Of a stretch of 51,168 bases of DNA, positions 1 through 51,168 are shown piece by piece. Under the pieces are notes generated by a model. It was not told the DNA's origin, did no database searches, and saw nothing but the letters and a program-made list of their open reading frames with translations. How positions within the stretch are numbered: the first letter of the stretch is position 1; each line of letters opens with the position of its first letter. The DNA comes from Gemmatimonadota bacterium (lineage in GTDB: Bacteria > JAAXHH01), in contig VXWP01000043.1 of NCBI GenBank assembly GCA_009835325.1, positions 1 to 51,168 of the forward strand, written 5' to 3'. Position numbers and translations under genes: made by a program.

Positions 1-3000
1 GAAGCCGACACGCGAGCGCATGCCGATGCCGTAGGCCACCGCGAGCGGCCCGCCCGACAGCTCTTCCATCGTGCGCGGCCCCAGGCCGTTGTCACGCACC
101 AGGCCGCCGTCGACGAATTGGCCCACGTTGGGATAGCCGGCATACTGGTTGGCCTGGGTGGAACTGGTGGTCTGGTCCCAGGTGGCGCCCGCGTCCACGA
201 ACAACGAACCGCGGATCTGCTGAAAGGCCAGCGGCAGCGGCCAGCCGAAGGCGAGGACCTCGATCAGGGGGAACCGGAACTCGGCGTTGACCAGCGCGAC
301 CTTGCTCCCCCAGACGGACCAGTAGTCCGCCCCGCGGAAGTTGAAAGGACCGCCGAATGGATACAGTTCCTGGTCCCGCCCATCGCTGCTCAGTCCGTAC
401 AGGCGGAAGGCGAAGGCGTAACGCTGCAGGACGTTGTAGTAGGCGCGGTAGTCGACGAAGACCCGCGTGAACTGCAACTCGCCGAACGTCGGCGTCACTT
501 CGACGCGGCCACGGGCGCCGGCGATCGGGCCGGTTGGTCCGTACAGCGTGTGATCCGTGACCAGGGCGGCGGTGGGCTGGATGAAGTTGACGCTTCCCAG
601 GCTACCCCGCCTGGTCCGCCGGATACCGAAGTAATTGAAACTGACGTCCACCAGTTCACGGGAACGGTTGACACCCTGGACCCCCAGTTCGAACCGGTTG
701 AACTTGCTGAAAGGACGACTCAGGTAGAACTGGACGCCGCGGTTGATCTGGGTCGTCACCTGGGAAACCCAGGGACTCTGGTAGCCGCGGAGCAGGTCGT
801 AGCTGAACTGGAATGCCGCCACGCTCCAGTTGACGCGCCGCGTCAGATTGGTGTACTGGAGCAGCAGGTTCGCGTCCGTCAGGGATCCGAAAACGTTGGC
901 GCCGACGAGTATCTTGTGGTTGTTCAGTATGTCGCTGAAGGAAAGGACGGAACTGCCCACGAGTCCGACGTGCGTGGAGTACCCGGCGTTCCCCCCCAGA
1001 TAGTCCAGCCCGAATTTGGGGGAGTATTTCCGTTTCGTGAACGTACCGTCGGTCCAGGCGGTGGTATCCGGCAACTCGCCCGCCGGACCGATGCCCCCGG
1101 GTATGGGCCCGAACGGGAACTGCGGCGTCTCCAGGAGGCCGGACCCCGTCAGCGATTCGGGCATCTCCCCGGGCGCGGCCGATTCCGCCGCGGACTCCGC
1201 GGCGGACGTCGTGTCCGGCGGCGCGGTAAGCACGGTCTGGATCGTGGTCACCTTTTCCCGTTCCGGGGTCCCGACCGGTTGTCCCGCCTCGGATGAGGCG
1301 TCCGGCGAAGTGGATGGCGCGGCGTCCTCCGTCACTGCCTGCGAACTTCCCTCCGCGTCCCCGGTAGGGGTTTCTTCCAATGATCTTTCCACGTCCGCGG
1401 AAGCGATTTCTTCCGGTGGTTCGGTTCTCAAGGGCGGTGCCAGTTGCTGCGCATCGGGCGACGCACCGGGCATCGCCGCCTTTTCGTGGTCGTAGGGTTC
1501 CTTCATCAACGACACCGGGTCGCTGATGGCGAACAGGTCGAACCCCCCCCAGGACAGGGCGGAGAAGACCAGGCGGTCCGACTTCTGCGCCCAGCTGATG
1601 GCGGGACCGGCGGCAGTTACATTGGTCACCCCGGTCAGTACGTTGGTAATCTGGTAGGTCTCGCCGTTCTCCATGTCCCGGATGAATATGTTGGACACGC
1701 CGGTGCGATTGGAAATGAACGCGATTTTGGTGCCGTCCGCCGACCACTGCGGCGAAATGCTCTTGCCGATCTGGTCCGGGATCTTCTCGACCTCTCCCGT
1801 TTCCAGGTCATACAGCGCCAGCTGCTGGTATCCGAAGGTGAGCGTTCGGAAATCGGTCACGACGCCCCGGTCCGTGGAAAAGGCGATCGTCTTGCCGTCC
1901 GGCGACCATACGGGGTCCCGGTCCGTGTACCGGTCCCGGGTAAGGGCCTTCAGGTTCCCGCCTTCGGCATCCACCACGTACAGGTCGGACTGCCCTCCCT
2001 GGAGCCCGACGAAGACCAGCTTGCTGCCGTCCGGCGACCAGCTCGGCGACGTGGCGCCGTCGAGATTGACCTTGATGCGCCGGATCACCTTCTTCCTTCT
2101 GACGTCCATGATATACAGGGCGTCCCGCGCCCCCACCTTGGCCGGGAAGGCGATGTACTGCTCATCGGGCGACCAGGAAATGGACGTGGAAAAGAACCGG
2201 AGGGACTCGAAATCGGCCGAGCGCTCGCCTTCGACCAGCTTGGAGATGATCTCGCCGTTGATGGCGGAGGCCAGGTAGATATCGTTGTACAGGCTCCGGT
2301 TGGAAATGAAGACCAGCTTGTCGCCCCGCGGTGAAATCGCCGGGGCGAGGTGCAGGCCCGCCCTGGATTCCCGGACGTCGGTCAGCTGACGGGCGAAGGC
2401 CTGCGGCTTTTCGTAATCCTCGATCTGCGGCAGATAGGTCTTGCGCACATGCTCGTTCCACTCGTCGGACAGCCTTTCGATGTCCTTGCCGATGGACGAG
2501 CGGAAGGCCTCGTTCACGTTCCGCATGCGGGCGGTCTTGCGGAGTATCTCGCCGATCTTCCGATCTCCATACCGGTCGCCGATGTAGGCGAACAGCGCCT
2601 GGCCGAACCGGTAGACGCCGAAACTGTAGTCCATGGCGGGGATGGTCGGGGGCAGATAGCCCTGCAGCGCCGCGTCGCGCAGCCACATGTGGGTATAGGC
2701 GTCGATGCGGCCGAGCGACAGGTATTCGGCCATGCCCTCCATGAACCACAACGGGGCGACGAAGGCCATGGGATTCAGGATGGAGACCCCCGGGCCCGCG
2801 CCGTAGATCACGTCTCCCTGGAAGGCGTGAACGAGTTCGTGGGTGAGTACGTGTTCCAGTTCCGCGTAGGATCCCGTGAAGGGCAGCAGTATGCGGTTCT
2901 TGTTGAACTCCGTCACGCCGCCGGTGCCCTCGCTGATAAAGCCGGGCAGGACGTTGGTCTGCTGGAAATCGGTATGGGAGGCGTACAGGATGATCGGGAT

Positions 3001-3255
3001 CTTGTCGCTGAACCGGTGCTGCAGGATACGGCTCAGGCGGTTATACGAACGCTCCGCCATCCTGGCGGCATCGTAGGCGGCCTCTTCCTCTCCCTGGTAG
3101 TAGTAGATTTCGAAGTGGGGCGTGGAGATGATTTCCCACTTGAAGTCGCGGTACTGGACCTTGTTCCGACCGAAGTATTCTCCCTGCGCGAGCACGTCCG
3201 CAGGCGTGGCCAGGAGGCACAGAATCGCCAGTATATACCGCAACCGATGTGGCAT
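1..3255 (-). CDS. Peptidase MA / TolB-like repeat / BamA-like barrel protein (3' end cut off)
   Basis: At least 1085 residues read without a stop from the ATG at 3255 to base 1, so the C-terminus lies outside the window. Residues 1-23 form a signal peptide. A gluzincin domain follows: HELVH at 139-143 gives two zinc ligands and GMAEY (Glu177) the third, as in peptidase MA-like proteins. From about 255 to 560 there are at least five TolB/PD40 blades of the WSPDG type. A Ser/Thr/Glu/Pro-rich disordered linker comes next, then a C-terminal region of amphipathic strands like a BamA/D15 surface-antigen barrel. The predicted product is an outer-membrane protein with a periplasmic protease and propeller part; substrate unknown. 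An AAGGAG site lies 5 bp before the ATG and a near-consensus promoter lies at 3281-3309. Family knowledge supports each domain; the joint function is inference. Confidence 0.85.
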   Translation of the reverse strand, partial: MPHRLRYILAILCLLATPADVLAQGEYFGRNKVQYRDFKWEIISTPHFEIYYYQGEEEAAYDAARMAERSYNRLSRILQHRFSDKIPIILYASHTDFQQTNVLPGFISEGTGGVTEFNKNRILLPFTGSYAELEHVLTHELVHAFQGDVIYGAGPGVSILNPMAFVAPLWFMEGMAEYLSLGRIDAYTHMWLRDAALQGYLPPTIPAMDYSFGVYRFGQALFAYIGDRYGDRKIGEILRKTARMRNVNEAFRSSIGKDIERLSDEWNEHVRKTYLPQIEDYEKPQAFARQLTDVRESRAGLHLAPAISPRGDKLVFISNRSLYNDIYLASAINGEIISKLVEGERSADFESLRFFSTSISWSPDEQYIAFPAKVGARDALYIMDVRRKKVIRRIKVNLDGATSPSWSPDGSKLVFVGLQGGQSDLYVVDAEGGNLKALTRDRYTDRDPVWSPDGKTIAFSTDRGVVTDFRTLTFGYQQLALYDLETGEVEKIPDQIGKSISPQWSADGTKIAFISNRTGVSNIFIRDMENGETYQITNVLTGVTNVTAAGPAISWAQKSDRLVFSALSWGGFDLFAISDPVSLMKEPYDHEKAAMPGASPDAQQLAPPLRTEPPEEIASADVERSLEETPTGDAEGSSQAVTEDAAPSTSPDASSEAGQPVGTPEREKVTTIQTVLTAPPDTTSAAESAAESAAPGEMPESLTGSGLLETPQFPFGPIPGGIGPAGELPDTTAWTDGTFTKRKYSPKFGLDYLGGNAGYSTHVGLVGSSVLSFSDILNNHKILVGANVFGSLTDANLLLQYTNLTRRVNWSVAAFQFSYDLLRGYQSPWVSQVTTQINRGVQFYLSRPFSKFNRFELGVQGVNRSRELVDVSFNYFGIRRTRRGSLGSVNFIQPTAALVTDHTLYGPTGPIAGARGRVEVTPTFGELQFTRVFVDYRAYYNVLQRYAFAFRLYGLSSDGRDQELYPFGGPFNFRGADYWSVWGSKVALVNAEFRFPLIEVLAFGWPLPLAFQQIRGSLFVDAGATWDQTTSSTQANQYAGYPNVGQFVDGGLVRDNGLGPRTMEELSGGPLAVAYGIGMRSRVGF

Positions 3256-3280
3256 TTTCGGTCTCCTTGAGGATGGACAC

Positions 3281-3309
3281 ATCATACGGTCGGCCGCACT
3301 CCGTGTCAA
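3281..3309 (-). promoter_or_regulatory. Sigma-70-type promoter of the peptidase MA/barrel gene
   Basis: On the minus strand, TTGACA (3309-3304) and TATGAT (3286-3281) are separated by exactly 17 bp, which is a near-consensus pair. Transcription would start near 3274, giving a leader of about 20 nt that includes the AAGGAG ribosome site before the ATG at 3255. Confidence 0.75.
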
Positions 3310-3310
3310 G

Positions 3311-3385
3311 CCAATATTGGACAGGACCCCGCGTCCCGCGCACCGGACGAAGGCCTTACCGCGCGCGTCCACAGTCCATATTGGA
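3311..3385. promoter_or_regulatory. Possible operator pair upstream of the promoter
   Basis: A perfect 10-bp palindrome CCAATATTGG (3311-3320) sits directly upstream of the TTGACA box. A near copy, TCCATATTGGA, lies at 3375-3385, about 65 bp away. Two similar palindromes next to a strong promoter suggest a regulator-binding pair. No regulator is encoded nearby, so this is inference. Confidence 0.35.
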
Positions 3386-3446
3386 TTGCACGAAAAACCC
3401 CGAATATAGTTTCGATTTAATGGACGACTATGCCAGGAAGGATCGG

Positions 3447-6221
3447 TCAGAACCGCACGGCCACGCCCGCGGAAAGCAACCGGCCGATTTCCGGAGCGCC
3501 GACGAAGGCGCGGTACTTCGTGTTCAGCAAGTTGCTGGCTTCCACGCTGAAGGTGATCGCGGAGAACTGGTAGGCGGCGTTTGCGTCCACCACGGCGTAG
3601 GCGTCGACGGGACCCGCATAGACGCCGTCCAGCATCGGGAAGGAGCCCCGGTAGCTGATCTTGCCGCCCAGGGTCAGCGGCATTCCGGAGGGGCGGTACG
3701 TAACGCCTCCGCTGAACTTGTGCTTCGGGGAATTCAAGGGGACGTCGCCGAGGTTTTCCACGTTCTCGAACAGGTTCCGGTGTATATACGAGTAACTGCC
3801 CGTTATGTGCCACGACCGGTTGGGGAACCAGGAGAACCCCAGGTCTGCGCCGTAGACCGTGACGTCGCCGAAGTTCCGGTAGGTCAGGGCGACGGCCGTC
3901 GGGTCGGACGCCTGCTCGGGCGTTACGGTACCAAAGGGAATCATCGCGGTGCCTTCCGCGATCTGGTCGACATACCGGTCGACCTCGTCCGTGTAGTCGC
4001 CGTTCCCGTTGCCGCCGAATGCGGCCGTGTCGAGAAACCGGATCAGGGTGGCCAGCTGTGCGTTCGCGGGGTCCGCCAGGTAGTCGGCGATGCCCTGGCT
4101 CAGTGCGCTTCGGAGGGAACTTTCATCGAGAAACACCGAGGGCGTAAATATCCAGAGCGGCAGGGTGTAGTCGTTCATCTGCGTGCGGTAGAAATCGGCC
4201 GCGAGGACCAGCTTGTTCCGGACGATGCCCTTGTACCCGAACTCGAGGGTCTGCGAGATGGTCGGCCGGATCTTGTCGATGTCCTGGACCGCCGAGACGT
4301 CGTACGGATCGAATCCCTGCGTTTCGGGGTTGAGCAGTTGAAGGCTGTTCGTCAGGCCGTGGAGGCGCTCGGGTATCACGCCGGTGAACTGGGCGGCCAG
4401 CTCGGGGGTGACCAGCCCGCCGCTGTCGTTACCCAGTTGCTGGATCAACTCCGCGACCACGAGTTCCCTGGCCGCACTCCACAGCAGGTCGTTGGCTTGC
4501 GGATCGTCGAGGCGGAGGTAGGTATCCCTGGGAAGCCCGTCCACAGTGGCGAAGGGCGACCGGTACATGGGCCGGCCGCTCTCGTCGCGGCGGAAGGTAA
4601 AGGGATTGCGCGCGCCGTACGACCGGATGTCGATGGAGTTGTCCGGACCCAGGCCCAGCCCTCCGAAATAGTCGCCAAGTTCGAACGCGTCGATAACTGC
4701 CCTGATGTCCAGCGACAACGTAGTCACCGTGGGCGTGTTGAACGCCCGGTTGTAGGTGACCCTGAACGTGTTCTCCGGATTGGGCTTCATCACTACGGCC
4801 GCACGCGGCGAGAACACCGGGTCATCCAGCCTGCTGTGGCGGTCGAGGCGGCCGGCGAGCATCAGGCTCACCTGGTCCGTGAACCGGGTCTCGCTCTGGA
4901 GATAGGCCCCCAATTCGTCGGTGTCGTCATCGTCCTCGTAGTTGCCGTGGATGGTCCCTTCGGTCCGCGGACGGGTAAGCAGCAGGTCCACGCCGTAGAT
5001 GAACTGCTGGCGCAGACCGATATCCGAGGTGTTCTGCAGCTGCATCACGGTCAACGACGACTTGTCCACCACGCCGTCGCCGGTACGCAGCAACTGGGTT
5101 TCCCCCGCGTCGCTTTTGTTGTAGAAGAACTGGCCGAACCAGCCCCTGTACTGCATGCGGCCCTGGAGATAGCTGTACACCCAGTCCCTGCCCTGGGCCG
5201 AGCCCTGCCCCGTCATCTGGATGCTGGAGCTCTTGGAATACCCCGCCGAACCGATGAACGTCAGCTCTTCCGATGGACGGACGTCGAGCCTGATTTCCCC
5301 GTACTGGCCGTCTATGTCGAGATTTCGCGGCACGACCTCGGCGGGATCGTGGTGTTCCCAGTCCCGGGCCTTCAGGTACTTCCCCGAAATCTTGAGCCCG
5401 ATCATGTCGTTTACGCTGCTGGCATGGCGGAAAGACGCCTTCCGCAGGCCGCGTTCCCCTCCGGAGAGGGACACGAAGTTGCCTTCGGATCCGAAGGGCG
5501 ACCGGGATATGATGTGCATCACGCCGTTGGAGCTGTTGGGGCCGTAGAGCGCCGAACCGGGACCGCGGACGATCTCTATCCGTTCGATGTCCTCGCTGGT
5601 AATGGGAATGATGTGGAAGGAGTTGATCCGCAGCGACGGGATCCGTGCGATCCGGTTGTCCACCATCGTGAGGAGAAGGCCCGACAGCACTTTGTTGAAG
5701 CCGCGGATCACCGTACTGGCCTGCATGACGCCCGTCTTCGCGTGGTCCACGCCGCTCAGGTTCTTGATGTGCTCGTCGACGGACAGCGCCTGGGAATCCC
5801 GGATGTCCTTCATCTCGACCACTTCGACGGATGCCGGAGCGTCCAGCGCCTTCTCCTGCTTTCGGGACGCCGAAACCACGACCTCCTGACCCACGAGCAC
5901 CGTGGCGGCCAGTACGAAATCCCGTTCGGTGCGCGCGCCGCGTTGAACCTGGACCCCGGTCGCGGTGTCCGCCACGTAACCCACGAAAGTAACGGTGACC
6001 TCGTACTCCCCGGCGGGAAGTCCTTCTACGCGGTACATGCCCCGGCTGTCGCTCGTCGAACCCCGCAGCCCTTCGATCGCAGGGCTCTTAACCACGACGT
6101 TGGCGCCGAAAAGCGACACTCCGCTCTCCGAAGCGATCCTGCCGGTCAGGACGCCCGTTTCCTGCGCCGCCGCCGGGACCGCCGTCATGATGACGGCCAG
6201 GATAACGCCTGCCAGTCGCAT
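3447..6221 (-). CDS. TonB-dependent outer-membrane receptor, paralogue 1
   Basis: 924 residues. Residues 1-19 are a signal peptide ending AAA before Gln20. Residues 23-105 form a CarboxypepD_reg-like beta-sandwich, EVVVSA at 113-118 resembles a TonB box, and a plug domain with IERIEIVRGPGSALYG-type sequence follows. The rest is a beta-barrel ending in VAVRF, with the terminal Phe expected for Bam-dependent barrels. It imports a bulky ligand using TonB energy; the ligand cannot be read from sequence. It is a clear paralogue of the receptor gene at 6390-9224 and shares the plug and barrel motifs. An AGGAAGG site lies upstream of the ATG, and a promoter is predicted at 6335-6367. No susD-like partner is present. 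Confidence 0.9.
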   Translation of the reverse strand: MRLAGVILAVIMTAVPAAAQETGVLTGRIASESGVSLFGANVVVKSPAIEGLRGSTSDSRGMYRVEGLPAGEYEVTVTFVGYVADTATGVQVQRGARTERDFVLAATVLVGQEVVVSASRKQEKALDAPASVEVVEMKDIRDSQALSVDEHIKNLSGVDHAKTGVMQASTVIRGFNKVLSGLLLTMVDNRIARIPSLRINSFHIIPITSEDIERIEIVRGPGSALYGPNSSNGVMHIISRSPFGSEGNFVSLSGGERGLRKASFRHASSVNDMIGLKISGKYLKARDWEHHDPAEVVPRNLDIDGQYGEIRLDVRPSEELTFIGSAGYSKSSSIQMTGQGSAQGRDWVYSYLQGRMQYRGWFGQFFYNKSDAGETQLLRTGDGVVDKSSLTVMQLQNTSDIGLRQQFIYGVDLLLTRPRTEGTIHGNYEDDDDTDELGAYLQSETRFTDQVSLMLAGRLDRHSRLDDPVFSPRAAVVMKPNPENTFRVTYNRAFNTPTVTTLSLDIRAVIDAFELGDYFGGLGLGPDNSIDIRSYGARNPFTFRRDESGRPMYRSPFATVDGLPRDTYLRLDDPQANDLLWSAARELVVAELIQQLGNDSGGLVTPELAAQFTGVIPERLHGLTNSLQLLNPETQGFDPYDVSAVQDIDKIRPTISQTLEFGYKGIVRNKLVLAADFYRTQMNDYTLPLWIFTPSVFLDESSLRSALSQGIADYLADPANAQLATLIRFLDTAAFGGNGNGDYTDEVDRYVDQIAEGTAMIPFGTVTPEQASDPTAVALTYRNFGDVTVYGADLGFSWFPNRSWHITGSYSYIHRNLFENVENLGDVPLNSPKHKFSGGVTYRPSGMPLTLGGKISYRGSFPMLDGVYAGPVDAYAVVDANAAYQFSAITFSVEASNLLNTKYRAFVGAPEIGRLLSAGVAVRF

Positions 6222-6334
6222 CGGAACGGTTCCTTCCTGCCGGTAAGGGCCGTGGGTATTACAGACCCCGCGCCGATGCGGTTTCGACTTCCGTTTCGCA
6301 TCGGCGCGGCCAGTTTTACTTGTGTGCGTAATTA

Positions 6335-6367
6335 CTTATAGAATAAGAAAATACGCGGATTTGTCAA
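6335..6367 (-). promoter_or_regulatory. Probable promoter of TonB receptor 1
   Basis: Minus-strand TTGACA (6367-6362) is followed by TATTCT at 6345-6340 (16-bp spacer) and by TATAAG at 6340-6335 (21-bp spacer). The 168-bp gap between the two receptor genes is AT-rich here. The first pairing has the better spacing, the second the better -10 box. Receptor 1 is therefore probably transcribed separately from receptor 2. Confidence 0.5.
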
Positions 6368-6389
6368 GCGAATTATCGGCCGAATACGG

Positions 6390-9224
6390 TCAGAATCGCA
6401 CCGCGAGACCCGCCATGACCAGGCGCCCGATCATCGGCGCTCCGACGAAGGCCTGGTACTGCTTGTCGAGCAGATTGCTGGCCTCCACGCTGAACGTGGC
6501 CTTAGCAAAATCATAGGAAGCGCTCACGTCCACGACGGTATGGGATTCCACGTCGCCGACGTAGACGCCGTCGGCCATTTCAAAAGCGCCGCGGTAACGC
6601 ATGCGGGCGCCGAGATTGAGCGGCAGGCCGGACGGCTTCAGGCCGATCGCCAGGGACACCTTGTGCTTTGGCGCGTTCAATGGAATGTCGTCGATGCCGT
6701 CCACTTTCTCGAACAGATTCTCGTTGATGAAGGAATAGCTGCCCGACAGGTTCCAGGTTTCGTTGGGATAATAGGAGAACCCGAGGTCCGTGCCGTAGTA
6801 CGAAACTTCGCCGAAATTGCGGTAGGTCAGCATCACGGCATTGGGATCGGAGGCTTCCTCCGGGGTCACCGTGCCGTAGGGGATCGCGGCCGCCGTACTC
6901 ACGAAGATCCGGGTCAGCTCGTCTACCGGCGACCCGTTTCCATCGCCGCCCACGCCGGTGGCCGGATCATCGATCACCGCGAGCGCCCCGGCCAGCTGCG
7001 CGTTCTCCGGCAGGGCCAGTTGCTGCGCGATACCGGCGCCCAGGGCCGAGGCCAGTGGACCGGGATCCAGGAACACGTTGGGGGTCACGATGTGTATGGA
7101 ACTGATGAAATCATGAATCCTGTTCCGGTAGAAATCAGCGGTCAGCACCAGCTTGTTGCCGACGACGCCCTTGTAACCCACTTCAAACGTCTCGGTAATG
7201 GACGGTCTCATCGGGTCCACGTCCCTGACCGACGCCGGGCCGACGGGATTGAAGGTTCCCGTCCCCGTGTCCAGTACGCCCAGTGCATTCGTGAGCCCCG
7301 GCAGGGCGGACGGGATGACGCCCGGGAACGCGGCGGCCAGTTGCGCCGCCTGCTGGGCCGCGAGCTGCGCGGCGTTCGGTGCCGGAAGACCGAGCGAAAT
7401 CAGGTACTGCGTAATGATGGGGACCGCCAGCCCCTGGAGCTGCGGCGTAAGCTGCGCCAGCACGGCCCCGCGGGCCACGCCCCAGAGGAGATTGGTACTG
7501 GCCGGATCGTTCATGGGCAGAAAAGTGTCCGCGGGCAGCCCCGCCACCGGGGCGAAGGGTGACCGGTACATGGGCAGGCCGTTGTCTCCGCGCCGGAACG
7601 TGAACTGCGAGTTGACGCCCTGCGTGCGCAAATCGATGGTACGGTCCGGACCCAGGCCCAGGGCGCCGAAGTTCGCACCCAGGCCGAATGGATCGGAACC
7701 CGCGATCAGATCGAGGAAGTAATGCACCGAACTGGGTGTGCCGAAGGCCCGGTTGTACGTCAGCCTGAGCGTACTCTCAGGCGAAGGCTTGATAACCAGG
7801 GCTGCCCGGGGGGAGAATACCGGGTCCTCGATCTTGCTGTGCTCGTCCAGCCGGCCGGCCAACATCAGGCTGACCTGGTCGTTCAGGTTCGTTTCGCTTT
7901 GAATGTAGAACCCGTATTCGTCCAGATTGTCACGGTCTTCGAATTGACCGTGGGTCGTGTTCCCGGTGTTGGGCCGGGTCAGCAACACGTCCGCTCCATA
8001 GGTGAACTGTTGCCGGGCGCCCAACGCGAGGTTGTGCTGGAGCTGCATCACGGTCAGCCTCGAGGTGTCCACGATCGGCTGGGTGGTCCGGAGGAGCTTG
8101 GTATCGCCCGCGTCGTTCATGTTGAGAAAGATCTGTGCGAACCATCCCTTGTACTGCGAGCGGGCCTGGAAGAACCGGGTGGACCAGTCGACGGCCTGGG
8201 CCGCGCCTTGTCCGGTCATCTGGATGCCTTTGAGCCGGGAATACCCCGCCGATCCGATGATGGACAGGTCGTCGGTCGGACGCAGGTCGATCCGGATTTC
8301 TCCGACCAGGCGTTCGTTGTCGTTGTCCCGGGGGATGACTTCCAGGGGGTCTTCGAATTCCCATTCGCGGGCCTTCGTGTACTCGCCCGAAACCTTGAAC
8401 CCGATTTTGCCGTCGACGCTGCTGGCGTGGCGGAAGGTCGCCTTGCGAAGGCTGCGTTCACCGCCGAACAGGGAAAACGCGTTGCCCTCCGAACCGATGG
8501 GCGACCGGGTCATGATGTGCATGACCCCGTTGGCGCTGTTGGGGCCGTAAAGGGCGGAACCCGGCCCGCGGACGACTTCGATGCGCTGGATGTCCTCGCT
8601 CGTAAGCGGAATGGCGCTGTCCATGTTGAGCCGGAGCGAGGCGATGCGCGCGATCCGGTTGTCCACCATCGTCAGGAGGGATCCGGTGAAGGTGCGGTTG
8701 AAGCCCCGGATCACGGTGGAACTCTGGGAAACGCCGACCTTGGCCTGGTCCACGCCGCCCAGGTCATTGATGTAGTCGGTTACCGACAGGGAAGGCCGGT
8801 TCATGATCTCGTCCAGTTCCACCACGGATATGGAGGCCGGCGCGTCGAGCAGCTTCTCCTGCTTGCGCGACGCGGAAACCACGACCTGCTCGCCGATCAG
8901 CGTCGTAGCCGCCAGGCCGAGGTCCAGCGTGGTGGTTTCACCCCCGCGGATCATTACGCCGGCCGTGGTGAGCGATTCGTAACCGAGGAAGGAAGCGGTC
9001 ACTTCATAGACACCGGACGGCAGGCCGTCGATGCGGAACGCCCCTTCGCCGTCGGCCGTCGTTCCCCGCAGTCCTTCGATCGCGTCGCCTGCGACAGTGA
9101 TATTGGCGCCGAACAGCGCCATGCCGTCATCGGTGGCGACTCTGCCGGCCAGGCTGCCGGTTTCCTGGGCCGCCGCCGGCCATACACTGAACAGCAAGAG
9201 CAGAACCATGCTCGTAATGCGCAT
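6390..9224 (-). CDS. TonB-dependent outer-membrane receptor, paralogue 2
   Basis: 944 residues from the ATG at 9224, chosen because GGGGAGG lies 8 bp upstream and a clean signal peptide ending AAAQ (residue 20) follows; the frame is open upstream but lacks these. The order of parts is CarboxypepD_reg-like domain (about 22-105), plug domain, and barrel ending AVRF. Compared with paralogue 1 it has an Ala/Gln-rich insertion (AAQQAAQLAAAF) in a predicted extracellular loop. It starts 67 bp after the purine permease stop, on the same strand, with no obvious terminator, so it may be co-transcribed with tsaD and the permease. The ligand is unknown. Confidence 0.9.
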   Translation of the reverse strand: MRITSMVLLLLFSVWPAAAQETGSLAGRVATDDGMALFGANITVAGDAIEGLRGTTADGEGAFRIDGLPSGVYEVTASFLGYESLTTAGVMIRGGETTTLDLGLAATTLIGEQVVVSASRKQEKLLDAPASISVVELDEIMNRPSLSVTDYINDLGGVDQAKVGVSQSSTVIRGFNRTFTGSLLTMVDNRIARIASLRLNMDSAIPLTSEDIQRIEVVRGPGSALYGPNSANGVMHIMTRSPIGSEGNAFSLFGGERSLRKATFRHASSVDGKIGFKVSGEYTKAREWEFEDPLEVIPRDNDNERLVGEIRIDLRPTDDLSIIGSAGYSRLKGIQMTGQGAAQAVDWSTRFFQARSQYKGWFAQIFLNMNDAGDTKLLRTTQPIVDTSRLTVMQLQHNLALGARQQFTYGADVLLTRPNTGNTTHGQFEDRDNLDEYGFYIQSETNLNDQVSLMLAGRLDEHSKIEDPVFSPRAALVIKPSPESTLRLTYNRAFGTPSSVHYFLDLIAGSDPFGLGANFGALGLGPDRTIDLRTQGVNSQFTFRRGDNGLPMYRSPFAPVAGLPADTFLPMNDPASTNLLWGVARGAVLAQLTPQLQGLAVPIITQYLISLGLPAPNAAQLAAQQAAQLAAAFPGVIPSALPGLTNALGVLDTGTGTFNPVGPASVRDVDPMRPSITETFEVGYKGVVGNKLVLTADFYRNRIHDFISSIHIVTPNVFLDPGPLASALGAGIAQQLALPENAQLAGALAVIDDPATGVGGDGNGSPVDELTRIFVSTAAAIPYGTVTPEEASDPNAVMLTYRNFGEVSYYGTDLGFSYYPNETWNLSGSYSFINENLFEKVDGIDDIPLNAPKHKVSLAIGLKPSGLPLNLGARMRYRGAFEMADGVYVGDVESHTVVDVSASYDFAKATFSVEASNLLDKQYQAFVGAPMIGRLVMAGLAVRF

Positions 9225-9291
9225 GATGAATACCTCCCCACGGTAGCTGGTGGTGAATGGAGGCCACTGGTACAGGCCCGTAAACTTCAGA

Positions 9292-10605
9292 TCACTCCAT
9301 GAAAACGTAACGTGCGATAAATACAAGCGCCAGGACGTCGACGAGTGGATGCACGTCCGCGCCCTTGCCGCTCAGTCTCTTGATGACCGGATAGGCGACG
9401 AAACCCACGGCCAGCCCGTCGGCGATGCTGAAGGTCAACGGGATCGAAATCAACGTCAGGAACACGGGGACCGCTTCCGTCACGTCGCTCCAGTTCACCC
9501 GCGCCGCCGCGGCCATCATCAGCACGCCCGTTACGATCAGGGCCGGCGCGGTGGCGAAAACCGGTATGGATTCGACCAGCGGGGCCACGAACAACGTGCC
9601 AAGGAACAGGATGGCGACGACAAGGCTGGCGAATCCCGTGCGCGCCCCGGTGGATATGCCGGTGGCGCTCTCGATGTAGGTGGTCACGGTCGATGAGCCC
9701 AGCACACTGCCGAAAACCGACCCGACGGAGTCCGCCAGCAGCGCGCGGTTCGCCCGGGGCAGCCGGCCCTGGGAGTCCAGGAAACCCGAGCGTTCCGAGA
9801 GGCCGACCAGCGTGCCCATGGTATCGAACAAGTCTACGAACAGAAAGGCGAAGACGAGATGGAGAAACATCGTGTCCAGGGTGTACGGCAGGTGGACGAT
9901 CGCCTCCCCGAAGAGGGTGGCCGGCCAGGCGGGCAGGCTGACCACGCCCGCGGGCCAGGGAACCTCACCGATGACCATGGCCAGGAAAGCGACCCCGGCG
10001 ACACCCAGCAGGATCGCACCGCGAATACCCCGGGCAAGCATGACGCCGATACCCGCCATACCGGCGAGCGTCAACGCGAAAGGCCAGGAACGCACGTCCC
10101 CCAGGTCGACCAGGGTGACCGGATCGTCCACGATGATGCCGGCGTTCCTGAGACCGATGAACGCAATGAACAGTCCGATGCCGGCCGCCGTCGCACGCTT
10201 GAGCGGTTCGGGCACCGCAGTGATGATGGCTTCCCTGACGCGCAGTACGGTCAACAACAGGAACAGGAGGCCCGACGCCAGCACCACGGCGAGCGCGATA
10301 TGCCAGTCCACCCCCATGCCCAGCACGATGGTATAGGTAAAAAAGGCGTTGAGCCCCATGCCGGGCGCCAGGGCGAAGGGGTAGTTCGCCAGCAGCGCCA
10401 TCAAAAGCGTGCCGATGGCGGCGGACGCACACGTGGCGAACAGGAGTTCTCCGAACAACGCCTGGCCCATCGCCTCCGACAGCATGGCGGGGTTTACCGC
10501 CACGATGTAGGCCATCGTCATGAAGGTGGTCAGGCCGCCGGTGGCCTCGGTCCGCCAGTTCGTTTTGTGTTCGTCGAACCTGAAGAATGACGCGATACGG
10601 TTCAT
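9292..10605 (-). CDS. NCS2/AzgA-family purine permease
   Basis: 437 residues with about 12-13 hydrophobic helices. The N-terminus (FFRFDEHKTNWRTE, then GGLTTFMTMAYIVAVNP) and the TSTVTTYIESATGI segment are typical of the AzgA/PbuG branch, inner-membrane symporters for adenine, guanine or hypoxanthine. The exact base cannot be assigned. The start at 10605 is chosen because its ATGA overlaps the tsaD stop, indicating translational coupling, and because upstream in-frame sequence does not resemble the family. Confidence 0.9.
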   Translation of the reverse strand: MNRIASFFRFDEHKTNWRTEATGGLTTFMTMAYIVAVNPAMLSEAMGQALFGELLFATCASAAIGTLLMALLANYPFALAPGMGLNAFFTYTIVLGMGVDWHIALAVVLASGLLFLLLTVLRVREAIITAVPEPLKRATAAGIGLFIAFIGLRNAGIIVDDPVTLVDLGDVRSWPFALTLAGMAGIGVMLARGIRGAILLGVAGVAFLAMVIGEVPWPAGVVSLPAWPATLFGEAIVHLPYTLDTMFLHLVFAFLFVDLFDTMGTLVGLSERSGFLDSQGRLPRANRALLADSVGSVFGSVLGSSTVTTYIESATGISTGARTGFASLVVAILFLGTLFVAPLVESIPVFATAPALIVTGVLMMAAAARVNWSDVTEAVPVFLTLISIPLTFSIADGLAVGFVAYPVIKRLSGKGADVHPLVDVLALVFIARYVFME

Positions 10606-11645
10606 GGCCGCGCTGTCCCGCCGTTCATCCCGGCGCCGGTTAGATCCGCCAGGCGCGCGCGGGGCTGGACGGAAAGCGAAAGTCCGTCCCGCTGCCCGTT
10701 GCGAAACCGGTAAGCTCCGGCCGCCGCGATCATGGCGCCGTTGTCCGTGCACAGAATGGGAGGGGGATAGACCACCCGGAGCCCCGATTCGGCGCCCCTT
10801 TCGGTCATCCGCTCGCGCAGCCGGCTGTTGCACGCCACGCCTCCCGTGATCAGAATGGCGTCCACTCCGGCGACCGAGGCGGCGGCCACGGACTTGTCGA
10901 CCAGCACGTCTACGACGGCTTCCTGGAAGGACGCGGCGATGTGGGCGCGGTCGCGGTCGATCTCCGCTTCGGCCTGTCCCGAAAGATACATGCGTATGGC
11001 GTTCTTCAGGCCGCTGAAACTGAACTCGAAGCCGTCGGGATCAAGGTAGGTCCGGGGAAAGTCCAGGAACCCGGGATCTCCTTCGCGAGACAGCCGATCG
11101 ATGACGGGACCACCGGGATACCCGATCCGCATCAGCCTGGCGACCTTGTCGAAGGCTTCGCCGGCCGCATCATCGCGCGTATTGCCCAGGATATTGTAAC
11201 GGCCCCAGTCCTCGACGAGCACCAGCTGCGTGTGTCCGCCGGATACGACGAGTGCGATAAAAGGAGGGGCGAGCTTCCCGTCCGCCAGGCGTCCCGCGAA
11301 TACGTGGCCTTCGATGTGGTTCACGCCGACCAGGGGTTTGCCCATGGCCATCGCGATGGATTTGACCGTGGAAAGTCCGATCAGCAGGCAGCCCGCCAGT
11401 CCGGGGCCGTAGGTCACGGCGATTGCGTCCAGGCTGTCGGGTTCGCAGGAAGCCTGCTGCAGTGCCGATTCGATCGCGGGCAGCAGAAGGGCCAGGTGGG
11501 CCCGGGAGGCCAGTTCCGGCACGACGCCCCCGTATTCGACGTGTATGCCCTGCGAGGAGATGACGTTGGACAGGACCGTCGTTTCATCGCGAACGACGGC
11601 GGCCGCGGTTTCATCGCAGGAGGTATCGATTCCGAGGATGAGCAT
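10602..11645 (-). CDS. tsaD: tRNA threonylcarbamoyladenosine transferase TsaD
   Basis: 347 residues, normal for the family. TsaD transfers the threonylcarbamoyl group from TC-AMP to A37 of ANN-decoding tRNAs, together with TsaB and TsaE, in the cytoplasm. The protein begins LGIDTSCDETAAAVV. The metal ligands HIEGH (His110, His114) and the late Asp in CTDNGAM are present, and the ASKHA-type ATP-binding Gly motif (VSGGHTQL) is intact. The stop overlaps the permease start by 4 bp. A promoter about 190 bp upstream (11841-11872) would give a leader carrying three 17-bp tandem repeats. Confidence 0.96.
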   Translation of the reverse strand: MLILGIDTSCDETAAAVVRDETTVLSNVISSQGIHVEYGGVVPELASRAHLALLLPAIESALQQASCEPDSLDAIAVTYGPGLAGCLLIGLSTVKSIAMAMGKPLVGVNHIEGHVFAGRLADGKLAPPFIALVVSGGHTQLVLVEDWGRYNILGNTRDDAAGEAFDKVARLMRIGYPGGPVIDRLSREGDPGFLDFPRTYLDPDGFEFSFSGLKNAIRMYLSGQAEAEIDRDRAHIAASFQEAVVDVLVDKSVAAASVAGVDAILITGGVACNSRLRERMTERGAESGLRVVYPPPILCTDNGAMIAAAGAYRFRNGQRDGLSLSVQPRARLADLTGAGMNGGTARP

Positions 11646-11738
11646 GGCCCCTCGATCCGCTCACTTCCGAAACTGCGCCATGGGTCTTGCCAAAACGGGT
11701 ATTGTTGTTGTCGATGCGGATGTTGAATCCGCGGACCA

Positions 11739-11789
11739 GACTGGTACACGTCCTGGACTGGTGCACGTCCAGGCCTGGTGCACGCCCAG
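11739..11789. repeat. Three tandem 17-bp repeats in the tsaD leader
   Basis: Units at 11739-11755, 11756-11772 and 11773-11789 follow GACTGGTGCACGTCCAG with a few changes, and a partial fourth unit follows. GTGCAC at the centre is palindromic, and CTGGAC/GTCCAG ends can pair, so each unit may form a small hairpin or a dimer-binding site. Confidence 0.7.
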
Positions 11790-11840
11790 GCCTTGTACTC
11801 GATCGTCGCGAAATATGAAACAGCCACGAATGGTTTACAA

Positions 11841-11872
11841 ATTATATGGTATCACGGCCGCGGCGTTGTCAA
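11841..11872 (-). promoter_or_regulatory. Possible promoter of tsaD
   Basis: Minus-strand TTGACA (11872-11867) and TATAAT (11846-11841) are both perfect hexamers, but the spacer is 20 bp, longer than optimal. It lies about 190 bp before the tsaD start. Confidence 0.45.
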
Positions 11873-12042
11873 TGATTATACCGCGTAAATGGCGCACATG
11901 GGCACGGTGCGCCGCGGGAAGGCAGATCCGTATCGTCTCGCTGGAGCGGAGAGGGAGCGGTGCCGCGGGCACGCCGCGCCCGGTCGAGGTACCGGGTAAC
12001 GGCGTGCTTAGAGGTCAAGGCGGAGGGCGTCTATGATCCGAA

Positions 12043-12912
12043 TTACGGATCGCTGCTTCTCAATCGGAACCTGGTATGGTCGCCACGGAGTTCGAGCAAC
12101 GAGCCGCCCCCGTTGATCGTGCCGGCGATGATGCCTTCGGCGCGCTGTGACACCCGGGTCGATATCTCGAAATCGGAATCCAGGTCGCTTTGGTGGCTGA
12201 CGTCGGAGTAGAGGTCGAGTCCCTGATGGCGGGGCAGGTACAGTACCGTCTGGCCCCGGTGTGCGCGTATCCGCGTATCGCCGCTGAGTTGCGTTGCTTC
12301 CATGCGAACATCTGCGTGCCGCGCGTCCAGTTCGACGGCGCCTTCCAACTCCGTCAACCGAAGCGTACCGTGATCCAAGTCCAGGCGTGTCAGGCCCGTC
12401 CAGTCCGTACCCGTTACTTCGCTGTAATGCGCATTGATGCTAATCGCGCCTTCGACGTCCTGGATTCTCGTGTCCGTGTGGCGGACGTCCAAATCCAGAT
12501 GGATGCGGCGCGGCGTTCGAATTTCGTAGTGGACATAGGGGATATGCCGGATACTGATGAACCATCGTTTGTAACTGGGAATATCGTCATAGTCGGACCG
12601 GATCCGCAACGATCGTCCGGATCCCTCCACTTCGATGCTCAGCGCCGTTACGATCTTACTCGCGTAGTCGGGGTTGATTTCGAAGGGTGACTCGATACGG
12701 GCGACGATTTCCACCTCGTTACGGTCCCATGACGACAGTTCAAGACTGCCCCTGCCGGTTTCTATGCCCAGGTGGCCGCCCGGTTCAAATGCAACCGTTT
12801 TAGTGTAATGCCTGACCTCTGCGAAAGCGTCCCGTTGAAAACCCGTGAGGTCGTCGGGGAGCAGGATGAGCACGGCGGCAATGGCGAAAACTCTATACGC
12901 GAGCGTAAACAT
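12043..12912 (-). CDS. DUF4097-like exported beta-strand protein
   Basis: 289 residues. The N-terminus has a hydrophobic segment (FAIAAVLILL) that fits a signal peptide or anchor. The rest is a ladder of short beta-strands of the type LDLDVRHTDTRIQDVEGAI, which is the pattern of DUF4097 and related beta-helical adhesin-like proteins. No catalytic motif is visible. GGGAGG lies just before the ATG. It is probably periplasmic; function unknown. It stands alone between tsaD and proline dehydrogenase. Confidence 0.7.
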   Translation of the reverse strand: MFTLAYRVFAIAAVLILLPDDLTGFQRDAFAEVRHYTKTVAFEPGGHLGIETGRGSLELSSWDRNEVEIVARIESPFEINPDYASKIVTALSIEVEGSGRSLRIRSDYDDIPSYKRWFISIRHIPYVHYEIRTPRRIHLDLDVRHTDTRIQDVEGAISINAHYSEVTGTDWTGLTRLDLDHGTLRLTELEGAVELDARHADVRMEATQLSGDTRIRAHRGQTVLYLPRHQGLDLYSDVSHQSDLDSDFEISTRVSQRAEGIIAGTINGGGSLLELRGDHTRFRLRSSDP

Positions 12913-13035
12913 AAGGCACCTCCCATCCGGTAAGCTGAGGGTTTCTTGCGATGGGCCCCGGCATGAAGAACGTCAGGTCATCGCGCCTACCAACTTAGAC
13001 CTCGAATGGAAAGTGTATGTTACCGCAAATCCGTC

Positions 13036-13884
13036 TCAGCTTCGGACCAGGTTACGCAGGACGAACCATACGTTCTCCTTGCGTTCCCTGAGCCTCCGGT
13101 AGAAATAGGGCATCCACTCTGTTCCGAAGGGCACGTAGACACGCATGCGGAAGCCCCTTGCGCGCATTTCCTTCTGGTACCCCGGACGCAGGCCGTAAAG
13201 CATCTGGAACTCGAAGTCGTCCCGCGCGACCTCCAGTTGCTCGGCGTATCGTATCACGCCCTCGATCAGGTAATCGTCGTGCGTCGCGAAAGCGGGATAG
13301 TGGCCGTCCCGCAGGAGCTGTTCCGTCATCGAAAGAAACGCGCCGCGGATGTTGGGCATCCGCTGCAGGGCCAGGTCGGAGGGTTCCCGGTAGGATCCCT
13401 TGCACAGCCGCACGCGGGCTCCGATCTTGTTGAGCACGAAGATGTCGTGGGGGCTGCGCAGCAGCATGGCCTGGATCACCACGCCGGAGTTCCTGTGAAG
13501 GTCGTACAGGTTGTAGAATATATCCAGGGTCTGCTGCGTGTAGGGCGAGCCTTCCATGTCCAGCCGTACGAAGATGTCCCGTTCCTTCGCGGCTTCCAGG
13601 ATCCGGCCCAGGTTGTCCAAGCAGTACGCTTCGTCTATATCCAGTCCCAGGTGGGTGAGCTTGACGGAGATATTGGCCTGGAGCGCGCCGTCCCGGATCA
13701 AGTCCAGCATGATAAGATACTGGCGGACGGCCTCGTCCGCCTCTTCGCGTTCACGGGTCGCTTCGCCGAGCATGTTCAGGGTCACGTCGAGCCCGTCGCC
13801 GTTCAACGACCGGACGACGTCGACCGCGGCCTCGAGGGATTCCCCTGCGACGAATCTCCTGGCGAGGAAGAACAACCGGCTCAT
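13036..13884 (-). CDS. Proline dehydrogenase
   Basis: 282 residues, the size of monofunctional bacterial proline dehydrogenases, which oxidise L-proline to pyrroline-5-carboxylate with FAD and feed electrons to quinone. Family motifs are visible: ANISVKLTHLGLDID, VRLDMEGSPYT, ARVRLCKGSYREP and a C-terminal RRLRER segment matching the substrate-carboxylate arginine pair. The start at 13884 is chosen for the preceding GGAG and because homologues begin near MSRLFFLAR. It follows sulfatase 1 by 58 bp on the same strand. No P5C dehydrogenase is in the window. Confidence 0.9.
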   Translation of the reverse strand: MSRLFFLARRFVAGESLEAAVDVVRSLNGDGLDVTLNMLGEATREREEADEAVRQYLIMLDLIRDGALQANISVKLTHLGLDIDEAYCLDNLGRILEAAKERDIFVRLDMEGSPYTQQTLDIFYNLYDLHRNSGVVIQAMLLRSPHDIFVLNKIGARVRLCKGSYREPSDLALQRMPNIRGAFLSMTEQLLRDGHYPAFATHDDYLIEGVIRYAEQLEVARDDFEFQMLYGLRPGYQKEMRARGFRMRVYVPFGTEWMPYFYRRLRERKENVWFVLRNLVRS

Positions 13885-13942
13885 TTTGGCTCCGTTACCT
13901 TGTGCGGCGGACCAGGCGGACCGGGACGACCATGCGGACTGC

Positions 13943-15538
13943 TTACGCCGTGAAGGGATCGCGACCGAACCCGGGGCGGCGCGCATAGGTCCACGCTACC
14001 CGGCTCACGTCCTCGTTGGACATGCGCCAGTCCAGCAGTTTCACGCGCAGGTCCCGGACCGCGTCGGCATAGCGCGGATCTTCGGCCACGTTATGAAGTT
14101 CGCCGGGATCCCGTTCCAGGTCGAAGAGCACGTCCGGCATGCCGTTGAAGTGCCAGTACTTGAACCGGTCGTCCCGCACCATCCATCCCCGGCATTTCTC
14201 CGGCGGGATGCCAAGCTTTTTTGGCGTCCAGTAGAACCGGAAGTCCCAGTCCGCGAAGACCTCTCCGCGCCAGTCGGCCGGGCTTTCGCCCCGCAGGAGG
14301 GGAACGAGAGAACGACCCTGCAGGGCAGGCGGCATGCCCGGTGCGCTGGGTCCGCCGGCACCGCCGGCACCGCCGGGTCCGTCCGTTCCATCCGGTCCTC
14401 CGGGTCCGCCAAGTCCACACACCTCCAGGCAGGTCGGCAGGACGTCCAGGGACTCGACGAACGCGTCCATCATCGTCCCGCGCGTGGCGTCCGCACAGGA
14501 CCGGGGATCGCGGACGATGAAGGGCACGTTGTACGCCTCGTCGTAGAAGAGTTCCTTCTCGAACATCCAGTGGTCGCCCACGTATTCGCCGTGATCGGAC
14601 GTGAAGACGATCAGCGTGTCCTCCCAGAGACCCCGGTCCTTCATGAAACCGAACAGCCTGCCCAGGTGGTCGTCGATTTCCGTGATCAACCCGTAGTAAG
14701 TCGCCCTTCGCTGCCGCCACACTTCCTCGTCGTCGTATGCCACGCCGCCCCGTTCGATCCGGAAGGGGACGTGGAAGGGATGGGGTCGCTCCAGTTCCTC
14801 CGGAGACCGGTTCGGAGCGGGGGAGTCTGCGGGATCGTACATCTCGTTGTAAGGATAGGGCGCTACGATGGGAAGATGGGGCTTGAAGTAGGAGAGGTGC
14901 AGAAACCAGGGCGAATCCCCGGCGTCGTCCATGAAGGCCATGGCCCGGTCCGTCATGAAGGCGGTATCGCTGTCCTCACGCCTGAAACGCGTGGGGTAGG
15001 CGGAATGATCCCGGAAAAGGGGTCCTTCCCGGTCGGCATCCGCGGGCATTTCCACCGCGAAAGGATCGGCAATGACATCTTCGGCGTACCCCTTGCTCCT
15101 GAGATAGGCCAGCCAGCCCTCCCCCCTGGATTCGTTCAGCTCCCAGGTTTCCAGGCCGGCCAGGGCCGCGCGGCGGAACCCCTGTTCAGGTTGCGCCCCG
15201 GGATCGCCGAAGGGATCGGGGGTGTAGTGCGTCTTGCCGCAAAGGGCCGCACGGTAACCCGCCTCGCCGAAGAAGTGGCCCATGGTCTTCTCGTCCGCGG
15301 GCAGGGGCACTTCGTTCCAGGGAGACCGGTTGGCGTGGGGATACCGGCCCGTGTAGAAGCACATGCGGCTGGGACCGCAGACCGCCGATTGCACGTAGGC
15401 CCGCCGGAAGAGGACGCCTTCGGAGGCGAGTTGGTCGAGATGGGGCGTCCGGACCACGGAGTGGCCGACGCCGGACATGCAGTCCGCCCGCATCTGGTCG
15501 GTCATGATGAAGAGTACGTTCGGTCGACCACCGGGCAT
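13943..15538 (-). CDS. Type I sulfatase (formylglycine-dependent), sulfatase 1
   Basis: 531 residues. The alkaline-phosphatase-fold start (RPNVLFIMTDQMRADCM) supplies metal-binding Asp residues. CGPSR with Cys54 fits the C-x-P-x-R motif, so Cys54 should be converted to formylglycine. FTSDHGEYVGDHW gives further active-site residues. The substrate is unknown; sulfated glycans or choline-sulfate-like esters are possible. No clear signal peptide follows the chosen ATG; longer in-frame N-termini up to 15868 do not look like one either. An unusual Gly/Pro-rich stretch lies at about 372-400. Confidence 0.92.
   Translation of the reverse strand: MPGGRPNVLFIMTDQMRADCMSGVGHSVVRTPHLDQLASEGVLFRRAYVQSAVCGPSRMCFYTGRYPHANRSPWNEVPLPADEKTMGHFFGEAGYRAALCGKTHYTPDPFGDPGAQPEQGFRRAALAGLETWELNESRGEGWLAYLRSKGYAEDVIADPFAVEMPADADREGPLFRDHSAYPTRFRREDSDTAFMTDRAMAFMDDAGDSPWFLHLSYFKPHLPIVAPYPYNEMYDPADSPAPNRSPEELERPHPFHVPFRIERGGVAYDDEEVWRQRRATYYGLITEIDDHLGRLFGFMKDRGLWEDTLIVFTSDHGEYVGDHWMFEKELFYDEAYNVPFIVRDPRSCADATRGTMMDAFVESLDVLPTCLEVCGLGGPGGPDGTDGPGGAGGAGGPSAPGMPPALQGRSLVPLLRGESPADWRGEVFADWDFRFYWTPKKLGIPPEKCRGWMVRDDRFKYWHFNGMPDVLFDLERDPGELHNVAEDPRYADAVRDLRVKLLDWRMSNEDVSRVAWTYARRPGFGRDPFTA
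14338..14418. repeat. GGNCCN-type simple repeat within sulfatase 1
   Basis: A run built from units such as GCCGGCACC and GGTCCN keeps the frame and encodes a collagen-like Gly/Pro/Ala stretch in a loop before LQGRSLVPLL. Sulfatase 2 has no counterpart at the matching point. Confidence 0.7.
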
Positions 15539-15928
15539 GTGGGATCTCCGCGCGCTGCGATGTACGGCTGCGGGGTACGGCCGCGCGCTGCGGCGAAAGA
15601 CCGGTAGGCGCGACGGGCGGCAATGGTGCCGCCTGAACGGTAATATGCAGCCGTGTTTCCCGATAGGCAAAAGCATATTCCTATATGGATACGCGCGCGG
15701 GCGCTCTCCGCCTGCCGGGGAGAGACCGGGGATAAAGTGCAAGTGCATCCGCGGAGGGGAAAATCGGACAGGTTTTGTGAATAGGATGGTCCGGAGGAAT
15801 GTATGCAGTACGTCTCGCCGTTCTATGTCGTTGCGTGAGAACCGGGGGCCTCGAAAAAACGCAACCATTCAGGTCGTTTCCCTGTCTTAGATGCAGCGCG
15901 TGAATCGATGGTCGGCGAGGACCCACAA
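15539..15928. other. Divergent intergenic region, sulfatase 1 / DUF5916 gene
   Basis: About 390 bp separates two divergently transcribed genes and must hold both promoters. No near-consensus -35/-10 pair is obvious. A GGAGG near 15797 precedes very short frames (10 or 33 codons) that I do not call as genes. Confidence 0.5.
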
Positions 15929-18610
15929 ATGGCTGGAGGACATACCTTGTTTCTGAACAGACTGCATCGGTGGACGATCACCCTGTCCGCCCTGATCATA
16001 CTGGGACCCGTGGAATCCGAAGCACGCCAGCCGGCGCCGGAAAAACGGGTGTACAATACCCGGCACCTCACGTCGCTGCCCCCCGACATCGACGGCAGGG
16101 GCGATGATCCGGCATGGAACGACGTGGAGTGGTCCGGCGACTTTACCCAGCTGGATCCCGATGACGGCGGGGAGCCTACGCAACAGACGGCCTTCAAGAT
16201 CCTTTTCGACGATCACAACCTCTACGTGCTGATCCGGGCCTTCGATACCGAACCGGACCGGATTACCAACCGCGTGACCCGGCGGGACGACTGGGACAAC
16301 GACTGGGTGGAGATCCATTTCGACAGCTACCACGACAAGCGCACGGCGTTTTCCTTCACGCTGACCGCCTCCGGCGGGCGGGGCGACGAGGCCATATCGA
16401 ACGACGGCAACGACTGGGACCCGAGCTGGGACCCCGTATGGTTCGGGGCGTCCACCATCGACGAAGAGGGATGGCTTGCCGAGATGCGCATACCCCTAAG
16501 CCAGTTGCGGTTCTCCGGCGAGGAGGGACAGGTATGGGGCCTGCAGGTACAAAGAAGGCTGTACCGCCGCGAGGAGCGTTCAGGCTGGCAGCACATCCAC
16601 CGGAATTCGCCGGGCTGGGTCAGCCTGTTCGGTGAACTGCGCGGCCTGGAAGGGATCGAGTCTTCCCACCGGATCGAGATCCTGCCCTACGTCGTGGGCG
16701 ACCTGAACCGGTTCCAGGCCGAAGCACAGAACCCCTTCCGCGACGGCCAGCGCACCGACGGGCGCATCGGACTGGACGGCAAGATCGGGCTCGCCGGCAA
16801 CATCACCATGGACCTGGCCGTGAACCCCGACTTCGGCCAGGTCGAGGCGGATCCTTCGCGAGTCAACCTGTCGGCCTTCGAGCTGTTCTTCGAAGAGCGG
16901 CGGCCCCTCTTCGTCGAAGGGAAGAACATCACTGAGTTCCAGGTAGGCGGCGGCGGTCCGTTCCGGAACGATCAGTTGTTCTACTCACGGCGCATCGGCC
17001 GGTCTCCCCAGCGGAGCCCGGACCTTTCCGACGGCCAGACCATGGAGAAGCCCCGGAATACGCCCATACTCGCCGCCGCGAAGATTACCGGCAAGACGCC
17101 CCGCGGCCTGTCCATCGGTATCGTGGAAGCGGTCACCGGGGAAGCTTCCGCCCGGATAGACACGAAGGGCGCGCGGAGCGAAGAATCCGTGGAACCGCTG
17201 ACCAATTACCTGGTCGCGCGCCTGCAGCAGGACTTCAACGACGGGGGCTCGTCGCTAGGCACGATGCTCACGGCGACCAACCGGAACAACAACAGATCCC
17301 ACTTCGATTTCCTCAACCGGGCGGCCTACACGGGCGGGATCGATTTCCGCCACCAATGGAGCGACCGGACCTACTGGCTCAACGCGAGCATGTCGTTCAG
17401 CCACATCCGGGGCGAACCGGAGGCGATTACGCGCGTGCAGCGCAACTCCGCGCGGTACTACCAGCGACCCGACGCCGACTACGTGGCCCTCGACTCGACG
17501 CTGACCGCCCTAAGCGGCCATGGTGGCAGCTTCGGCATAGGCCGTTCGGGAAACAGCCCGTGGAACATGGGGATCTCCGGGACCTGGCGCTCACCGGGAC
17601 TCGAACTGAACGACGTGGGATTCCTGCGACAGGCCGACGTTTTCATGCAAAACAGCTGGTTCGGTTACCGGTCGGAAAAACCGAACCGGATCTTCCGCGA
17701 GTACAATGTATTCCTGAACCAGTGGCAGGGGTTCACCTTCGGCGGGGACCGGAAGTTCCTGGGCGGCAACGTCAACGGGGGCGGCCAGTTCAACAACTAC
17801 TGGTGGGTTTGGTTCAACGTGAACTCGGAGATCGAAGGCCTGTCCACCACCGCCCTGCGCGGCGGGCCGGCCCTGAAATCACCGGGCAACGTGGAATTCA
17901 ATTTCGACGTCGACACCGATGGACGCAAGCCGGTCAGTTTCGGCATCGGCGGTGGGCACAACCGGCGCCGCGATGACGCGGGAAACTCGAGCTGGGTGTA
18001 CCTGTCCATGCGGTACCGGCCGAGTAACGCCATGAATATCCGCATCAATCCGTTTTTCGACACCGCCCGGAACGAATTGCAGTACGTGTCCAATGAAACG
18101 TTCGGCGACGTCGGTCAGTCCGACCGCTACCTGCTGGGTCGCGTAGAACAGAAGACGCTGGGGATCGGTATCCGGCTCAACTACAGTATCACCAACAACA
18201 TGTCCATCCAGTACTATGGCCAGCCCTTCGTATCGGCCGGCCGCTACGCCCGGTTCAAGCGGATAACCGACCCGCGGGCCGACCGGTACGCAGACCGATT
18301 CGAACTGTTTTCGGACGGCCAGCTGGCCTACGACGATTCAGACGAAACTTACCACGTGGATGAGGACATGGACGGCCGGACCGACTATTCATTCGGCGAT
18401 CCGGACTTCAACTTCCGCCAGTTCCGATCGAACCTGGTGTTGCGGTGGGAGTACACGCCGGGCTCGACGCTGTTCCTCGTGTGGCAGCAGCAGCGCAGCC
18501 GCTCGGGCGGCACGGGCGAGTTCGACGCGGGACAGGACCTGAACGACCTGTTCGACACCTATCCCTCGAACATCTTCCTCTTGAAGTTCAACTACTGGTT
18601 CTCGCTCTAG
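15929..18610 (+). CDS. CBM9-like / DUF5916 outer-membrane protein
   Basis: 893 residues from the ATG at 15929, preferred over 15908 because GGCGAGG lies 8 bp upstream. A signal peptide (WTITLSALIILG) is followed by a carbohydrate-binding family 9-like domain at about 40-210 (PPDIDGRGDDPAWND, NLYVLIRAFD, WVEIHFD). The remainder matches DUF5916, a predicted outer-membrane barrel, with NPDFGQVEADPSRVNLSAFE and FFEERRPLFVEG as hallmark segments and a terminal NYWFSL. The protein probably binds a glycan or peptide at the surface; role unknown. It is convergent with the uxuA-like gene, leaving about 11 bp between stops. Confidence 0.88.
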   Translation: MAGGHTLFLNRLHRWTITLSALIILGPVESEARQPAPEKRVYNTRHLTSLPPDIDGRGDDPAWNDVEWSGDFTQLDPDDGGEPTQQTAFKILFDDHNLYVLIRAFDTEPDRITNRVTRRDDWDNDWVEIHFDSYHDKRTAFSFTLTASGGRGDEAISNDGNDWDPSWDPVWFGASTIDEEGWLAEMRIPLSQLRFSGEEGQVWGLQVQRRLYRREERSGWQHIHRNSPGWVSLFGELRGLEGIESSHRIEILPYVVGDLNRFQAEAQNPFRDGQRTDGRIGLDGKIGLAGNITMDLAVNPDFGQVEADPSRVNLSAFELFFEERRPLFVEGKNITEFQVGGGGPFRNDQLFYSRRIGRSPQRSPDLSDGQTMEKPRNTPILAAAKITGKTPRGLSIGIVEAVTGEASARIDTKGARSEESVEPLTNYLVARLQQDFNDGGSSLGTMLTATNRNNNRSHFDFLNRAAYTGGIDFRHQWSDRTYWLNASMSFSHIRGEPEAITRVQRNSARYYQRPDADYVALDSTLTALSGHGGSFGIGRSGNSPWNMGISGTWRSPGLELNDVGFLRQADVFMQNSWFGYRSEKPNRIFREYNVFLNQWQGFTFGGDRKFLGGNVNGGGQFNNYWWVWFNVNSEIEGLSTTALRGGPALKSPGNVEFNFDVDTDGRKPVSFGIGGGHNRRRDDAGNSSWVYLSMRYRPSNAMNIRINPFFDTARNELQYVSNETFGDVGQSDRYLLGRVEQKTLGIGIRLNYSITNNMSIQYYGQPFVSAGRYARFKRITDPRADRYADRFELFSDGQLAYDDSDETYHVDEDMDGRTDYSFGDPDFNFRQFRSNLVLRWEYTPGSTLFLVWQQQRSRSGGTGEFDAGQDLNDLFDTYPSNIFLLKFNYWFSL

Positions 18611-18621
18611 GCGGGTGACGG

Positions 18622-19602
18622 CTAGGCGGGCCGCAGCTTGTTCACCATCTCCAGCATGGCCGTCATGTAACCGATGGCGTAGGCGCGCCCCCGGTGATGC
18701 CAGTCGGTGTCATCCACGAAACGGGGCACGTGGTCGGTGATCATGAACCCGGTGAACCCGACCTCCTTAAGGGTCCGCATGACCTCGTAGGGATCCACGT
18801 TCCCCTCGTTGATGAAGCACTCGTTGAAACAGGGCACGTTCCCCTGCACGTCGCGGAAATGGACGTAGATTATTCTGCCGGCGCCGCCGAAGTGCCGCAC
18901 GGCCTTGATCACGTTGTCGTGACCCCCCATCTCCGACCAGCATCCCATGCAGAAATCCAGGCCGTGGTACGGACTGTCGAAGGTGTCCATGGCCCGCTTG
19001 AAGCCTTCGAAGCTGCTGAAGATCCGCGCTACGCCGCCCAGCATGGGGATGGGCGGGTCGTCGGGGTGCACGGCGAGCTTGACGTTGCTTTCCTCGGCGA
19101 CCGGCAGGATCCGCGACATGTAATAGTGGTAGTTGTCCCACATCTCGTCTGCCGTGTACGTCCGGCCATGCGTGGGCTCCAAGTCCTTATGCGCCTCGAA
19201 ATCGAACCGCGTGGCCGTGGCTCCGCCGCGGAGCACGGCTGGATCGGGCGTACGCCAGACGGCACTGGGCATCCAGTGGTAACCCAGGATGGGAATGCCG
19301 GCCTTGCCCATGTTGCGGATCGTGTACTTCATGTTTTCGATCTGGTCGTCGCGGCCCGGCAGCCCCAGCATGGCCTTGTCGTAGAAGGGGATGGGCACGT
19401 TCTCCAGGGCCATCAGGCGCAGTTCGGCGTTGTCGGCCCGCTTCTTCAGGTCGACCAGGTCCTCCAGTTCCCAGCGCTTCTCGCCCGGAAGTTTCGGCGT
19501 GTTCATGAGGAAGTCGTCTGCGCCGAGCTGCTTGATGTAGGCCAGTTTCTCGTCGGTGAGGACGTTGAACTGCCCGAGGCCGATACGCATTTCCAGGGTC
19601 AT
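18622..19602 (-). CDS. Mannonate dehydratase-like TIM-barrel protein
   Basis: 326 residues, shorter than E. coli UxuA (394). UxuA dehydrates D-mannonate to 2-keto-3-deoxygluconate in hexuronate breakdown. Family-like segments are LAVHPDDPPIP, the CMGCW region, VHFRDVQG, NEGNVDPYEVM and MITDHVPR, which carry the metal-binding His, Cys and Asp residues. The short form leaves room for another sugar acid or an isomerase/epimerase role. The ATG lies one base after the parC stop (TGACATG) with GGCGAGG upstream, so it belongs to the topoisomerase operon. Confidence 0.8.
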   Translation of the reverse strand: MTLEMRIGLGQFNVLTDEKLAYIKQLGADDFLMNTPKLPGEKRWELEDLVDLKKRADNAELRLMALENVPIPFYDKAMLGLPGRDDQIENMKYTIRNMGKAGIPILGYHWMPSAVWRTPDPAVLRGGATATRFDFEAHKDLEPTHGRTYTADEMWDNYHYYMSRILPVAEESNVKLAVHPDDPPIPMLGGVARIFSSFEGFKRAMDTFDSPYHGLDFCMGCWSEMGGHDNVIKAVRHFGGAGRIIYVHFRDVQGNVPCFNECFINEGNVDPYEVMRTLKEVGFTGFMITDHVPRFVDDTDWHHRGRAYAIGYMTAMLEMVNKLRPA

Positions 19603-19603
19603 G

Positions 19604-21550
19604 TCAGTCCTCGCCTTGTCCGGGTTCGGCCGGGGAAGCCGTGGGTTCCGCCTGCTCCGGCTTCCTGGCCAGCCTCACGCCCTTGAGCGCCTTAGGAGCC
19701 AGGCGGATCCCCCTGGCCCGGTTCCCCCGAACGGGAAAGAGCGAAAGATCGAAGGCTTCCTCGAAGACCCGCATCCGCGGCGTGGGCTTGTAGGTGATAT
19801 TCGCCGTGACGTCGGTATCCGTGGTCAGTTGAAGGATACGGCAATCCTCGGGCACGAGCTCGTATCCCCGATTCAGAATAAACTTGTCCAGCTTGCAGCG
19901 CTTGACGTAGGGATGGCCCTTCCGGTCCCGGTAGATCATGGTGAACACCAGGTCGGGATCGACGAACCCGCAGTACAGCATGCCCTTGTCCACGAAGAGC
20001 CGTTCGATCTCGTCGTGGAGCGCGTAGGCGCCGGTCTTGCGGATCACGAGGACCCGGTCATAGGGCGATACGTCGAAGAGGGTGTCGCCGCTGCCCAGTC
20101 CATACCCCAGGTAACCGGTGCTCCGGTCGTACTTGAGCGCCAGGTTCCGCTGTGCCGCCTCCCGGGCGTCGACCCGCTTGAAAGCGGTGATGGTCGTCCT
20201 GCGGGGAAAGGCCTCGCGGTACCGCCCGATGAGCCCTTCCAGGAGCGTGATCGCGTAGGCCGAAAGATGGCCCAGGTGATCCCTGATCTCCCGCAGGCGA
20301 TTCCGGATGGCCTTCATCTCCTCGTTGGCGCGGTTGATGTCGTACAGGGAGATCCGCCGGATCGGCACCTTGAGCAGCGTATCGATATCCTCGGACGTCA
20401 GTTCCTTCACCTTGGATTCGAAGGGTTCGAACCCTGCCCGGATCGCTTCGTGGATTTTTCCCTGCTCCCGGACTTCCTCGATGCGCTTGTATATCCGTTC
20501 CTTGATGAATAGCTGCTCCAGCGTTTTCGCGCGCAGCTTCGCGTGCAGCTGTTTCCGTTCGATCTTCAGTTCGGCTTCGAGGACCTCCAGGAGCCGCTGC
20601 GTGTTGTGCCTGAGCACGTCGGAAACGGGCAGTATGCACGGGTGGCCCGTCCGGATGACCAGCACGTTCGTGGAGATGGAGGACTCGCAGTCGGTGAAGG
20701 CATAGAGGGCGTCAACGGTTTCCTCGGAATGGACGCCCCGGGCCAGGCGGATCTCGATTTCCACCTCGTCCGCCGTGAAGTCGGAGATGCCGGCGATCTT
20801 CAGCTTGTTCTTCTTCGCCGCCGCCTCGATGGACGCGATCAGGCTTTCGGTGGTCGAACCGAAGGGCAGCTGGCGTATGACGATGCGCTTGGGATCCTTC
20901 ACGTCCAGCTGGGCGCGGATCATCACCTTGCCATTGCCGTCATTGTATTCCGAGACGTCTACCAGGCCCCACGTCGGAAAATCGGGCTGGACCTCGAAGG
21001 GCTCGTCGCGGAGGCAGGCGATCTGGGCCTCCATGAGCTCGATGAGGTTGTGCGGCAGGATCCGGGTCGCCATGCTCGAGGCGATGCCTTCGGCGCCCAT
21101 GGCAAGGAGGACGGGAATCTTCGCTGGAAAGGCCACGGGTTCCCTGTTGCGGCCGTCGTAGGAATCCACGTACTCGGTGATCTCCGGATCGTGCAGCACC
21201 TCTTTGGCCAGCGGCGTCAGGCGGCATTCGATGTACCGGGCCGCCGAGGCGGGGTCGCCGGTGAGGGTCGAGCCGAAATTCCCCTGCTTCTCGATGAACA
21301 TGTCCTTGTTCGCGAGATTGACCAGCGAGCCGAAGATGGACTGGTCCCCGTGGGGATGGTACCTCATGGTCTGGCCCACCACGTTGGCGACCTTGTGGAA
21401 CTTCCCGTCGTCCATCTCGAAGAGGGTATGCAGAATGCGGCGCTGCACGGGCTTGAGTCCGTCGTCGATCTCCGGAATCGCCCGGTCCTTGATGAAATAG
21501 GAGGCGTACTTCAGGTAGTAGTCTTCGAAGAGGGTATCGGCGTAGGCCAT
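19604..21550 (-). CDS. parC: DNA topoisomerase IV subunit A, Bacteroidota type
   Basis: 648 residues. With ParE it decatenates daughter chromosomes. The breakage-reunion domain is complete, with GLKPVQRRIL at 31-40, HPHGD at 65-69, and catalytic Tyr106 in AARYIECRL. The C-terminal part after about 490 (YGLGSGDTLFDVSPYDRVLVIRKTG-like blades) resembles the shortened domain of Bacteroidota ParC and not the full six-blade GyrA pinwheel. At the quinolone-binding positions equal to GyrA Ser83 and Asp87 it has Gln70 and Gly74. It starts 6 bp after the parE stop. Confidence 0.92.
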   Translation of the reverse strand: MAYADTLFEDYYLKYASYFIKDRAIPEIDDGLKPVQRRILHTLFEMDDGKFHKVANVVGQTMRYHPHGDQSIFGSLVNLANKDMFIEKQGNFGSTLTGDPASAARYIECRLTPLAKEVLHDPEITEYVDSYDGRNREPVAFPAKIPVLLAMGAEGIASSMATRILPHNLIELMEAQIACLRDEPFEVQPDFPTWGLVDVSEYNDGNGKVMIRAQLDVKDPKRIVIRQLPFGSTTESLIASIEAAAKKNKLKIAGISDFTADEVEIEIRLARGVHSEETVDALYAFTDCESSISTNVLVIRTGHPCILPVSDVLRHNTQRLLEVLEAELKIERKQLHAKLRAKTLEQLFIKERIYKRIEEVREQGKIHEAIRAGFEPFESKVKELTSEDIDTLLKVPIRRISLYDINRANEEMKAIRNRLREIRDHLGHLSAYAITLLEGLIGRYREAFPRRTTITAFKRVDAREAAQRNLALKYDRSTGYLGYGLGSGDTLFDVSPYDRVLVIRKTGAYALHDEIERLFVDKGMLYCGFVDPDLVFTMIYRDRKGHPYVKRCKLDKFILNRGYELVPEDCRILQLTTDTDVTANITYKPTPRMRVFEEAFDLSLFPVRGNRARGIRLAPKALKGVRLARKPEQAEPTASPAEPGQGED

Positions 21551-21556
21551 GGGGTC

Positions 21557-23620
21557 CTATACTTCGTCCAGCAGGTTCTCCACGATGTAGTCCCTGCGCT
21601 CGGGCGTGTTCTTGCCCATGTAGAAGGTGAGGGTTTCCGGTATGCTGTGGATGGAACGGACGTTGACCTTCACGAGCCGCATGTCGGAACCGATGAACTG
21701 GCCGAATTCGCCGGGCGAGATCTCGCCCAGCCCCTTGAACCGGGTCACTTCCGCCCCGCGAATCCGGTCCAGGGCCGCGTTCCGCTCCTTTTCGCTGTAG
21801 CAGTAGACGGTTTCCTTCGTGTTGCGCACCCGGAAGAGCGGCGTTTCGAGGATGTGGACGTGGCCCGCGAGCACCATCTCCTCGAAGTAGCTCAGGAAGA
21901 AGGTCATCAGGAGATTGCGGATGTGGTAGCCGTCGTAATCGGCGTCGGTCGCGATGATCACCTTGTTGAACCGCAGGTTCGATATCCCTTCCTCGATGCC
22001 GAGGGCCATCATGAGATTGTAGAGTTCCTCGTTCTTGTAGATGGCCGCCCGCGTGCGGGAGAAGACGTTCAGGGGCACGCCCTTGAGTCCGAAGATCGCC
22101 TGGGTCAGCGGGTCCCGCGCCGAGACCATCGAACCGGCGGCCGAAGGCCCCTCGGTGATGAAGATCGAGGAATCCTCCCCGTACTTCGCGTGATCGAAGT
22201 GGTACTTGCAGTCCTTGAAATTGGGGATCTTGATGGCGATGCGCCGGGCCGCCTCGCGGGCTTCCTTCTTGACCGCGTTCAATTCCTTCCGCAGGCGTTC
22301 GTTCTGGGTGATCTTCTCCTGAATCTTTTGGGCGGACTCCTGGTTCTTGTGCAGGAAGTCCACCACGGCGCTGCGGATCTCCGAGACGAGCCAGCCCCGG
22401 ATATCGGTATTGCCCAGCTTGTTCTTGGTCTGGGATTCGAAAATGGGTTCCTTCAGCTTGATGGCGATGGCGCCCGCGATGGACTCGCGGACGTCCACCC
22501 CGCCGTAGTTCTTCTTGAAGTACTCGTTGACGCCCTTGAGGATGCCCTCGCGGAACGCGCTCTGGTGGGACCCGCCGTCCGCGGTGTACTGGCCGTTCAC
22601 GAAGGAGAAGAGCGTCTCGCCGTAGTTGGTGGTGTGCGTGAAGGAGAACTCGATGTACTGGCTCTTATGGTACGAAGGCTCGTAGAGGACGTTCTCGCCC
22701 ACCTCGGCCTTCAGGAAGTCCAGCAGGCCGTACTTGGAGACGAAGCGCTTCTTGTTGAAGACCAGGCGGAGGCCGCTGTTCAGGCAGGCGTAGTTCCACA
22801 TGCGGCGTTCGACGTAGTCCGGCTGGAAGGCGTATTCCCCGAAGATCTCCTCATCGGGCAGGAATTCGACATAGGTGCCGTCCGGCTCGTCCGCGGCGCC
22901 TTCGTTCTGGCCGAGCAACTGCCCCCGCTCGTACACCGCCTCCGCGTAGCGTCCGTCCCGGTAGGCCACGACGCGGAAATCGACGGAAAGGGCGTTGACC
23001 GCCTTGGCGCCCACGCCGTTCAGTCCGACGCTGAACTGGAAGACCTCGTCGTTGTACTTGGCGCCCGTGTTGATGATCGAAGTGCACTCCACGACCTTGC
23101 CCAGGGGAATCCCGCGGCCGAAGTCGCGTACGCGGACGCGGTTGTCTTCGATGGATACGTCGATCTGCCGGCCGTGGCCCATGATGAACTCGTCCACGGC
23201 GTTGTCGATCACTTCCTTGAGGAGGACGTAGATGCCGTCTTCGGGATCGCTGCCGTTCCCGAGCCGGCCGATATACATGCCGGTGCGGAGCCGGATGTGT
23301 TCCAGCGACGAGAGGGTTTTGACCTTGCTTTCGTCGTAGACGGCGGCGTCCGAAGCGGTCGCGCCATCCGTGGCATTCGTAGCGGCCGGGGCGTCCGGAG
23401 ATCCGTTGCCGTCGACGGGTCGTGCGGCCGGAGATCCGTTGCCTTCATCAGGTCGCACGCCGTTTTCCGATTCGACCGGTTTTCGGTTGGTCGTGGCACC
23501 GCTGCCGCGCGAACCATTCCCGTTGCCGGACCTGTCGTTCGCCCCTTCTTCCCGCGGCGTGAGCAGGTCGAGCTGGGTGTGCTGGTCTTCTCCGTTTCTC
23601 GAACCGTTCCGGGTCGCCAT
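21557..23620 (-). CDS. parE: DNA topoisomerase IV subunit B, Bacteroidota type
   Basis: 687 residues from the ATG at 23620; an AGGGG precedes it, and an in-frame ATG at 23677 is the alternative. Residues 1-95 are a low-complexity Gly/Asn/Ser-rich extension with an 11-residue near repeat (DGNGSPD, EGNGSPA). The GHKL ATPase begins at about 101 with EVIDNAVDEF, DFGRGIP and GLNGVGAKAVNALS. The TOPRIM domain has ITEGPSAAGS, where most gyrases have EGDSA, and the metal-binding DADYDGYHI. EG-x-SA is typical of Bacteroidota ParE. Its operon includes parC and the uxuA-like gene. Confidence 0.92.
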   Translation of the reverse strand: MATRNGSRNGEDQHTQLDLLTPREEGANDRSGNGNGSRGSGATTNRKPVESENGVRPDEGNGSPAARPVDGNGSPDAPAATNATDGATASDAAVYDESKVKTLSSLEHIRLRTGMYIGRLGNGSDPEDGIYVLLKEVIDNAVDEFIMGHGRQIDVSIEDNRVRVRDFGRGIPLGKVVECTSIINTGAKYNDEVFQFSVGLNGVGAKAVNALSVDFRVVAYRDGRYAEAVYERGQLLGQNEGAADEPDGTYVEFLPDEEIFGEYAFQPDYVERRMWNYACLNSGLRLVFNKKRFVSKYGLLDFLKAEVGENVLYEPSYHKSQYIEFSFTHTTNYGETLFSFVNGQYTADGGSHQSAFREGILKGVNEYFKKNYGGVDVRESIAGAIAIKLKEPIFESQTKNKLGNTDIRGWLVSEIRSAVVDFLHKNQESAQKIQEKITQNERLRKELNAVKKEAREAARRIAIKIPNFKDCKYHFDHAKYGEDSSIFITEGPSAAGSMVSARDPLTQAIFGLKGVPLNVFSRTRAAIYKNEELYNLMMALGIEEGISNLRFNKVIIATDADYDGYHIRNLLMTFFLSYFEEMVLAGHVHILETPLFRVRNTKETVYCYSEKERNAALDRIRGAEVTRFKGLGEISPGEFGQFIGSDMRLVKVNVRSIHSIPETLTFYMGKNTPERRDYIVENLLDEV
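23397..23443. repeat. 33-bp-period repeat in the parE N-terminal extension
   Basis: GGAGATCCGTTGCC occurs at 23397-23410 and again at 23430-23443. The 33-bp spacing equals eleven codons and produces the repeated GNGSP segments of the extension. Confidence 0.7.
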
Positions 23621-23748
23621 AGGTCCTGCCCCTGTCGCAACAAACCGCAAAACACTATGTGGTCGGCCATCCTCCATGCCGCGCGGTCGGCCAATCCCTC
23701 CGCGGCGCGGGCATTAGAACATGTCGTGTCAGGCCATGCAGTTAGCAC

Positions 23749-23777
23749 AATATATGGCCGTAGGCCGCGCGTGTCAA
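23749..23777 (-). promoter_or_regulatory. Strong sigma-70-type promoter of the parE-parC operon
   Basis: Minus-strand TTGACA (23777-23772) and TATATT (23754-23749) are separated by exactly 17 bp. Transcription would begin near 23742, about 120 nt before the preferred parE start. The -35 half sits inside the 34-bp tandem repeat. Confidence 0.75.
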
Positions 23778-23821
23778 TATACGCTACATGGCTGTATGCC
23801 GCGCGTATCAATATACGCTAC
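23754..23821. repeat. Tandem 34-bp duplication at the parE promoter
   Basis: Copies at 23754-23787 and 23788-23821 differ at only four positions. The downstream copy supplies TTGACA and the spacer. The upstream copy carries TTGATA but has TGTAGC in place of the -10 box, so only one copy is likely to be active. Confidence 0.8.
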
Positions 23822-23938
23822 GTTTGTTTGGTAATTTGTCAAGGGAAACCAAGCCCACGCGGGTACCATCGCGCGTACCAGCCTGTGATGGGATCGAGGC
23901 ACGCGGGACGGACGCCCCGGGACCCACCGCCGGACGCC

Positions 23939-25096
23939 CTAGGACCCGGCGCCGTCCGACTTCAGGATGTTCCGCGAGATGACGATCTTCTGGGCTTCGG
24001 AGGTGCCTTCGTAGAGGGTGGTGATCCGCGCGTCGCGGTAGAAGCGTTCCACGTCGAAGTCGCGGATGTAGCCGTAGCCGCCGTGGATCTGAATGGCTTC
24101 GTTCGTGATCCGTATCGAGGCCTCGGACGCGTACAGCTTGGCCATGGACGACGCCGTGATGTAGTCCTGCCCGGCGTCCTTGAGCCACGCGGCCCGGTAG
24201 GTCAGCAGGCGCGCCGCCTCGAGTTCGGTCGCCATTTCCGCCAGCTTGAAGGCGATCGCCTGGAACTCGGCGATGGGCTTGCCGAACTGGGTCCGTTCCT
24301 TCGCGTACCGCACGGAAGCGTCGTAGGCCCCCTGCGCGATGCCCAGGGCCTGGGCTGCGATGCCGATGCGGCCGCCGTTCAGTATGGACAGCGCGATGTT
24401 CAGCCCCCGGCCTTCCTCGCCCAACAGATTTGTCTGCGGCACGCGGCAATCCTCGAATAACAACTCGCTGGTGTCCGAGCCCCGGATGCCGAGTTTCTGC
24501 TCCTGGCGGCCGACGGTGAAACCGGGGGTCCCTTTCTCCACGAGAATCATGCTGAGGCCGCGATGGCCGGTGTCGGGGGCGGTGGTCACCAGCACGAGGA
24601 GGTAGTCGGCGAAACCGCCGTTGGTCACGAAGTGCTTCTTGCCGTTGATGACGTATTCGGTGCCGTCCTTCTGCGCCGACGTGACCGTCGAGCCGACATC
24701 CGTCCCGGCGCCGGGCTCGGTCAGCGCGAGACAGGCCTGCGCTTCGCCTCGCCCCAGGGGCGGCAGATATGCCTTCTTCTGGTCTTCGGTTCCGAAGGCG
24801 AAGACGCCGTCGGCGAAAAGGGAGTTGTTCACCGAGACGCATACTCCGGTCGACGCGCACACCTTCGAGAACTCCTCCACGGCCAGCACGTAACTGAGCG
24901 TATCCAGGCCGGCGCCGCCGTACGCCTCGGGAATCATCATGGCCATGAAACCCATCTCGCCGAGTTCCCGGATCGTATCGAAATGTACGGCTTCGCGCTC
25001 GTCGATTTCCCGGGCGTGGGGCTTCAGTTTCTCCTCGGCGATCCGGCGGGCGGTGTCCCGCATCATGGCCTGGTCGCCGCTCAAGGCGAATTCCAT
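23939..25096 (-). CDS. Acyl-CoA dehydrogenase
   Basis: 385 residues, typical of short/medium-chain acyl-CoA dehydrogenases, FAD enzymes that introduce the alpha-beta double bond and pass electrons to ETF. Visible motifs are CLALTEPGAGTDVGS, VINGKKHFVTNGG, QIHGGYGYIRDFDVERFYRD and YEGTSE, whose first Glu (Glu363) is the usual catalytic base of butyryl- and medium-chain enzymes. GGGGG precedes the ATG. It starts 13 bp after the M20 hydrolase stop and ends a three-gene operon. The acyl chain cannot be specified. Confidence 0.93.
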   Translation of the reverse strand: MEFALSGDQAMMRDTARRIAEEKLKPHAREIDEREAVHFDTIRELGEMGFMAMMIPEAYGGAGLDTLSYVLAVEEFSKVCASTGVCVSVNNSLFADGVFAFGTEDQKKAYLPPLGRGEAQACLALTEPGAGTDVGSTVTSAQKDGTEYVINGKKHFVTNGGFADYLLVLVTTAPDTGHRGLSMILVEKGTPGFTVGRQEQKLGIRGSDTSELLFEDCRVPQTNLLGEEGRGLNIALSILNGGRIGIAAQALGIAQGAYDASVRYAKERTQFGKPIAEFQAIAFKLAEMATELEAARLLTYRAAWLKDAGQDYITASSMAKLYASEASIRITNEAIQIHGGYGYIRDFDVERFYRDARITTLYEGTSEAQKIVISRNILKSDGAGS

Positions 25097-25109
25097 CGGT
25101 TCCCCCTCT

Positions 25110-26384
25110 TCAGTTCACGCCGAGCAACCGGGCCGCGGTGACCGCCATGACCTCGCAGCTCCGGACGAGATGCTCGATCTCACAGTACTCATCGGGCTGG
25201 TGGGCGAGATGGAGCAGTCCGGGGCCGTAGGCGATGCACTGCTTCACCCGTCCCGTGTTGTGGACGTGCTTGTGGTCGTAGGTGCCGGGGCTGGCCACTT
25301 GTTCCGCGGGAACGCCGGTCAGATCCTCGATCGTGCGGGCGGCCGTACCGACCAGCTCGGCGTCCGGGTCGGTCTCGACCGGGCGAACGACCATCAGGTC
25401 GGTGAGCTCCGCTTTGAAGTCCCGGTCTTCCGCGGTCAGGCTGGCGATCAGCGTCTCGATTTCTTTTTTTACGTCGTCGAAGGATTCCTCTATCAGAAAA
25501 CGCCGGTCGAAGACGGCGGAGCACCGGTCGGCCACGCAGGGCGAGCCCACGCTTCCGTCCGTCTGTCCGCCGGTAATGCCGTTCACGTTGATCGTGGCCC
25601 GGCGCGCTTCCGGCGGGTCCACGGGCATGTCCGTTTTGCGGGCGTGTAGGGCCGGCGCGAGGTCTGACGAGACCCGGCCCAGGAAACGCTCCATCTGGCT
25701 GATGGCGCTGACACCCAGAAAGGGCATGCTGCCGTGGGCGGTCCGGCCGATGGTGTCGATCCGGAACCAGTACACCCCGCGGTGACCCAGGCAGATGCGT
25801 CCCGGTCCGAAGGGTTCCGGGATGATCACGTACGAGGTCCGTTCGGGGGAAATGAGTCCCTCGCGGGCAAGATGGTCCATGCCGGCGAACCCGCCGGTCT
25901 CCTCGTCGACCGTCGCGCTGAACTCGAGACTGCCGCGCAACGAGACGCCCGCCTCCCGTACCGCGGCCGCCGCGAAGAGCGCCGCGGCGATGCCGCCCTT
26001 CATGTCGCACGCGCCGCGGCCGTATATCCTGCCGTCCTTCTCTTCCCCGCCGAAGGGATCGACCGTCCAGTGCTCCCCAGGCGGAACCACGTCGGTGTGG
26101 CCGTTGAAATGCAGCGTGGGCATCGGCGAACGGCCGGGCAACCGGCCCACCACGTTGACACGCGGGTGTTCTTCGGAATGGTCCGGATGGCCGGCGGCGG
26201 TGACGTACCGGGTTTCGAAACCCAGTGCGCTCAACCGGTCGCCCACGAGCCGGGCGCAGTCCAGGTATCCTTCACCCGGCGGATTCACGGAGGGGATTTG
26301 GATCAACTCCCGCAAAAACCCGATCATGTCGTCGCGGAGGACGCGGACCTGTTCCACGATGCGCTGTTCGAGCGGGGTTATCAT
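25110..26384 (-). CDS. M20-family metallohydrolase (ArgE/DapE type)
   Basis: 424 residues. The fold provides two-zinc hydrolysis of N-acyl amino acids or peptides in the cytoplasm. Zinc-site motifs are FNGHTDVVPPGE, YGRGACDMKGG, and VDEETGG with the catalytic Glu. A lid/dimerisation domain lies in the middle, and a late His occurs near YDHKHVHNTG. The family covers acetylornithine deacetylase, DapE and carboxypeptidase G2, and no single substrate can be picked. No good ribosome site precedes the ATG at 26384; the frame is open for 56 codons upstream but that part does not look like the family. It follows the aldolase by 35 bp. Confidence 0.88.
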   Translation of the reverse strand: MITPLEQRIVEQVRVLRDDMIGFLRELIQIPSVNPPGEGYLDCARLVGDRLSALGFETRYVTAAGHPDHSEEHPRVNVVGRLPGRSPMPTLHFNGHTDVVPPGEHWTVDPFGGEEKDGRIYGRGACDMKGGIAAALFAAAAVREAGVSLRGSLEFSATVDEETGGFAGMDHLAREGLISPERTSYVIIPEPFGPGRICLGHRGVYWFRIDTIGRTAHGSMPFLGVSAISQMERFLGRVSSDLAPALHARKTDMPVDPPEARRATINVNGITGGQTDGSVGSPCVADRCSAVFDRRFLIEESFDDVKKEIETLIASLTAEDRDFKAELTDLMVVRPVETDPDAELVGTAARTIEDLTGVPAEQVASPGTYDHKHVHNTGRVKQCIAYGPGLLHLAHQPDEYCEIEHLVRSCEVMAVTAARLLGVN

Positions 26385-26419
26385 GGGCTGGCGGGGGAGG
26401 CCGGGTTCCGGGCGCCGGG

Positions 26420-27415
26420 TCAGCCGGCGTCCTCCATCTCGTCGTAGAATCTGGCCATGCTGCCTCTTTCCTTCGCCGCGTTGAACCGCATGCCCGACCG
26501 GGGATGCTGGTTCATGAGGCCCGTGATCATGTAGGGAATGTCGAACCCCCACATCAGTTCGGCCCGCATAGGCTCGACGTGGTACTGGATGCAGTCCAGC
26601 AGCGGACGCAGGCGGAACTTCGGGTTGTGCAGGAATCCGACAATCAGTTCCATGGGGCAGTTGCCGGCGCCGCGGCCAAGACCGCCGAGGCTGGCGTCCA
26701 GGTAGTTCGCCCCGCGGATAAGCGCCTGTATCGTGTTGGCGAAGGCCAGTTGCTGGTTGTTGTGGGCGTGGATGCCTACCTCTTTGTCGGTGGACTGCAG
26801 GGCGTTCAGGAACTTGTCCACGAGCGCTTCGATCTGTTCGCTGTACAGGGCGCCGAAGCTGTCCACCACGTAGATGGCGTCCACGGGCGATTCGACGAGC
26901 ATGGAGAGCGCTTCGTCCATTTCGCTTTCCGGAACTGTCGACGCCGCCATGAGGTTCAAGGTGGTCTCGTAGCCCTTTTCGTGGGCGTCCTGGATCATGT
27001 CCAGCGCCAGCGGAATCTGGTGGATGTAGGTGGCGATCCGGATCATGTCCAGCACGCTGTCCGCGGCCGGCAGGATATCGGTCCTGTAGTCCGATTTCTC
27101 CGCGTCGGCCATCGCCGCCAGCTTGACGGGCGAGTCATTGTCGCCTACGACGCCGCGGATGTCCTCTTCGGCGCAGAACTTCCAGGGTCCGTGTTCATCC
27201 GGGGAGAAAATCTGCCGCGAGTTGATGTAACCGATTTCCATGTAGTCGATCCCACCGGCGACGCAGGCCTGGTAGACCGCCTTGACGGTATCCGCGTCGA
27301 ATCGGTGGTCGTTCATCAGGCCGCCGTCCCGTATGGTACAGTCGATGAGCTTGATCTCCGGACGGTAGGTCAGCCACTTACGCGTGGGTGCTTCGTTGAG
27401 TGCCGATTGGTCCAT
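26420..27415 (-). CDS. HMGL-like (DRE-TIM) aldolase, 4-hydroxy-2-oxovalerate aldolase-related
   Basis: 331 residues from the ATG at 27415. An in-frame GTG at 27427, four bases after AGGAG, is a good alternative start. IKLIDCTIRDGG carries the Arg-Asp of DRE-TIM metallolyases, and GIHAHNNQQLAFANT the His-x-His metal site. The family cleaves or forms C-C bonds next to 2-oxo acids; related members are 4-hydroxy-2-oxovalerate aldolase and homocitrate/isopropylmalate synthases. It is the first gene of an operon with an M20 hydrolase and acyl-CoA dehydrogenase. An acetaldehyde dehydrogenase partner, usual for the oxovalerate pathway, is missing here. Confidence 0.85.
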   Translation of the reverse strand: MDQSALNEAPTRKWLTYRPEIKLIDCTIRDGGLMNDHRFDADTVKAVYQACVAGGIDYMEIGYINSRQIFSPDEHGPWKFCAEEDIRGVVGDNDSPVKLAAMADAEKSDYRTDILPAADSVLDMIRIATYIHQIPLALDMIQDAHEKGYETTLNLMAASTVPESEMDEALSMLVESPVDAIYVVDSFGALYSEQIEALVDKFLNALQSTDKEVGIHAHNNQQLAFANTIQALIRGANYLDASLGGLGRGAGNCPMELIVGFLHNPKFRLRPLLDCIQYHVEPMRAELMWGFDIPYMITGLMNQHPRSGMRFNAAKERGSMARFYDEMEDAG

Positions 27416-27712
27416 GATCCTGTTCACTTCACTCCTGTTTACCGGTGAATTCGCCTGGCATACTTTGACGGCCAGGAATAACGGGGCCGTTCCGCGACAG
27501 AACATATACGACACCTGGACGTGGGACAAGGTATTTCAAGCGGCGCGCGAAAGCCGCCTGCGTGTCGGTTCGAGGCATCCGGCTGAATGCCCTTGACTAA
27601 TCCGCCTTCCCGCTTATCATGCAAGGTGCGTTTCGGACCGCGCCGGTCAGGCGCATAGCCGGACGCACAGGACATTTGACGGTTGCGTTCAGTATTTCGC
27701 GTGGCACGGGTT

Positions 27713-28513
27713 ATGGGCATCATTCTCAAGACCGAAAAGCAGATCGAGACCATCCGTCGCAGCGGCCAGGCCGCGACCGCGACGCTGCAGCGCATGGGTG
27801 AAGCCGTCAGGCCGGGCATCGCGACCTCCGAACTGGACCGGATCGCCCGCAAGATGATCCGGGATTTCGGTGGCACCTCCTCTTTCCTCGGGTACCGGCC
27901 CACCTTCCATCCGCCCTTTCCCGCCACGATCTGCGCGTCCATCAACGATGAGATCGTGCACGGCATCCCCAGTCCGCGGCGCAAAGTCGGGGAGGGAGAC
28001 ATCCTCAGCCTGGATTTTGCCATGATCATCGACGGGTACCACGGCGATACGGCCTTCACTTTCCCCGTCGGCCGCGTTTCACCGGAGGCGCAGCGGCTGC
28101 TGGACGTCACGCGGGCATCGGTGTTCAAAGGGATCGAGGAAGCGAAGCCGGGAAACCGCATCGGCGACATCGGGCACGCGGTGCAGCAATACGCCGAATC
28201 TTACGGATACTCGGTGGTGCGGGACCTGTGCGGGCACGGGATCGGCCGTAGTCTCTGGGAGGAACCACAGGTCCCCAATCACGGCAGGCCGCAACGCGGA
28301 ATACGGCTCAAACCGGGCATGGTCATCGCCATCGAACCCATGGTGTGCGCGGGTGCGCACCGAATCCGTATCCTCGACGACGAATGGACGACTTCCACCG
28401 CTGACGGACGACTGTCCGCCCATTTCGAGCACACGGTAGCGATCCTGTCCGACGGTCCCGAGATCCTGACGGAAAACACCGATCTCTGGGGTTCGAACGG
28501 CCTGCCGGGATGA
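27713..28513 (+). CDS. map: Methionine aminopeptidase, type I
   Basis: 266 residues from the ATG at 27713. It removes the initiator Met from new proteins. The five metal ligands can be seen: Asp101 (SLDF), Asp112 (HGDTA), His175 (CGHGIGR), a Glu in AIEPM and a Glu in HFEHTV. The substrate-contacting His of NDEIVHGIP is present. The position equal to E. coli His178, usually His, is Trp182 (RSLWEEPQ). The ribosome site is weak, and an alternative start at 27683 adds ten residues. It is divergent from the aldolase operon. Confidence 0.95.
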   Translation: MGIILKTEKQIETIRRSGQAATATLQRMGEAVRPGIATSELDRIARKMIRDFGGTSSFLGYRPTFHPPFPATICASINDEIVHGIPSPRRKVGEGDILSLDFAMIIDGYHGDTAFTFPVGRVSPEAQRLLDVTRASVFKGIEEAKPGNRIGDIGHAVQQYAESYGYSVVRDLCGHGIGRSLWEEPQVPNHGRPQRGIRLKPGMVIAIEPMVCAGAHRIRILDDEWTTSTADGRLSAHFEHTVAILSDGPEILTENTDLWGSNGLPG

Positions 28514-28610
28514 CCGCGGTCCGCCAGGTCCTCACGGTCCTCACGGTCCGCACGGTCCGTCCACCTCGCCCGGTCCTTCAAACCGGACGTCCCCGTCTGA
28601 GCAAGAATCA

Positions 28611-31600
28611 TTACAGGTCTTTCAATACCGCGTACTGCCGCGCTTCTTCTCGCGAGCCGGCCAGGACCAGGTAAGCCGTTTCCTCGCAGACTCCGCGGGC
28701 GGCCACCTCGTGACCCCGCATGAGCTTCAGGTGGCCCCCGGCGTCGCCCCAGCTGTCCATCCTGACTCCGCTCCCCGGCGCAACGAGAATGAATGTCCGC
28801 CCGGTACGCGGGTTGGCTGCCGCGGCCCAGTGTCCGCCATCCTGTTCGACGTACCACGGGCGCTGCTTCCGCTCGCTGTCCGCCGAGAACAGGACGGTGT
28901 CGACCATCTCGCAGTCGGGCTTCAGAAACAGATGCCATCCGCCTCTTAAGCGCCGGTGCGCGTCGCTCTCGTTCAGCAGCCTCCAGACCAGTTTGATCAC
29001 CGGACCGCCCCCCAGGGTCAGGGTATCGAGTTCCAGGGTCAGGCCGCGGGACGCGTCCTTGGTCAACGCCGCCCTTTGCCGCAAGCCCGTCCACTCAAGG
29101 CCCCGGGCGCGATAGGAGACGGGCTCCGCGACGAACCTCTCGTCCTCGAGGGATTCCGTCCAGGACAGGCGGTCCAATACGATCTCGGGCTGCAGTCCGC
29201 CATACCAGGGGTAGCTCCATCCGAAGGCTTCCGGTTCAGGAAAGGCGGAAGCCAGGTGGTTGCATTCGCCGCCGGCATCCCGGATGGCGCTTACGGATCC
29301 GAGGAAGGAGGGGGCGACATCGATTTCGAGCCGTTGGTTTCGAATGGTATACACCCTGTGGCCCCCGGATTCGACGTGCCCCCCGGATTCGACCTCGTCG
29401 ATTTCCACGGCCGACCCGTCCGTCAACCGGACGAGGGGCAGCTCGACCTCCGCGCCGCGCTCCCCGCTGTCCAGCACCATGCGGCCGGTGTAGACGCCGG
29501 GCGGCCGCGATGTGGAAAGCCGCACCGAACCATAGAAGGGTTGCCGCCAGTCGATATCTGAAAACGAAACCCACGGCGGGTCGCACCGCCAGCCGTCCGG
29601 CATGACGAAGGAAACGGTCCCGCTGGCCTTCCGGGACCTCCACTGCGCAATCCGGAATCGGAGGTCGGTCTCGTCTCCGCTTACCACGGCCAGGGGAGGA
29701 TCGATCGATGCCTCGAATGTTTCCAGGATCCGCGGGGTGGGTTCGCTTTCTCCGGGCGGTTCCCCCCGGACACGCCGCCACAGCCTGCGCACGCCTCGCC
29801 AGCCGCCGTCCCCGACACGCAGTCTCAGGGCGCCGAAGGATACGCGGGACTGGGGCGCGCAGGTCGTCTCCACGCTCACCGACTGGAATTCAAAACCGTT
29901 CCATTCGACCTCGTCCAGGCCGTCGGGCCACAGGACCCCCATCGTTCCATGGGGCATTTCGAAGGCGCCCCACGTTTCCGCGTAGCTGTCGCCCATCTTG
30001 AAATCGTGGTCGTCCGGCACGGGCCTCTCGCTGCAACGGTCCTTGAGGATCCCTTCCCGGAGCGGCAGCGCCAGCGTCGCCTGGTTCGGCCCCCCGTTCG
30101 TGACGAACTGGTAGAGACGGGTAGTGCGGGGGTCGAAACCGGTGTTTTCGAGCGTGTGCTCCACGGTGATGACCGGCCCGGCGTTCAACCGGATGATCCG
30201 GCTGAAGACGAGGCCAGCGGCCTTTCGGGGTGCGTAGCTTGCCGTGAGGACCACCTCGTGCCCGTCCCCTTCGGCTTTCAGCTTGAAGTCCGATTCGCTG
30301 TATTCGCTGGGCCATTTCGGCGGTATGGGACGGCCGCCTTCCGTGCCCAGGTGCCTCCCGGTGGCCCGGTCGCTGATCTTCAACTGGCCGCCCTCGGCCT
30401 CCAGGGTCGCCCGGAAGATTTCGTTCTCGAACCGTACCGCACCGTCCTGGTGGTACAGTATCCCGCCCGGCGCCAACGCGAAGACGGCGTGTTTCGCATC
30501 CGCCAGGTCGACCGCTTTGCCCTCCCGTTCCAGGCGGCCAGACAGGGTCAGTCCGTACACGCCCGGGCGGTCCGCCTCAAGGACGGTTTCGAATCCTCCG
30601 AATCCCCGGGCGGGCACCGCGACGGATCGTGCGCTCCGGTCCACCGAGAGGCCGTCCGATGCCGTGACGCGGACCTGCGCTTCCACGTCTTCGGCCAACT
30701 GGCTCTGAAGGGTTACGCGCACCGGCCGCGGCGCGCCGGGAGCCAGGGTGATCTCCCCGGGATCGATGGAAAGGGACATCTCTACCCGCGGCCGGATACC
30801 GGTGGCGAGGTCGATGGGTAGATCGTCCCAACGTATGCTGGTGCGCACCCGCGGTGCGGTCTTCTTCACGTCCACGGATTCGGCTTTGGCCGAAATGCTC
30901 ACCGGCGCCTCAAGGGAGACCGTCTCGCCGGGCCCCAGCGTCTTCCGGCAGTGGTAGTCGATGGACAGGTCGCCCGACTCTTTCGCTGTCAACGCGACAT
31001 CGGCCGGCACGTCCTTCCGGTTCTCCAGTTTCCACCTGAGGACCGTCTGCCCGCCCCGCACCGGCTCGATGTCGTCTACCGTCGCCGAGGCGGACAACTC
31101 CGCCGTCTCCACCGCGGTCACGTGCCGGGATTCGCGGTCCACCCGGACCGTCAGTTCCTCCCGGTCCCCGGCGGACTCGGCTTCATCCCCGCCAGACCCG
31201 GCCGCGCCGTCAGAGGCCGGCGTCCCACCGGCCGTAAACCGGTAGGTAAAAACCCGCAGCCCTTCCCAGGTTTCGTCGTCGGGCCGCTGGTCGATCTGCC
31301 GTTCCAGGGACGCGTACCAGTCGTGCCGGTCGAAGAAGTACCGCGTACAGGGCATCTCGAGGATGGCGGGCATGTAGTTGCGCATAATCGGCCAGCCTCC
31401 GGCGTCCCAGAAGAAACCCGTCCGCTTGTAGGGCGCCATCGCCTTCACGTTCCCCGACCAGGTATCGAGGTCGAGGTGGTACTTCTTGTCCTCGATGGCC
31501 ATCTCCACCGAACGGACGAGCAACCGCCGGCCGATGCTTCTGCCCTGGAAGCGCGGGGAGACGTTCAACAGCGCGAGGTAGAGGGCCTCGCCGTCGTCCT

Positions 31601-31826
31601 TGTCGTATACCAGGGAACAGTACCCGCCGATCTTATCCCCTTCGGCCCAGACGAAGACCGCGGTGTATTCCTCCTTTTCGTGCCAGTCCCGGATGTCCCG
31701 CGCCGTCGTGGGCACGCCGCTGTTCCAGGTACCGGGCCACTCGCCGTCGCTTTCGTTCCACATTTCGGCGATCGCGGCGGCGTCCCGCACAGGGTCGATC
31801 AGCCGCAGATTGGCTTGTTCCGCCAT
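28611..31826 (-). CDS. GNAT acetyltransferase fused to a long beta-sandwich / mutarotase-like region
   Basis: 1071 residues from the ATG at 31826, which is placed 6 bp after AGGAG; an ATG two codons earlier overlaps that site. Residues 1-165 form a GNAT domain, with QGRSIG at 94-99 as the acetyl-CoA pyrophosphate loop and a later NVKAMAPYKRTGFFW. After a linker there are Ig-like or NEW3-like beta-sandwich stretches (about 240-440). A larger part from about 450 (GGILYHQDGAVRFENEIFR) resembles galactose-mutarotase-like domains that follow glycoside hydrolases. No signal peptide is visible. It is the last gene of an operon with DUF4202 and sulfatase 2. Function is not known; acetylation of a sugar amine is a guess. 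Confidence 0.75.
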   Translation of the reverse strand: MAEQANLRLIDPVRDAAAIAEMWNESDGEWPGTWNSGVPTTARDIRDWHEKEEYTAVFVWAEGDKIGGYCSLVYDKDDGEALYLALLNVSPRFQGRSIGRRLLVRSVEMAIEDKKYHLDLDTWSGNVKAMAPYKRTGFFWDAGGWPIMRNYMPAILEMPCTRYFFDRHDWYASLERQIDQRPDDETWEGLRVFTYRFTAGGTPASDGAAGSGGDEAESAGDREELTVRVDRESRHVTAVETAELSASATVDDIEPVRGGQTVLRWKLENRKDVPADVALTAKESGDLSIDYHCRKTLGPGETVSLEAPVSISAKAESVDVKKTAPRVRTSIRWDDLPIDLATGIRPRVEMSLSIDPGEITLAPGAPRPVRVTLQSQLAEDVEAQVRVTASDGLSVDRSARSVAVPARGFGGFETVLEADRPGVYGLTLSGRLEREGKAVDLADAKHAVFALAPGGILYHQDGAVRFENEIFRATLEAEGGQLKISDRATGRHLGTEGGRPIPPKWPSEYSESDFKLKAEGDGHEVVLTASYAPRKAAGLVFSRIIRLNAGPVITVEHTLENTGFDPRTTRLYQFVTNGGPNQATLALPLREGILKDRCSERPVPDDHDFKMGDSYAETWGAFEMPHGTMGVLWPDGLDEVEWNGFEFQSVSVETTCAPQSRVSFGALRLRVGDGGWRGVRRLWRRVRGEPPGESEPTPRILETFEASIDPPLAVVSGDETDLRFRIAQWRSRKASGTVSFVMPDGWRCDPPWVSFSDIDWRQPFYGSVRLSTSRPPGVYTGRMVLDSGERGAEVELPLVRLTDGSAVEIDEVESGGHVESGGHRVYTIRNQRLEIDVAPSFLGSVSAIRDAGGECNHLASAFPEPEAFGWSYPWYGGLQPEIVLDRLSWTESLEDERFVAEPVSYRARGLEWTGLRQRAALTKDASRGLTLELDTLTLGGGPVIKLVWRLLNESDAHRRLRGGWHLFLKPDCEMVDTVLFSADSERKQRPWYVEQDGGHWAAAANPRTGRTFILVAPGSGVRMDSWGDAGGHLKLMRGHEVAARGVCEETAYLVLAGSREEARQYAVLKDL
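29358..29393. repeat. In-frame 18-bp duplication within the GNAT-fusion gene
   Basis: Two 18-bp units, 29358-29375 and 29376-29393, differ by one base and encode the doubled VESGGH segment (ESGGHVESGGH). Confidence 0.75.
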
Positions 31827-31830
31827 CGTC

Positions 31831-31852
31831 ATCTCCTCATCATCTCCTCACC
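31831..31852. repeat. Duplicated ribosome-binding segment before the GNAT-fusion gene
   Basis: On the minus strand TGAGGAGATGA is repeated twice in tandem just before the start. This places two SD-plus-ATG modules between the sulfatase 2 stop at 31856 and the chosen ATG at 31826. Confidence 0.7.
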
Positions 31853-31855
31853 ATC

Positions 31856-33244
31856 TCAAGTTGTCTCGCCATGTTCCGGCCGACCAAGTCGAACTGGCGG
31901 AGGAACCGCCGTCTCGTAGGGTACCGCCCCGGCTTCGTTCACTTCGTATCCGAACCGCTCCAGGTAATGGCCGGCGGGAAGCAGCGCGTCGCCACGCCGG
32001 GCCATCTCTTGATGCAACTGGTCGTCCAGCCGGCGCTGCAGGTCGGCATGTTCCTCCCGGCCGGCCAGGTTGGACAGCTGGCATGGATCCTCCCGGTTGT
32101 CGTACAGCAGCCAGGGCCCGTCGAGATTGCGTACATAGGTGTGTCCGGCGGTCCGGATTCCCCGCCACGGCTGGCCCCGGTATTCCGAAAAAGGCGCGAT
32201 GCTCATGATGTAGGCGGCATCGTTGCCCGTAAAGGCCTCGCCCCGCACCGCCGGGGCGTGGTCCCGACCCTCGCAGGATCCGGGTACGGGGATGCCCGCC
32301 AGACCGAGGAGCGTCGGCATGATATCCACCACGTTGAAGGGGGTACTGATCCGAAGCCCCGAGCAAGCCTGGTCCGGGCAACGCATAACGAAGGGAACGT
32401 GGATGGACTCGTCCCAGGGGTGCTGCTTGCGCTGCCGGTCCTGCGACCCGAGCATGTCGCCGTGGTCCGAAGTATAGACGAAGATCGTTTCGTCCATCAG
32501 TCCCTGTTCTTCGAGGACGCCGCCGAGCCGCGCCAACTGGTCGTCGAGGGCCGTGATATGCGCATAGTAACCCGCCAGGTCGGTCCGGGCAGGATCGGGA
32601 CAGTTGGGACGCACCTCCACTTCCTCCGGCGGATACAGGTCGAGGTAGCGGCCGGGCACGGCGTCGTAGGGATTATGCGGCGGCCCCCACGACAGCACCA
32701 GCGCGAAGGGCCGGTCCTGCCTCCGGTCCCGTCCCCGTGTGCGCAGGTATTCGATGGCCAGGGAAGTCTGCGCCTCCGCATCGTAGCCGTTCCAGTACAG
32801 CGGCGCTTCCGAATCCCGGTAGTACAGGGAGTGCATGTAGTCGTGGGTGCAGTTGCCCACGGCCCAGAAATCGAACCCCTGCCTGCGGGGGCCGGGCGGC
32901 GTGTATCCGCTCCGGGACGGACCGTCGAGATGCCATTTTCCGATGTAGGCCGTGTCGTAGCCCACCGCCCGCAGGACCGTGCCCAGGGTTGGCCGGTCCG
33001 TTGGAAGCCGCACATCGTTCATGAACATGCCGGTCGTCAATGGATACTGTCCGGTCAGAAGAGCCGCCCGCCAGGGCGTGCAGACCGGGATGTTGGAGAC
33101 TGCCAGGTCGAAGACGACGCCCTCGTCGGCCATGCGGTCCATGTACGGCGTCCGCACCTGGCGGCTGCCGCCGAAGCCGGAGCTGCACCACCGGTGCTGA
33201 TCGCTGAATACGAACACGATGTTTCTGGCGTGGTGTCCTGTCAT
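31856..33244 (-). CDS. Type I sulfatase (formylglycine-dependent), sulfatase 2
   Basis: 462 residues from the ATG at 33244, with GGAG about 10 bp upstream. NIVFVFSDQHRWC provides N-terminal metal-site residues. VCTPWR with Cys55 is the C-x-P-x-R formylglycine site. KWHLDGP and YTSDHGDMLGSQ are further sulfatase signatures. There is no signal peptide, so the location may be cytoplasmic or the export route unclear. The substrate is unknown. It lies 44 bp after DUF4202 and its stop is about 30 bp before the GNAT-fusion start. It is distantly related to sulfatase 1 and lacks its Gly-rich insert. Confidence 0.92.
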   Translation of the reverse strand: MTGHHARNIVFVFSDQHRWCSSGFGGSRQVRTPYMDRMADEGVVFDLAVSNIPVCTPWRAALLTGQYPLTTGMFMNDVRLPTDRPTLGTVLRAVGYDTAYIGKWHLDGPSRSGYTPPGPRRQGFDFWAVGNCTHDYMHSLYYRDSEAPLYWNGYDAEAQTSLAIEYLRTRGRDRRQDRPFALVLSWGPPHNPYDAVPGRYLDLYPPEEVEVRPNCPDPARTDLAGYYAHITALDDQLARLGGVLEEQGLMDETIFVYTSDHGDMLGSQDRQRKQHPWDESIHVPFVMRCPDQACSGLRISTPFNVVDIMPTLLGLAGIPVPGSCEGRDHAPAVRGEAFTGNDAAYIMSIAPFSEYRGQPWRGIRTAGHTYVRNLDGPWLLYDNREDPCQLSNLAGREEHADLQRRLDDQLHQEMARRGDALLPAGHYLERFGYEVNEAGAVPYETAVPPPVRLGRPEHGETT

Positions 33245-33288
33245 GGATCGCTGACTCCGCAATACGGTGTTACGTTTCCAGGCCGCCG

Positions 33289-33879
33289 TTACGTGCGCCG
33301 GACCGCCCGGTCCAGCAACGACTTCAACGCAGGCGCAAGGTCAATTTCCCAAGCCGCCTCCCGGCCCGCGGGCGACATCTTCTTCCAGGTCTTCGCCAGG
33401 ATTTCCACCAGTTTTTCATCACCTTGCTTTCTCGCGAACGCGGGCAGATAGTGCCGGAGAAACACCAGGCAGGCGACGTCCTCGAGGGTCTGCGCCTCGG
33501 GGTCGGATTTGAAGCGCTCCTTCCGGACGAGGGCCTTTACGCGGTCTACGAGGGCTTCGTCATAGCCGGCATCCCGCAGGATGGCGCCCGCGGTCTGGGC
33601 GTGGTACCAGGCCAGTTCCGTGCGCCACTGCCGGTAGCCGAGCCGGCCCACGGGAAAATCGCCGCGAGGTATCTTCCACCGCTGGATGTGCTGGCAGCGC
33701 ACGGCCAGCCGCAGTGCTTCCGACGCGTCGGGCGCCAGGTCTTCAAGGCAGGCCGACATCCGCAAGCCGTACAGAAGCGCTTTCGGCATCGATCGGCCGT
33801 CGACTTCCTCGGATTCCGGATCGGCGCCATTCGCGGCGTCGATGCGTTCCATGGCCTCCGAAAATCGATCATGATCCAT
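33289..33879 (-). CDS. DUF4202-family protein
   Basis: 196 residues, close to the family length. Typical features are the N-terminal FSEAMERIDAANGADP, then CLEDLAPDASEALRLAVRCQHIQRWKIPR and GYRQWRTELAWYHA, with conserved His residues suggestive of a metal-dependent HD-like fold. Biochemical function is not established. It heads the operon with sulfatase 2 and the GNAT fusion. A strong terminator at 33914-33951 separates it from the sigma-like gene upstream. Confidence 0.85.
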   Translation of the reverse strand: MDHDRFSEAMERIDAANGADPESEEVDGRSMPKALLYGLRMSACLEDLAPDASEALRLAVRCQHIQRWKIPRGDFPVGRLGYRQWRTELAWYHAQTAGAILRDAGYDEALVDRVKALVRKERFKSDPEAQTLEDVACLVFLRHYLPAFARKQGDEKLVEILAKTWKKMSPAGREAAWEIDLAPALKSLLDRAVRRT

Positions 33880-33913
33880 CAGTCAAGTCGCTTTCACTTT
33901 TCAGTCGCTTTCA

Positions 33914-33951
33914 CCAAAAAGCCGCCGGATGATGATTCCGGCGGCTTTTTA
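33914..33951. terminator. Strong bidirectional rho-independent terminator
   Basis: A 14-bp perfect stem (AAAAAGCCGCCGGA against TCCGGCGGCTTTTT) with a short loop, flanked by A and T runs on the two sides. It lies just after the sigma-like gene on the minus strand and before DUF4202, so its main job is to end the sigma-like transcript. Confidence 0.9.
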
Positions 33952-33982
33952 GTAGTGGCATGAAGCGTTACGGGATCGTGTT

Positions 33983-34411
33983 TCAGGCGGACATGGCGAG
34001 CTGTTCGCTGTATTCCTGCGTCTCGAACGACCGCTCGGCCGGTTGGAAATCGATGCCGTGCCGGGCGCACAGCTTGCGCAGCTTGTTTACCGCACCGCCG
34101 ATATGCTTTCCGCCCCGGCAGATCCCGAACAGGTGCTGGCTCACGACTCTGCGGGAGATGCCCAGGATCTCCGCGGTCTCCTGCTGGGTCTTCTGGTAGA
34201 TGAAATACAGCACCACGACCTCGCACTGTTTCTGGGTCAGATACTGGGAGAGGAAATCGTAGACCGCGTCGGCCAGTTCGTCCACACGGTCTTCGCGCTG
34301 GTACCTGTGCACCCGATCCTCCCCCGTCTCGTACCAGATATTCGCTTCATTGGGATATTGCTCCAGGTCAACCTGGTCCAATCGGATTTCCCAGAATTCT
34401 GGATTATACAT
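33983..34411 (-). CDS. Small sigma-70 region 4-like DNA-binding protein
   Basis: 142 residues. LTQKQCEVVVLYFIYQKT at 59-76, followed by TAEILGISRRVVSQHLFG, matches a sigma region 4 helix-turn-helix. No region 2 is visible, so it cannot be a complete sigma factor. It may be a transcription regulator with a sigma4-type reader domain, perhaps using the acidic N-terminus for partner contact. GGAGGT lies 11 bp before the ATG. It forms its own unit: a long leader with repeats, an inverted repeat and a terminator-like hairpin upstream, and a strong terminator downstream. Confidence 0.65.
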   Translation of the reverse strand: MYNPEFWEIRLDQVDLEQYPNEANIWYETGEDRVHRYQREDRVDELADAVYDFLSQYLTQKQCEVVVLYFIYQKTQQETAEILGISRRVVSQHLFGICRGGKHIGGAVNKLRKLCARHGIDFQPAERSFETQEYSEQLAMSA

Positions 34412-34448
34412 GAAGTGATTCTACCTCCGGTTCGAATCGTTAAAGGAC

Positions 34449-34480
34449 AAAAAAAACACCGCGTGACGTAGGTCTCGCGG
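34449..34480 (-). terminator. Terminator- or attenuator-like hairpin before the sigma-like gene
   Basis: On the minus strand, CCGCG (34480-34476) pairs with CGCGG (34463-34459), followed by TGTTTTTTTT. The five-pair stem is short. It could end transcripts from the upstream recO/PfkB unit or act as an attenuator about 40 nt before the sigma-like start. Confidence 0.5.
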
Positions 34481-34501
34481 CTCCGGAGGACGTGCGTCAG
34501 T

Positions 34502-34530
34502 TTCCCTGATCGGGTCCGGGACTCAGGGAA
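34502..34530. repeat. Perfect inverted repeat
   Basis: TTCCCTGA at 34502-34509 and TCAGGGAA at 34523-34530 form an 8-bp stem with a 13-base loop. It lies inside the leader of the sigma-like gene, so it could be an RNA hairpin or a protein site. Confidence 0.7.
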
Positions 34531-34571
34531 TGTCCCAACAACACTCCGGAGACGAGAACGGCGTGCCTGCG

Positions 34572-34625
34572 TCAGAGACGAAGGTCTTCGGACGCGCGAT
34601 GGACCGCGCTGCAGGGAATCTTCAT
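34572..34625 (-). CDS. Putative 17-codon leader peptide
   Basis: The minus strand has AAAGGAGGG (34645-34637), the best ribosome site in this area. Six bases later an ATG opens a two-codon frame whose stop overlaps a second ATG at 34625. That second frame encodes MKIPCSAVHRASEDLRL and ends at 34572. No homologue is recognised. It may be translated only to couple ribosome position to the downstream hairpins. Confidence 0.25.
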   Translation of the reverse strand: MKIPCSAVHRASEDLRL

Positions 34626-34753
34626 GCCATTTTGATCCCTCCTTTGGTGGGATTCAACCCGGGGAGGACGGTCGAAACGAACTGCTGTGGTCATCGAGCC
34701 GTCCATGGTTTCTGCGTGCTGTGTTCCCGCGGGTGCGACGACGGTATCTACAT

Positions 34754-34795
34754 ATATACATTACGGATGCACTTATATACACTCCGGATGCACTT
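34754..34795. repeat. Two tandem 21-bp repeats with TATA-like boxes
   Basis: Copies at 34754-34774 and 34775-34795 differ at two positions, each with ATATACA and CGGATGCACTT. They lie between the PfkB gene and the leader of the sigma-like gene and may be promoter or operator elements. Confidence 0.75.
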
Positions 34796-34860
34796 TTTCT
34801 TCGATACAATCGCAAAAAATCGTAAAACGCAGGATCTGGTCCAATCAGGTTCCTGTCTGG

Positions 34861-35859
34861 CTAACGTCGAAGCCCCGATCCGGTTCCCTCGATCTGCGAT
34901 TCCAGGTCGTCCCGGGTGAACCAGTTGAGCGGTCCGGGAATGGAACAGGAAAGCAAAGCGGCGGCGCGACCGTACTGCAGGGCGGATTGGGTGCAGTCCT
35001 CCAGGTAGCCGAGGAGAAATCCGGCCGCAAAGGCGCTCAGCGCCCCGTCGGTATCGACCGCCTTGATCACCTCCGTTCGCTCCTCATAGGTCTCTCCGGA
35101 CGGGGAAACCGCGACGGCGGACCAGTCCGCGGCTCCCTCGGCGGTCAAGCGATGCTCCACGACGGCCGCGTGCTTCGAATCGAACCGGTTCCGTACCAGG
35201 TCGGCCGCCGCGGTCATCGGGCCTTTGAAACTCCAAATCGTCTCCAGGGTCCGCCGGGTCGTCACAAGGATGGCCGCGGTTTCCACGAGGCCGAGCACGG
35301 TACTGCCGACCACGGTGTCGAGACGCTCCCCTTCAGGCACATCCAGCAGGACGCTGACCGGGTCGTCCGCGGCCAGGGCAGCCCCGAGGGCGGATTCCAG
35401 CCGGCCGGCGTTCGCGGCATCGAGCATCGGCGCCGTGAGATCCAGGTGAAGGACGGCCCCGTCGCGGGCCGCCGTCCAGTCCTCCGCATCGGGAGGGGCA
35501 TCACGAAAGGCGGTACTTTCCATGTCGTACCAGCACCGGGCCGGCCGGGGCGCGCTGCCCGTCTCGGCGTAGCAAAGCCCGGTGCGGCCCCCGGGCACGC
35601 GGACCACGTGCCGGGTGTCCACGCCGTGCTCCCGGACCTTGTTGACGAGTTTCATGCCCAGGGGCGTGTCGCCCACGGCGGAAAGCCAGGCCGTCCGCTG
35701 GCCAAGCCTCGCGAGACCGACCGCCGCCTCCAGCGCGCCACCTGACACGGCCGCGTCGAAGCCGCCGGCCTGCTCGAACCGCTCCCGACCCCGCGGGGTA
35801 AGGCGCAGATATCCCTCGCCCCAGGTCACGACGTCGTACTTTTTACCGCGCTTCCTCAT
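34861..35859 (-). CDS. PfkB-family sugar kinase homologue with altered catalytic motif
   Basis: 332 residues, a typical length for 2-keto-3-deoxygluconate kinase-like members. The N-terminal SGGALEAAVGLARLG corresponds to the sugar-binding Gly-Gly motif. The C-terminal DTDGALSAFAAGFL aligns with the family signature DTTGAGDAFAAGFL. Thus the catalytic Asp of GAGD is replaced by Ser275, and the anion-hole Gly by Leu274. It is either inactive as a kinase, a binding protein, or uses another base. Its ATGA overlaps the recO stop, so it is translationally coupled to recO. Confidence 0.82.
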   Translation of the reverse strand: MRKRGKKYDVVTWGEGYLRLTPRGRERFEQAGGFDAAVSGGALEAAVGLARLGQRTAWLSAVGDTPLGMKLVNKVREHGVDTRHVVRVPGGRTGLCYAETGSAPRPARCWYDMESTAFRDAPPDAEDWTAARDGAVLHLDLTAPMLDAANAGRLESALGAALAADDPVSVLLDVPEGERLDTVVGSTVLGLVETAAILVTTRRTLETIWSFKGPMTAAADLVRNRFDSKHAAVVEHRLTAEGAADWSAVAVSPSGETYEERTEVIKAVDTDGALSAFAAGFLLGYLEDCTQSALQYGRAAALLSCSIPGPLNWFTRDDLESQIEGTGSGLRR

Positions 35860-36641
35860 GGCCTGCGCTCCCGCCCGTCCTCTTCGATGGACTCCAGGAA
35901 TTTCAGCGACTTAAGCTCCCGCCCGTCGTCCATCTGGTACAGGTAGAAGGCGCGGATTGCGCGCTGGATTTCCCGCCGGGACGTCCCGACGGGTTTCAGC
36001 CGGGGCAGATGCTCCAGCGGCATTTCGCGCACACGGGACAGCAACCGGGTGGTGCCCAGGGAGAGCTGCATGGCCTCGCCGTCCTGCGCCTGGCAGTCCC
36101 GGCACAGGATTCCGCCCAGGGACGGACTGAACCGGACCGAGGCTTCCTCCGGGCGCTCCCCGCAACCCAGGCAGGCGGTGAACTCCGGACCGGTGCCGTA
36201 GACATCGGCAAATTCGATCTGAAAGCGCCAGAACAGCATTTCGCACGCGTCCGCGGACAGCCGGTCGATCGCTTCAAGCGTGCGGAAAATCAGTCCGAAG
36301 AGTTGCTCGCCGGGCTCTTCGCCGAGGACGAGCCGGTTCACCAGTTCACAGACGGCGCTGGCATAGGCCACCTTCGTCAGGTCTTCCCCGATTCGCTTGA
36401 AGTACGGCCCCGCCTCGACCTTCGAGAGATTTTGCAGTTCACGGTTCTCGCGATGGTTGTACGATACGGTGATCACGCGAAGCGGTTGGAGCGAGGACGC
36501 CATCCTGCTCTTCGGTCGCCGCGCCCCGCGGGCCACGAGCTTCACCTTTCCGAACGCCCGTGCGTATACCGTGACCAGGAGACTGGTATCCCCCAGCGGG
36601 ATTCGATTCAGAACGATGGCTTCCGAGGATCGTATGGCCAT
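35856..36641 (-). CDS. recO: DNA repair protein RecO
   Basis: 261 residues. RecO anneals single strands and loads RecA with RecR in RecFOR repair. The N-terminal OB-fold (SSEAIVLNRIPLGDTSLLVTVYAR) is followed by a helical domain and a zinc knuckle made of Cys157, Cys160, Cys180 and Cys183. No ribosome site is evident before the ATG. It lies downstream of the ftsB-like gene on the same strand (34-bp gap) and overlaps the PfkB-like gene by 4 bp. Confidence 0.93.
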   Translation of the reverse strand: MAIRSSEAIVLNRIPLGDTSLLVTVYARAFGKVKLVARGARRPKSRMASSLQPLRVITVSYNHRENRELQNLSKVEAGPYFKRIGEDLTKVAYASAVCELVNRLVLGEEPGEQLFGLIFRTLEAIDRLSADACEMLFWRFQIEFADVYGTGPEFTACLGCGERPEEASVRFSPSLGGILCRDCQAQDGEAMQLSLGTTRLLSRVREMPLEHLPRLKPVGTSRREIQRAIRAFYLYQMDDGRELKSLKFLESIEEDGRERRP

Positions 36642-36675
36642 GAGGAGGCCCGGTGGTTCCCGGGAGGAAACCGTT

Positions 36676-37149
36676 TCAGCGGTCTGGATCGGACGTCCTG
36701 GCTTCGGTGGAATCCGTTTCAGCGGAATCTACTTCGGCGGAAAACGTTTCCGCGGGGAATCGGTATATCAACTCGTCCTCCCGGACCATGCCGTGTTCCT
36801 CCCGGGCCCGCCTCTCCAACTCGAAGCGCGTTTGGTCGTCCGTCTCGGCATCGCCCTCCAGTAGTTCCAGTTCGCCGGTCAGCACGCGCTCCCGGGATTC
36901 CAGTTCCTTCAAGTCGGCCTGCAGCCGGGATCGCTGCTCCCTGAGTTTCCACATGTTGTACCAGCCGTAACTGCCGCCGATATAGACGTAGCCGAACACG
37001 ACGGCGATCACGCCGAGGACGATCCACCTCAGCCGGGTCCGCTTCCGGGGCCGCCGCCGCCCGGCCGCAAACGCCCTCGAGGCATCGGATTCCGCCGAGG
37101 CATCGGACGCCCTCGAGGCATCGGATTTGAAAGGCCCCTTATCGGTCAT
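36676..37149 (-). CDS. FtsB/DivIC-family septum formation protein
   Basis: 157 residues, with one membrane helix (WIVLGVIAVVFGYVYIG at 42-58) followed by a coiled coil (REQRSRLQADLKELESRERVL) and the conserved end RAREEHGMVREDELIYRFP. FtsB links FtsL and FtsQ in the divisome. Both tails are expanded by short tandem repeats: SDASRA/SDASAE/SDASRA at the N-terminus and FSAEV/DSAET/DSTEA at the C-terminus. It lies 14 bp downstream of eno, a conserved eno-ftsB order. Confidence 0.85.
   Translation of the reverse strand: MTDKGPFKSDASRASDASAESDASRAFAAGRRRPRKRTRLRWIVLGVIAVVFGYVYIGGSYGWYNMWKLREQRSRLQADLKELESRERVLTGELELLEGDAETDDQTRFELERRAREEHGMVREDELIYRFPAETFSAEVDSAETDSTEARTSDPDR
36703..36762. repeat. 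15-bp tandem repeats at the ftsB-like 3' end
   Basis: Units at 36703-36717, 36718-36732 and 36733-36747 follow TTCGGYGGAATCCGT loosely, with a weaker fourth at 36748-36762. They encode the five-residue repeats near the C-terminus. Confidence 0.7.
37072..37125. repeat. 18-bp triple repeat at the ftsB-like 5' end
   Basis: Units at 37072-37089, 37090-37107 and 37108-37125; the first and third are identical (CGCCCTCGAGGCATCGGA). They encode SDASRA, SDASAE and SDASRA in the cytoplasmic N-terminus. Confidence 0.85.
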
Positions 37150-37163
37150 GGGACGTGCTCCGC

Positions 37164-38492
<1,329 letters not shown>

Positions 38493-38505
38493 TCAACCGC
38501 TCCAT

Positions 38506-38533
38506 ATGTTAACGGCTCCGGGCCATGCGTCAA
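38506..38533 (-). promoter_or_regulatory. Possible promoter of eno
   Basis: Minus-strand TTGACG (38533-38528) and TAACAT (38511-38506) with a 16-bp spacer, about 55 bp before the eno start. Confidence 0.45.
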
Positions 38534-38550
38534 GGACAAGAAGGAAAGCG

Positions 38551-39714
38551 TCACGGCGACTGTTCTTCAGGCGTCTGAAGTTCCCTGAGCTGGCGGGTCA
38601 CCCGGGCCAGTTCGATCAGCATTTCCTCCATGCGCGCCGCGTATTCCCCGGGGTCTTCCTGTTCCTTCCGGGCTCTGAGCTCGTCTATACTCCAACGCAG
38701 ATCCTCCATGCGCGCCTGCAGCGCCTGCCCTCCAGGCGTAACGGTCCCGGCGGCGGCTTCCGGTCCGCCTGGACCGCGTCCGAAGTATATCCTGCCGGCC
38801 AGCGTCCCGTCCGTACCACCGGGTCCCGGTTCCCGGGTACCCCTACCGTCGCCGTTGTCGTCCAGCAGGGCGTGCTCGGTTGCCAGCAGCCCCTGGCCGT
38901 CGTACCACTCCGCGGTCTTGTTCCTCGCATAGACAAAGGACTCCAGTACGGAGACCCGTCCGTCCTTGTCCAGGTCTCCCGCCTGAGCTTTCAGCGCGTC
39001 GAGCAGGTGCTCCGGGAAGACCGTGGACAGCCGTTCGGCGCCGCTTTTGGTCGCCGTTACGATCACGCGGCCCGGACCGGTGAGCGCGTCGATGAAAGGC
39101 GCGCTGGAACTCGCGCCGTTCACCACGACCGTGTACCGGGCCTCGATCTCGCCGAGCGCGTCGCGAAGCGTGTCCGCCGTCAGGTCGGGGCCGGGTATGT
39201 TCAATCTGGGGCCCGTGCCCGTGGCGCTGCCATGGCCGATCAGCAGGACGAACAGATCGTCGCCGGGACGCACCAGGCGCGCAAGCTCGGCCAGGACGGC
39301 GCGGATCTCCTCGAGCGTGGACTTCACGGCCGGGGGGCCGCCTGCGGCGTCAGGATCCTCGACCAGCAGGTACAACCGGTCTTCCGGGAAACCATGTTCG
39401 ACCTTCAATACCTCGAAGAAGCCGCGCGCCCAGGTCAGATGCTGGTCCACGTACTTCTGTTCGCCGCCGAGACCCGCGATCACCAGTCCGTATCGCACGC
39501 CCGACGATGGACCCGCGTGCTTCTTGTCCTGAGGACCGGCCGCATGAGCCCTTTCCGTAGCCGGACGGGCCGCAGGTTGCAGCGAGTCGGCCGCTGGGCG
39601 CGGAGGACCGGCCGCATGAGTCGGCAACCACACGGCCGGCACCAACCCCGCGGACAGCAGGCAAGCGGCCAGCAGGGAAGCGGTCATGCCCTTTGCCAGG
39701 CAGACCATGCCCAT
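38551..39714 (-). CDS. Caspase/legumain-fold (clan CD-like) exported protein lacking the catalytic Cys
   Basis: 387 residues. A hydrophobic N-terminus (TASLLAACLLSAGLVPAVWL) suggests export, followed by a Pro/Ala-rich linker. The central part looks like clan CD: RYGLVIAGLGG, FVLLIGHGS with His161-Gly162, and strand YTVVVNGASSSAP (194-206). In active members a Cys follows that second strand; here it is Ala/Ser. An EF-hand-like loop DLDKDGRVSVLE is at 247-258 and a helical tail ends the protein. The start overlaps the vWA gene stop (TGATG), with AAGGA upstream, so the two are coupled. Confidence 0.7.
   Translation of the reverse strand: MGMVCLAKGMTASLLAACLLSAGLVPAVWLPTHAAGPPRPAADSLQPAARPATERAHAAGPQDKKHAGPSSGVRYGLVIAGLGGEQKYVDQHLTWARGFFEVLKVEHGFPEDRLYLLVEDPDAAGGPPAVKSTLEEIRAVLAELARLVRPGDDLFVLLIGHGSATGTGPRLNIPGPDLTADTLRDALGEIEARYTVVVNGASSSAPFIDALTGPGRVIVTATKSGAERLSTVFPEHLLDALKAQAGDLDKDGRVSVLESFVYARNKTAEWYDGQGLLATEHALLDDNGDGRGTREPGPGGTDGTLAGRIYFGRGPGGPEAAAGTVTPGGQALQARMEDLRWSIDELRARKEQEDPGEYAARMEEMLIELARVTRQLRELQTPEEQSP
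39531..39620. repeat. Exact 18-bp duplication in the caspase-fold gene linker
   Basis: GAGGACCGGCCGCATGAG occurs at 39531-39548 and 39603-39620, 72 bp apart (24 codons), encoding the repeated HAAGP of the N-terminal linker. Confidence 0.75.
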
Positions 39715-41999
39715 CACGACAGTCCTTTCTGGCGTCTCAGGAACCATTCGGCGCTCAGGAAGAGCAGTATGGCCGCGAACAGGAAGGGGGCGTCCCGCAG
39801 GTCCCTTTCGCGGATCGAAGTAGCCGTATCCTCGACGGGCTCGATCAATTCCGTGAGCTGTCCCGCATCGGACAGGGGCAGGTACACGCCGCCCGTGGAC
39901 GCCGCGAGCCTTTCGAGTTCTTCCCGGCGAAGCCCCGCGTTCGTGAATTCGGTGGCCGATGGCGCCACGGTAAACCCGGTCTGATCGCGCAGCAACTCGC
40001 CATCCCCGGAACGGACCGACACCTCCACTTTGTGCATTCCGCCCAGTGAGGGCCGGAACTCGCCCCCGTACATTCCGCTCTTTCCCAGGGCCCGCTCGAG
40101 CCGCACGGCCTCCGTGCGGCCGGCGGGGCCCGTTACGTCGGCCCACACTTCGGCGCCGTCCACCGGTTCGAATTCCGGGTCGAACAAGCGGCTTTCGATG
40201 ACCACCGGCTCGTGTCCGCCGTAGTTCGTCCGGTCCGTGGCGACCGATACCCGCCCGGGGGCGTACAGGGCGGTCCAGCGGACCATCTGGCGCCAGAACC
40301 GTTCGTGCGACTGATCTTCCGACGGAAGATGCATCTGCCAGCGCCACGTGCTGAAACCGGTAAAGGCCATGGATCGCCCTCTTCCGTAACGCTGAACCGC
40401 CAGGATCACGTTCGACCCTTCCAGCGCGTCCGCCATCGGGTCGATCGCCAGCACGGCGGCACCGGGTTTCGCACCTCCGATCCGGTTGTAACCGATCAGT
40501 TCCGGCAACTCGCTCCAGATCGTATTGTTTTCTTCCCGGGTAGACCCGAAACGGAGCAGAGGATGGTCGATCCCTTCCGCGTCCGGTTCAAGGAGAAAAG
40601 CGTGGTCGACGATGCCCATGGCCCAGTCTTCGCCGGTGAGCCGAACCGGCAGCACGTCCTCGATCGGCGTTCCCGCGTACCCGCCTTCCCGGAAGGAACT
40701 CAGTCCGCCCATCATCAGGAAGCCGCCGCCGCGGTCACTCACGAAGGCCTCGGTGAGCCGCAGCTGCTCGGGCGTGAACCAGTCCGCCTCGATATCCCCG
40801 AAAACGACAGCGTCATAGGCAAACAGCTCCTCGCGGCTCCTGGGGTACCCCGCCGTCAGTTCCTGCTTCGGATCCCGGATGCCCTGGCGGTAGATCCTTC
40901 CGTCCGGTGAGATCCGGACTATCGAGACCAGATCGATCCTGGGGTCTTCCTCCAGGGCTCTTCGAATGAACTTGAACTCCCTCCGGGGATATCCCTCCAC
41001 GTAGAGGACCCGTCCGGTTTTCGACCGGTTGTCCAGCAGGAAGGCCTGCGCGTTGTTCTCCGCGATGGTCTCCGCGTTCTGCGGAGCGACTTCGGCCGAA
41101 TATTCGAGAATGCCCGGCGATTCCGGCGAGAGAAACACCTGGACCCGCTGGATGTCGCCGTCCCCGCCCAGGCGCACCGGCACCGTCTCGACCACGCGAC
41201 CGCCCTCCCTGATGTTCAGGTCGACGGACCGGCCCGAATACCCCGAACTGCGAAGGGTGACGACGAGGTCGGTTATGGTACCCTCCGTGACCCTGTCCGA
41301 GGCGGCTACCTTGAGAATCTCCACGTCCCGGTCGATCCGTTCCCGGCCTACGCCCACGGCATGGACCGGCGTGTCCTGCGATGCGAGGTACGCGGCCGCG
41401 TTGGCCAGCTTGTCCGTACCCGTGCCCGTATTGTCCGCGCCGTCGGTCACCAGCACCACGGCGGCCACGGGCAGGTCCCTGAACTCGCCGGCGGCCTGTG
41501 CGAGCGCGCCCGCCATGTCCGTCGCGGTCCCGGAAGCTTCCAGCTCTCCGATACCCGGGACCCGTTCGGTCCGGTCCGCGAACCGGTAGGACCTCAGCCT
41601 GAACTGTGCGGCGAGTTCTTCGAGCAGTCCATCATCCCCGAACCGGCGCTTCACCGCTTCCACGCGCGAAAGGCCTTGCGCCGCGTCCTGGATGCCCATG
41701 CTCCCGGAGTCGTCGAACAGCATCAGGAGGAAACCCCGGCGGGGCGAGACCTCGGACGACACGATGACGGGTTCCATGAGACAGAACACGACCAGCAACA
41801 GGGGCAGTATCTTCAGCCCGGTGAGCAGGGATTTCATCGGCGTAGAGGTCGCCACGGGCATGCGGCGGTAGAACAGGACGACAAGCCCGGCCACGGACAG
41901 GGCGAAAAGGACGATGACCCAGAAAGGGATCGTGGTTCTGAATGACAGGTGCTCGGACGCCCCGATCAGGCCGAGCGCGTAAAGGAACGTATCGATCAC
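39714..41999 (-). CDS. Membrane protein with von Willebrand A domain (BatA-like)
   Basis: 761 residues from a GTG at 41999. Two N-terminal membrane helices (about 25-45 and 62-80) precede a vWA domain with MIDAS residues Asp96, Ser98, Ser100 (DDSGSMG) and LVTDGADN. A glutamine-amidotransferase-like segment follows (GRVLYVEGYPRREFKFIRRAL, AYDAVVFGDIEADWF, GGGFLMMGG). A final helix (APFLFAAILLFLSAEWFLRR) anchors the end. Such proteins accompany MoxR/Bat clusters, but no MoxR ATPase is in view. It is coupled to the caspase-fold gene. Confidence 0.85.
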   Translation of the reverse strand: MIDTFLYALGLIGASEHLSFRTTIPFWVIVLFALSVAGLVVLFYRRMPVATSTPMKSLLTGLKILPLLLVVFCLMEPVIVSSEVSPRRGFLLMLFDDSGSMGIQDAAQGLSRVEAVKRRFGDDGLLEELAAQFRLRSYRFADRTERVPGIGELEASGTATDMAGALAQAAGEFRDLPVAAVVLVTDGADNTGTGTDKLANAAAYLASQDTPVHAVGVGRERIDRDVEILKVAASDRVTEGTITDLVVTLRSSGYSGRSVDLNIREGGRVVETVPVRLGGDGDIQRVQVFLSPESPGILEYSAEVAPQNAETIAENNAQAFLLDNRSKTGRVLYVEGYPRREFKFIRRALEEDPRIDLVSIVRISPDGRIYRQGIRDPKQELTAGYPRSREELFAYDAVVFGDIEADWFTPEQLRLTEAFVSDRGGGFLMMGGLSSFREGGYAGTPIEDVLPVRLTGEDWAMGIVDHAFLLEPDAEGIDHPLLRFGSTREENNTIWSELPELIGYNRIGGAKPGAAVLAIDPMADALEGSNVILAVQRYGRGRSMAFTGFSTWRWQMHLPSEDQSHERFWRQMVRWTALYAPGRVSVATDRTNYGGHEPVVIESRLFDPEFEPVDGAEVWADVTGPAGRTEAVRLERALGKSGMYGGEFRPSLGGMHKVEVSVRSGDGELLRDQTGFTVAPSATEFTNAGLRREELERLAASTGGVYLPLSDAGQLTELIEPVEDTATSIRERDLRDAPFLFAAILLFLSAEWFLRRQKGLS

Positions 42000-42093
42000 G
42001 GTGTTTACCAGGTGGGGTTACCATCGAACGGGAAGCGACGGTCCGGCCGGGCAGCCCGCCAGGGAGCGCCGCCGGCCCCGTATAGACATCGGT

Positions 42094-42123
42094 ATTGAAA
42101 AGGTAAACGGGCGGAACTGTCAA
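42094..42123 (-). promoter_or_regulatory. Possible promoter of the vWA/caspase-fold unit
   Basis: Minus-strand TTGACA (42123-42118) and TTCAAT (42099-42094), with an 18-bp spacer, about 95 bp before the GTG start. Confidence 0.45.
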
Positions 42124-42205
42124 TACAAATAAGGCGTCCGGCGTGCCGGAGCAGGCTATGCTGGAAGTGCCGTCGGATGCCGCAGAAAGACCGGCCTGAA
42201 AGCCC

Positions 42206-42234
42206 TTGACAGCGCGGGGGAGCATACCTAATTT
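42206..42234 (+). promoter_or_regulatory. Possible promoter of the cytochrome c gene
   Basis: TTGACA at 42206-42211 is perfect; the -10 is weak (TAATTT at 17 bp, or CCTAAT at 15 bp). It lies about 80 bp before the cytochrome start. Confidence 0.35.
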
Positions 42235-42312
42235 CCCCGAACCGCCTGTGGCGCGGGGAAGGCCCGGAGACGCGCAACAGAGTCCGCAATGCCCACGACG
42301 AAAGGAGTCGCG

Positions 42313-42684
42313 ATGAAACGGATCATACCGGTGATTGCCGCCTGCTTCGTGATGACGGTCCTGGTCGACGCAACCGTGGACGCCCAGCGCACCCCCCAGA
42401 ACGTCCAGGTCCTGACGGATCTCTCGACCCGGGATATACGCGAATACATGAAGTCGGTCAGCAGCGGCATCGGGGAAAAGTGCGACTACTGCCACAATCT
42501 GAAAGACTACGCCAGCGACGAAAAGGAAACGAAACTTATCGGCCGCGAGTTCATCAGGCTCGTGGAGCAGGTCAACGAGCAGGTGACGGCCATCAACAGC
42601 AACGTCATGAAGAAGGAAGACCTGCAGCTGGTAACCTGCTACACCTGCCATGCCGGTGAACTCACCATCATTTCCGAAGAGTAG
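42313..42684 (+). CDS. Small diheme cytochrome c, reaction-centre-cytochrome-like
   Basis: 123 residues with a signal peptide (about 1-25). Two CxxCH haem sites occur: CDYCH at 57-61 and CYTCH at 109-113. The upstream Met46 (REYMKSVS) is placed like the distal ligand in CytoC_RC (PF02276) repeats, which are widespread in non-phototrophs. It is a periplasmic electron carrier; partners are unknown. The start at 42313 is chosen for the AAAGGAG site 7 bp upstream; the frame also opens at 42289. The DUF4412-like gene follows after 48 bp. Confidence 0.85.
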   Translation: MKRIIPVIAACFVMTVLVDATVDAQRTPQNVQVLTDLSTRDIREYMKSVSSGIGEKCDYCHNLKDYASDEKETKLIGREFIRLVEQVNEQVTAINSNVMKKEDLQLVTCYTCHAGELTIISEE

Positions 42685-42732
42685 GCATCCTTCGCTTTTC
42701 GCAACCTTCGAACCAGACGGGGTCAGACAGAC

Positions 42733-43440
42733 GTGACAAGATACGCGGCGATCCCATTGCTGATGGGCCTCGTCCTGGCGCCCTTTACATCGGCATCGGC
42801 CCAATCACAGGAAGGCGCCTTCGAAGGCAGCCTCGACTTCAGCGTGGCGTTCAGCGGCGGCAACATGCAGGAACGTGCCCAGGTCACCATGCTGGTGCCC
42901 GAGTCGTACACCCTCTACATCAAGGGCGGCCAGACCAAGATCCTCATGCGGGGCGGCATGATCGGCCTGACGATGGGTGAAGTCATCATTGACGGCTCGT
43001 CGGGCCGCGGATTCGTCATCAGCCACATGAACAGCAAGGCCTACGAGATCGTCGCGGACCCGAACCTGAAAGAGCGGGCCGCGCCGGTCATCGTCGACGA
43101 GAACGAAACGACCGTCATCGCCGGCTACGAATGCAGGAAGTACAGAATCACCCGGGCCAATCCTTCCGGCGCGATGACCCAGTACATGTGGGTCACCGAC
43201 GCGATCCAGCTGGACCTGGCCGCTTCCCTCGGAAACGCGTTGAAGGACAGCATGCCCTTCTGGACCGAGGGCCTGTCCGGATTCCCGCTGCGGATCACCA
43301 CGTCCTTCCCCGGGACGGCCATGTCCATGACCCTGACCGCGACCGACGTAAAACCCCACGTCGTCGACCCGTCCATATTCGTCGTCCCGGCCGGTTACGC
43401 CATCGAGGCCATCAACCCGGGGCAGCTTTTCGGAAGATGA
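42733..43440 (+). CDS. Exported DUF4412-like protein
   Basis: 235 residues from a GTG start. A signal peptide ends near SASAQ. EGSLDFSVAF, YTLYIKGGQTKILM, VISHMNSKAYEIV and GYECRKYRIT are in the order seen in DUF4412 proteins, which are predicted periplasmic beta-rich, lipoprotein-carrier-like folds. No catalytic residues can be named. It is between the cytochrome and dehydratase genes; a functional link is not evident. Confidence 0.7.
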   Translation: MTRYAAIPLLMGLVLAPFTSASAQSQEGAFEGSLDFSVAFSGGNMQERAQVTMLVPESYTLYIKGGQTKILMRGGMIGLTMGEVIIDGSSGRGFVISHMNSKAYEIVADPNLKERAAPVIVDENETTVIAGYECRKYRITRANPSGAMTQYMWVTDAIQLDLAASLGNALKDSMPFWTEGLSGFPLRITTSFPGTAMSMTLTATDVKPHVVDPSIFVVPAGYAIEAINPGQLFGR

Positions 43441-43509
43441 CGCGGGCCGCCCAGCCTGATTCCACGGTAAACGCGTGAACGGGGCGTGGCCCCGGCGCCG
43501 GGAGTCGTC

Positions 43510-44649
43510 ATGAAAATCGCATCCGTCGATCAGTTCTTCCCCCGTCACCGGACTCGCCTCGTCAGGATCACCACGGACACGGGCCTTGAAGGCTGGGGAG
43601 AGTCCACCCTCGAAGGGAAGCCCGAGAGCGTGGAAGGCGCGGTGCGTGAGCTTGCCGACTATCTCCTCGGCAAGGACCCGCTGCGCATCGAGCATCACTG
43701 GCAGCACATGTACCGCTCGGCCTTCTTCCGCGGCGGCGCCATCCTCATGACCGCCCTGTCCGCCCTGGACCAGGCGCTCTGGGACATCGCCGGCAAGCAT
43801 TACGGCGTTCCCGTCTACAAGCTGCTCGGCGGCGCCGTGCGGGACCGCATCCGCGTCTACGCCCACTGGGGCATCGGCAACCTGTCCGAGGAAACCCAGG
43901 CCGCGGCCCGGGACCGGCTGGACATGCTGCTGGAGAGCGGGTACACGGCCTTCAAGACCGGCCCCGGCGGCAAGTGGCGGGGCCATGAGCCACCGGCGGT
44001 CATCGACGAGTTCGTCGAATGCGCTTTTCTCATGCGGGAATGGGTGGGGCCGGACGTGGAACTCGCCTTCGATTTCCACGGGAAGATGACCCCCGCCCTG
44101 GCCATCGAGATCTGCCACGAGATCAAGGACATGCGGCCCATGTTCGTGGAGGAGCCGGTGCCGCAGGAGAACGTGGACGCCCTCAAGCTCGTATCGGACC
44201 ACGTCACCTTCCCCATCGCCACGGGCGAGCGGCTGCTGAGCCGCTGGGAGTTCCGCCAGGTCTTCGAGAAGCAGGCCGCGGCCTACATCCAGCCGGACGG
44301 ATCCCACGCCGGCGGCATCACCGAACTGAAGAAGATCGCCAACATGGCCGAGGTCTACTACATCCACGTGCTGCCCCACTGCGCCATCGGGCCCGTGGCT
44401 TTCACGTCCTGCATGCACGTGGACGCCGTGATCCCGAACTTCCTCGCCCAGGAACAGGTGGACTGGGCACTCGGCGGGGACATCCTGAAGGAGCACTGGA
44501 AGGTCGTCGACGGCCATATCGAACTGTCCGACAAGCCCGGGCTGGGCATCGAGATCGACGAGCAGGCGATCCGCGAACGGGCGCCGTACCGGGAGGAACT
44601 GGGCGGCGAGCATTTCTACGACTCGGACGGCAGCGTGGCGGACTGGTAA
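43510..44649 (+). CDS. Mandelate racemase-family sugar-acid dehydratase (galactonate dehydratase-like)
   Basis: 379 residues from the ATG at 43510 with GGGAG 6 bp upstream. A typical capping domain (1-110) ends in LSALDQALWDIAGKHYGVPVYKLLGG. Barrel metal ligands lie in LAFDFHGK, MFVEEPV and TGERLLSRWEFR, and the late His in HVLPHCAIGPVAFTSC. This pattern is closest to D-galactonate dehydratase, which produces 2-keto-3-deoxy-galactonate; other acid sugars cannot be excluded. A 26-bp exact repeat copies its 3' end further downstream. Confidence 0.87.
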   Translation: MKIASVDQFFPRHRTRLVRITTDTGLEGWGESTLEGKPESVEGAVRELADYLLGKDPLRIEHHWQHMYRSAFFRGGAILMTALSALDQALWDIAGKHYGVPVYKLLGGAVRDRIRVYAHWGIGNLSEETQAAARDRLDMLLESGYTAFKTGPGGKWRGHEPPAVIDEFVECAFLMREWVGPDVELAFDFHGKMTPALAIEICHEIKDMRPMFVEEPVPQENVDALKLVSDHVTFPIATGERLLSRWEFRQVFEKQAAAYIQPDGSHAGGITELKKIANMAEVYYIHVLPHCAIGPVAFTSCMHVDAVIPNFLAQEQVDWALGGDILKEHWKVVDGHIELSDKPGLGIEIDEQAIRERAPYREELGGEHFYDSDGSVADW

Positions 44650-44724
44650 CCCGGCGGACTGGGCGGACGCAGCGCTTTCCGGCCGATCATGCGGGCCAGG
44701 CGGACTGGTAACCCGGCGGACTGG
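44637..44724. repeat. Exact 26-bp direct repeat spanning the dehydratase stop codon
   Basis: A 26-bp sequence starting GGCGGACTGGTAACCC is at 44637-44662, covering the last codons and TAA stop of the dehydratase, and again at 44699-44724 in the intergenic spacer. Confidence 0.9.
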
Positions 44725-44749
44725 TAGCCTGAAGAGACGGGGAGATTCC

Positions 44750-46420
44750 ATGTTGAGAATCGTACTCGCATTATCGTTCCTGCTGTCGGCGCCGGTCCTG
44801 ATGTCCGGCTGCGCGCAGTCTCCGGAACCGGCCTCTCTGATCGTCCGGGACGCCCGCATCTGGACCGGGCAGTCCGGGCAGTCCGGGCAGCTCTGGGCCG
44901 AGGCCCTGGCCGTATCGGAAGACCGCATCCTGGCGGTGGGTACGAACGACGAGATGGACGCCCTGGCCGGCGACGGGACGCGGGTAATCGAGGGCGGCGG
45001 GCGTTTCGTGACGCCCGGTTTCATCGACGCCCACGTGCACTTCATATCGGGCGGGTTCAACCTCTCGTCCGTCCAGTTGCGGGACGCGCCGACGCCGCAG
45101 GTGTTCATCGACCGCATCGCCGAATTCGCCCGGGGCCTGGAACCCGGAGTATGGATCCTCGGCGGCGACTGGGACCACGAGCAGTGGGGCGGCGAGCTTC
45201 CCCGGCGGGACTGGATCGATTCGGTGACGACGGACAACCCGGTCTGGGTCAACCGGCTCGACGGGCACATGGCCCTGGCGAACACGGCCGCGCTGACTGC
45301 CGCCGGCGTGACGAAGGATACGGAGGGGGTCGAAGGCGGCACCATCGAACGCTACGAAGACGGCGAACCCGCGGGCATCCTGAAGGACAACGCCATGTAC
45401 CTCGTGGGCCGGGTCGTACCCGATGCGCCGGACGAGCTGAAGGACCGCGCCCTGGATTCGGCGATGGACTACGTGGCGGCCCAGGGGGTCACGTCGGTCC
45501 ACGACATGGGCTCGTGGAGCAACGTGGCGGTCTTCGAGCGGGCCCGGTCCGAGGACCGGATGAAGACGCGGATATACGCTGCTATACCGCTTTGGGACTG
45601 GCAGACGCTCGAGGCGCGGGTCGACTCGACCGGCCGGGGGGACGAATGGGTCCGACTCGGCGGCCTGAAGGGCTTCGTGGACGGTTCGCTGGGATCGCAC
45701 ACGGCTGCCTTCATGGAGCCTTTCACCGACGCGCCGGACGACCGGGGCCTGTTCATCAGCACCAGCGAGGACCTGTACGCGTGGACCTCCGGGGCCGACA
45801 GGGCCGGCCTGCACGTGATGGTCCACGCCATCGGCGACCGGGCCATCCGGGTTCAGATGGACATCTTCGAGCGCGTCGCGGCCGAGAACGGTCCCCGGGA
45901 TCGGCGCTTCCGGATCGAGCACGCCCAGCACATCGACCCGGACGATATGGCGCGGTTCGCCGCCCAGGACGTGATCCCCAGCATGCAGCCCTACCACGCC
46001 ATCGACGACGGCCGGTGGGCCACAAAAGTCATCGGTCCGGAGCGGATCAAGACGACCTACGCCTTCCGGTCGCTGCTGGACACCGGCGCGCGGCTCGCCC
46101 TGGGCAGCGACTGGTCGGTTGCGCCCGCAACGCCGATTGAGGGGATCTACGCCGCGGTCACGCGTCGCACGCTGGACGAACTGAACCCCGATGGATGGGT
46201 GCCCGAGCAGAAGATCACGGTGGAAGAAGCCCTGCGCGGATACACGCTGGACGCGGCCTACGCCTCCTACGAGGAGGACATCAAGGGATCGCTGGAACCC
46301 GGCAAGCTCGCGGACTTCGTGATCCTGGACCGCGACCTGACCGCCATCCCGCCGCAGGAAATCAGGGACGCGAAAGTAGACCTGACGGTCGTAGGCGGAA
46401 AAATCGTCTATGAACGGTGA
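44750..46420 (+). CDS. Amidohydrolase family 3 lipoprotein (YtcJ-like)
   Basis: 556 residues. LMSGC with Cys21 is a lipobox, so it is probably lipid-anchored in the periplasm. Amidohydrolase motifs: DAHVHF (metal His pair), HMALANTAAL, HAIGDRAIR, IEHAQHI and LGSDWSV with the late Asp. The family hydrolyses amides or related C-N bonds; the substrate is unknown. A 9-bp triplicate (GGGCAGTCC at 44867-44893) encodes GQSGQSGQ near the N-terminus. GGGGAG lies 6 bp before the ATG. Its 3' end overlaps the phosphopantetheinyl transferase gene by 11 bp. Confidence 0.88.
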   Translation: MLRIVLALSFLLSAPVLMSGCAQSPEPASLIVRDARIWTGQSGQSGQLWAEALAVSEDRILAVGTNDEMDALAGDGTRVIEGGGRFVTPGFIDAHVHFISGGFNLSSVQLRDAPTPQVFIDRIAEFARGLEPGVWILGGDWDHEQWGGELPRRDWIDSVTTDNPVWVNRLDGHMALANTAALTAAGVTKDTEGVEGGTIERYEDGEPAGILKDNAMYLVGRVVPDAPDELKDRALDSAMDYVAAQGVTSVHDMGSWSNVAVFERARSEDRMKTRIYAAIPLWDWQTLEARVDSTGRGDEWVRLGGLKGFVDGSLGSHTAAFMEPFTDAPDDRGLFISTSEDLYAWTSGADRAGLHVMVHAIGDRAIRVQMDIFERVAAENGPRDRRFRIEHAQHIDPDDMARFAAQDVIPSMQPYHAIDDGRWATKVIGPERIKTTYAFRSLLDTGARLALGSDWSVAPATPIEGIYAAVTRRTLDELNPDGWVPEQKITVEEALRGYTLDAAYASYEEDIKGSLEPGKLADFVILDRDLTAIPPQEIRDAKVDLTVVGGKIVYER

Positions 46421-47201
46421 CGGCATCGGGTACACCAGGACGTGGCAGGCGGCGCCCGCCGAACCGTTCGGGGAACGCCAGCCTGCGGAGGGCGAGATTC
46501 ACGTCTGGAGGGCGGCCGTCGATCTGCCGCAGGACCGGGTCGGGGAGCTGGAGCGTTTCCTGGCGGCCGACGAACTCGGTCGGGCGAAGCGGTTCCTGGT
46601 GCGCAGCGCGCGGGACCGGTATACGGTTGCGCGGACCGTCCTTCGCAACCTCCTTTCCCGCTATGTCTCCGCCGCGCCTGCCGACCTGCGCTTTCATTAT
46701 ACCGAATACGGCAAGCCGGAACTTGCCCACCCGGCGACTTCGATCCGGTTCAACGTATCCCATTCCCACGGCCTGGCCGTATACGCGGTCACGGCGGGTG
46801 TGCCGGTGGGGATCGATGTGGAGTACCTGCATCGCCGCGCGACCATGGACCGGCTGAAGATCGCCCACCGCGTTTTTTCCGACCGGGAGTACAACGAGCT
46901 GGCGTCCATGCCCCGTTACCGGCGCGACGAGGCCTTCCTGGCCTGCTGGACGCGGAAGGAGGCCTTCGTCAAGGCCATCGGCCAGGGCCTGTCCTGCCCC
47001 CTCGATCAGTTCGACGTCTCCGTCGACCCAAACGATCCGCCCGAATTGCGGGCCACGCACTGGGACCCTTTGGAGTCGGACCGCTGGTCCATGGCGTCCG
47101 TCGATCCTGGTCCGGACTACATCGGGGCACTGGCCGTGCCGGCCCGGAACCTGAAGATCACCCGATGGCAGTGGGACCACGACCAGGCCAGCGTAAACTG
47201 A
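46410..47201 (+). CDS. 4'-phosphopantetheinyl transferase, Sfp type
   Basis: 263 residues. Sfp-type enzymes move phosphopantetheine from CoA to a Ser of carrier proteins. Motifs: FNVSHSHGLAVYAV, GIDVEYL with magnesium-binding Asp and Glu, and CWTRKEAFVKAIGQGL. The size fits broad-range Sfp enzymes for fatty-acid, polyketide or non-ribosomal peptide carriers. No carrier protein or synthase gene is in the window. It overlaps the amidohydrolase stop by 11 bp. Confidence 0.9.
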   Translation: MNGDGIGYTRTWQAAPAEPFGERQPAEGEIHVWRAAVDLPQDRVGELERFLAADELGRAKRFLVRSARDRYTVARTVLRNLLSRYVSAAPADLRFHYTEYGKPELAHPATSIRFNVSHSHGLAVYAVTAGVPVGIDVEYLHRRATMDRLKIAHRVFSDREYNELASMPRYRRDEAFLACWTRKEAFVKAIGQGLSCPLDQFDVSVDPNDPPELRATHWDPLESDRWSMASVDPGPDYIGALAVPARNLKITRWQWDHDQASVN

Positions 47202-47256
47202 TCGAACCTGCGAAGTCCCGTCAAGGCTGACCGGAACATCCCAGTGAGGAGCGCCC

Positions 47257-48141
47257 ATGTCCGACAAATTCTGCCCGCTGAACCTGTCCCCGGAGGAACT
47301 CATCGAGTACACGCCGGACTGGGACGGCGAACGCTTCCCGGACGGACGGCCCAAAGTGCCGGACGGGATCATCGAGCGGATGAAGAACGTCTCCATCACC
47401 CAGGCCTGGGGCGTGATGCGCGGCGCGGGCTACGAACACCAGTACGAGGGCGGCTGGGCGCAGACTCATCCCGGCAAGACGCTCGTGGGCCGGGCGCTGA
47501 CGGCCATGTACATGCCCCGGCGGCCGGCCATGCGCACGGTGATGGAGACGAAAGGCGCCGACGCCGGCTGCATCGGCGACCAGATCTCCTGGCCCATCGA
47601 CATGCTCGTTCCCGGCGACGTCTACGTGGCGGACACCTACGGCAAGGTGGACGAGGGGCCCATCATCGGCGACAACCTGGCCACGGCCATCTACGCCAAC
47701 TCAGGCAACGGCGTGGTCTTTGACGGGTCGGTACGGGACCTGGAAGGCATCGAGGAACTGGAGGATTTCGCCTGCTTCGTCCGGGGCTGGCACCCCTCCT
47801 ACGCCTCGCCCACGATCATGCTCCTGGGCGTCAACACCGCGGTGCGCATCGGCCAGGCCACGGTCATGCCCGGCGACGTCGTCCTGGGCAAGCGCGAAGG
47901 CGTCGTCTTCATCCCGCCCCACCTCGCGGAGACCGTGGTGAAGACCTCCGAACTCGTCCAGCTGAGGGATATGTTCGGCAAGCAGCGGCTGCGGGAGGGG
48001 AAATACACGCCCGGCCAGATCGACGACCGTTGGACGGACGAGATGGAGGTGGATTTCTCGGAATGGCTGGAAGGCCACATGGACGAACTGCCGGTCCCGA
48101 AGTCGGCCATCCAGGACCTGCTGAAGGAACGGACGTGGTGA
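47257..48141 (+). CDS. RraA-family aldolase-like protein
   Basis: 294 residues, longer than E. coli RraA (161). DAGCIGDQISWPIDM, GDVYVADTYGK, IIGDNLATAIYANSG and FDGSVRDLEGI match the family; the Arg-Asp of GSVRD contributes to the metal/oxo-acid site in the HMG/CHA aldolase relatives. It may be an aldolase or decarboxylase of a 2-oxo acid rather than an RNase E inhibitor. GAGGAG lies upstream of the ATG. A 19-bp tandem duplicate covers its stop codon. Confidence 0.85.
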   Translation: MSDKFCPLNLSPEELIEYTPDWDGERFPDGRPKVPDGIIERMKNVSITQAWGVMRGAGYEHQYEGGWAQTHPGKTLVGRALTAMYMPRRPAMRTVMETKGADAGCIGDQISWPIDMLVPGDVYVADTYGKVDEGPIIGDNLATAIYANSGNGVVFDGSVRDLEGIEELEDFACFVRGWHPSYASPTIMLLGVNTAVRIGQATVMPGDVVLGKREGVVFIPPHLAETVVKTSELVQLRDMFGKQRLREGKYTPGQIDDRWTDEMEVDFSEWLEGHMDELPVPKSAIQDLLKERTW

Positions 48142-48164
48142 GGGAGAACGGACGTGGTGAGGGA
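48127..48164. repeat. 19-bp perfect tandem duplication over the RraA-family stop codon
   Basis: GAACGGACGTGGTGAGGGA is present at 48127-48145 and 48146-48164. The first copy holds the last codons and the TGA stop. Confidence 0.9.
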
Positions 48165-48171
48165 GACTACG

Positions 48172-48378
48172 TCAGGCACTCACTTTCGGCCTGCGCTCAA
48201 AAGCGAATTCCATGATGTTCGCGTTTTCTTCCGCGTGTTCGATGGTCATTGAGACGAGATTGCCCTCTTCATCAAGGTCCATGTAGACGTTCTCGGACAT
48301 CTCCTGCGTCTCCACCGCGGCACTATCCAGGAATACGATGTGCAGCGTGTCCGTATCTTCAAAGTAGATGATCTTCAT
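48172..48378 (-). CDS. DUF2283-family small protein
   Basis: 68 residues, normal for DUF2283. MKIIYFEDTDTLHIVFLD, then VYMDLDEEGNLVSMTIEHA, is the family pattern of short beta strands. Function is unknown. AAGG lies 8 bp before the ATG. It is convergent with the RraA-family gene and divergent from the HerA-like gene, at the edge of the AT-richer segment. Confidence 0.85.
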   Translation of the reverse strand: MKIIYFEDTDTLHIVFLDSAAVETQEMSENVYMDLDEEGNLVSMTIEHAEENANIMEFAFERRPKVSA

Positions 48379-48428
48379 CTTGAAACCTTCCTGATAGAAC
48401 TATTTCGATACACACTTAGTTCATTGCT

Positions 48429-48459
48429 TGACACAATCCCAGTCCTAAACAATGTTATG
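48429..48459 (+). promoter_or_regulatory. Possible promoter of the HerA-like gene
   Basis: TTGACA at 48429-48434 with TGTTAT at 48454-48459 (19-bp spacer), about 60 bp before the chosen ATG. The hexamer is perfect but the spacing is long. Confidence 0.35.
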
Positions 48460-48517
48460 CCGTTATTGACTCACGTCGACAACACAGTCTTACCGTTTAG
48501 TGCTGGGGGGTATTTCA

Positions 48518-50704
48518 ATGCCGAATAGTAACGATCGTGAACCTGGGTTCTTAACTCAGATCGGCGAAGATATTGGTGAAGAAAAGGAAACCAGTGCGGT
48601 AGATGCGATCACGAATTTGATACAACCGGATCAGTATGTCGGCGATTTACTCTCATTAGACTATGAGTCCGCCGACATACTCATCCACGACAGCCATAGA
48701 GTCAGGGTAAATGGTATTCCTTTCGGCTGTCTGCTTATCGCAAGCAGAATCACACCCGATGGACTTACCACAAACGATCCGGGTGACAGCCGTGCTTCCC
48801 TACTGCTATTAAGAGTGTCTGGAAACACAAGACTTAACTCGGACATAGACTTAAACAAAGCCAGGTTTGAAATCGTACAACGGTCTAACGATACTGAACG
48901 TAACTATGACGATGCTAGGCAAACCGACCAATTCACATTAAACCTCCTCCGTTACACTGGAGTTCGTTGTCGGATTTTGGGTACGTTTAGGGTTTTTCGT
49001 TCAGACCAGAATGAAGAATGGCAGCTACATTTTGGTGCTGATATCGACAACTTCTATGCTGGCCAAGGGATGAAAATATACAAGCCTAACGGTGATGCAT
49101 TGAAGACAATCGTTAACTTTCGAAGTAGCACAACAATTCAGAATAACAAGTCGCGAATTGGCCGTCTACGCTACTCGGCTTCGAATAAAGACGATCAAAC
49201 ACCAGAATCTGTACCGATTGAAATAGCAGCCGATGACTTTATTGCTCAACGTACCGCGCTTTTTGGAATGACACGAACAGGTAAGTCAAATACCACGAAG
49301 ACGATCGCATCTGCTTTATTCAATCTACGACAGGCGGATTCCAAAACCTGTGTTGGTCAGTTGATTTTCGACCCAAACGGTGAATACGCTAATGACAATC
49401 CCCAAGACCAGGGTTGTATTCGCAACTTGAAGTACACGAGTCCAGAATACATCGACGATGTGCATACATACGGTTCATTTAGTCACCCATACGATGAAGA
49501 TCGCCATATAACTAAATTTAACTTCTACGGCGAAAACGAGCCAACTTCACTACCTTCCAGTAAGGATGTGCTTGATGACGCACTGCGAACGCTCTTACAG
49601 GGAAAACAAATAATCAATGACGCGTTAGCTGAAGAGACAGCAGGATACATAAAGGCGTTCTGTAACGCGGACTTGTCCACAACAGAAGAGCACGTAATTA
49701 ACTACGGCGAATACACACGATTACGACGACGCCTATTCGTGTATCGCTGTATTCTGGCAGAATCGGGATTCGAGCATACCGGAACTGCAAATGCTAGAGG
49801 ATTATTCAAAGCGGACCTCAGAAATCTGATGGGTAATTCGGAGGACCTAAAACAGTATGTACACTTACTCAATAATGGTGAAATGGAGTGGGAGGTCGCC
49901 GGTAATTTCATAAAAGCATTTGCTCAATGGGTAAAAGAATCAGCATTCAACGCATTTGATACTGCTTATGCTATAGATCATGATGGGCGGAATTGGAGCG
50001 ATCCGCACCTTCTGGGACTTCTCAAATTCTACGACGATACTCGTGCACGCTCAATTACCCAAAATACACGAGTATGGCATGATCTGAGTTCTACTGCGGA
50101 TTATGCTGATACCATTGTCGAGCAAGTCCGAGACGGAAAGCTTGTAATAGTTGATCAGCTTCTGGGAGATCCTGCGATGAATCGCCAAGCTGCTGAGCGG
50201 ATCGCACGTAGGTTGTTCCAAGAACAGCAGCGGTCCTTCAGCCAACCGAAAATCGACCCTGATACCAATGAAATTGTTCAGCCGCCACCAGTTATCGTAT
50301 ACGCGGAGGAAGCCCATACGTTGCTTCCCAAAGCGAGTGAAGATGACAGTAACAACATCTGGGCTAGAATTGCCAAGGAAGGTGCTAAATTCAACATTGG
50401 CATGGTATACTCTACCCAAGAACCGTCATCATTACAGACTAACATTCTGAAGAACACCGAGAACTGGTTTATTGCTCATCTAAACAACACAGATGAAACA
50501 AAACAAGTCAGTAAATTCAACGACTTTGATGACTTCACAAGTAGTATTATCAATGTTGCCGAAGCCGGGCTAATTAAAGTAAGGACCCGGTCAAGCTATT
50601 ATACGATTCCAGTCCACATGGACCTATTCGAAGCACCCACTGCACCAGAGAATGTGGACAATCAAGAAACAGTTAGCGATTCCAGTACAGACGATGATAG
50701 GTAG
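48518..50704 (+). CDS. HerA-like DNA translocase ATPase (DUF87 type)
   Basis: 728 residues from the ATG at 48518, preceded by GGGGGGT; an in-frame GTG is at 48500. A beta-barrel-like HAS domain (about 35-220) precedes the ATPase. Walker A is GMTRTGKS at 250-257, Walker B-like VIVYAEEAH at 592-600, and STQEPSSL comes shortly after. This order is typical of HerA hexameric translocases that pump DNA and work with NurA or other nucleases. The sequence is visibly AT-richer with codons such as TTA and ATA, unlike its neighbours, so transfer is likely. A probable nuclease gene follows after 23 bp. Confidence 0.85.
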   Translation: MPNSNDREPGFLTQIGEDIGEEKETSAVDAITNLIQPDQYVGDLLSLDYESADILIHDSHRVRVNGIPFGCLLIASRITPDGLTTNDPGDSRASLLLLRVSGNTRLNSDIDLNKARFEIVQRSNDTERNYDDARQTDQFTLNLLRYTGVRCRILGTFRVFRSDQNEEWQLHFGADIDNFYAGQGMKIYKPNGDALKTIVNFRSSTTIQNNKSRIGRLRYSASNKDDQTPESVPIEIAADDFIAQRTALFGMTRTGKSNTTKTIASALFNLRQADSKTCVGQLIFDPNGEYANDNPQDQGCIRNLKYTSPEYIDDVHTYGSFSHPYDEDRHITKFNFYGENEPTSLPSSKDVLDDALRTLLQGKQIINDALAEETAGYIKAFCNADLSTTEEHVINYGEYTRLRRRLFVYRCILAESGFEHTGTANARGLFKADLRNLMGNSEDLKQYVHLLNNGEMEWEVAGNFIKAFAQWVKESAFNAFDTAYAIDHDGRNWSDPHLLGLLKFYDDTRARSITQNTRVWHDLSSTADYADTIVEQVRDGKLVIVDQLLGDPAMNRQAAERIARRLFQEQQRSFSQPKIDPDTNEIVQPPPVIVYAEEAHTLLPKASEDDSNNIWARIAKEGAKFNIGMVYSTQEPSSLQTNILKNTENWFIAHLNNTDETKQVSKFNDFDDFTSSIINVAEAGLIKVRTRSSYYTIPVHMDLFEAPTAPENVDNQETVSDSSTDDDR

Positions 50705-50727
50705 CATCACTATCTGGGAATAATACC

Positions 50728-51168
50728 ATGCCGTATGTCAATGAAAGAGCGACGGGAGACTCATTGTGGCGACTCGAAGAAAACGAGAGTGTCCGTCAAT
50801 TTAAGGGGGTAATTCGAACTCGAGATCCTCAGGAAAACCAAGATTTTCCATCTGTCGTGTCTCCTCCACGTAGGCAAAAGGTGATACGAAGGATCATAGC
50901 AATTGATGGGTCATCCGTAACAATGAGAGTGCAGAATGGATTCCCTAAAGCCGAGGCAGCATTGTTTAACGCTGCTGTAATTGTGATCAAAATTGATGAA
51001 CTGCTGAACTTCGAAACCGAACGTATCCCTAGTCCCAGACAACTTCGTGATCTCGAAAAAGTCTATACCATGAGTGCGGTTCTTCCTGGACCCAATGTCA
51101 CTGGTACTTCGAAGGAGGATGACACACCAAAAAAGTTCTTTCGTTCAACCGTTTGCAAAGAAATGAAC
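50728..51168 (+). CDS. Probable NurA-like nuclease (3' end cut off)
   Basis: At least 147 residues, open to the right edge. IIAIDGSSVTMRVQNGFPKAE at about 61-81 resembles the first conserved NurA block, with Asp65 of DGS as the expected metal ligand, and NAAVIVIKIDELL follows. NurA is a nuclease that acts with HerA. The later catalytic motifs lie outside the window, so the call rests on this block and on its place 23 bp after the HerA-like gene. It could also be another RNase H-fold partner. Confidence 0.55.
   Translation, partial: MPYVNERATGDSLWRLEENESVRQFKGVIRTRDPQENQDFPSVVSPPRRQKVIRRIIAIDGSSVTMRVQNGFPKAEAALFNAAVIVIKIDELLNFETERIPSPRQLRDLEKVYTMSAVLPGPNVTGTSKEDDTPKKFFRSTVCKEMN

Follow-up and report, generated by a model that had tools for sequence, protein, structure and literature searches.

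The TdpAB complex restricts phage DNA and is restrained by phosphorothioate marks that come from TdpC. Like the cassette analysed here, TdpAB(C) (8wet, 8wfd) unites a HerA-type motor, a NurA-type nuclease and a DNA-modification gene, and TdpA and TdpB, two subunits of one complex, are the nearest solved relatives of the HerA and NurA proteins of the cassette. The archaeal and Deinococcus HerA–NurA pairs share both folds and the adjacency of the two genes with the cassette, for which the same architecture of a hexameric pump and an RNase-H-like nuclease is expected. These pairs have been discussed as DNA-repair complexes with no linked methyltransferase (PMC9960219, PMC12977600). The Deinococcus complex consists of a HerA hexamer and a NurA dimer, and end resection has been reported for it (PMC9960219), whereas a 2026 study of Thermococcus HerA-NurA considered direct end resection unlikely and suggested a role in defence (PMC12977600). 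In the SIR2–HerA (Nezha) and DUF4297–HerA systems, a HerA motor is likewise paired in defence with a nuclease or NADase effector. Type I, type III and BREX systems resemble the cassette in combining an amino-methyltransferase with an ATP-driven motor and a nuclease.

The window (the whole stretch of 51,168 nucleotides that was analysed) is the entire contig C43 of a genome of 3.68 Mb in 119 contigs. Bases 1 to ~48.0 kb are ordinary chromosome of ~64% GC. As C43 stops inside the second gene of the cassette, the right edge of the window is a contig end and not a biological border. The features at this end, and on the contig C41 in which the cassette goes on, are as follows (strand in brackets).

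47257..48141 (+): RraA-like gene, native flank, conserved genus-wide at this site (Pfam RraA-like, 6e-20)
48172..48378 (-): DUF2283 gene, native flank, its start abutting the left breakpoint (Pfam DUF2283, 3.6e-15)
48385..51168 (.): the portion of the low-GC insert that lies in C43, 44.6% GC, continued in C41 bases 1 to ~2072
48518..50704 (+): herA-like gene, 728 aa from the ATG at 48518 (Pfam DUF87, 6e-11)
50728..51168 (+): 5' third of a nurA/tdpB-like gene, 147 of ~449 aa, open at the contig end (from identity to the homologue L057)
C41, 1 to ~2072-2077 (.): right part of the cassette, with the nurA remainder and the methyltransferase gene (L056:906-2063), followed by native flank (from alignment with congeners)

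The initial annotation had described the end of the window as foreign-looking DNA with a sharp change in composition, and its counts proved exact (24 G/C of 60 at bases 49081-49140, 44 of 60 at 47521-47580). From 48385 onwards GC content is 44.6%, compared with 63.9% for bases 1-48000 (SD 3.0, minimum 56%; 500-bp windows), and so AT-rich a stretch is out of keeping with the rest of the genome. Codon use changes with it, GC3 being 0.38-0.43 in the cassette genes and 0.84-0.91 in the adjoining native genes. In alignments with the examined congeners, similarity is gone at the left breakpoint (48384) or earlier. The region to the left of it is matched in 11 congeners and the NurA family in none of these 11, and the DNA of the DUF2283 flank is conserved in two of the genus (G003 and G008). 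By GC, GC3 and absence from the site in the examined congeners, the low-GC stretch is confirmed as foreign DNA. No clear target-site duplication was found at the cassette borders. The suggested search for mobility genes found no tRNA in the window or in the scanned C41 and congener stretches, and no integrase or relaxase accompanies the window copy, which is a bare three-gene cassette. Near the insertion border, a perfect 19-bp tandem duplication (GAACGGACGTGGTGAGGGA twice, window 48127-48164) spans the stop codon of the RraA-like gene.

To follow the cassette past base 51168, as the initial annotation had advised, we compared the contig ends with the closest complete homologue of the second gene (L057, 449 aa). 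The fragment in the window corresponds to residues 1-147 at 76% identity. Contig C41 opens with a 301-codon open frame that carries on the gene (L056:1-906) and corresponds to residues 149-446 at 84% identity, leaving one codon missing between the contigs. Each half of nurA is single-copy in the genome. In the congener G008, the DNA after the breakpoint matches the start of C41, and native flank resumes in C41 at about 2072-2077 with 90-94% identity to G002, G003 and G008; matches to the congeners' right flank start at about 2077-2089. Since the two contig ends lie no more than a codon apart in a single gene and the flanks agree on either side, it is close to certain that C43 and C41 are adjacent, although no read spans the gap. 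A chimeric contig was considered as the source of the GC jump and rejected, as C41 holds the syntenic right flank as well as the cassette remainder.

The complete element is thus a HerA–NurA–methyltransferase cassette of three genes and ~4.9 kb, with 45% GC against 64% for the host. The two-protein DNA-processing complex that had been proposed from the window stands as far as the HerA and NurA pair is concerned, but the third gene lies on C41 and was out of its sight. With a methyltransferase as third gene, a system resembling restriction-modification becomes the preferred reading, in place of end resection or of a two-gene pair of HerA and nuclease. The suggestion that the pair opens a defence island beyond the right edge needs correcting: no large island starts here, as the cassette has three genes and ends ~2.07 kb into C41. 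The wider site is, however, occupied by other defence genes in congeners. At the same site, G010 carries a type I restriction-modification system (restriction enzyme and specificity gene) and an AAA ATPase (L044:394-6275), and G001 carries a HEC-01 candidate defence pair (L045:388-2189). The site beside the RraA-like gene is a genus-level defence hotspot. Directly to the right of the cassette lies a DUF4143/AAA_14 ATPase gene (L056:2085-3338; 56% GC; PADLOC PDC-S01, 4e-78), for which the congener stretches of G006, G007 and G004 gave no match.

The first gene, for which a GTG at 48500 is a possible alternative start, was correctly annotated as a HerA-like translocase (DUF87 6e-11; Foldseek HerA/TdpA 1e-25). 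It lies exactly 23 bp from the second gene, and the motifs named for the pair are all present: GMTRTGKS (Walker A, 49265-49288) and VIVYAEEAH (Walker B region, 50291-50317) in HerA, and DGS in the nuclease. The ATPase core is intact in Walker A, Walker B and the sensor Q, and K256, S257, E597, E598 and Q634 are among the residues invariant in an alignment of 41 HerA homologues. A profile search led to TdpA (8wet, E 7e-28). The AlphaFold model of the window HerA (pLDDT 84.8) gave Foldseek matches to TdpA at 9e-26 and to archaeal HerA-NurA at 2e-20; across HerA, TdpA and SIR2-HerA chains, values ranged from 1e-17 to 1e-25 with a probability of 1.00. The model also superposes on archaeal HerA and on the SIR2- and DUF4297-associated HerAs. 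Profile and modelled structure agree that the nearest solved relative is TdpA. Against the NCBIfam HerA_antiphage models, the protein scores 42-55 bits where 800 or more are required.

The identity of the second gene was settled by structure comparison alone. Pfam and NCBIfam gave no match for the window fragment, a PDB sequence-profile search with NurA found nothing, and PADLOC has no models for NurA. The Pfam NurA profile (PF09376), recommended earlier as a check, matched neither the fragment nor the L057 protein. The AlphaFold model of L057 (pLDDT 89.6) had TdpB or NurA entries as its best 14 PDB matches, with TdpB at the top (5e-8), and every match below 1e-3 was TdpB or NurA. As modelled on this nearest complete homologue, the second gene encodes a NurA-fold RNase-H-like nuclease, in line with the probable NurA-like nuclease of the initial annotation. 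The PF09376 miss is a limitation of the sequence model; with a cut-off of 21, distant cyanobacterial homologues score 23.7 and 21.0. The catalytic-type DGS lies at 50905-50913, and, at positions read from the alignment of 46 NurA sequences alone, D60, D207 and E213 are invariant and D261 is conserved in more than 90%.

The third gene encodes a methyltransferase of 385 aa (L056:906-2063; Pfam N6_N4_Mtase, 1.4e-13), its frame opening on the final base (906) of the stop codon of the nuclease gene. DPFxG and TSPPY are present in 40/40 aligned methyltransferases (with C or A allowed after DPF). Catalytic motifs of the DPFxG/TSPPY type are usual in amino-methyltransferases that modify N4 of cytosine or N6 of adenine, and the cassette enzyme is accordingly predicted from its motifs to be one of these. 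No clear hypervariable target-recognition block was seen in the alignment, where no 20-residue block exceeds an entropy of 2.6 bits, and conservation in the central insert is close to that in motif I. A restriction system under diversifying selection would not usually keep this insert so constant, which counts against a restriction-modification reading; the lack of a clearly hypervariable recognition domain might mean that one target is shared across the family.

Among 84,980 species genomes scanned, 364 relatives were found, of which the best 80 were analysed. The methyltransferase adjoins HerA–NurA in all 74 loci of these 80 in which the contig continues past NurA; in the other six, the contig breaks off at herA, a short way past it or within nurA. 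The order HerA–NurA–methyltransferase holds in 73/74, the exception being L128 with the methyltransferase first, and the median gaps are +3 and -4 bp. Pairwise identities correlate at 0.91 for HerA/NurA, 0.88 for NurA/methyltransferase and 0.82 for HerA/methyltransferase, values that arise in part because the rows share ancestry. The three genes co-evolve in near-obligatory linkage. No fourth conserved gene was found beside the cassette, no family recurring in more than 4 loci, and a PADLOC scan of neighbouring genes across loci found scattered defence genes with no known family strongly enriched.

The HerA tree of the best 80 of 364 relatives intermixes at least 22 phyla, comprising bacteria and Methanoperedenaceae; further relatives are one Halobacteria plasmid and one Lokiarchaeota contig. 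Closest to the window HerA are relatives in a Latescibacterota MAG (80-81%) and in Dehalococcoidia MAGs. Cultured carriers include Ruegeria sp. 2205SS24-7, Psychrobacter lutiphocae and Vreelandella massiliensis. Among the window's own relatives the cassette is rare, occurring in 2/288 genomes and no other congener, and its GC lies below that of the flanks in 55/60 loci. With 22 phyla mixed, GC low against the flanks and carriage by phages (see below), the cassette spreads horizontally.

These distributions bear on the proposal that the cassette is a horizontally acquired complex for DNA end resection or recombinational repair, in which the methyltransferase is incidental. The HerA and NurA folds are indeed common to the archaeal and Deinococcus complexes, and end resection is on record for Deinococcus NurA-HerA (PMC9960219). 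However, the methyltransferase adjoins the pair in every testable locus and co-evolves with it, no further gene family, whether for repair or for anything else, recurs beside the cassette, and its distribution is patchy, mobile and phage-borne. The Thermococcus study, too, is doubtful of end resection and favours a role in defence (PMC12977600). We consider the repair proposal quite unlikely.

Phages and plasmids carry variants of the same core. In the temperate Vibrio phages PQ189371 (L141:1-5750) and PQ189353 (L142:1-5751), integrase, HerA and NurA (profile E 1e-80) lie in the lysogeny module, together with a D12/Dam-like adenine methyltransferase on the opposite strand. In PQ189353, herA is annotated as two overlapping ORFs. 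A comparison of the phage Dam-like enzyme with the cassette methyltransferase showed the two to be unrelated. The phage enzyme could be an ordinary phage methylase, so the arrangement hints at interchangeable modification modules but does not prove them. Three Nostocales plasmids (L021:11617-15294, L022:11617-15297, L023:11618-15294) carry an XRE-type regulator, HerA and NurA with no adjoining methyltransferase, possibly a regulated, methyltransferase-free subtype. Such pairs fit a restriction-modification reading less neatly, and imply either another source of the mark or a second use of the pair. The Deferribacter megaplasmid pDF308 (L025:10797-17270) has the order methyltransferase–HerA–NurA, and its herA is split by an inserted IS200/IS605 tnpA–tnpB.

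Occurrence on plasmids and in a lysogeny module would also fit a module for mobile-element maintenance or for plasmid or phage DNA processing (segregation, transfer, superinfection exclusion) rather than host defence. We regard this as very improbable, given that many of the genome-collection loci sit on long chromosomal contigs and that the window copy is without integrase, relaxase or tRNA. The methyltransferase-less Nostocales plasmids are also compatible with abortive infection of the SIR2-HerA/DUF4297-HerA type, in which phage cues would trigger indiscriminate cutting by NurA and the methyltransferase would protect partly or tune toxicity. In the structural comparison, defence HerAs do rank directly behind TdpA and HerA-NurA. 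This alternative nevertheless seems unlikely, as the effector is NurA/TdpB and not SIR2 or DUF4297, and the constant methyltransferase points to discrimination of self from non-self by modification and not to a trigger.

Taken together, we think it likely that the cassette was horizontally acquired, into a site that is empty of it in the checked congeners, and that it works as an ATP-dependent restriction-modification system. The methyltransferase would methylate the N4 amino group of cytosine or the N6 amino group of adenine at a target in the host's own DNA. HerA, as a hexameric ring capped by a NurA dimer in the stoichiometry of the solved HerA-NurA complexes, would thread incoming double-stranded DNA and feed it into the RNase-H-like active sites of NurA, resulting in nicking and degradation. 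Methylated host DNA would be spared, with the mark blocking loading, translocation or cutting, as modelled on phosphorothioate, which is thought to protect host DNA from TdpAB. Antiphage activity is what we infer for the cassette from the hotspot site, the phage carriage, the likeness to TdpAB and the Thermococcus study.

Despite this likeness, the cassette differs from the described systems in several respects. Its proteins are 15-18% identical to TdpA and TdpB in structural alignments, and its HerA has 728 aa where TdpA has 586. Instead of TdpC-type phosphorothioation, it modifies by a SAM-type amino-methyltransferase (DPFxG, TSPPY); no tdpC was found beside HerA–NurA, the third gene being an N6_N4-type methyltransferase with no other family recurring. 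As it departs from Tdp at the modification gene, we do not file it there. Nor is it filed with SIR2-HerA or DUF4297-HerA, two of the families proposed earlier for profile searches, because the partner is by structure NurA and no SIR2 or DUF4297 effector is present; unlike these systems, it also has a modification gene. In contrast to type I, type III and BREX, its motor is a HerA/FtsK-class ring and not an SF2 helicase or BrxC, and none of the type I and BREX genes HsdS, PglZ and PglX is in the cassette. PADLOC-DB 2.0.0 holds no such system and gave generic matches only, to HerA and the methyltransferase, with none for the nuclease. A described HerA–NurA–methyltransferase trio was not found in the open literature, subscription papers and REBASE lying outside the scope of our search. 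The cassette is best called a Tdp-like, methylation-based restriction-modification variant, and a prior description is possible.

Whether HerA–NurA is a repair or a defence machine is disputed, and with a conserved DNA-modifying third gene the defence reading becomes open to direct test. The trio ties archaeal-type HerA–NurA to restriction-modification and to Tdp. More tentatively, one restriction core, a HerA/FtsK-class pump with a NurA-class nuclease, may replace the helicase-nuclease of type I/III systems and swap its self-marks, with an N4/N6-type methyltransferase in most lineages, a Dam-like methyltransferase in phages and phosphorothioation in Tdp, and may thus form a widespread undescribed class of restriction-modification. 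As this small cassette occurs in at least 22 phyla, culturable species included, while PADLOC 2.0 lacks it, a whole defence class is probably undercounted in genome surveys.
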